A stretch of 31,464 bases of DNA from a virus. The position numbers were made by a program, and so were the translations under genes. The notes under the pieces were generated by a model that saw nothing but the letters and a program-made list of their open reading frames with translations, was not told the origin of the DNA and ran no database searches. Of the stretch, positions 1 through 31,464 are shown piece after piece (positions within the stretch are counted from its first letter, which is position 1; each line of letters opens with the position of its first letter). The stretch lies in the IMG/VR virus record IMGVR_UViG_3300033142_001362, positions 1 to 31,464 of that record; one strand, written 5' to 3'.

Positions 1-4
1 CCCT

Positions 5-30
5 ATGCCTTCAGGCATGGCGGCCAGCCA
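5..30. other. Short inverted repeats at the window edge
   Basis: ATGCCT and AGGCAT (5-10 and 13-18) form a perfect 6-bp inverted repeat with a 2-nt loop. TGGC/GCCA follows at 18-21 and 27-30. The stretch is more GC-rich than its surroundings. It may be the tail of a structured element that starts outside the window; no T-tract follows, so it is not a convincing terminator. Confidence 0.3.
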
Positions 31-100
31 CGCCAACTCAGACTGCCCTGGTAACAACAAGGGTAAAACAGCCAAAAATAAAAAAAGGAGATGCACCAAC

Positions 101-232
101 ATGAAAAACGAGGCCCAGAGTGACTGCACGCTACACAATGTGCTTATGGGGATTGACGATGATAAGGCGAAAGAAAACTGTTACATAAGGTCACAAAAGG
201 TCTTCCATGCCTGCATGTCGAGAAAACCATGA
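101..232 (+). CDS. Small hypothetical protein (43 aa)
   Basis: This is a short polar protein with three cysteines and no recognised domain. The ATG at 101 was chosen over the in-frame ATG at 5 because AAGGAG at 85-90 stands about 10 nt upstream. The region before it has no coding look and carries inverted repeats. Its TGA overlaps the next ATG in an ATGA junction (229-232), so the two genes are probably translationally coupled. It is the first of three plus-strand genes that run toward the end of the phage structural operon. The promoter is not visible and may lie outside the window. Function unknown. Confidence 0.5.
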   Translation: MKNEAQSDCTLHNVLMGIDDDKAKENCYIRSQKVFHACMSRKP

Positions 233-621
233 GAGACAGCAGGGTGATAGCGGAGCGAACGATTCTTTTTTCTGAAAAAAACAGCGAAGCAAAAAAGCCG
301 TTAACGATAAGGATATTTGCTCCAGTAAAAATAATTGAAGATAGACGGGGGGGGTACCTATACGCTGGCGATTACGAGTGCATTGTTGAATTCAGTGAAA
401 TACTCGATAGCTATGAATGTCACGGAGAGAATGAGATACAGGCTGTTTTTTTCGCCTCAGATATAAGACATGCACTAATGGGGCTAACTGATGAATATGA
501 TTTTTTTTTCCTCGAATCAAAAAAGCCACTTTTTGATAAAGAAGGCACGCCTAAAGAAATAAACGAAGAACTTGGTGAAAAAAAAAGAATTAAAAAAAAC
601 GATGATAAAAACAGAGGATAA
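229..621 (+). CDS. DUF6968-like accessory protein, copy 1
   Basis: A 130-aa protein. The core, about residues 24-103, follows a pattern I associate from memory with DUF6968 proteins: an IRI-x-AP opening, a strand rich in Y/C/E, then an AIRH-type helix and a hydrophobic F-F-L segment ending KPLFD. The same layout occurs in the next gene (IRIGAP, SIHAIRNA, DYF, EPLFD), so the two are diverged paralogues. The C-terminus is lysine-rich and low in complexity. The gene starts inside the previous stop (ATGA) and ends 1 nt before the next start. It contains unusual homopolymers: G8 at 347-354, T9 at 501-509, A9 at 578-586 and A8 at 592-599. Molecular function unknown; its position beside the fibre locus suggests an accessory role. 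Confidence 0.6.
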   Translation: MRDSRVIAERTILFSEKNSEAKKPLTIRIFAPVKIIEDRRGGYLYAGDYECIVEFSEILDSYECHGENEIQAVFFASDIRHALMGLTDEYDFFFLESKKPLFDKEGTPKEINEELGEKKRIKKNDDKNRG

Positions 622-622
622 T

Positions 623-1033
623 ATGAAGGTAGAAGCACCTGTAGCAGAAAGAGAGATCACCGTCCTTATCAAAAAGACAGGTGAATATAAAAAAGTGAAT
701 ATACGAATCGGCGCACCGTCCCAGATGAGACCAGTTAGCCTTATTGGTTGCGACGTTGACTGGGGATGGCTGGCTAACAAGGAAGCCGGCCCCATATTTT
801 TACCTTCACGCTGTTATGGGAAAGATTCAATTCATGCTATTCGCAATGCAACAGACATATGCGCTTACTTAGATGTAACAAGGGATCTATACGATTATTT
901 TCTTCCTTCGGGTGAGCCTCTTTTTGACGCCAGTACTGATTTTGACAGAACAAAAAAAGAGGTGGAGTTGCTGAGAAACATAAAGCAACGACTCATCAAG
1001 CTGGAGGCGGCTATGCATCAGCCGGAAGATTAA
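623..1033 (+). CDS. DUF6968-like accessory protein, copy 2
   Basis: A 136-aa protein paralogous to the preceding one. Shared landmarks are VNIRIGAP near residues 24-31, a GKDSIHAIRNAT helix near the middle, and DYFLPSGEPLFD. The C-terminal 35 residues, rich in K/E/L, probably form a helix. The ATG at 623 is preferred: AGAGG at 613-617 gives a spacing of 5 nt, and it lies 1 nt after the preceding stop. Upstream in-frame TTG, GTG and ATG codons (572, 575, 602) would force overlap through an A-rich tract. It converges with the minus-strand gene ending at 1044, leaving only 10 bp between them and no obvious terminator. Function unknown. Confidence 0.62.
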   Translation: MKVEAPVAEREITVLIKKTGEYKKVNIRIGAPSQMRPVSLIGCDVDWGWLANKEAGPIFLPSRCYGKDSIHAIRNATDICAYLDVTRDLYDYFLPSGEPLFDASTDFDRTKKEVELLRNIKQRLIKLEAAMHQPED

Positions 1034-1043
1034 AATTTGATAC

Positions 1044-1328
1044 TTACGTTAGAGCGGTAATCTTGTAGTCTCTATCCCAATCAATTCTGGCCATGAAATA
1101 GCCCTCAGAGGTATTAGGGTGAAAGCCATTAACGAGAGCGAGCTTTCCGTTGTACCTAACTAATGACCAGATTCTGTGGTTCTTATAGGGGTCATGCTTT
1201 CCATCATCCAGCTGATTAATAAATACAGAATCAAACATACAACATCTGAAGCCATAAGCCGAGTCGGATTGGGGTCGTTCGGGGTTTCTAATGGGTTGAA
1301 AATAGCTAATCCATTCTGTCATTGTCAT
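1044..1328 (-). CDS. Conserved phage-type small protein, duplicate A
   Basis: A 94-aa protein nearly collinear with the product of 1467-1751. Both share FQPIRNPERPQSD, AYGF, MFD, IWSL, VNGFHPN and MARIDW. The layout (FxPIxNP at the N-terminus, IW-S/T-L in the middle, NGFH near the C-terminus) resembles small uncharacterised proteins common in proteobacterial phages; that resemblance is recalled, not searched. ATG 1328 has GGAG 8 nt upstream. The gene lies at the distal end of the structural operon and carries the same 81-bp leader as its twin, so it is probably expressed in the same way. No catalytic motif seen. Confidence 0.6.
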   Translation of the reverse strand: MTMTEWISYFQPIRNPERPQSDSAYGFRCCMFDSVFINQLDDGKHDPYKNHRIWSLVRYNGKLALVNGFHPNTSEGYFMARIDWDRDYKITALT

Positions 1329-1401
1329 TTTATTATCTCCAATATTCTGTCAGGGGGGGGAAATGATGGAGTTATATATAAATGATAATGAGAAAAAAAC
1401 G
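1321..1401 (-). repeat. 81-bp perfect repeat, copy A (leader of 1044-1328)
   Basis: Identical to 1744-1824 at an offset of 423 bp. On the minus strand it holds a T-rich start, a TATATA-like segment, a C8 tract (plus-strand G8 at 1353-1360), the GGAG ribosome-binding site and the first codons. Confidence 0.9.
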
Positions 1402-1466
1402 TAGAGCAAGCAGCCCGCATTGCAGACAGTAGTGAGGTAGCTATGGAAAAAAACCTATGGAAAAAA

Positions 1467-1751
1467 CTACAGCAGGGACGTAATTCTGTACTCTCTGTTC
1501 CAATCAATTCTGGCCATAAAAAAGCCTTCGGCATTGTTGGGGTGAAACCCATTAACTAGAACGAGCTTTCCGTCATACTTAATTAGTGACCATATTTTAT
1601 GATTTTCGTAAGGGTCACGATCTTCAGCAGCAGACTGATCAAGACAGACAGTATCAAACATGAAGCGTCTAAAACCATAGGCCGTATCGGATTGAGGGCG
1701 TTCGGGGTTTCTAATGGGCTGAAAATCATCTAACCATTCGTTCATTGTCAT
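1467..1751 (-). CDS. Conserved phage-type small protein, duplicate B
   Basis: A 94-aa paralogue of the 1044-1328 product. Differences are concentrated in residues 8-10, 30-45 and at the C-terminus; the motifs QPIRNPERPQSD, AYGF, IWSL, LVNGFHPN and FMARIDW are kept. ATG 1751 is preceded by GGAG at about 8 nt. The coding parts of the two copies have diverged visibly while the leaders have not changed at all. No known domain could be assigned with confidence. The location beyond the fibre genes is a common place for lysis or accessory genes, but there is no membrane segment and no muramidase motif to support a lysis role. Confidence 0.6.
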   Translation of the reverse strand: MTMNEWLDDFQPIRNPERPQSDTAYGFRRFMFDTVCLDQSAAEDRDPYENHKIWSLIKYDGKLVLVNGFHPNNAEGFFMARIDWNREYRITSLL

Positions 1752-1824
1752 TTTATTATCTCCAATATTCTGTCAGGGGGGGGAAATGATGGAGTTATAT
1801 ATAAATGATAATGAGAAAAAAACG
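1744..1824 (-). repeat. 81-bp perfect repeat, copy B (leader of 1467-1751)
   Basis: Second copy of the repeat at 1321-1401, including an identical G8 tract at 1776-1783 (C8 in the transcript). No strong -35 box could be placed, so it is unclear whether it holds a promoter or only a shared 5' untranslated region. Confidence 0.9.
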
Positions 1825-1857
1825 AAAGTCAATTATATTTGGTGAGAGAACGCCCTA

Positions 1858-2139
1858 CTAACCAGTACAATTTATCAGGTCTAATGCAGCAACTGTCATG
1901 GGCGTGGCCTCATTATCAGCGTAGTCGCCTGCTCCGTCATAAGCCCAAACAATGTTCTCACCAACCTGAGGAATCCCAACCCACGTAACGTCATACTCAA
2001 CCAGAATTGACCCCGATCCAGTGACGGAATCAATAGTAGCAACCTCTAGCGTACTATTGTTTGTGATTGTTACGCCATTAGGTATTGTGACCTCGGTAAA
2101 CACAATGACGCCACTAAACTCCACTGTAACTATACTCAT
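1858..2139 (-). CDS. Small beta-rich protein after the fibre locus
   Basis: A 93-aa protein composed almost entirely of alternating hydrophobic and polar residues (V/I/T), as in a small beta-sandwich. It has a conserved-looking W-V-G-I-P stretch and a final Cys. No signal peptide. Its start overlaps the stop of the 255-aa gene in an ATGA junction at 2136-2139, so the pair is probably co-translated. Given the position after the fibres it may be a virion accessory or a fibre-tip partner; this is inference only. Confidence 0.6.
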   Translation of the reverse strand: MSIVTVEFSGVIVFTEVTIPNGVTITNNSTLEVATIDSVTGSGSILVEYDVTWVGIPQVGENIVWAYDGAGDYADNEATPMTVAALDLINCTG

Positions 2140-2903
2140 GAGAACACCTCGAATTTATAACAGGCAACCCCTGTCGATAAGCCGTAAAGACCACATTTTG
2201 TCGATTTGTTAAAGGCTGTGGTTACATAAGTTTTTGGAGCTGAAGGAGCATCAACCCTGCTCACGGTTATATCTCTTGGAGTAACAACGACTTTTACTGT
2301 CTTGCGTCCGGCCTTACCACTATGCCAAATCTCATCTACCTGCCGTGAATACCCTTTTTTGCCACCACCAACAAAAGCTTCGCCGCTCCCCTGAAACATG
2401 TAGTAGTCCTGAACTGAATCAAATCGAACGACGATGCCACCGGCCCTAATATCAGCAATCACCGTATATGAACTAACACCAACATCAGTAATAATCATGT
2501 CTACTTCAGCTTTTTTAATGACGCCACTTTTACCTGTCAATTGCCACGTTGACTGAGTGGCCGGTGTGACTGGCGCAAGAGGCCTTCCCTTCTCTGGCTT
2601 ATACTCAGTAATATTTCGACCGGCAGCGCCGTCAAACTGAGAAGAGTGCAATACACCGGCACAATCCTTTTTCCCTGTCCAACCGGCAATGGGGACAATT
2701 AACCCTGGTTGGCATTTATTGTTAACCCAGAAAACGTATCTCCTGTCGGAGTAAGCAACACCTAATAATTCTACCCACATATCTTCGTTCGTGGCGGGAT
2801 TCATCCCCTGAGACAAAAGATATTCACGCTCGGCATCCTGAATACAATTTGAAGTTGCTCCATTTGATTGATAGTAAGCTAACTTGCATTCGTTATATGT
2901 CAT
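2136..2903 (-). CDS. Hypothetical protein, possible fibre-associated protein
   Basis: A 255-aa protein. The first ~90 residues are Cys- and Trp-containing (Cys at positions 6, 20, 64 and 81 or nearby). The central part, about 115-230, is a run of beta strands with Gly/Lys turns, of the kind seen in jelly-roll or concanavalin-like folds. ATG 2903 has AGG 9-10 nt upstream. It sits directly after the two-fibre cluster and is coupled to the small downstream gene. It may be a receptor-binding or fibre-decorating protein, but no recognisable enzymatic motif (for example a pectate-lyase or SGNH signature) was seen. Confidence 0.55.
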   Translation of the reverse strand: MTYNECKLAYYQSNGATSNCIQDAEREYLLSQGMNPATNEDMWVELLGVAYSDRRYVFWVNNKCQPGLIVPIAGWTGKKDCAGVLHSSQFDGAAGRNITEYKPEKGRPLAPVTPATQSTWQLTGKSGVIKKAEVDMIITDVGVSSYTVIADIRAGGIVVRFDSVQDYYMFQGSGEAFVGGGKKGYSRQVDEIWHSGKAGRKTVKVVVTPRDITVSRVDAPSAPKTYVTTAFNKSTKCGLYGLSTGVACYKFEVFS

Positions 2904-2913
2904 GATTTATTAC

Positions 2914-4596
2914 CTATGCTGCTCTCTGCCAAATGGGGACTGATTTGTATGGAGGTAGATTCTTGCCGGTCACACTCTCACCTATCGTACTAATCGACCC
3001 ACTAGGTGTTCCTGCTGAAACGGATGACGTGTTAGAAGTACCAGGGACTATTGGTGACGAACTGCCGGTTGTTTTTGACCCTAAAGATTGACCAGCCCAT
3101 GTGTGGTGATGGGCTGGCAAAACGTTACCGCTAAAAACATGGTTATGACTTGGGATAATAGCGTCAGCACTACCACCTGTTGAATCAGTTGGATAAGTCG
3201 CTGACGCCCCAATGAGCATCACATCTTCCACCGACACCCATGTTCCTGTAATAGTACCGTTTGGATTCGGGCCAATGAAGTATGAGCCAATAGGGTGAGT
3301 ATTATTTAATGCGGAAGCGACAGCCGCATCAACATAGTCTTTTATTTCCTGTATCGACTCGCCACCATCAGCTGCATTGTTGCCAGTGAATATACAAATA
3401 TTGTTGTCAGTAGCTGACGGTATTGGCTTGTCTAATTTTTTTGGCAGCTCAGTATCAACCAGCGCTGTAATTAAATTACCTAGACTTGAATCACCTGCCG
3501 AGATGGCCGCTTGTACATTTGCGCCCAGAAAATAATCTAATGCAGCATCGTCAAATACAATATCACTCGCGTCACCAACCTCAGTCAATCTTGGCCAGTG
3601 ATACCAGCCTTCATAAATTTCGTGGCCATTAGGTTGTGTCTGTCTTTCAAGATATAAAATACCATCACCTTTTTCCACTGCAATTGGTGAGGTTGTATCT
3701 GTTTGATCATCGGCTTGCATATTAATTGAGCCGGACAAGGGGGGTGACGGATCTCCCGCCTCCCCCATAGTAATGACATAAATGTCGCCATTATTAAAAG
3801 GCCCACCAAATAATTCTGTTGGGCTGCGATAGTCTGCACCAGGTGTACACACGTATGGGGGAGTCCCAACAATATCTTCATTCTTAGGGCATTCATCATC
3901 ACCACGAAAAGCCCCCAACGTATTGACGCCTTGAACAGTAAAAACTTCGGGTGGTATTTTTCCGTCTACCAATTGAACTAAACCATTTTGAACATTCGTA
4001 GGCTGCACAAATAATTCAGGATTATTCGCGTCACTCGCATCAATACCCAGCATCACTGGCGAACCACTTGAACCGTCTTGTCTTATGGTAATCGTGGCCA
4101 CTGCATCATCAAGTGGAACCGCGTCAACGACGCCGACACTGCCATCAGGATTAAACTTTAAATATTTATTTGCACGAACCGCAACACTGGGAGTGGTGGG
4201 GGTAGTTTTATCCCCTAAAGGAAAACGAATAGAACGCTTAGTTGCGTCGTCACCCTGTTGAATTAGCATGGTTATTTTATCCAGCGCACCCTCATGAGTT
4301 TCAGCTGGGAATGCGTCGAAAGGCTGATAGTCAACTTCCTGTGTTGGTGGAACCAGCCTAGCCAATGTAACAACAGTGGCCGCTATCAGCGGATCATTTA
4401 AAACAACCGTGCCACCAGCGGGATTACCTGGATCATGAATAGGATCGCCGAACTCCCAATCCCCTTGACTCTGTGTTACGCCATCAAAGATTACATTCAG
4501 GTCTTCTTTTTGATCGACACGAAAGTTAAACACAAAGGTATCCTGTGGTGGAACACCGTTATAAGTAATGCTGACTGTTGTTGTTAATAATGTCAT
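2914..4596 (-). CDS. Tail fibre / collar-like fibre protein
   Basis: A 560-aa fibre. Residues 1-~150 match the T7 gp17-type N-terminal anchoring domain, with a DTFVFNFRVD start, a VVTLARLVPPTQEVDYQPF core and the EGALDK helix. Residues ~165-310 are shared with the 1115-aa fibre (RQDGSSGSP, FVQPTN, GNGDIY-like, YEGWY). The C-terminus, about 430-560, looks like a collar/receptor-tip module: HPIGSYF, a histidine-rich HNH and HHH segment, Gly/Ser-rich turns and a final NLPPYKSVPIWQR. HxH pairs in such tips bind metal in T4 gp37; this is an analogy only. ATG 4596 was chosen over GTG 4611 because GGAG lies 8 nt upstream. Confidence 0.8.
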   Translation of the reverse strand: MTLLTTTVSITYNGVPPQDTFVFNFRVDQKEDLNVIFDGVTQSQGDWEFGDPIHDPGNPAGGTVVLNDPLIAATVVTLARLVPPTQEVDYQPFDAFPAETHEGALDKITMLIQQGDDATKRSIRFPLGDKTTPTTPSVAVRANKYLKFNPDGSVGVVDAVPLDDAVATITIRQDGSSGSPVMLGIDASDANNPELFVQPTNVQNGLVQLVDGKIPPEVFTVQGVNTLGAFRGDDECPKNEDIVGTPPYVCTPGADYRSPTELFGGPFNNGDIYVITMGEAGDPSPPLSGSINMQADDQTDTTSPIAVEKGDGILYLERQTQPNGHEIYEGWYHWPRLTEVGDASDIVFDDAALDYFLGANVQAAISAGDSSLGNLITALVDTELPKKLDKPIPSATDNNICIFTGNNAADGGESIQEIKDYVDAAVASALNNTHPIGSYFIGPNPNGTITGTWVSVEDVMLIGASATYPTDSTGGSADAIIPSHNHVFSGNVLPAHHHTWAGQSLGSKTTGSSSPIVPGTSNTSSVSAGTPSGSISTIGESVTGKNLPPYKSVPIWQRAA

Positions 4597-4597
4597 T

Positions 4598-5500
4598 TTA
4601 TAACTCCGCACTTAGGTTGCAGGAGAAGTTTGTATAGTAATTAACTTCACGCCCAACAGCAGTTAGTCTCTCTGAAAACAATACGGTTTTATTAGGGTTT
4701 GTAGTTGATGGTTGATGTACTGTAGCTGACGAATCCCCACCAGAATTATAGTAGTTTAACGAATCAAAGTACCACGCTGAAATAGCAGGAATAGCCCGCA
4801 TCGTAACAGGAAAACAAAACTCGCCGACTGATCGACCGCCGCCTGATGTCGACATGGCACCCTGACCACCATCTACTCTTAGGAAGAATCGTTGGCACTT
4901 AGCTAATTCACTCGCTATATCTGGATACTCAAATGGTGTGGGTGTATTTCCAAGTTCAAGCTTTACGTTTTTGAGTGTGCCGTTACCGAAAGTAAAATAT
5001 TCTTTTGCGAAACTTGATGTACCACTTGCAAGCGTTAGAGTTACAGGCGAACTTAGCTGTTCAGTCCATACACTTCCATTCGCTCTATAATATATGACTT
5101 GCGCTGAACCTTCCCAGCTTAAAGTTACTTGCTTATCAAATCCTTCATCTGCCATTGGATATTGAAGACCTACTGCACCGCTGGCACCACTAATTGTTAT
5201 AAATCCATTTACATCTGGAAGCGTTGCAGATACACCTACATTATTTGCTTTCCACCTATCGAAACTATATGAATTCAATCCTATAGCACCGCCTGCAAAC
5301 CCGCGTTGATTAATTAAAAACGTAGGATTAATAATATAATTTTTATTACTGGGCACAACAATATCTTGGCTCTGTCCTACCCTAGCCCATGCATTATCTG
5401 GATCACCATTAGACACGGCCATAGTGCATAACCATATGACACCATTAGCATCTGTATATTGATCATTTAATGCGGGTGCTGTTGGAAAATTTATTGCCAT
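4598..5500 (-). CDS. Fibre C-terminal-module protein
   Basis: A 300-aa protein whose residues ~52-215 duplicate the C-terminal module of the 1115-aa fibre. Both share KNYIINPTF, INQR, FAGGA, FDRW, PDVNGFITISG, LSWEG, FGNGTLKNVKLE, TPFEYPDI and ELAKCQR. It lacks the T7-type anchor, opening instead with a short FPTAPALNDQYTD segment of the kind found near fibre tips. ATG 5500 has AGGAG 7 nt upstream. It may be a separate tip subunit that assembles on the large fibre, or a relic of a tip swap. It lies between the two anchor-bearing fibres in one transcription unit. Confidence 0.7.
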   Translation of the reverse strand: MAINFPTAPALNDQYTDANGVIWLCTMAVSNGDPDNAWARVGQSQDIVVPSNKNYIINPTFLINQRGFAGGAIGLNSYSFDRWKANNVGVSATLPDVNGFITISGASGAVGLQYPMADEGFDKQVTLSWEGSAQVIYYRANGSVWTEQLSSPVTLTLASGTSSFAKEYFTFGNGTLKNVKLELGNTPTPFEYPDIASELAKCQRFFLRVDGGQGAMSTSGGGRSVGEFCFPVTMRAIPAISAWYFDSLNYYNSGGDSSATVHQPSTTNPNKTVLFSERLTAVGREVNYYTNFSCNLSAEL

Positions 5501-5511
5501 GTTTTTATCTC

Positions 5512-8500
5512 CTAAAGCTCTGCGTCTGCTGTAAACATAAACAAGTTACCAAAATAAGGTGTCGCATATGCGCGAACCAACAAATGAGATTGTGTAAGGT
5601 AAATTGCATTAGGCGCTTGGTTATGTGTTTGCGTACCCGTATTATTAGCAACCGTCATCTTGCCTTCGTTGCCAGCAAGATCCCAGACTGTAATAACCGG
5701 CCTCGCCCTCAACGTAACTGGGAAGAAGTATGGTGTACTTGCTACACCACCTGAAGCATCACTACCCCAAAATGTTTGGTAAGCATAGGTATTAGGTACA
5801 ACCCCGCCAATAGGATATGCCTCTGTGTAGCTAGTGGTAAAGTACCGCTGACACTTAGCTAATTCCGTTCCAATATCTGGATACTCAAAAGGTGTTGCTA
5901 CGCCGCCAATTTCCAACTTAACGTTTTTAAGAGTGCCGTTACCAAAATAAAACTCTTCTTTTATGCCACCATTATTTCCAGCTAATAAAGTCATAGTTAA
6001 AGGTGAACTAACATAAGCTGGGAGGATACCGCCGCTCGCTCTATAATAAGATGCTTGTGCTGTACCTTCCCATGATAATGTCACTTCCCCAGTAAAACCA
6101 AAATCTTCAATACGCTGTATCAATGCTTTCGCATCAATGTCTTGGCCACTTATAGTAATAAAACCATTTACATCCGGAAGCGATACTGATATATCATTTG
6201 AGTTAGTTGTCCACCTATCAAAAGTATATGCCGCACTAGTTGCACCACCAGCAAACTGTCTTTGATTAATTGAAAACGTTGGATTGATAATGTAATTCTT
6301 TTTAGCTGGTGACTCGATACTTTCACTAGTTGCAACGTCCTGTACCCACTGACTTGAATCACCATCGCTATACCAAGTAAATGTTTTACCTGTCGCCGTA
6401 TTAAACCAGATAGGAAAAGTTCCTTTATCTACTGGTGGGGTATCAGCTTGCCAAACACCTGCACCACCACCTGTACCAATTTCTTTCCACGGGTTGGCCC
6501 ACACAGCCCCAGTTTGTGCACGATAATAAATTCGGTCGCCACCCATTTGAGTTGCTAACTGACAAAAATCTGCGCCAACCAAATACGTTTGAACATTGAA
6601 CGTTCCATCAAATGGCCTATTAAGTGAACTAACGCCGCCAGCATATATACCTGCTTTAATAACAGCATCGTAATCATCACTAGGAAAACTCTGAGATGAT
6701 AGTGATCCGTTTATTGCAGTAAGTGCTAGGCTATTTGCATAGCCTGCACTGGCCATCTCAGTCCAGCCAAACCATGTAGCGTCCTGTCTTGGTCTGAACC
6801 ACATCCTAGTCTCACCGTTATTATCTTGCCCATATATAACTTGAGTAAGATCGACAGCCCCGACTACGCTGTTCGCTGGCGCTGCGCGAAATACTGATAA
6901 CATATAACGAGCGCCCTGAGCCAACGTTGCTGGGCCGTTGCTATGCGTACTAGTTGCAGCAATACCTTGATGAAATGACTTAGGTACTAGGTATGCTTCG
7001 TCGTTAAAGTCAACAATTTCTGGAAGGGTGCCACCTGCATTACTATCGTCAACGTAATCTTTACGTGTTACATGCGAAGGTGCCGATGGAGTAAATTCTA
7101 CGTTTACATGATTACAATGTAATGCACCTGCTTGATCAAGCGTAAATGTGTTTAACGTCGCTCCGGCAGCATCGTGCATTGTTAACGTAAACTGTTCAGT
7201 GGAATAGTTATAACGAAGTCGTGCCCGCGTAACGTCATCAGAACCTTGAAATAAAATATCACTCAATGACGTGTTTGTAGATTTAATTGTAAGTTGTGTA
7301 TCAGGTCTGGTTAAAACTGTTTTGCCAGCTAACTCTAATGTCTTATTAGCGTTATCTATGCGTATTGCACATAGCGCAGTAGACCATCCACCTATTACTA
7401 AAACACCTGTATCAGCAGCACCTTTATTGAAAGCTAGTAATATGTCGTCTTCAATAACTGATGGATTTGAAGCGCCACTTCCTAGCTTTAAAAGGTATGT
7501 TAAGTTATTTGCGTTATCAGCCTGCGTTAGATTTATATGCGGTATGTTGTGCAATGCGGCAAAGTGTATTGCAAGAGCACCTGACATTTGATCGCCGGTC
7601 CTTTGAACAGCACCGTTAGCCAGTCCTTCAGTTATAACGACTCGCGCATCTAAACCTGTAATTGCATTTTCATTATCTTGGATCGCACCTTCATTTATAA
7701 CAACTCGCGCATCTAAACCTGTAATTGCATTTTCATTATCTTGGATCGCACCTTCATTTATAAAAACCTGTGCATCTAAATCACGCAAGGCCAAATCAAC
7801 ATTGGTAGATGTTGGCTCAATTACCTCTGTAGCTACAGCGTTAAATGCTACATCTATCGCATCACCTGCCTGAACTGATCTAACCCACAAATACCAGCCT
7901 TCATAAACCACATGGCCGTTAGGATGAATAAGATATTCCAAATAAATAAGGCTATCACCTACATTAACCTGAACAACTTGCTCTACACCTGTTTCATCAT
8001 CAACCAATAAATTCACATCACCGAATGTGGGTGGCGATAAATCTCCAAGTTCACCATATGATGTTAGATATATGTCACCGTTACGGTATGGCCCACCTAA
8101 TAATTCTGTCGGGTTTCTGTAATCTGGATCGACACAACCTGGATCAGTAACTAATTTAGGACATTCATTATCGGCACGGAACGTGCCCAGTATACGAATC
8201 GTATCGACTTCTAATAACTCATTCGGTATTTTGGCGTTTACTAATTGAACTAATCCTGTTCCCACATTAGTAGGTTGTACAAATATTTTAGGATTATTTA
8301 AGTCTAAATTATCCACACCGATCATTGATGGAGAACCGCTAGAACCATCCTGCCTGATAGCAACTGTTTTAACATAGTCGCCTTCTTCTACCGTACCGTC
8401 GGCTAAAGAAATATCACCGTTTTCATCAAAGAAAAAATACTTTAATTGACGTGTAACTGCGTCCGGTAGAATCGGATCAGAATCATCACCAAATGGAAAA

Positions 8501-8859
8501 CGAACACTGCGGGTAACAGCGCTACCATTTTGCTGAACTAGCATGGTTAATTTATCTAACGCACCTTCATGTGTCTCTGCGGGGAACGCATCAAAAGGCT
8601 GATAATCAACCTCCTGTGTCGCATCAATGATTCGACCCAGTGTCACAATCGCACCGGCAGCTAAAGGCGTATTTAAGACAACCGTACCACCAGCATTACT
8701 ACCCAGTCCTGTGATCGTCCATGACGATGGAACTTGCTCAGTACCATCGAGAGAAACATGCATGTCTTCTTTATTATCGACACGGAAGTTATAAGCGAAT
8801 GTATCCTGACCTAATGCGCCGTTATATTGAATAGCTGAATTGGTTGTTAAGACTGTCAT
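5512..8859 (-). CDS. Large tail fibre protein
   Basis: A 1115-aa fibre. Residues 1-~150 are the T7-type tail-attachment domain (DTFAYNFRVD, VVTLGRI, EVDYQPFDAFPAETHEGALDK). A module shared with the other fibre follows to about 340. A 21-residue tandem repeat (INEGAIQDNENAITGLDARVV) at about 368-409 is probably a coiled-coil or trimeric shaft. The middle is beta-rich shaft. The tip module from about 850 to 1010 is shared with the 300-aa neighbour, and the last ~100 residues are unique. ATG 8859 has a GGTGAGAG ribosome-binding site. It probably serves as the main receptor-binding fibre anchored to the tail tube. The unique C-terminal end is where host range would be expected to vary. Confidence 0.85.
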   Translation of the reverse strand: MTVLTTNSAIQYNGALGQDTFAYNFRVDNKEDMHVSLDGTEQVPSSWTITGLGSNAGGTVVLNTPLAAGAIVTLGRIIDATQEVDYQPFDAFPAETHEGALDKLTMLVQQNGSAVTRSVRFPFGDDSDPILPDAVTRQLKYFFFDENGDISLADGTVEEGDYVKTVAIRQDGSSGSPSMIGVDNLDLNNPKIFVQPTNVGTGLVQLVNAKIPNELLEVDTIRILGTFRADNECPKLVTDPGCVDPDYRNPTELLGGPYRNGDIYLTSYGELGDLSPPTFGDVNLLVDDETGVEQVVQVNVGDSLIYLEYLIHPNGHVVYEGWYLWVRSVQAGDAIDVAFNAVATEVIEPTSTNVDLALRDLDAQVFINEGAIQDNENAITGLDARVVINEGAIQDNENAITGLDARVVITEGLANGAVQRTGDQMSGALAIHFAALHNIPHINLTQADNANNLTYLLKLGSGASNPSVIEDDILLAFNKGAADTGVLVIGGWSTALCAIRIDNANKTLELAGKTVLTRPDTQLTIKSTNTSLSDILFQGSDDVTRARLRYNYSTEQFTLTMHDAAGATLNTFTLDQAGALHCNHVNVEFTPSAPSHVTRKDYVDDSNAGGTLPEIVDFNDEAYLVPKSFHQGIAATSTHSNGPATLAQGARYMLSVFRAAPANSVVGAVDLTQVIYGQDNNGETRMWFRPRQDATWFGWTEMASAGYANSLALTAINGSLSSQSFPSDDYDAVIKAGIYAGGVSSLNRPFDGTFNVQTYLVGADFCQLATQMGGDRIYYRAQTGAVWANPWKEIGTGGGAGVWQADTPPVDKGTFPIWFNTATGKTFTWYSDGDSSQWVQDVATSESIESPAKKNYIINPTFSINQRQFAGGATSAAYTFDRWTTNSNDISVSLPDVNGFITISGQDIDAKALIQRIEDFGFTGEVTLSWEGTAQASYYRASGGILPAYVSSPLTMTLLAGNNGGIKEEFYFGNGTLKNVKLEIGGVATPFEYPDIGTELAKCQRYFTTSYTEAYPIGGVVPNTYAYQTFWGSDASGGVASTPYFFPVTLRARPVITVWDLAGNEGKMTVANNTGTQTHNQAPNAIYLTQSHLLVRAYATPYFGNLFMFTADAEL
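7632..7786 (-). repeat. 63-bp tandem repeat inside the large fibre gene
   Basis: Units start at 7632, 7695 and 7758, exactly 63 bp (21 codons) apart. The first two are almost identical at DNA level and the third is partial and diverged. The in-frame length means slippage would shorten or lengthen the fibre shaft without breaking the gene. Confidence 0.9.
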
Positions 8860-8867
8860 TCTCTCAC

Positions 8868-11231
8868 CTATAACTTAATGGGTTGAAAAAGGTAACCACG
8901 ATCTTCATCTCTTTTTAATCTTGATTCGCGTTTATGTAATTTACCTATGTAATCAGGATCAGCAATCTGGCTGATTGTTTGATAAACATAACGATCAAAA
9001 ACTAATTTTGTATACCAAAGCTGCGACGGCATATTTTTTCTAACCTCATCTGTAAGCGTCGAACCAAAGCTTTGTAATATTTTCTCGAAGGCTTTTTCAT
9101 CCTGGTTGATTGCGGCTACAAACGCTTGCTGTGTATGCGCTAATAGCAACCGACCTAAAAGTGTTTCCATTGCTGCTGCTGATGGCCCAGCTAATGTAGC
9201 TACCATTGATCCACCAAAACGACTCTGATCCTTAAATATAAAGTCTGCAAAAATGCCAAGCCCACCTCCCTGCGCCGCTGCTCTCAACCATGCTGCACCT
9301 GTAGTCATATCCATTGTTTCTTTACCGGCCACAAGTTCTTTTATTTGCGCGGCCATCATACCCATCGTAGTTAAAGTAACAAAAGTTGAAGCTAGATATG
9401 CAGCGCCGCCTGCCTTACCGAATTGCTTTGCAAACTCAATCTGATACAACAGAATTGAAATACCGAACGATTTAAACTGCCCCCCTGACCTCATTCCCTC
9501 ACCGTAAATTGTTCCTGATTCTGATCCCTGTCTCATTATGGCCCTTACTTCTACGTCCGGCGCTGGGATTGCACGATTGGCTAACACATCCATCATGTTC
9601 CCAACCTTCATTTGTAGCTCCATTGGAAGTTCGCGCAGATCAATATATTTAGCACCGTTAACAACTTGTTTCTTTGATTTTGCTAAAGACTTCCAGTCCG
9701 CTTCATTAATGCCGGACTCCTTCAGCATTCTTAAATTACTAGCTGATAGATCCTTCCATGCTAAACCCTCGACGTTTGCCAAATGACCTAATGCTGATAA
9801 CTGAATTGAAGATCGGCCCACTTCAGTCATCTTGTTTAAACCAGATAGACGAATAAACCGATCAGGTACAGCGGCAAATTTACCCCATACGGTATTTGCA
9901 TCCACCTCACCGTAACGCGCTAACCCACTGGCAATATCAATTACATAATCCGCGTTAACCATGCTCTGTAACAAGAACTGCTTTTCAGCCTTGCCACCGC
10001 CAGCCATATGCTTTAAAAATATCATGGTGGTCTTAAATATAGGTAATCCATTAATAGCGGATGTTATTACTAGCGTACCCTGATCACCAATGGCTGAAAT
10101 AGCTGCGCCACCTAATTTAGAAACATTAATCGCACGTAACGTTTCAAAACCTTGTTGAATTTTATTATTAGTACCAGATAGCTCGCCGGTTAATTCCTTC
10201 ATTGTATTATCGGCACGACCAATCAAGCGTTGATTCTTATGGCCTGCTTTTTCTGACGCTTTCGAGCGAACGTAATTATATCCGGCCCCTGGATTCGGGC
10301 CGAACTGTCGCATCAAAGCGGTCTCTTGTGCGATCCCCATAACATGCGTAATCATGGATGAATAAATATTGTCCTCACCAAATTGTTTTTGATAATTCAA
10401 ATAACTTTCACCTGTCTTAAAACGAAGAAAACGCGTTCTATTCTGTACGCCTCTGGCCACACGAATGTCCTTATAGCCAGCCGCTTCCCAATCCATTTTA
10501 GATGCACCATTCGTTACAATGGCGTCATACATTGACTCAAGCGCTCCGCGCAATCGCGGGTCACCTGACGTAAATGATTCACCAGTTTCGCGGTTAATCA
10601 TATTATCAACGTCCAATACGCCCTCTTCCATTAAGCCATCAACCCATGATGACTTATCGACTCGACGAATTTTTAAAGCATTATGGTTTTGAGGCAAATT
10701 CCAGTGATCATTTTTTCTAATAGTGCCGCCCATTTTTGTGTGCAGCGCTACCAGTTTGTCGTTAGCTTTGATGAATGACTGTGCGAACGCTTTTGCTTCT
10801 GCATCACCAGTTGATTCACTGAATATTTCTTTAACAATATTCAGTCTCATGGTGTTATCAACCTGCCATGCATTTGATGTTCTAGGCATGAGACTTTCCA
10901 TCATGTCTGACATTTCAGAAAACGCAAAACGAGAATATTGATTTGCCATTGTTTCGACTGACTTAATGCCTGACGTACCCGTTTTATCGAATGCGAGCAA
11001 AGACATTAATCCATTTTGAGGGCCACTAGGATGTGTGTTAATCGCCTTCATTGCGCTATCAATTGCAAGTAACTGAATCTTGGCCTGCTTTACTTTGAAG
11101 TTACCTTCATCAATTGCAAGTTTCATCTGTTCTTGGAACTGTATTTCACTCAGGTTATCCTGCCCTTTTAGCATCAGAGTTAGTTCATCTTCAGTGAACC
11201 CGTTTTTAATTAGGCAATCTCTTGTACTCAT
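8868..11231 (-). CDS. Large internal virion protein (T7 gp16-position)
   Basis: A 787-aa protein in the position of T7 gp16, last of the internal proteins before the fibres. It is helical and charged, with a hydrophobic segment near residues 585-640 (SILLYQIEF, then AAYLASTFVTLTTMGMMAA) that could insert into the host membrane. No lytic transglycosylase Glu motif was found at the N-terminus, unlike T7 gp16. Its ATG overlaps the stop of the preceding gene (ATGA, 11228-11231). The likely role is ejection with the genome to extend the tail through the envelope. The assignment rests on order, size and composition, not on a specific motif. Confidence 0.65.
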   Translation of the reverse strand: MSTRDCLIKNGFTEDELTLMLKGQDNLSEIQFQEQMKLAIDEGNFKVKQAKIQLLAIDSAMKAINTHPSGPQNGLMSLLAFDKTGTSGIKSVETMANQYSRFAFSEMSDMMESLMPRTSNAWQVDNTMRLNIVKEIFSESTGDAEAKAFAQSFIKANDKLVALHTKMGGTIRKNDHWNLPQNHNALKIRRVDKSSWVDGLMEEGVLDVDNMINRETGESFTSGDPRLRGALESMYDAIVTNGASKMDWEAAGYKDIRVARGVQNRTRFLRFKTGESYLNYQKQFGEDNIYSSMITHVMGIAQETALMRQFGPNPGAGYNYVRSKASEKAGHKNQRLIGRADNTMKELTGELSGTNNKIQQGFETLRAINVSKLGGAAISAIGDQGTLVITSAINGLPIFKTTMIFLKHMAGGGKAEKQFLLQSMVNADYVIDIASGLARYGEVDANTVWGKFAAVPDRFIRLSGLNKMTEVGRSSIQLSALGHLANVEGLAWKDLSASNLRMLKESGINEADWKSLAKSKKQVVNGAKYIDLRELPMELQMKVGNMMDVLANRAIPAPDVEVRAIMRQGSESGTIYGEGMRSGGQFKSFGISILLYQIEFAKQFGKAGGAAYLASTFVTLTTMGMMAAQIKELVAGKETMDMTTGAAWLRAAAQGGGLGIFADFIFKDQSRFGGSMVATLAGPSAAAMETLLGRLLLAHTQQAFVAAINQDEKAFEKILQSFGSTLTDEVRKNMPSQLWYTKLVFDRYVYQTISQIADPDYIGKLHKRESRLKRDEDRGYLFQPIKL

Positions 11232-12586
11232 ATCGCTTGCCCCAGTAAACAGGTTTCAGCTTGCTTCAGTTTTGCTGTCCTCTTTTCTATCTGGCCAATT
11301 GCGTTTTGGACATCAGCCTTCCCCGCCCTCACAACATCATCAAGACCAAAATAATCTAACCCGATGTCACTATCATCAAGTTCGCGCATTGTGATTTCTT
11401 GCATCTCTAAATTATCTTTCATCATGGCTTCAAATTGTTTATCGAGTACCGAATCATCAATCACATAATCAATTTCTTCCTCTTTAACTGGTGAGGGGGT
11501 AGCGTCATTTACTCGCGATTCAGCTGCGGCTACGTTTTCAAAATGCTCTTCCGCCTTAACGTTTTTAGGTACGCTATTTAACTCGTTCTCATAATGCTTT
11601 AAATATGCCTCTGTTTCGGGGTCATCTGCTACAGTCTTTGCAGTTTTTCGAGTCAGAGACATCAGTGTTGCAACCTGACTAGCTGTGATTTTTTCACCTG
11701 TAGGCTTTTCATAAATAGCCTTAACATCGTCATAAGCTGTTTTTCCATACTGCTTAATAAATTCCTGTTTTTGTTTAGCTACTTTTTGCTCCGCCTCAAA
11801 CGTGCGCTTAAACTTAGTGCCTTTTGCGATACCCGCAACACCAGCCGTCATCACCCCCACTGATACAATATTAGTAAGCGCGTCACCCCATGTCATATCC
11901 ACGCCAATATCTTCGTGCCAATTAAAAACAATAGGTTGAATTGCTGCCTCGGTCGCCATGTTTGCGCTACCAACAATACCGCCAACCATTGCGGCGCGAC
12001 CTAAACGAGTCGCGGCTTGTGATAACTGATAAGCCGCTCGCCCCAACATAACGGCCTCCAATGGAATCGCGGCAAGACCAGCCGGTTCTAGTACATAGCC
12101 ATGCAATGAACCCGCAAATTCCCCCATAAAGCCAACGCCGGACTGACGATCAAATGTGCTTTGCGCAATCTCCCTTCGCCGCTTAACTGCGTCACGCATT
12201 TCTGCATCGACTTCTTTATTCGTTTTAAAATTAGTCCCGTGTTTTCTGTTTTCGTACTCAGCCATTGCGCTATAATCAGGCATTTTTATACCGCGATTAT
12301 CTGGTGTAACAAATGACATCCATTCATCATCGCTAATCAATCCACTTTTCCGCATCGACCGTAATTCTTCGTCACGATCCGCTGTATTAAAGTCACCACC
12401 TACATGGCCATAAAACGGTATATCAAAACCTCTAACAAATGATTCTGATATAGATAGACTTTGATCAATCGTTTGACCAATCCCCATCATATAGTTTTCC
12501 GAAAAACCAGTAGGCAGTTTTGGGCTGTCTGTGAGATTTGCATTCACATTTTCGTCAAATTGGCGCTGTTCTGTTTCATAACTCAC
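11228..12586 (-). CDS. Internal virion protein with membrane segment
   Basis: About 452 aa from GTG 12586. This start lies 11 bp inside the end of the upstream gene and opens SYETEQRQFDEN. A longer open frame extends to 12673 but would overlap the upstream gene by 98 bp, so it is less likely. The middle (about residues 150-260) alternates Ala/Gly-rich hydrophobic stretches (GRAAMVGGIVGSANMATEAA, VGVMTAGVAGIAKG) suggesting membrane or core-stack insertion. The C-terminal third is acidic and helical. Its place between two other ejection-type proteins supports an internal core function. No enzymatic motif recognised. Confidence 0.6.
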   Translation of the reverse strand: MSYETEQRQFDENVNANLTDSPKLPTGFSENYMMGIGQTIDQSLSISESFVRGFDIPFYGHVGGDFNTADRDEELRSMRKSGLISDDEWMSFVTPDNRGIKMPDYSAMAEYENRKHGTNFKTNKEVDAEMRDAVKRRREIAQSTFDRQSGVGFMGEFAGSLHGYVLEPAGLAAIPLEAVMLGRAAYQLSQAATRLGRAAMVGGIVGSANMATEAAIQPIVFNWHEDIGVDMTWGDALTNIVSVGVMTAGVAGIAKGTKFKRTFEAEQKVAKQKQEFIKQYGKTAYDDVKAIYEKPTGEKITASQVATLMSLTRKTAKTVADDPETEAYLKHYENELNSVPKNVKAEEHFENVAAAESRVNDATPSPVKEEEIDYVIDDSVLDKQFEAMMKDNLEMQEITMRELDDSDIGLDYFGLDDVVRAGKADVQNAIGQIEKRTAKLKQAETCLLGQAI

Positions 12587-14669
12587 TCTTAAACTCAAAC
12601 CAACTTTTAGTTCGCTTAGTCGGTGCATTGCGATTATAAATATATCTAAATGGAATTGATTTCCCTGCTTCAAACTTGCTTTTCATTAGATATTCGCCAG
12701 TTGCATCTGCAATTAAATATTCACCCCGTGTTAATGATGGTTTTAATTTTAAATCACCTTCACGTATGGCCTGTAAAACATCCTTTGACTCCATACCCAT
12801 TACGCCGCCCAACTGATCAATGTACTTATAATCCACGTTATTAATCCAATCTTCAAAACTATCCGCATCCAATTCATTATTCGGTAACAAAAAGTTTTTG
12901 CTGTCATACTCGACGACGTTACCAACCACTGTTTTTATAGCCTCCTTAACCCAGTCTTCATCAACATATTCTTCTTCTCGCACCCCATTATCATTAGCCA
13001 TCTTTGCGTAATAATCTTTGACCGCTTCGCGATATGATCGCAATTCTGTGTTTAACTTAAAAACATCGGCTAGTTGTGAATTTATTTCACTATCAGTATC
13101 TTCTGGAACCAGCTTTAAAGTTTTGTCTTCGCGTAACTTTTTCCCCGCGTCAATGTCATTAATAATCTCATTGTCGCCACGTTCAATAATATCTGCATAA
13201 ACATTTAAGTTGCCTGCATATTTCTTATCAATCTGTGTAAAAATTTTGTCCCGATCTGCTTTTCCCATCACCTGATCTAACACTTCAGTAATAAATTCTG
13301 TTTTCTTTTTTATTGTTGCGTTTTTAAATTGACCTGCGAACTGTTCAGCAACAGCATCACTTAGCGGTTGAGCGTTAACTTGGAAATTATTGCTCGCTTT
13401 TTTAGATTCTAAAACTGTGCGCGAAAAAAAATCATCATCTCCAGGCTTTGGTGCATCAGACATATTTCGATTCATCCATACACCTGTCGCGTCCTCTCGT
13501 ACCTGCTTACTAATGTTTCCGCTAATCGTATTTAACTCAGCACGCAATTTAATCGCTTCATTACCGGTTGCCGCGTCACCGATATAATCATTAATCAATC
13601 CTTCGTGTTGATCTTGTGGTAACAAAAACATTTCTGTAACAAAAGGCTCTAATTTTTCTGCACGTTTTACTTGTAGCGCAAGCCTATTCAACCCTAGCGC
13701 ATCTAGTTCAGCCACCATTGACTTAACGCTTCCTACTGGCTGTGGATGTCCATTCTCTAAAGCGAAGACCATGTCGTTGCCGCGTTGGGTTGCCTCTGCT
13801 GTGTATACCTTTTGGCCACTTTTAGATCGGGCCTGCATTGAACCCAGTTTTGAACGCAATCTGTTTTGCAAATTAATATTTTGATCTTCAGTTAATGCGC
13901 CGCCACTCCCCCTGTAATCATCCTGAGTTAGATCATCAAGCAATGCATTCATACCAGCGACGCTTTCCATCTGGATCATTTTTGCTCCGCGCCATAATTC
14001 AATACCCTGCTTATTTTCTTTTAGACGTTCAGCTATCTCAAACTCTGAGCCATCAAAATTTTTAGCCATGTAATCGGCTGTGATAATGTCGCCAGTTTTT
14101 ACCGCTTCAATTCGTTTGGCGTCAGACTGTGTGCGCACGGCTATACGCTGTTCTTTTGCGCCAGCCAGTCCCGCCTGCCTTACTGTATCCGCGTTATAAA
14201 CCGAACGTGATCGAATAAAATCTTTTCTATATAATGGGTTGGTTATGCCTTCTGATTTTGCCAGCATGTCACCATTCAATTTATTATTTAATAGTTGCGA
14301 GTAGACTTCATAGGCAGGAATGGATCGTCGTGGAACTTGAATTTCTTTTCCATCATCATCAGTGTCTGCCTCAGTCAGACGAACACTTTTATCGACACGG
14401 CCCTCCAGCTCATCAGCTGTATAGAATTGTTTAGCTCCATATTCTTCAGTCCACTGAGCCATATCTATCCGTGAACTGGCAACCGCATTATCAAATTCTG
14501 CTCTTTCTTTTCGTTCGACAAATTCCTCGGCGACGCTGGCAACATGCTGCGCCACATTAGTTTGCGCTTTAGCTAAACCGCTTTTTGCCGAAGCAATGCG
14601 ACCTAGTGCAGCTGAACTGGCGCGCCCCATTGTTTGAACTTGCTGTGATTGGAATGCAGGTATTTTCAC
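12576..14669 (-). CDS. Internal virion protein (T7 gp15-position)
   Basis: A 697-aa, largely alpha-helical, charged, soluble-looking protein with no signal peptide or transmembrane segment. It occupies the position of T7 gp15, just before the largest internal protein. The first ~60 residues are Ala/Ser/Gln-rich and helical (SAALGRIASAKSGLAKAQ). It starts at GTG 14669, immediately after the upstream stop (TAAGTG). A structural role in the ejectable core is inferred from order and size. No catalytic signature is visible. Confidence 0.65.
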   Translation of the reverse strand: MKIPAFQSQQVQTMGRASSAALGRIASAKSGLAKAQTNVAQHVASVAEEFVERKERAEFDNAVASSRIDMAQWTEEYGAKQFYTADELEGRVDKSVRLTEADTDDDGKEIQVPRRSIPAYEVYSQLLNNKLNGDMLAKSEGITNPLYRKDFIRSRSVYNADTVRQAGLAGAKEQRIAVRTQSDAKRIEAVKTGDIITADYMAKNFDGSEFEIAERLKENKQGIELWRGAKMIQMESVAGMNALLDDLTQDDYRGSGGALTEDQNINLQNRLRSKLGSMQARSKSGQKVYTAEATQRGNDMVFALENGHPQPVGSVKSMVAELDALGLNRLALQVKRAEKLEPFVTEMFLLPQDQHEGLINDYIGDAATGNEAIKLRAELNTISGNISKQVREDATGVWMNRNMSDAPKPGDDDFFSRTVLESKKASNNFQVNAQPLSDAVAEQFAGQFKNATIKKKTEFITEVLDQVMGKADRDKIFTQIDKKYAGNLNVYADIIERGDNEIINDIDAGKKLREDKTLKLVPEDTDSEINSQLADVFKLNTELRSYREAVKDYYAKMANDNGVREEEYVDEDWVKEAIKTVVGNVVEYDSKNFLLPNNELDADSFEDWINNVDYKYIDQLGGVMGMESKDVLQAIREGDLKLKPSLTRGEYLIADATGEYLMKSKFEAGKSIPFRYIYNRNAPTKRTKSWFEFKSEL

Positions 14670-15191
14670 TTATGCATCTCTTGACGTTGAGCCATAAATT
14701 TCGGAGACCCAGCCGCCGCCACTGTCCCACGTTGTTCCGCTATCAAAAAAACCACCTCTACCCATTGCCGACACACCCCCCAACAGACCAGTAATCAAAC
14801 CAGCTTGTTGTGAACGGCCTTGAATTTTTGTCGCTTGCGATTCTAAAATAGCGGCCTGTTTGTTAAGGCGAATACGCGAAGCGCCTGCTTCCTCCATCCA
14901 GTCCATTTCTCTTGACTGTTCTGTTTCCATGTACGCTAAATAATCAGCTGCTGAACCTGAAACTTCTGCACCACTTGCTGCGGTACGAGCCAAAGCTGAA
15001 CCACGAACCTGTGCATTTTTGTTTTCTTGGCGACGCTTCATTTCGTCTAATTCACGGCGTTCAAGCTGCTCATTTTCTTCAGCCATTAACCTTTGCTGTG
15101 CGGCTACCTTCTCAGTTTCTTTTCCTGATCGGTACTGTTGAACACCACCAAAAAGACTACTGGCTGCCGATAAAAACCATAAAGGGTTCAC
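14670..15191 (-). CDS. Internal virion protein (T7 gp14-like)
   Basis: A 173-aa protein. A hydrophobic Gly/Ser N-terminus (residues 3-16) leads into a highly charged coiled-coil (about 22-65, with ENEQLERRELDEMKRRQEN), followed by an Ala-rich region containing DYLAYMETEQ and a Gly-rich hydrophobic patch (GLITGLLGGVSAMGRGG). This architecture is typical of gp14-type proteins that are ejected and enter the outer membrane. The start is GTG 15191 just after the previous stop, with a G-rich ribosome-binding site. The C-terminus is Ser/Gly-rich and probably flexible. Confidence 0.65.
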   Translation of the reverse strand: MNPLWFLSAASSLFGGVQQYRSGKETEKVAAQQRLMAEENEQLERRELDEMKRRQENKNAQVRGSALARTAASGAEVSGSAADYLAYMETEQSREMDWMEEAGASRIRLNKQAAILESQATKIQGRSQQAGLITGLLGGVSAMGRGGFFDSGTTWDSGGGWVSEIYGSTSRDA

Positions 15192-15992
15192 TTAACCACC
15201 CCACATATCTGCATCACTCTGACGTCGCCGAGCATCATCTAATTCTAATTGCATGATCTTTTCGCCAAACGCTGTGTTTGCTCGCTGAATCTTGTCCGAC
15301 ATAGATGATTCAAAAGCCAGCTTGTCTTCATCTGAACCAAAACGGTACTTAGTGTATCCCTCAATGTCCGGCCTTAATGATTGTTGATAAGCGAGATAAG
15401 CTTCCTTCCCGCCACGTAAATTGCCTGAGTATGTTCGTAATTCGCTGGCCTGCTCTTCAGTAAAATAGCTTTCACCAGATGCTCCCTCAGTCTGGATAGA
15501 AAAAACGTCTGCCGTTTCGTCCATATCGGATCTTAACGTGCTTCTTTCAACATTAAGCCCACCTATACGCTCAAAATCCTGTTCAATATATTGATAGGCC
15601 TCACTGTTATAAAACTTATCTTCCTGAAGCTGGATTTCTTCCATTGATATATCACGACCACGCGCAACAGCTCCTTGTCTTTGTAGCCAGTCGCTGCCTT
15701 CAAAAGATCCGCCACTAGCCGCCATTCTCGCTCGCTCGCTGGCGAGGTTACGTGAGAACGTTTGACTTATCTGTTCGCGCTGTTCACGAATATCTCTAAA
15801 TTCAGTTGCACCAATATCGTATGACTGTGTTGTGGATTCCGTTAGAATTCGCGCTTCTTCACGGCGACGTTTTTTACTCTCGCTACGGCCAAATAATGAG
15901 CCGGCAATACCACCAACAACTGCCCCAACGGGGCCGAACATTGCACCGGCTGAAGCACCTGTCAAAAAACCTGATGTTTGCTCACTTGCCAT
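15192..15992 (-). CDS. Internal virion protein with glycine-zipper N-terminus
   Basis: A 266-aa protein. Residues 8-35 form a Gly/Ala hydrophobic segment of glycine-zipper type (TGASAGAMFGPVGAVVGGIAG), followed by a basic patch (KKRRREEAR) and then a long charged helical region up to the C-terminus. The same plan, a small-residue hydrophobic N-terminus plus coiled coil, is seen in the next gene, so both are probably ejected core or tail proteins. ATG 15992 overlaps the upstream TAA by one base. No domain name can be given with confidence. Confidence 0.6.
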   Translation of the reverse strand: MASEQTSGFLTGASAGAMFGPVGAVVGGIAGSLFGRSESKKRRREEARILTESTTQSYDIGATEFRDIREQREQISQTFSRNLASERARMAASGGSFEGSDWLQRQGAVARGRDISMEEIQLQEDKFYNSEAYQYIEQDFERIGGLNVERSTLRSDMDETADVFSIQTEGASGESYFTEEQASELRTYSGNLRGGKEAYLAYQQSLRPDIEGYTKYRFGSDEDKLAFESSMSDKIQRANTAFGEKIMQLELDDARRRQSDADMWGG

Positions 15993-18508
15993 TACAAATT
16001 TTCCACTCCCATTTCGCCGTAGATTGACAACACATTCATTGCGACCGGTAAGTTTTCTTCAATAGTGACCTGACCAAAATCATCCCAACCTAAACTTACA
16101 GTTTTAAAATGTTTTGATGCGTTAGGTTCCACGGTGTCCATTGGTGTTGAAGGCGTTCTGTCGGGTGGACGAACGCCGTTAATAATTGGCATTTTAGAAT
16201 CCAGCATCAAGGCATATACCTGATTCCATCTTTTTTTCCATGATCGGATTTGACTTTTTTGAACGTCAGGGGGGAGCGTTTTAATTTTTGATGTGTAATC
16301 CAGCCCCGCATATAATTGATTACCGGTTCGCTGTGTTGTGATCTGACCACCAATGACTAACTGCAAAGGCTCTACTGCACCATCCACCAATGACCTAACT
16401 TCTAGTCCTTCCAAATGATCTAAACCAGTTATAGTATCGGTACCACCAGCATCAAACACACCGACATAAGAATCTAAATATTCTCGGCCACCGGAATTCA
16501 GTTCGATATCAATTTTACCTGGAGTTCGCTGACCGACGACGACAATTTCACTAATGCCACTATCTCGTCCGGTGGAAACATCCTTTATATCCATACCGGC
16601 GATTTGATGTCGCGTCCACGCAATTGTTCCGGCTGTCCGTGCGTATGTCATGATAGCTAATGTGCCATCTTCCATTACTAAGACGAATAAATTATCTGGA
16701 TGCTGCGCCCAGCATGAGTGGATTGCGATGGGGGCGGTTACGTGTTCTGATATATATGTTAAATCCTGAGACAGCCAATTATTTTCGTTAAACTCATACG
16801 CCATTGCTCTTAATTTTCTGCCGTCGGGGGTTAAATAAAAAATCTTTTCTCCAACCTGAACACCGCGCATATTGTTTGAGCCAAATGAGCTTTGTTGTTC
16901 CACGTGAAAATCATTCCATGTAATTACGCCGCCAGCTGACGTGATAATGTGTTCGCCATTCTCCGCCCCCACCAGTAAGTTCTTTGTCCCCAATAACCAT
17001 TCAATGCGACCAAACTCCCTTAAGGTTATTGTTACTCGCGTTGCATCTGTCGGCGCATTAGGATCAAGATTGTCATCAACATTGCTAAAATCCTCATCAC
17101 TACCTGAAACAGACCCCCACATTGTTTGTCTTTGATCGGGAGTGGCGGCAAGCCAAAGCCTGCCTTCATAATGCGTACCAGTTGCTGGCCAATTAGTATC
17201 TGTCCATTCTGCTGGTGGATTGGAAAACGTCACATTGGTTAAGGGCGTAAACGTATCGCTAGTATGGCTGTATGCTAGTTTTTGAGGCTGAAGGTTCGGA
17301 TGCACGAAATACAACGTCCTCCCAGTAGGAGATTCGATCATGTGTATCTCATCTAACTGATCCTCACTCCACGTCGCATCCATAAACTCACCTAAACCGG
17401 CTGCGGCTGAAGTGGTTGCTGTCCCGATAAAAGTGACCCTCGCTGTTAACGTGTTCTCTGATTCGGCCCTTACCGTGACAAAAAATGTTGCGTTATTAGG
17501 GACAAACGGGAATATTATTTCATGATCTGTAGAGATAACCGAAGCAATATCGACCGCGCCCTGAGTCGTACCAATATTAATGATTAACTTTTCAGTGTTT
17601 TGTTGTGCAACGACAACCGTATGCTCGTCAGTCGGCAGCGCAATCACCGTCGCCTCTTGAGATATTTCGACAAAGTTGGTTGTAACTTCTTCGATTTTTA
17701 CTGAATCTAAAACAATGGCAGAATTAGGATTAATGCAATCCAGCGTTATCCAGAAACCTGCTGCAGCTGGCGTAAATAACAATTCATCACTCATTGCTAA
17801 CGTGATATCTAAATAAGTGCCATCGCCTTCGGTTACGCCAATTTTTACATCGAGAAAATTGCCCAAGAACTCACCACTAATGATAATGCGATATTGAACC
17901 GCTGCGGTGGGGACTGATAGTAGTTGAGCAACACCTGCGTACTCAACACCAACTGGACGAGGAATAAGAGTTACCGTCCCGTCAGCAAATGTCACACTAG
18001 ATAACACATGTGATTTTCGTATCGTCCAACCTAAACCATCAAAAGTGAAATCGGGATTTAAGACATGGTTAATATTGAGTGGTTCTGGCTCTAAATCAAC
18101 ATGACCAATAACGAAACTCGCGGTTGATGAGATAGGGTTATTACTAACGAGCCAATCATCACCTGCGTTGGCAAAACTACCATTTAATAAGAGATTGTCT
18201 CCTAAAAAACTAGCCCCAGCGGCAATAATTAATAGTTTGCCTTGAGCTAAAACAATATCGTAATAGGCAATTAAGGTGTAGTAGCGTTGGCGTGAAACCT
18301 GAAGAGAAAAAGCGCGAGCATTATTACCATCGACCTGACCAAAGTGTTCTAGACCTCGACGACGAAAAGCGCCGCCACGTTTATCAATAAGGACATTCTC
18401 TGCAACAGCCAACCCCTTCTGGTAAACGTCGTCTTCAGATCGACCAAAGTAACGCGGAGAGATCTCGCCAGCTTGAAAAGATGACTCTCGTTTTTGCAAT
18501 TTACCCAT
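15992..18508 (-). CDS. Tail tubular protein B-like (gp12-type nozzle)
   Basis: An 838-aa protein at the position and size of T7 gp12-type tail nozzle or stabilisation proteins. The N-terminus (SSFQAGEISPRYFGRSE, then a KGLAVAENVLIDKRGGAFRRRG segment) is the usual opening of this family. The rest is beta-rich, with a repeated propeller-like pattern (EWLLGTKNLLVGAENGEHIIT; GVQVGEKIFYLTPDGRKLR). ATG 18508 was chosen: it follows the preceding TGA by one base and starts the family-typical N-terminus. The open frame continues to 18583, but that would overlap the upstream gene by 74 bp. It likely forms the distal tail tube with the gp11-like product. Confidence 0.8.
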   Translation of the reverse strand: MGKLQKRESSFQAGEISPRYFGRSEDDVYQKGLAVAENVLIDKRGGAFRRRGLEHFGQVDGNNARAFSLQVSRQRYYTLIAYYDIVLAQGKLLIIAAGASFLGDNLLLNGSFANAGDDWLVSNNPISSTASFVIGHVDLEPEPLNINHVLNPDFTFDGLGWTIRKSHVLSSVTFADGTVTLIPRPVGVEYAGVAQLLSVPTAAVQYRIIISGEFLGNFLDVKIGVTEGDGTYLDITLAMSDELLFTPAAAGFWITLDCINPNSAIVLDSVKIEEVTTNFVEISQEATVIALPTDEHTVVVAQQNTEKLIINIGTTQGAVDIASVISTDHEIIFPFVPNNATFFVTVRAESENTLTARVTFIGTATTSAAAGLGEFMDATWSEDQLDEIHMIESPTGRTLYFVHPNLQPQKLAYSHTSDTFTPLTNVTFSNPPAEWTDTNWPATGTHYEGRLWLAATPDQRQTMWGSVSGSDEDFSNVDDNLDPNAPTDATRVTITLREFGRIEWLLGTKNLLVGAENGEHIITSAGGVITWNDFHVEQQSSFGSNNMRGVQVGEKIFYLTPDGRKLRAMAYEFNENNWLSQDLTYISEHVTAPIAIHSCWAQHPDNLFVLVMEDGTLAIMTYARTAGTIAWTRHQIAGMDIKDVSTGRDSGISEIVVVGQRTPGKIDIELNSGGREYLDSYVGVFDAGGTDTITGLDHLEGLEVRSLVDGAVEPLQLVIGGQITTQRTGNQLYAGLDYTSKIKTLPPDVQKSQIRSWKKRWNQVYALMLDSKMPIINGVRPPDRTPSTPMDTVEPNASKHFKTVSLGWDDFGQVTIEENLPVAMNVLSIYGEMGVENL

Positions 18509-18509
18509 A

Positions 18510-19142
18510 TCATCTAACCACCGTAAAAGCATCGGAACGAGTATTGAATGATCGTCCCTGCATACCATCTGACGCGGCAGCAAGTTTTATTTTATCCGCA
18601 TACATTCCAGCCATGTCTTTTTGTAATGAGCGGCTATTTGTTATGGGGATGGCCAAGTCCATTGCCATTCTGGCTGCCAGCGCCTGATCGAATGCGGGAC
18701 TAAATTTATTTGTATCTACGACCTGAATCAAACAGCGCATAAAAATACGTGCTGCATTATTTGCTAGAATATGATCGCCTTCACGCGACCAATCAATACG
18801 GGTTTCGCGCCCCATTCCTGTTCCGCCGCGAGCAGTAGAACGAAAAGAATTCTCTTCATGTCCTGGTTCGCCACCTAGTGAAACCTGTAATACACGAATA
18901 ACCTCTGGTGGTATTTGAAATGCTTTACTGTATCCGTAGATAGGCGTATCAACTAACTCGACTGGTTCTAAACGCTTAACAGCAAATGTCCACTCTCTTT
19001 CTTCCAGAACAGCATCACGCAACAGCGCATAATTAGCCTTACATAATTTTGCTTCTACGCTGTTATCGTTTAACGATATGATTAAATCAGCACCCAACCA
19101 ACCTAGTGCTAAATTGCATATCTCAACCGGAGAGATAGCCAT
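18510..19142 (-). CDS. Tail tubular protein A-like (gp11-type head-tail adaptor)
   Basis: A 210-aa protein with the features of gp11-type adaptors: VEICNLALGWLGADLI at the N-terminus, a conserved CKANYALLRDAVLEEREWTFA helix around residues 33-53, then a RLEPVE and GYSKAFQIPPEVIRVLQV stretch. Its length fits the family (about 190-220 aa). It is encoded immediately before the gp12-like gene, the same order as in T7-type phages. It probably closes the portal channel and connects the tail nozzle. ATG 19142 is placed 3 nt after the preceding stop. Confidence 0.8.
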   Translation of the reverse strand: MAISPVEICNLALGWLGADLIISLNDNSVEAKLCKANYALLRDAVLEEREWTFAVKRLEPVELVDTPIYGYSKAFQIPPEVIRVLQVSLGGEPGHEENSFRSTARGGTGMGRETRIDWSREGDHILANNAARIFMRCLIQVVDTNKFSPAFDQALAARMAMDLAIPITNSRSLQKDMAGMYADKIKLAAASDGMQGRSFNTRSDAFTVVR

Positions 19143-19145
19143 AAG

Positions 19146-19328
19146 TTAACTCAACTCTTCTGCTTTTTTTTCCAGCTTTTCGCGGGTTTTTTTTGTTTTA
19201 ACTTTAGGACAAAAAGATTTTACTCGTTCAACCGGTAATCCGAATTGCGCCGCTACTTCTTCTGGCGTACTACCAGCTGCAACCATATTGCGAATTTTAA
19301 CTGACTGACCTAATGTAATTTTTTTCAT
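19146..19328 (-). CDS. Small HTH-like protein in the head module
   Basis: A 60-aa basic protein. Residues 20-40 (TPEEVAAQFGLPVERVKSF) read as a helix-turn-helix, and the C-terminus is a Lys/Glu-rich helix. It lies between two structural genes with only 2-4 nt between stops and starts, so it is part of the same operon. It could be a small DNA-binding regulator carried in the late operon or a minor structural protein; the sequence does not settle which. Confidence 0.55.
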   Translation of the reverse strand: MKKITLGQSVKIRNMVAAGSTPEEVAAQFGLPVERVKSFCPKVKTKKTREKLEKKAEELS

Positions 19329-19330
19329 AT

Positions 19331-19633
19331 TTACGCGTCCACTAATGGTGCAACAACTAAGCCGCGAGTTGGTGTGTGGTAAACACCTGAATCCGCTGTA
19401 AGCGTGACGCCGATATCAATTACAAAAGCCGCATCTTGCGCAGCAACAACAACTGTTCCGGTTGTTGGTGTGATGGTGTAAACCAGCTCACTGCCTCCAG
19501 GTACATCTGCCTGTAGTCCAGTTTCAATCGTTCGGGTAATACAACGGGTATAAGTAATAAAAATTACACCATCTATTGTAATAACAGCAAGATCATCTCC
19601 CGCTGTATACTCAGGTAAGTCTACCAATGCCAT
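19331..19633 (-). CDS. Small beta-rich structural protein (decoration candidate)
   Basis: A 100-aa protein of V/I/T-rich beta strands with no signal peptide. The two Cys-containing strands near residues 30-35 are the only distinctive points. Between capsid and head-tail adaptor genes, small proteins of this size and composition are often capsid decoration or head-completion proteins, but no diagnostic motif is present. The spacing to both neighbours is tight (2 nt and 9 nt). Confidence 0.5.
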   Translation of the reverse strand: MALVDLPEYTAGDDLAVITIDGVIFITYTRCITRTIETGLQADVPGGSELVYTITPTTGTVVVAAQDAAFVIDIGVTLTADSGVYHTPTRGLVVAPLVDA

Positions 19634-19642
19634 GATGTTCTC

Positions 19643-20062
19643 CTATGGTGTTGCGACTAGACCGCTTTCACGCATCCAATCAATCAACATATTAAAAGCG
19701 TTATCAATAATGTTTGTGCTGCCATCATTACTCGTCACAATTGTCGTGCCGACACCGATTAAAATATCGTTAGCAGACACGTCAAGAATGTTTACGGTTT
19801 GAGTAATGTTATTAACACTGTCAATATCAGCGAATGTATAAATAGACGCACCGGTTGCGGATAATTGATTATTGTCGCGCATGTGTGTTGCGAGTGTTCG
19901 CAGGCCATTTAAAATTTCATTGTGACGATTAAGGTTAACTGTTGCTCCGATGACACAAATAATCGCATCGTCATCGGGAGCCAGTACTGTATCTGTCTGA
20001 ACAACTAATAATTTGTCGCCTGTGTTGTTAGGTAAGACAGTCATCTCATATTGTTCTGCCAT
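19643..20062 (-). CDS. Capsid-adjacent structural protein
   Basis: A 139-aa protein of mixed beta and helix, downstream of the capsid gene. ATG 20062 is chosen because GGAG stands 7 nt upstream. The in-frame TTG 12 bp earlier would use that same region as coding. It contains a repeated pattern of NxTQ/NIxDV near residues 85-110. Likely a minor head protein or decoration protein by position. No family could be named. Confidence 0.5.
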   Translation of the reverse strand: MAEQYEMTVLPNNTGDKLLVVQTDTVLAPDDDAIICVIGATVNLNRHNEILNGLRTLATHMRDNNQLSATGASIYTFADIDSVNNITQTVNILDVSANDILIGVGTTIVTSNDGSTNIIDNAFNMLIDWMRESGLVATP

Positions 20063-20098
20063 GATGAACTCCAATTAAGCCGTCCGTGGCCATTATGA

Positions 20099-20977
20099 TT
20101 AGATTGTGTCGGCGAACTTGCCCCAAACGATATGCTCATCTTCCACACGAACTGCACCGAATGTTGACTCACAGTAAATTCTCCACGCAAATGAAACGCT
20201 TGGATCTTCCTGAACGCGAACCAACATATCTTTATTCACTTGAAGACCTAAAGCGCGCTTAGTCATGGCAAAACAGTCAAGTTGATCAACTGAAGGAACA
20301 TTAAGGCGGGTAGAATAAATCCACGTAAAACCTAACCAGTTGGGTGCAATGCCATACTGTTGTAACTGCTGAAGGCGAACGTAATCTGATGATGTATTCT
20401 CGGTCAACTGCATGAGCTTACGAACCTGCTTAGGCCCAACAACAAAAACTTTCGGCTCACTCGGGTCGATATCATTATTCATGAATCGTTCTTGAACTTC
20501 TGTTACCGCGTCAAAAGTGATGCCGGTTGTATAATCACCGACTACCTGATTACCTGCGTTTACAACAGCAAGATCATAAGTCGTTACACCATCACCATCC
20601 AATGCGAGACCCGTTGCAGCGGTAATGATTTCATCATCCCACGCACGGCGCATCGACATCGCTAATGACATAGCTAAATTACTATTAGGATCGACCAACA
20701 TCTGAACGATATCTTCGCTCTCAGTTGAATCGGCGTTGTGATATGTTTTTGCAACAGATAATCGACGAGACCAAGGCGTGTCAGCAACGGGTGTTGCGAC
20801 TAAACGACCTGATTTGAGACTCGCGTCACTAGACCCCAAACGCTCCCACGCATGATCCTTGCCATTAGTGCCACGCTCCATAAGATGTGGACGGAGTTTT
20901 GTTTCGCTTTGCTGCGCCAAGTGACGCAAGGTATTCTCGAACGTCGATATATATACATTATCAACAGTATTAGCCAT
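20099..20977 (-). CDS. Major capsid protein
   Basis: A 292-aa protein placed directly after the scaffold gene. It resembles the short major capsid proteins of BPP-1-type podophages: an N-terminal arm ending with a LRPHLMERG-type segment, LSVAKTYHNAD, a DDEIITAATG turn after a long helix, and a C-terminal half with KVFVVGPKQVRKLM followed by GFTWIYSTRL and a final beta region. It is an HK97-type fold by analogy only. It has a good GGAG ribosome-binding site 7-8 nt before ATG 20977 and its own consensus promoter about 135 bp upstream, fitting the need for high expression. Confidence 0.8.
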   Translation of the reverse strand: MANTVDNVYISTFENTLRHLAQQSETKLRPHLMERGTNGKDHAWERLGSSDASLKSGRLVATPVADTPWSRRLSVAKTYHNADSTESEDIVQMLVDPNSNLAMSLAMSMRRAWDDEIITAATGLALDGDGVTTYDLAVVNAGNQVVGDYTTGITFDAVTEVQERFMNNDIDPSEPKVFVVGPKQVRKLMQLTENTSSDYVRLQQLQQYGIAPNWLGFTWIYSTRLNVPSVDQLDCFAMTKRALGLQVNKDMLVRVQEDPSVSFAWRIYCESTFGAVRVEDEHIVWGKFADTI

Positions 20978-21112
20978 GATCGGCTCCTATATTACTTAGA
21001 AATAAAATTTCGTCGTAAGATAGGCACCAATCGCGGCGGTCTTTTTCGGCTTACTGATTGCTGTCAGTCGCAGTATTTTGTGGGTCTAATAAACAGATGA
21101 GGCCACCGACAA

Positions 21113-21141
21113 TATATAACACTGGCGTTATTTTTTGTCAA
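21113..21141 (-). promoter_or_regulatory. Consensus sigma70 promoter for capsid gene
   Basis: On the minus strand TTGACA (21141-21136) is followed after exactly 17 bp by TATATA (21118-21113), preceded by TG at the extended -10 position. Transcription would start near 21106 and leave a leader of about 130 nt before the capsid ATG. The leader also contains a short CTGA/TCAG hairpin. Confidence 0.75.
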
Positions 21142-21145
21142 CTTG

Positions 21146-22012
21146 TTAAGTATCAAGCGAGGCCCTGAAGGCATCTGTTTCGTTTTTTTTGCGTCCAACT
21201 TCGGCATACTTATGTAACTCAAAATTACGTTTCACTGCCGCGTCATGATCAGGGTGACTGTTATTTAATAACGGGCCATCTTTATCGGCCCACAGTTCAG
21301 CTATACGAAGTGTAGCTTCACTTGGCGTCATAACTGATGACTGATCATTTGGCTGTCTACCAATATTGACACCTTCCCCCTCAAACCCCTTAAGCACTTT
21401 GTCTAACGCTTTCATGTCATCAAGATTCAGTTGGCCGCTTTCAACAGCGGTCACAAAGTCCTCACTAAAACCGGTTTGTTTTACGAAGTGACCAAGACTA
21501 GAAACCTTCTCGTTATAAGTTCCACCCCATTCATCTTTTAAACGATTAACATGTTGATCCCGACTTCCAGCGGCCAGATCTAATTTGCCCTCATAATCGC
21601 TCGTAATCGCATCAGCAATCCCCTTCATTTGATCTTGCGTTACGCCTAGGTCGTGAGCCTTCCCCGTCAAGGCGGTCATGCTCTCTTTTATCTGGTCAGG
21701 AACAGACCCCAGATCATAATCAGCTGAATTTTTTGGACGCCCCAGTCTATTCCAGACGTCATCCCATGCTTCGTCGGGATTTGGTTTTGCTATTAGGTTT
21801 GGTAGTTTTGCCATTAACTCAGTATTGAACTTATTACGATCATCAACTGATGCGTCGGTACTGGGAAGACGAATTGCGGTACTCCTAAAATTACGTCCAT
21901 CAATAGCAATTTTGGCCAGTGTCTCAATGTTTTTTACATTTTCCAGTACACCGCTTGACTGCATCTCAACGGGCAACTCGCTGCGCCAGTCTTCAGGTAG
22001 TTCTAAACTCAT
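21146..22012 (-). CDS. Scaffolding protein
   Basis: A 288-aa, acidic, helical protein placed between portal-side small gene and capsid gene. The N-terminus opens with the usual DWRSELP pattern of podophage scaffolds. A second landmark is the PNPDEAWDDVWNRLGRPKNSADYDL segment (about 78-102), which matches the family's dY motif after G-x-P. The C-terminal 60 residues are helical and rich in Lys/Asp, fitting the capsid-binding end. ATG 22012 overlaps the preceding TGA (ATGA, 22009-22012), indicating coupling. The protein is expected to leave the procapsid during packaging. Confidence 0.75.
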   Translation of the reverse strand: MSLELPEDWRSELPVEMQSSGVLENVKNIETLAKIAIDGRNFRSTAIRLPSTDASVDDRNKFNTELMAKLPNLIAKPNPDEAWDDVWNRLGRPKNSADYDLGSVPDQIKESMTALTGKAHDLGVTQDQMKGIADAITSDYEGKLDLAAGSRDQHVNRLKDEWGGTYNEKVSSLGHFVKQTGFSEDFVTAVESGQLNLDDMKALDKVLKGFEGEGVNIGRQPNDQSSVMTPSEATLRIAELWADKDGPLLNNSHPDHDAAVKRNFELHKYAEVGRKKNETDAFRASLDT

Positions 22013-22245
22013 AATTGTTTTCCTTCTGTTCGCCAGTTGGCGAGTTGTCTTAAGTAAGCGACTACATCCCGTCGCCCCAGGTTGTAGTAGGTTTCGTGTG
22101 AGTCGCCGCCCAATAATTCACCGTCGTAAAATTCTTCTTCCAGAATACGGATGATTTCTTTTCCCGCTTCTGATTGCATAAAACCTGACACCAAACTCTG
22201 CTTATGCGCGAGTCTGGCTTTTATTTTGTCGATGCCCTGACTCAC
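22009..22245 (-). CDS. Small conserved head-module protein
   Basis: A 78-aa helical protein starting at GTG 22245, which overlaps the portal stop by one base. It contains an E-rich centre (IRILEEEFYDGELLGG) and a C-terminal R-R-D-V-V-A-Y-L-R-Q-L pattern. Small proteins with this layout are common between portal and scaffold genes of BPP-1-type podophages; their function is not established. No membrane or signal sequence. Confidence 0.6.
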   Translation of the reverse strand: MSQGIDKIKARLAHKQSLVSGFMQSEAGKEIIRILEEEFYDGELLGGDSHETYYNLGRRDVVAYLRQLANWRTEGKQL

Positions 22246-23897
22246 TATGCTGGCCCCTCGACACCGGCTTCCTGTAATGATTGCGCGCCAGCGCCAACAG
22301 CTTGCATTGCCTGTCCCTGCATTCCTGCCTGCTCCAGTTGTTGTTGCTGTAATGCATCTTGCTTTTCAGCGTCAACCATTTCATCAACTTCTTCTTTAGA
22401 GCGAACAATCGTTGCAGGAACATTTGCCGCTTTCGCCATTTCGCGTCCGTAGTTTTGAGCATCAGGCAGCATCCTTAGTTCAGGATATAACTCGCCCAAC
22501 TCAGCCATGTCTCTCATCCATTGCGACATAGCACCCAACATATCTGATTTTTGAGCGCGCCCCATCGGCCCAATGTATTCCACATCTAACTCAGCACTTT
22601 GTTCGGCTAATACATCAGGCATCGGGGGAAATTGTCCGGCACGAAAAAGAATTTTAAACGTGCGCTCCAACATGGGGTTCAAGAAGTCAGTTTGCAGTCG
22701 TCCAAAAACAGGGCCGAGTAATCGCTGCATCAAATCGTAACGTGCATTTACTTCTGTTGCGGTCATCGCAGGGCTTTCCTTCAGCTCTAGACGATCAACC
22801 AAGAACATACGATTAATATTCTGCCTTAGATCCATTATTAATCCTTCAGCAACATCAAAACGCGCACCAGACTCATAGACTTTTGCGCCATTAATATCTC
22901 GAACAACCGTCAAGCCTCCGGCGCTTAAATCCAGATCAGAAAGAAGTCCGCGCTCTGTTACTAATGAAGGAGGATCAATCGCTTTTGCTGCTGCACTTAA
23001 CCGCTGCTCAACCATTGTGTTTAACGTCATTACATCTGATATCGCAATCGTACCTGCACCAAAACCCCACATAGAACCGGATGCTTTTTGATAACGGGGG
23101 AGATATGCTGGCATCTCGTAATAACCACCGACGTCACCTATTTCATCGGCACTAGCATGAAGAATATATTTACTTTCAAACGGACGCTGTTCAGGCGTTA
23201 ATAATGTAGATGTATTTGCTTTTTCTTTTCCTTTTCGAGGGTAGATAGCAAAAATAACAGTGTGTTTTTCATCAGCTTGTCCTGGTTGCTTCGCTTTTTC
23301 TTTTATATGATCTGGAACCTTCTCACCAAACTTCGTTAAGATCTGTAATGCTGTCCACTGAAGACGACGGAAGAAATGTTCGATCTGACCTTTGTGATTC
23401 TGTTCAAAGTAAACCTCACGAATGGGGAGCGCAGAAAAATCAATCCCTTTCCATTCCACTTCGCTTTCTGCTTCCTCAATAATGCAGGAATTACCAAAAC
23501 AAACTAAGTCCTGATATGACTCGTTTACTTCTAAGTTGAAATCTGAGTCCTGTAGTGCATACCAGATTGTTTCAGCACATGATTGTAACCACTCAGTGGC
23601 CGCGTCTTCCAGATTCAAATTGTCATTGCGAAAACGTAGGCTGAACCATCGGGTACTTGGACTGGTTAATGCGCCATGAATTGAACTGGCCAATGTATTA
23701 GCTGCCAAAATAGCGGTTGAATCAAACACGTCCCTGCCCCGCCTCCAATCAATTTCATGCTCACTCGATTGATCTTGAAAAAACTTACCGCCTCTTAATG
23801 GGGTAATAAATTTCTCAATCAAATCCCAGTCTTGCTCAACCGTTTTTCTGATACTCCACAGTGCATCATAACGCTGCTTTATTTCTTGTGCGTTCAT
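22245..23897 (-). CDS. Portal (head-to-tail connector) protein
   Basis: A 550-aa protein of the podophage head-to-tail connector family (length normally about 500-560). The N-terminus has QRYDALWSIRKTVEQDWDLI with aromatic/charged spacing and the DSTAILAANTLASSIHGALTSPSTRWF region, both family hallmarks. The central part contains an R-L-S-A-A-A-K-A stem helix candidate near residues 305-315. The C-terminus is Gln/Ala-rich (QDALQQQQLEQAG) and probably disordered. It is encoded after the large terminase subunit and before the scaffold, the canonical place. Forms the dodecameric ring through which DNA enters. Confidence 0.85.
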   Translation of the reverse strand: MNAQEIKQRYDALWSIRKTVEQDWDLIEKFITPLRGGKFFQDQSSEHEIDWRRGRDVFDSTAILAANTLASSIHGALTSPSTRWFSLRFRNDNLNLEDAATEWLQSCAETIWYALQDSDFNLEVNESYQDLVCFGNSCIIEEAESEVEWKGIDFSALPIREVYFEQNHKGQIEHFFRRLQWTALQILTKFGEKVPDHIKEKAKQPGQADEKHTVIFAIYPRKGKEKANTSTLLTPEQRPFESKYILHASADEIGDVGGYYEMPAYLPRYQKASGSMWGFGAGTIAISDVMTLNTMVEQRLSAAAKAIDPPSLVTERGLLSDLDLSAGGLTVVRDINGAKVYESGARFDVAEGLIMDLRQNINRMFLVDRLELKESPAMTATEVNARYDLMQRLLGPVFGRLQTDFLNPMLERTFKILFRAGQFPPMPDVLAEQSAELDVEYIGPMGRAQKSDMLGAMSQWMRDMAELGELYPELRMLPDAQNYGREMAKAANVPATIVRSKEEVDEMVDAEKQDALQQQQLEQAGMQGQAMQAVGAGAQSLQEAGVEGPA

Positions 23898-24012
23898 GAC
23901 GCCCCCATTTGTCTCTTATGATAAATAAAATTTTTTCTTGCAATGGCTTCTTCTTTTTTTTTAATAAAATTAAAATCATCAGTCCGCGTTTTTCTATTTA
24001 AAGATCAAACGA

Positions 24013-25518
24013 CTAATGACATTGACGTTTTACTTTTGGTTTAAAATGTCGCCTATCCGGTCTCTCTGCATGACGAACACTCATCACGGCATAGCGAGTC
24101 GCCGCCATAATGTCGTCATCTTTATCGACGATCTTGTGATCCTTATGGTGGTAATTCCTGAACTCCTGAAACCACTCAGCTAGATGATCGAAAACTTTTA
24201 ATCGCCCTTCCTTCATTCGTGTACTCATCTCTACCAAACCAGGCATAACCTGAATCCCGCCCATACCTTCTTCTTGCCCCTCCTTTGGTGGGTTGGTAAA
24301 TTTATCTTTAAGCAGGTTGACTCCGTACATTCGGTATTGCCCCTGAATAGAATCCCCCATACCAAATTGTTTGTTTCCGTCGTGAGGCCATGCGATAGGG
24401 ATTCGACCTCCGTCACGTTGATTAATGTAAGGAGCGATTTCGACAATCTCTCTTTTTTCGACACAAAGAACATCGTAAATATAAATAGTGGTTGTCTCTG
24501 GATCGACAGCAATCCAAACGACAGCGGTGGGATGGGTGTAGCCGAAATCTATGCCGGCAATTCGTGGCCAGTGGTCTTGTATCGGAAAAGCGGGAATTGA
24601 AATATCTTCTTGAGCATAAGGAAAAACCAGACCCGAACCCAAAACAGGTTCACCTTCTGACCGCATCTTTATTTCGTGCGGCATCATGGCTGTCATAGCG
24701 GCGGTAATTTTTTCTTCAGTTAAGTGACCTTCTGCGCCACTACGTCTGAATTGTTTCTCAAATTGAACGGAGTATTTTCCTAAATCTAAAAAAAAGGTAG
24801 TGCCGGCGACATCTTTCCATCCGGCTTTATGCAATGACCACGCAGAATCTTCTGCGTCCATTAATTTGACGACACCTGTCGTTCCGTTCTCAGGAGTAAA
24901 GGTCATGAGAATAACCCCACCTGTATCAACAACAGACCGAATGGCTTGCGACATTATCTGCTCTGGTGGCTCTTCATCTAACCAGTTAATATCTGCCTTA
25001 TGCCCCATCCATGTTTCTTTAGGCATGTCGTAAGCTAAAAGCGTTACTTTTGACCAGCCGCCTGAGACATGCTTAACCCAAACGTGATACTTGGCTTCGG
25101 GGACACCAGGTTTTCGCATGGCGTCACCGATCAAGTGTTTCGGTATCCAGCCTGTCCCCCATGATGCGTGAAAAGTGGGATCGCCAAATAAGGCGTTCTG
25201 AATAAGGTCACGGGTTTTTTCATTATTCTTACCAGCGGCCACTACCTTCACCGGACTGGTGTAACGTCTGCCTTCCCACCAATCAGGGTAGAGACCTGTT
25301 GCGTGGTAAGCGACTTCCGCTCCACCACAATGAGTTTTACCGATACGATTCCCCGCTCTAAGGCAGCGGAACTTTCCTAAGTCATTATGAAATGAAATTT
25401 GGTATTGATACGGATCATAATGATCTATAGCGTTCGTTGATTCGTGCTTTTCTAATTCCAGATACAGCTCATCTAAGTCAGATAACAAGCCTGAAATATC
25501 TGGAGCCGAGTTAGACAT
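24013..25518 (-). CDS. terL: Terminase large subunit
   Basis: A 501-aa packaging motor. Walker A is GNRIGKT at residues 56-62 in a RCLRAGNRIGKTHCGG context. The Walker B-like strand ends in INWLDEE (about 177-183), and TFTPENGTTG (about 206-215) is the coupling motif region. The C-terminal nuclease half starts near GIDFGYTHPTA (Asp324) and has further acidic residues at DDDIMAATRYA (468-470). No deletions in these motifs. The gene starts at ATG 25518 with GGAGG 6-7 nt upstream. Its partner small subunit is not adjacent: two plus-strand genes and a gene-free stretch lie between. Confidence 0.92.
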   Translation of the reverse strand: MSNSAPDISGLLSDLDELYLELEKHESTNAIDHYDPYQYQISFHNDLGKFRCLRAGNRIGKTHCGGAEVAYHATGLYPDWWEGRRYTSPVKVVAAGKNNEKTRDLIQNALFGDPTFHASWGTGWIPKHLIGDAMRKPGVPEAKYHVWVKHVSGGWSKVTLLAYDMPKETWMGHKADINWLDEEPPEQIMSQAIRSVVDTGGVILMTFTPENGTTGVVKLMDAEDSAWSLHKAGWKDVAGTTFFLDLGKYSVQFEKQFRRSGAEGHLTEEKITAAMTAMMPHEIKMRSEGEPVLGSGLVFPYAQEDISIPAFPIQDHWPRIAGIDFGYTHPTAVVWIAVDPETTTIYIYDVLCVEKREIVEIAPYINQRDGGRIPIAWPHDGNKQFGMGDSIQGQYRMYGVNLLKDKFTNPPKEGQEEGMGGIQVMPGLVEMSTRMKEGRLKVFDHLAEWFQEFRNYHHKDHKIVDKDDDIMAATRYAVMSVRHAERPDRRHFKPKVKRQCH

Positions 25519-25687
25519 ACGTCCTCCATAAAAAGATCAAAAAAAATGTAAATATTTTTTGGTGGGCGATATTCAATAAAAAAATAAAAAAAATAAGAAA
25601 CTATTTGGTAAAAAAAAGAGTCTGAATTATTGCAACTAACGATGCAAAAACACTCATCTATTTTTTTTAAGAGGTAGCCCCAAAAAA

Positions 25688-25927
25688 ATGAAAAACAAAA
25701 CAGCAATATTAATTTCATCTATTGTTTTGTCAGTAGCAACTCTGTCACCAGCTGTCATGGCTCACAGATCAAAGAATGTCGATAAGAAGGAAACAATCAC
25801 CGCCACAGAACTAGTCAATGAGATAAAACTGAATGACCGAGAAAAAAAAGAATCCCGTGAAGCCGACCCAATACAACCCGTTGAAGGTGCGGTCTCACAA
25901 CACCGCTATGTACAGTTCCGACCATAA
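25688..25927 (+). CDS. Small exported protein 1
   Basis: A 79-aa protein with a clear Sec signal peptide: Lys at residues 2 and 4, a hydrophobic core ILISSIVLSVATLSPAV, and VMA/H as a likely cleavage site after residue 25. The mature part is about 54 aa, highly charged (KKE, EKKESREAD) and without cysteine. Transcribed opposite to terL and starting only 169 bp from it. AGAGG lies 12 nt before the ATG, an unusually long spacing, so translation may be weak. Localisation should be periplasmic. Function unknown; small exported phage proteins include superinfection-exclusion factors, but no homology is visible. Confidence 0.7.
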   Translation: MKNKTAILISSIVLSVATLSPAVMAHRSKNVDKKETITATELVNEIKLNDREKKESREADPIQPVEGAVSQHRYVQFRP

Positions 25928-25942
25928 ACAGGAGAATTTAAA

Positions 25943-26230
25943 ATGAATAAAACATTAATAGTCGGAGCAGCCTTAACACTATTAGTTAGCACATCGGTTC
26001 CAGCGGACAATTGGACATCTCAATGGGAGCCAACAGACGACTGGATAAGGATAGATAAGGGGGTGTTCCTGCAATTAGCTGGATGGAGAGAACAATGCAC
26101 ACAAAACTGTTATCCCGTCTTCCATACTCACCACAGGGAGGAAGTTGGTTTCTTTATCAATATAAAAACAAAGGAGTTGGCTAGTGTTAAAGAGGACAAT
26201 GATCCATCAATAAGGTTCTTATCACAGTAA
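25943..26230 (+). CDS. Small exported protein 2 (Cys/His-containing)
   Basis: A 95-aa protein with a signal peptide (hydrophobic residues 5-19, cleavage probably VPA/D after residue 21). The mature part has Cys52-x3-Cys56 and His61-x-His63-His64, a pattern that could form a disulfide or a metal site in the periplasm; this is inference. A strong GGAG ribosome-binding site lies 6-7 nt before ATG 25943. It follows the previous exported-protein gene by 15 bp, so the two are an operon. A long hairpin (26244-26282) follows its stop. Confidence 0.7.
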   Translation: MNKTLIVGAALTLLVSTSVPADNWTSQWEPTDDWIRIDKGVFLQLAGWREQCTQNCYPVFHTHHREEVGFFINIKTKELASVKEDNDPSIRFLSQ

Positions 26231-26243
26231 CGTAAACTCGTCA

Positions 26244-26282
26244 CTCTCCCAGTCATGATCATTAAAACTTCATGACTGAGAG
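26244..26282 (+). other. Long stem-loop after the exported-protein genes
   Basis: CTCTC-CC-AGTCATGA pairs with TCATGACT-GAGAG around an 11-nt loop, with a CC bulge on the left arm. It directly follows the stop at 26230 and may end transcription or protect the 3' end, but there is no following T-tract. Confidence 0.5.
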
Positions 26283-26358
26283 ATTAATTAACGCTTACTG
26301 CCTTTATCTAAAAAAAGAGAGACAAAAAACTGCGTTTGGTTTTTCCTAAAAAATGATA

Positions 26359-26408
26359 GGGGAAGCTAAGAGGGTTTCTGGGGTTAAGGGGGGTTTGGGG
26401 GGTACCCC
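26359..26408 (+). other. G-quadruplex-type G-run cluster
   Basis: Five G runs of 4, 3, 4, 6 and 6 bases (26359-26362, 26372-26374, 26380-26383, 26388-26393, 26397-26402) with loops of 3-9 nt. The last four fit the canonical G3+N1-7 pattern. The cluster ends in the palindrome GGGGTACCCC (26399-26408). Confidence 0.6.
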
Positions 26409-26907
26409 TCCAATAGTAGACCACTAGCATTGCCTTTGATCTAAGCAAACATATAGTTTGCGTTTCCTTCTACCGTCAGTGGTAGCTACAGAGTTAATCA
26501 GATCCAGGCCTATTGGTGTTATCTACGAAGCAGGTTACGGAATTTTTATATTCACAGATAAACGCATCTCTAGTCCGTTTGGTCTCCTGTCATACAGGCT
26601 CATTAGCTTTTATTTACTTATTATCTACACATTGATACAACTATATTAATTAACATCTGGTTATTCTTTTTTATTGTCGTGTGAGTGAGTAAGCAGAATA
26701 TGCCATGCCAGTACTTACCAGCTAATTAATAACTAAAAACATAAATAGACAGATAATAGGCGCTACAGGAATAAATTAATTACTAGTATCAGGACAATAA
26801 AAAAACACAGTAAATGGATAGTCATACATTTTAGCCTATTCCATAATATTGTATAAAGAATACAATTATAAAATGAATACCAATGGATGCAGCACCTAAG
26901 TAAGTAA

Positions 26908-27378
26908 TCATATATTTTCTCCAGTTAGTTGGGATATTCTTAATTGTGTTCGTTTAATCTCTGCCCTTATGTCTATCCGGTTTCTGTCTGTTTGTTTGTT
27001 CGTGTCAGGTTTATTCTTTCCGGCATATTCTATTAATAAACTCGCGCATTTAGCTCTTATGGCTGGAGCCGTATCTTCGTCTGCCGTTATTTGATATAAG
27101 ACACTGTACCCCAGTGTAGCGCCATCCATTATTCGCTGATTCAATCGCGCTTCTATTTTATGCTGGAGCCTTCTATGTATCTCACCGGCTCGCTGTCTGG
27201 AAGTATCGCAGTCAACTCCTGCGGCTTTCGCGGCTTTCTCTAACGCCTTTGTTTTATTGCTGGGGTTATCTAAATAAATACTTATGTAGTGTTCGTCTAA
27301 ACTCCCCGCGCTGATTCTTTTTTGTTTTTCTGCGGGGATCAATTCACCAGTTATCACGTCATCGTCTGTAGTGTTCAT
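26908..27378 (-). CDS. Probable terminase small subunit
   Basis: A 156-aa protein from ATG 27378. The alternative GTG 27417 adds 13 residues but has no better ribosome-binding site. Residues ~35-75 (DNPSNKTKALEKAAKAAGVD ... RQRAGEIHRRL) look like the helix-turn-helix of small terminases, a central helical part (IMDGATLGYSVLYQI) suits oligomerisation, and the Lys/Arg-rich C-terminus may contact the large subunit. It is transcribed in the same direction as terL. No competing small-subunit candidate exists in the window. Its promoter would share the 27379-27483 region with the plus-strand early promoter. Moderately sure of the function. Confidence 0.65.
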   Translation of the reverse strand: MNTTDDDVITGELIPAEKQKRISAGSLDEHYISIYLDNPSNKTKALEKAAKAAGVDCDTSRQRAGEIHRRLQHKIEARLNQRIMDGATLGYSVLYQITADEDTAPAIRAKCASLLIEYAGKNKPDTNKQTDRNRIDIRAEIKRTQLRISQLTGENI

Positions 27379-27425
27379 AATGTTTTTTTTCGTCACAAAA
27401 TAAGCGCAATTAATCACATATTGTG

Positions 27426-27454
27426 TTGTGTTACATGTACACTTTTGTTATAAT
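27426..27454 (+). promoter_or_regulatory. Early operon promoter with palindromic operator candidate
   Basis: TATAAT at 27449-27454 with TG one base upstream (extended -10), and TTGTGT at 27426-27431 as a weak -35 with a 17-bp spacer. Transcription would start near 27461. GTG-T-TACATGTA-CAC (27428-27442), nearly palindromic, overlaps the spacer and could be an operator. The start site rules out ATG 27460 and supports ATG 27484 for the first gene. Confidence 0.7.
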
Positions 27455-27469
27455 AAATTATGTTAAACA

Positions 27470-27477
27470 AAGAGGCT
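27470..27477 (+). promoter_or_regulatory. AAGAGGCT ribosome-binding motif, copy 1
   Basis: The first copy lacks the ATTC extension and stands before ATG 27484. Its AGAGG core is 7-8 nt from the start. Confidence 0.6.
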
Positions 27478-27483
27478 AAAAAC

Positions 27484-27687
27484 ATGAAATCAATACTTCC
27501 AATAGTTACTTTTCCGCAAGGTTACGAGACAGAATGCGAAGGCATTCTTCTATTCATTGACGCCAATCACTATGCACATATTTTGCACCTAGACGACATG
27601 ACGATTTATGTCGGTGGTGAATGGCAAGTAAAAGAAACAAATGATAGCTGCCCTGTCGAATACATCGACATAAAGGCCGCCGCTTAA
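27484..27687 (+). CDS. Small acidic early protein
   Basis: A 67-aa, soluble, clearly acidic protein (about 12 Asp/Glu against few Lys) with no membrane segment. ATG 27484 was chosen from the motif AAGAGGCT 7 nt upstream and from the promoter position, which would place the earlier ATG 27460 at the transcript's first base. It is the first gene of the early operon, next to the ArdA-like gene. Acidic character is typical of DNA-mimic inhibitors, but nothing else supports that role here. Function unknown. Confidence 0.6.
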   Translation: MKSILPIVTFPQGYETECEGILLFIDANHYAHILHLDDMTIYVGGEWQVKETNDSCPVEYIDIKAAA

Positions 27688-27722
27688 CGAGTATTTTTAT
27701 TTTTTATTAACCGAGTTAAATC

Positions 27723-27734
27723 AAGAGGCTATTC
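27723..27734 (+). promoter_or_regulatory. AAGAGGCTATTC motif, copy 2
   Basis: A full-length copy before ATG 27737 of the ardA-like reading frame. The AGAGG to ATG spacing is 8 nt. Confidence 0.65.
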
Positions 27735-27736
27735 TT

Positions 27737-28169
27737 ATGGACACTCAAATATATATTGCAGATCTTGCCGCATATAACGCCGGTCGTCTTCGTGGACGCT
27801 GGATAGATGCAAACCAGACACCAGACGAATTAAGCGGCGCAGTTAAAAGTATGCTGCTTGAATCATGACACTGATGGAATAGACGTGGAAGAATACACCA
27901 GTCTTGAGACAGTATCAGAACTTGCAGAACAGTTAGCCAACAATGGCGACGCTTATCAAGCGTATATAGAACTGGTTGGTTCTGAATATGCAACCGCTGA
28001 AGGTTTCGAGAATCAATATATGGGTGAAGCCGACTCAGAAGAAAGTTTTGCTTATCAATACGCGGATGATTGCGGAATGGAAACAAGCAATTATTTCAAC
28101 TGGGATCAATTCACCTATGAATTGTTCATGGATTATTCTTTCATCAACGGCCATGTTTTTTGTAGTTGA
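27737..28169 (+). pseudogene. ardA: ArdA-type antirestriction protein, frame-disrupted
   Basis: ArdA proteins mimic B-form DNA and inhibit type I restriction enzymes. The first frame (27737-27868, 43 codons) gives QIYIADLAAYNAGRLRGRWI, a clear ArdA N-terminus, and stops at TGA. Shifted +1, a second frame continues to 28169 with VEEYTSLETVSELAEQL, the EYATAEGFENQYMGE motif and the typical YFNWDQFTYELFMDYSFINGHVF C-terminus. The join falls where ArdA usually has about ten more residues (the EEWAIHDY region; here only HD remains). The total of about 144 residues is shorter than the family's ~160-170. A deletion of roughly 29-31 bp that breaks the frame is the simplest reading. A programmed +1 shift at TCA-TGA-C is possible. 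The second frame offers only a TTG (27858) for independent initiation. Confidence 0.8.
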
Positions 28170-28213
28170 TCAATTTAAGCCGGTTATTTTTTAGCCGGTT
28201 TATGTGGATCAAC
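28165..28213 (+). other. Compound hairpin at the end of the ardA-like gene
   Basis: The outer stem GTTGATC/GATCAAC (28165-28171, 28207-28213) encloses an inner 11-bp stem TAAGCCGGTTA/TAGCCGGTTTA (28176-28186, 28192-28202) with a T5 loop. It overlaps the ardA stop and ends 4 nt before the next AAGAGGCTATTC motif. No T-tract follows, so it may mark a processing site or a partial terminator. Confidence 0.6.
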
Positions 28214-28217
28214 TAGA

Positions 28218-28230
28218 AAGAGGCTATTCC
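28218..28230 (+). promoter_or_regulatory. AAGAGGCTATTCC motif, copy 3
   Basis: A full-length copy 1 nt before ATG 28232 (AGAGG core 8 nt from the start), just downstream of the compound hairpin. Confidence 0.65.
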
Positions 28231-28231
28231 A

Positions 28232-28546
28232 ATGAGTTATAAAACCGAGTTCCCCGATTTTGATTATATTCCCTTGCTGGCGTTTCATGAAGGCTGGTAT
28301 GACACCAGCTGGCACAATGACACCTGCCCTTCATTTGAGCGGTTAACATTAGATCAATTCACAATAAAAGTGTTTTTTGACTACAAAAATATAAAAAAAA
28401 GAGAAGTAGACAGTGGTGAAAAGTTCTACGTTGCTCTTTATGACAAAGACAATGATTTTATAAAAGATCTTTTATTAACAGATTATGAAAATGAACTTCG
28501 TCTATTTTTAATTTCGATTGAATACACACGGAGCGCAGACTTATGA
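28232..28546 (+). CDS. Acidic early protein, unknown
   Basis: A 104-aa soluble protein, rich in Asp/Glu and aromatic residues (FPDFDYIPLLAFHEGWYDTSW). No known domain was recognised. The ATG has the AGAGG core 8 nt before it and a full copy of the operon motif. The stop overlaps the next ATG (ATGA, 28543-28546), so the two downstream genes are coupled to it. It follows the ardA-like gene in the same transcript. By context it could be an anti-defence or host-takeover protein, but this is inference. Confidence 0.6.
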   Translation: MSYKTEFPDFDYIPLLAFHEGWYDTSWHNDTCPSFERLTLDQFTIKVFFDYKNIKKREVDSGEKFYVALYDKDNDFIKDLLLTDYENELRLFLISIEYTRSADL

Positions 28547-28770
28547 ATATTTACGATCTTATTTATAACAGCTACGAGATAAATACCAAAGACTGCGATG
28601 AGGACGCAACCAATTACGCCAGAGGCACAGTGTTTAGTGAATATTCACTAAATAACGAAACAATCGGAATCTACAGACACGTCGATTCTGTTAATGGTGT
28701 TGATATCTATTACGACATCGCAGCTGATTACTATTTTTTCTCACCGACTGAAGAGGCTATTCAATCATGA
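28543..28770 (+). CDS. Small acidic early protein, Tyr-rich
   Basis: A 75-aa protein with a strongly acidic composition and many tyrosines (YDLIYNSYEI, DIYYDIAADYYFF). Its ATG is within the ATGA of the preceding gene and its TGA overlaps the next ATG (28767-28770), making three coupled genes. The weak ribosome-binding site (GGAG about 12 nt away) fits reinitiation. No domain recognised; the charge pattern again resembles DNA-mimic proteins without proving it. Confidence 0.6.
   Translation: MNIYDLIYNSYEINTKDCDEDATNYARGTVFSEYSLNNETIGIYRHVDSVNGVDIYYDIAADYYFFSPTEEAIQS
28751..28762 (+). promoter_or_regulatory. AAGAGGCTATTC motif, copy 4
   Basis: Lies inside the end of the preceding coding region (it encodes EEAIQ there) and still keeps the full motif before ATG 28767. 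Keeping it in overlapping coding sequence argues for function. Confidence 0.7.
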
Positions 28771-29087
28771 AAATGAAACCATTAAAAAAATCCCAGCGTA
28801 AACTATGGACACCTGAAAACAATAGAGAGCTAGTTGACCTTTATAATAAAATGTTAGCTCTTCAGCTGTCCGACACTAAATACTCAAAAGCGCCCCTTGT
28901 CCGTGCATTAGCCACGACTCAAGGTAGATCAAAAGGCTCTATTGAGTGCAAGCTAATGAATGTGTCAGCTATCCGTCAAAATCTGTTACAACTTCCGATA
29001 GTAAAAGGCTATAAGGCCTTAGATAATTACAATCATGACTTAGCTGAAATGATATGCAATGATAACAATGTAGAATACGAACGTTAA
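28767..29087 (+). CDS. Stand-alone domain resembling the N-terminus of restriction endonucleases
   Basis: A 106-aa basic protein. The pattern LWTPENNRELVDLYNKMLALQL (14-34), YSKAPLVRAL (39-48), GRSKGSIECKLMNVSAI (53-69) and LPIVKGYKALDNYNHDLAEMI (76-96) closely follows the module that precedes HNH or other nuclease domains in some restriction-type enzymes (recalled pattern: YSK ... RSxGSIExKxxNxSAV ... GYKPLxNYQ). No nuclease domain follows, so it is a stand-alone copy. It could bind DNA or compete with host defence enzymes; that is an inference. It is the last gene before the operon terminator and is coupled by ATGA to its neighbour. Confidence 0.55.
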   Translation: MKMKPLKKSQRKLWTPENNRELVDLYNKMLALQLSDTKYSKAPLVRALATTQGRSKGSIECKLMNVSAIRQNLLQLPIVKGYKALDNYNHDLAEMICNDNNVEYER

Positions 29088-29092
29088 ACAAT

Positions 29093-29132
29093 AGCCGAAA
29101 CGCCGTCATACGGTGCTTTCGGCTTTTTTTTT
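29093..29132 (+). terminator. Rho-independent terminator of the early operon
   Basis: AGCCGAAA (29093-29100) pairs with TTTCGGCT (29117-29124), with an inner CCG/CGG hairpin, followed by an uninterrupted T9 tract (29124-29132). It also starts with AATAGCC (29090-29096), complementary to the GGCTATT of the repeated ribosome-binding motif. Confidence 0.9.
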
Positions 29133-29196
29133 GATCTTTTTTGTGTTTTTTTTGAAAGAAATAGAAAATTGCGAAGCTGGTGACACCTAAAAAGCA

Positions 29197-29226
29197 TTAA
29201 CCAGACTAGGCAAAATTGAATATAAT
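29197..29226 (+). promoter_or_regulatory. Promoter for the HTH regulator leader
   Basis: Perfect TATAAT at 29221-29226 with TTAACC at 29197-29202 as a -35, 18-bp spacer. The transcript would start near 29233 and run through the hairpin and mini-ORFs before GTG 29354. Confidence 0.6.
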
Positions 29227-29261
29227 AAAAACCAGGTTATCTGTCATTTAATGTCAGGCAT

Positions 29262-29286
29262 AAAAAAAGGCTGGTTTCCCAGCCTT
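29262..29286 (-). terminator. Terminator on the minus strand
   Basis: Read on the minus strand AAGGCTGG-GAAA-CCAGCCTT is followed by TTTTT, giving an 8-bp stem with a GNRA tetraloop and U-tract. It faces transcription coming from the right-hand minus operon (29641-31439) and lies downstream of the plus-strand HTH gene, which it would cover as antisense. Confidence 0.75.
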
Positions 29287-29300
29287 GATCCCCCAAGACA

Positions 29301-29313
29301 AAGAGGCTATTCC
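29301..29313 (+). promoter_or_regulatory. AAGAGGCTATTCC motif, copy 5
   Basis: In the loop of the CCCCCAA/TTGGGGG stem, one base before a TTG start. Confidence 0.65.
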
Positions 29314-29342
29314 TTGAAACATTGGGGGTGATGATTCTAACA

Positions 29343-29350
29343 AAGAGGCT
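29343..29350 (+). promoter_or_regulatory. AAGAGGCT motif, copy 6
   Basis: Shortened copy ending in GCGGTG: the AGAGG core is 5 nt from GTG 29354 and supplies its ribosome-binding site. Confidence 0.6.
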
Positions 29351-29353
29351 GCG

Positions 29354-29572
29354 GTGAAACAAACTAATAAAACAAATATTGAGTTGCTTGAGATCAAGGA
29401 AGACAATGAATTGACTCAAGCGGATATTGCAGACATGTTGAGCATCTCAGTAAATACGGTAAAGAGTTATCTGTGTAACCCAGAATCAAGCAGGTATAGG
29501 GATTTTCCCCAGTCAAACCTGAAGCATTTAAAAATGGTAGTACAGTATGAATTGTGGCAAAAAGACAACTAG
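29354..29572 (+). CDS. HTH transcriptional regulator (Cro/XRE-like)
   Basis: A 72-aa protein with a helix-turn-helix at residues 20-42 (LTQADIADMLSISVNTVKSYL), in which the TQADIADML and SVNTVKSYL helices match the usual first and recognition helices. GTG 29354 has AGAGG 5 nt upstream. A promoter and structured leader stand before it, and convergent minus-strand transcription could pass over it. It may repress the early operon by binding the palindromic site at 27428-27442, but no such site was seen beside its own promoter. No ligand-binding domain is present. Confidence 0.75.
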   Translation: MKQTNKTNIELLEIKEDNELTQADIADMLSISVNTVKSYLCNPESSRYRDFPQSNLKHLKMVVQYELWQKDN

Positions 29573-29600
29573 CTTACAGATATCATAACAAATAAATTGC

Positions 29601-29627
29601 ATAAAGCGACAACTATTGTCGTTTTAT
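29601..29627. terminator. Intergenic hairpin between convergent genes
   Basis: ATAAAGCGACAA pairs with TTGTCGTTTTAT (12-bp stem, one G-T pair, CTA loop). It sits between the HTH gene (ends 29572) and the minus-strand gene (ends 29641), and could terminate both directions. T-tracts on either side are short and interrupted. Confidence 0.5.
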
Positions 29628-29640
29628 GTCGTATTACTTT

Positions 29641-30105
29641 TTAGCTCAATTTATTCTTAATTGAGTGCAGCGCGCTCTCTTCGTATGCATTCATAATCTC
29701 AAACAGTCTTTTGTATTTATCCTTCCAGATCCTTGACCAGACTGATGGGTGAACACCAATAGCTTTAGCCCTACTCCTGTCATTAAATATTCTTGTTCCA
29801 GTATATTCACTGATGGAAAGATGAACCAGACAAGGTAATCTACGCCTTTTCCATTTTCCTTTCTGCGCCTCTTCTTTAATTCTATCAATCAATAAATCTC
29901 TTAGCTTTTCATAACCAGACTGGTCATCAGAGTATTTAATCAATACTAGGTGATAACCAATTCCATTAATGGATGCACAAGCATGAGAAAGGTCGGCTGC
30001 ATTTACACCAGGTATTCCGCTCAACCTCATTGGCTGGCAAGATTGAGGGCTTAGTTTTGAGATTAACTCAGTCACCAGAATACTCCAAGAAGTGAGTGAC
30101 ATCAT
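29641..30105 (-). CDS. Possible late-gene regulator with C-terminal HTH
   Basis: Up to 154 aa. The C-terminal region (about 105-140, DRSRAKAIGVHPSVWSRIWKDKYKRLFEIM) reads as a helix-turn-helix with SVWSRIW as recognition helix. The central KGKWKRRRLPCLVHLSISEY segment is basic. This suggests a DNA- or RNA-polymerase-associated regulator such as a Q-type antiterminator; the resemblance is weak and inferred. ATG 30105 overlaps the upstream gene by 38 bp and has AAGG ahead of it. GTG 30075, with GGAG 7 nt upstream, is an equally good start and reduces the overlap to 8 bp. Last gene of the minus operon. Confidence 0.5.
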   Translation of the reverse strand: MMSLTSWSILVTELISKLSPQSCQPMRLSGIPGVNAADLSHACASINGIGYHLVLIKYSDDQSGYEKLRDLLIDRIKEEAQKGKWKRRRLPCLVHLSISEYTGTRIFNDRSRAKAIGVHPSVWSRIWKDKYKRLFEIMNAYEESALHSIKNKLS

Positions 30106-30313
30106 TTAATGCCTTGTTTCTGGTTGTTTCATCTGTCGCATTTTTTACATCAAACAACAAATCGAGTGCGTTAATAATAATAAGATGATGTCTTTTTTTT
30201 GAAAGGTAAGGAAATTTATAATATAAACTACGGATGTCCGTCGAAACGGAGAAAAAATCATCGGCCATGTAAATGGAGTCAGGGGGGTCGATATCAATAT
30301 CATGTCTTTTCAT
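30068..30313 (-). CDS. Hypothetical protein (81 aa)
   Basis: A small charged protein (DIDIDPPDSIYMADDFFSV, then SLYYKFPYLSKKRHHLIIINAL) with helices at both ends. The open frame continues upstream to a TTG at 30361, but that extension is the hairpin of the terminator of 30401-30787, so ATG 30313 is the more sensible start. Its stop overlaps the next gene's start region. No domain recognised. Low expression is expected because it follows a terminator, unless there is read-through or an unseen promoter. Confidence 0.5.
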   Translation of the reverse strand: MKRHDIDIDPPDSIYMADDFFSVSTDIRSLYYKFPYLSKKRHHLIIINALDLLFDVKNATDETTRNKALNDVTHFLEYSGD

Positions 30314-30320
30314 TTTTAAT

Positions 30321-30354
30321 AGAAAAAGGGGGGCAACTTTAATGTTGCCCCCCC
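30321..30354 (-). terminator. Strong terminator after the exported protein gene
   Basis: On the minus strand a perfect 10-bp stem GGGGGGCAAC/GTTGCCCCCC with a 6-nt loop is followed by TTTTTCT. It ends transcription of 30401-30787. A further 8-bp inverted repeat, CCTCGTCA/TGACGAGG (30353-30360, 30382-30389), lies immediately upstream. Confidence 0.9.
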
Positions 30355-30400
30355 TCGTCAATCACTAATTAATAAAGTGTCTGACGAGGTGCGTGACAAC

Positions 30401-30787
30401 TTACACACCGAAAGCCTCCTTTATTGGGGTGATGCCTCCTTTGCCAGAAGTAGACGCAAGAGTCATATCTTCACCTAACCCATAAGCTCCATTAAAAGAA
30501 GTAAACGCGCCGGTGGAAGCATAGCCTTTCGCAATGCCCTGCATTGCGTCACTCTCAGAACCATGACTCAAGGCAAACAGACTATCGTCGGCCTTCTCGT
30601 CGCCATGGAATTTATGTTTCAAGCTACCTATAGTCATAGTAGCCATAGCACCACCAGTACTATAAACAGAACTGCTAGAAGCGAAGGCACCGTCAGGATC
30701 AAAAAAACTAGCCGTTTCAGCGATAGCGATTGAGGCTGTCATTAATGCACCCGCAGCGATAGTCGCTGCAATTATTTCTTTTTTCAT
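30401..30787 (-). CDS. Exported 128-aa protein with own terminator (moron-like)
   Basis: The signal peptide is clear: KK at residues 2-3, Ala-rich hydrophobic residues 5-22, AIA/E cleavage after residue 23. The mature ~105 aa are Ser/Gly/Ala-rich with no cysteine and little charge, suggesting a periplasmic or surface protein. No known domain. AGAGG lies about 9 nt before ATG 30787. A strong terminator follows, and a 126-bp gap separates it from the upstream minus gene, so it forms a separate transcription unit inside a regulatory region. This arrangement is typical of phage morons that change the host envelope (e.g. receptor masking), though the role here is not known. Confidence 0.75.
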   Translation of the reverse strand: MKKEIIAATIAAGALMTASIAIAETASFFDPDGAFASSSSVYSTGGAMATMTIGSLKHKFHGDEKADDSLFALSHGSESDAMQGIAKGYASTGAFTSFNGAYGLGEDMTLASTSGKGGITPIKEAFGV

Positions 30788-30913
30788 TAGAAGAATCCTC
30801 TGTTGATTAAAAAATTGTTTTCTAAAAAGCTCTCATCCATCTCGGCAGAAAACAAAAGAACCGAATAATTGGATGATCATGTTCCTGGTATCACCAGCAA
30901 ATATAAAAATTAA

Positions 30914-31240
30914 TCATATAATCATTCCTGTTTTTCGAGCCGACAATTCAGTTCGATATAATTCAATAACTAATGCAGATGTAATTCTTTTGTTTCTTAC
31001 AAGCTCATAATCGTAAACAGCAGCGACGTATTTCTCTCGCCAGTGACAGTAGTCAGGGCTGGTTCGAGCTTCTGCATCTCTCAGCCCCAACGTATTACGA
31101 ACTGATTTTAAAAGGTTCAATGACAATATTGTCTTCTCTTGCTTGTCTAAACCGTTCATATAGGCTTTAGCCCTAGCAAACTGCTCATCAGTCCCAGCAA
31201 GATACTCTGTACACTGATCAACTTCTTCTGTTGATATCAT
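30914..31240 (-). CDS. Conserved phage-type small protein (unknown function)
   Basis: A 108-aa helical protein from ATG 31240. The N-terminus (ISTEEVDQCTEYLAGTDEQFARAKA) and the C-terminal YDYELVRNKRITSALVIELYRTELSARK resemble, from memory, a small uncharacterised protein widespread in proteobacterial phages near recombination genes. ATG 31270 with AGGG 5 nt upstream is a strong alternative start, adding 10 residues and increasing the overlap with the previous gene from 23 to 53 bp. No catalytic motif. Confidence 0.6.
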   Translation of the reverse strand: MISTEEVDQCTEYLAGTDEQFARAKAYMNGLDKQEKTILSLNLLKSVRNTLGLRDAEARTSPDYCHWREKYVAAVYDYELVRNKRITSALVIELYRTELSARKTGMII

Positions 31241-31439
31241 TTTGGCGACGCCTTTTTTCCGCTGCTGCATTTATCCCTAGAAAAGTATCAAGATGGCTGC
31301 GGGCTATATTTCGCTGCCCCTCAGTTAACGTGCCTGCATATTCCCTCATCTTTTTTTTATCTTTTTGATACAACTGAACTATTTTTCCGTTAATAACACC
31401 TTGATTATTTTTAAACTGTGGATCGTTATCTTGCGGCAA
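31218..31439 (-). CDS. Hypothetical protein (73 aa)
   Basis: A short, very hydrophilic protein with helical charged segments (KIVQLYQKDKKKMREY, ARSHLDTFLGINAAAEKRRRQND). The start is TTG 31439, preceded by GGAGGGCTATTCTCA. This carries the same GGCTATTC as the plus-strand early motif, so the gene may share its control. It may be the distal part of a longer minus-strand operon from beyond the window. Function unknown. Confidence 0.55.
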   Translation of the reverse strand: MPQDNDPQFKNNQGVINGKIVQLYQKDKKKMREYAGTLTEGQRNIARSHLDTFLGINAAAEKRRRQNDINRRS

Positions 31440-31440
31440 T

Positions 31441-31455
31441 GAGAATAGCCCTCCC
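31441..31455 (-). promoter_or_regulatory. GGAGGGCTATTCTC motif, copy 7 (minus strand)
   Basis: On the minus strand GGAGGGCTATTC stands about 4-8 nt before TTG 31439. The core GGCTATTC is shared with the early plus-strand motifs, although the preceding bases differ. Confidence 0.5.
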
Positions 31456-31464
31456 TATTATTTC

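What the first reader, a model, noticed from the sequence alone, without database searches (positions are those of the whole stretch)
27470..29350. Shared AAGAGGCTATTC motif over early ribosome-binding sites, and a complementary AATAGCC at the operon terminator
Four copies are 12-13 identical bases (27723, 28218, 28751, 29301), two are shorter (27470, 29343), and a minus-strand gene at the right edge has GGAGGGCTATTC. An SD site alone would not conserve the CTATTC tail, and copy 4 is kept inside coding sequence. The operon's 3' end has AATAGCC just before its terminator stem, a 7-nt perfect complement of GGCTATT. A 3'-end-derived small RNA, or a translational repressor that binds this sequence, could control the whole operon at once. 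The 7-nt match could be chance, and part of it lies in the terminator stem.
Basis: partly seen in the sequence, partly recalled or inferred. Interest (0 to 1): 0.68.

Follow-up and report, generated by a model that had tools for sequence, protein, structure and literature searches.

The report
Phage start-site motifs and matching antisense hairpin
A temperate phage marks the starts of its anti-restriction and integrase genes with one short sequence and carries, in the loop of an RNA hairpin on the opposite strand, the exact complement of that sequence, which suggests a small phage RNA that switches off all these genes at once.

Summary
The motif is real. AAGAGGCTATTC occurs exactly 4 times; its core AAAGAGGCTA also precedes the integrase. 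It is conserved in a 75%-identical relative. The proposed sRNA source (AATAGCC at 29090) fails: that 7-mer occurs 11 times in the window and is broken in the relative.

However, the copy at 29301 lies in a hairpin loop. Seven related phages carry a hairpin before a small HTH gene whose loop holds that phage's own start motif; in the best-resolved lineage no start codon follows it. There, on the minus strand, the hairpin is an intrinsic terminator whose loop is complementary, over 10-14 nt, to most motif-bearing gene starts. Loop and start motifs change together: matches of 10 nt or more between the window lineage and the others are almost absent. Among 466 terminators scanned, loops complementary to two or more gene starts occurred only in this family, plus one low-complexity hit; the reversed control gave none.

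Best explanation (0.6): a phage antisense RNA that represses a set of accessory and integration genes by pairing with start-associated sequences. No transcript has been shown. Such sequences are known from cluster K mycobacteriophages, role unknown; one subgroup there also has a complementary hairpin loop, others do not.

The parts
27426..27454 (+). Promoter-like site of the anti-restriction cassette (TTGTGT-17-TATAAT)
   Evidence: Read from the sequence; conserved in G002; inferred function. Too weak in the -35 box for the consensus scan.
27470..27479 (+). Start-associated sequence (SAS), short form AAGAGGCTAA, of the 67-aa ORF 27484-27687
   Evidence: (identical in G002)
27484..27687 (+). 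67-aa ORF of unknown function
27723..27734 (+). SAS, exact 12-mer, of ardA
   Evidence: identical in G002
27737..28169 (+). ardA (anti-restriction), broken in two frames by a deletion of about 188 bases relative to G001
28218..28229 (+). SAS, exact 12-mer, of the 104-aa ORF
   Evidence: one change in G002
28232..28546 (+). 104-aa ORF of unknown function
28543..28770 (+). 75-aa ORF without SAS; start overlaps the stop of the previous ORF (ATGA), so probably translationally coupled
   Evidence: coupling inferred
28751..28762 (+). SAS, exact 12-mer, of the 106-aa ORF, inside the end of ORF 28543-28770; degraded in G002
28767..29087 (+). 106-aa ORF of unknown function
29093..29132 (+).
29197..29226 (+). 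Promoter-like site of the HTH gene (TTAACC-18-TATAAT)
   Evidence: conserved in G002
29267..29286 (-). Intrinsic terminator on the minus strand (stem AAGGCTGG/CCAGCCTT; T-run at 29262-29268)
   Evidence: compensated change in G002
29290..29328 (-). Hairpin (stem 29290-29296 with 29322-29328) whose 25-nt loop holds the exact complement of the SAS
29301..29312 (-). Anti-SAS sequence in the loop (minus RNA GAAUAGCCUCUU); read on +, the fourth exact 12-mer
   Evidence: loop identical in G002 except near its ends
29262..29327 (-). Proposed small RNA (about 66 nt): anti-SAS hairpin plus terminator; ends are inferred
   Evidence: inference
29334..29362 (-). Candidate dedicated promoter of the small RNA (TTGTTT-17-TAGAAT)
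   Evidence: same in G002; overlaps the HTH ribosome-binding site, so its conservation has two possible causes
29343..29350 (+). SAS, short form AAGAGGCT, of the HTH gene
   Evidence: AAGAGGCG in G002
29354..29572 (+). 72-aa helix-turn-helix protein
29582..29612 (-). Second candidate minus-strand promoter (TTGTCG-19-TATGAT), late-promoter position
   Evidence: conserved in G002 as TTGTCG-19-TACTAT
29641..30105 (-). Q-like antitermination gene (weak match here; strong in the relatives at the same place)

Best explanation
The phage has a set of genes marked by a start-associated sequence: an AGAGG Shine-Dalgarno element plus a genome-specific tail, a few nucleotides before the start codons of the anti-restriction cassette, the small HTH gene and the integrase. 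A minus-strand transcript ending beside the HTH gene folds into a hairpin that shows the complement of this sequence in its loop. It is proposed to act in trans as an antisense small RNA: the loop (AUAGCC here, UUUGCC in relatives) meets the tail first, pairing spreads over the Shine-Dalgarno bases, and translation of the whole set is blocked. The RNA would come from its own promoter or from the late promoter behind the Q-like gene, so that these genes are shut down late or in the lysogen. Shown by sequence: shared start motif, hairpin, minus-strand terminators, complementarity, joint change of loop and targets between lineages. Inferred: that the RNA is made, that it acts in trans, the sign of the effect, and the timing.
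For: Seven related phages have a hairpin upstream of the HTH gene whose loop is their own start motif. In G008, L177, G014 and G011 it is a minus-strand terminator with T7-T9 and has no start codon behind it, so it is not a ribosome-binding site. Ranking all gene starts by duplex energy with the loop RNA puts cassette, HTH and integrase starts on top: -14 to -28 against genome medians of about -8 to -10. Number of start sites sharing at least 10 nt with the loop: 6, 5, 4, 4, 2, 1, 2 in the own genome, and nearly none between the window lineage and the others. In G011 the integrase start matches 13 nt of its own loop variant. Scan of 466 terminators for loops complementary to two or more starts: only this family plus one low-complexity case; reversed control 0. 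Stem cells paired in lineage B: 40/40 on minus, 38/40 on plus. A late promoter after the Q-like gene is conserved 400-450 nt upstream (665 in G007). The predicted loop is the complement of the tail, which explains why bases that do not pair with 16S rRNA are kept.
Against: No transcript is shown. In the window lineage the anti-SAS hairpin is not itself the terminator but sits beside it, and wobble pairs in G002 do not favour the minus strand. In G007 the T-run is weak. No dedicated promoter is consistent across lineage B, and a first terminator lies between the late promoter and the hairpin there. Cofolding of the whole 74-nt RNA gives modest net energies for the 27484 and integrase sites (-4.7, -3.5) that overlap the controls (0 to -4.4). 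The stem covariation rests on four sequences and 74 of 500 shuffles reach it.
Confidence: 0.6

Rival explanations
1. The motif works on the plus strand as an RNA site for a protein, for example the adjacent HTH protein, which represses translation of all genes with the motif; the hairpin before the HTH gene is an autoregulatory or decoy site. From memory, Aca2 is a HTH protein that controls an anti-CRISPR operon through both DNA and RNA.
For: The HTH gene lies next to the hairpin in all seven phages; in the window the hairpin is in the leader of the HTH mRNA, and its motif is accessible in the loop. In G002 one end pair of the stem forms only on the plus strand (read).
Against: In lineage B the hairpin is upstream of the likely HTH promoter, so it is not in the HTH mRNA, while the T-run is always on the minus-strand side. 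Two lineage-B stems pair fully only on the minus strand. The HTH proteins of the two lineages are too diverged to align by the BLAST search used.
Confidence: 0.2
2. The motif is only a favoured ribosome-binding site that has spread among the accessory genes of each phage lineage by recombination or selection for translation; the copy in the hairpin loop is incidental.
For: Genome-specific sharing of long start-associated sequences is common in unrelated phages without any anti-SAS terminator. In cluster K several phages keep SAS although the complementary loop is altered or absent.
Against: The hairpin copy recurs at the same place with four different loop sequences that follow the start motif of the same genome, and in lineage B no start codon follows it. 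Chance or drift does not explain this joint change.
Confidence: 0.15
3. One reading: a small RNA from the 3' end of the + strand operon (29060-29132) pairs through AATAGCC with the start sites.
For: A 7-nt perfect complement is present at 29090; seed pairing with the 12-mer sites is predicted at about -9.5 to -10 kcal/mol.
Against: AATAGCC occurs 11 times in the window on both strands, four of its bases are in the terminator stem, and it is AATCGCC in G002 although the start motifs there are kept.
Confidence: 0.03

Closest known systems
Start-Associated Sequences (SAS) of cluster K mycobacteriophages (PMC3203893; PMC11373665)
   Same: Short asymmetric repeat containing the Shine-Dalgarno core, a few bases before start codons, nearly all in one orientation, in non-structural genes, conserved beyond what can pair with 16S rRNA; K1 phages have one inverted copy away from gene starts, which I find in a hairpin loop.
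   Different: Other sequence (AAAGAGGCTA against GGGATAGGAGCCC), fewer copies (about 2-7 against 11-19), and the sequence differs between close lineages. No function has been shown for either.
Multi-target anti-Shine-Dalgarno small RNAs of bacteria: LhrC (PMC4132741), streptococcal csRNAs (PMC3091779)
   Same: Loops or unpaired stretches complementary to the Shine-Dalgarno region of several mRNAs; in LhrC the terminator loop takes part in binding.
   Different: Encoded in bacterial chromosomes, with general C-rich seeds; here the seed also covers a private tail and the targets are the phage's own genes. Expression is not shown.
Phage antisense RNAs: OOP, aQ, sar, sas (reviewed in PMC12197685)
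   Same: Small antisense RNAs of temperate phages that lower expression of phage genes.
   Different: Those act on one gene each, from the overlapping or neighbouring strand; here one loop would serve several separate genes, including the distant integrase.
Aca regulators of anti-CRISPR operons (for example PMC9410881; Aca2 from memory)
   Same: Small HTH gene beside a counter-defence operon; palindrome in the cassette promoter of lineage B (AGGTACTGAGTACCT).
   Different: No family match found; RNA binding not tested.

Membership tests
Start-Associated Sequences | Repeat contains a Shine-Dalgarno core and lies a few bases before start codons | tested here: met
   AGAGG core, at most about 10 nt before ATG/GTG
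Start-Associated Sequences | Conservation beyond the bases that can pair with 16S rRNA | tested here: met
   Tail CTA(TTC) shared by unrelated genes and kept in G002 at several sites; host 16S unknown, E. coli anti-SD assumed
Start-Associated Sequences | Restricted to non-structural genes, one orientation | tested here: met
   All + strand cassette, HTH and integrase starts; none in the minus-strand structural genes
Start-Associated Sequences | The cluster K consensus GGGATAGGAGCCC with 11-19 copies | tested here: not met
   Different sequence, fewer copies; so it works like SAS but is not the cluster K SAS
Trans-acting antisense small RNA | Complementarity to several translation start sites in an accessible loop | tested here: met
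Trans-acting antisense small RNA | Defined 3' end by an intrinsic terminator | tested here: met
   Minus-strand terminators in window, G002, G008, L177, G014, G011; weak in G007
Trans-acting antisense small RNA | RNA is expressed and changes target translation | not testable with these tools
   No RNA data for these phages
Rfam RNA families | Match to a described RNA family | tested here: not met
   No match up to E 0.5
Aca regulators | Sequence membership of the HTH protein in a known Aca family | tested here: inconclusive
   Only general HTH or repressor matches; no dedicated Aca library was on hand

The most novel reading that the evidence does not exclude
Start-associated sequences of phages, unexplained since 2011, are in general target sites of phage-encoded antisense RNAs whose loop co-evolves with the motif. 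Each phage lineage would then have a private translation-control code over its counter-defence, regulatory and integration genes, and subcluster K1 mycobacteriophages would use the same principle.
Probability: 0.25. Interest if true: 0.92.

Novelty: new variant of a known kind. Interest (0 to 1): 0.78.

Why it matters
The role of start-associated sequences was left open in the paper that described them, which named an RNA or a protein as possible partner. Here a concrete partner is proposed: a hairpin loop that matches the motif and changes with it across lineages. If right, one small RNA controls anti-restriction, integrase and regulator genes of a temperate phage together, and sign and timing can be tested with simple reporters and with existing RNA-seq. 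It would also give a way to find such gene sets in any phage: look for repeated start motifs and for their complement in hairpin loops.

Tried and rejected
The operon 3'-end sRNA (AATAGCC): 11 occurrences, lost in G002. No similar DNA in known phages or plasmids. Host: only a remote terminase relative in bacterial genomes and no tRNA in the relatives scanned, so the host is unknown and 'ordinary host ribosome site' could not be tested directly. The HTH proteins and the 75-aa ORF have no relatives in known phages. Anti-SAS terminators in the wider set of ArdC and terminase relatives: none outside this family apart from a low-complexity hit in L300. Cluster K: I expected the loop to follow SAS in every subcluster; it does not (DarthP and Ekdilam have a changed loop, Pixie, ShedlockHolmes and Shandong1 lack it), so I do not count cluster K as proof. 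Rfam: none. I found no paper in the library that describes the Aca2 RNA binding; that comparison rests on memory.

Full report
WHAT THE WINDOW IS. The window is a virus record, a fragment of a temperate phage. The near-identical G001 (39,177 bases with a 114-base terminal repeat) adds 7.4 kb with an integrase, a repressor-like HTH gene, DnaT-, NinG- and cytosine-methylase-like genes. Structural genes run on the minus strand. A divergent + strand cassette (27484-29087) carries ardA and small ORFs; then come a small HTH gene (29354-29572) and, on the minus strand, a Q-like gene. G002 is about 75% identical over this region.

THE MOTIF IS REAL. AAGAGGCTATTC is exact at 27723, 28218, 28751 and 29301; about 0.005 copies are expected. 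G002 keeps the copies at 27470, 27723 and 29301 unchanged, changes one base at 28218, and has lost the copy inside coding sequence at 28751. The integrase start has the core too: CAAAGAGGCTAAATCATG in G001, CAAAGAGGCTACGTTATG in G002. So the conserved core is AAAGAGGCTA. The structural genes use other Shine-Dalgarno sequences.

THE TAIL BELONGS TO THE GENOME, NOT TO THE GENE. In related phages the same kind of genes share a different tail: AGAGGGCAAACTT in G008, L177 and G014; AGAGGGCTTA in G007; GAGGCTTAAA in G004. Orthologous ardA and ArdC genes carry the tail of the phage they sit in. This is a wider habit of phages: among 25 groups of ArdC-carrying phages, unrelated same-strand genes of one genome share 12 nt or more before their starts about 40 times more often than genes of different genomes (22 of 2174 against 10 of 39,869 pairs). 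Windows further upstream (2 of 2164) or inside the genes (0) hardly show it.

THE PROPOSED COMPLEMENT FAILS. AATAGCC at 29090 is one of 11 such 7-mers in the window and is AATCGCC in G002, where the start motifs are kept.

THE REAL COMPLEMENT. The 29301 copy lies in the loop of a hairpin CCCCCAA...TTGGGGG, next to a minus-strand terminator. In G002 the stem is largely kept by compensating changes and the loop is nearly unchanged. G008, L177, G014 and G011 have, upstream of the HTH gene, a hairpin whose loop holds their own motif (GAGGGCAAACTC; GAGGGCAAGCTC in G011), with no start codon behind it. On the minus strand a run of 7-9 T follows, so it is an intrinsic terminator. G007 has the same with GAGGGCTTAATC and a weak T-run. 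All ten pairs form in all four lineage-B sequences on the minus strand, and two cells fail on the plus strand; with four sequences this is suggestive only.

LOOP AND TARGETS GO TOGETHER. Ranking all gene starts of each genome by duplex energy with its own loop RNA puts cassette, HTH and integrase starts on top. Loops share 10 nt or more with 6, 5, 4, 4, 2, 1 and 2 start sites of their own genome, and with almost none between the window lineage and the others. In G011 the integrase start matches 13 nt of its own loop variant. A blind search of 466 terminators in the fetched loci for loops complementary to at least two gene starts found this family and one low-complexity case; the reversed control found none. 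In the predicted folds of the window, G008, L177 and G014 RNAs the innermost loop is AUAGCC or UUUGCC, the complement of the tail. This would explain why the tail, which does not pair with an E. coli-type 16S 3' end, is conserved.

HOW IT WOULD WORK. A minus-strand RNA with this loop would pair with each start site and block translation. Candidate promoters are a dedicated one in the window lineage (29334-29362) and, in the others, the late promoter behind the Q-like gene, conserved as TTGAnT-17-TATATT about 400-450 nt upstream and 665 nt in G007. RNA synthesis, action in trans, repression and timing are inference. The main rival is a protein, perhaps the HTH product, that binds the same sequence on the plus strand. 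The other rival is that the motif is only a favoured ribosome site and the hairpin copy is incidental; the joint change of loop and starts speaks against that.

WHAT IS KNOWN. Start-associated sequences were described in cluster K mycobacteriophages as 13-bp motifs of unknown role, with a possible RNA or protein partner (PMC3203893; PMC11373665). That paper notes one inverted copy away from gene starts in the K1 phages. I find it in the loop of a long hairpin in Adephagia, Anaya and six further members, with an unchanged CCTCCTATCC and a changing stem. DarthP and Ekdilam have an altered loop, and Pixie, ShedlockHolmes and Shandong1 lack it at that place; DarthP, Pixie and Shandong1 were checked and keep many SAS copies. 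So the link there is suggestive, not general. Multi-target anti-SD RNAs (LhrC; csRNAs) and single-target phage antisense RNAs are the nearest mechanisms. Rfam has no match.

VERDICT. The idea of a complementary RNA gains support in a different place and on the other strand. It is a sequence-based hypothesis with a clear, inexpensive test; nothing here shows the RNA or its effect.

Noticed in passing
window 27863-27865 against G001 26124-26313: ardA in the window lacks about 188 bases that the near-identical G001 has, which breaks the reading frame; a real deletion or an assembly effect.
   Followed up: partly
L326 near 38683-38695 (Adephagia record about 58,690) and L327 near 39871-39883 (Anaya): The single inverted SAS of K1 mycobacteriophages lies in the apex loop of a long hairpin in a conserved two-hairpin intergenic element found in 140-164 records; the loop is unchanged while the stem varies.
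   Followed up: yes
L246-L325, for example L273, L292, L306, L314: Genome-specific long start-associated sequences shared by unrelated genes are common in ArdC-carrying phages.
   Followed up: partly
L166 at 6895; also upstream of the first cassette gene in L165 and L177: The cassette promoter of lineage B has a perfect palindrome AGGTACTGAGTACCT between -35 and -10, a likely operator.
   Followed up: no
L177, L165, L166 and L169, next to the anti-SAS hairpin: A perfect palindrome TCTTGCAAGA borders the hairpin in all four lineage-B phages.
   Followed up: no
window 27484-29087: Four small ORFs of unknown function next to ardA, without relatives outside this family; candidates for counter-defence proteins.
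   Followed up: no
window 29314-29331: The hairpin copy is followed by a TTG that opens a five-codon leader ORF here; in G002 the same TTG is in frame with the HTH gene.
   Followed up: no
window 1057-1401 and 1480-1824: Two stretches of about 345 bases, 82% identical, each overlapping a 94-aa minus-strand ORF.
   Followed up: no
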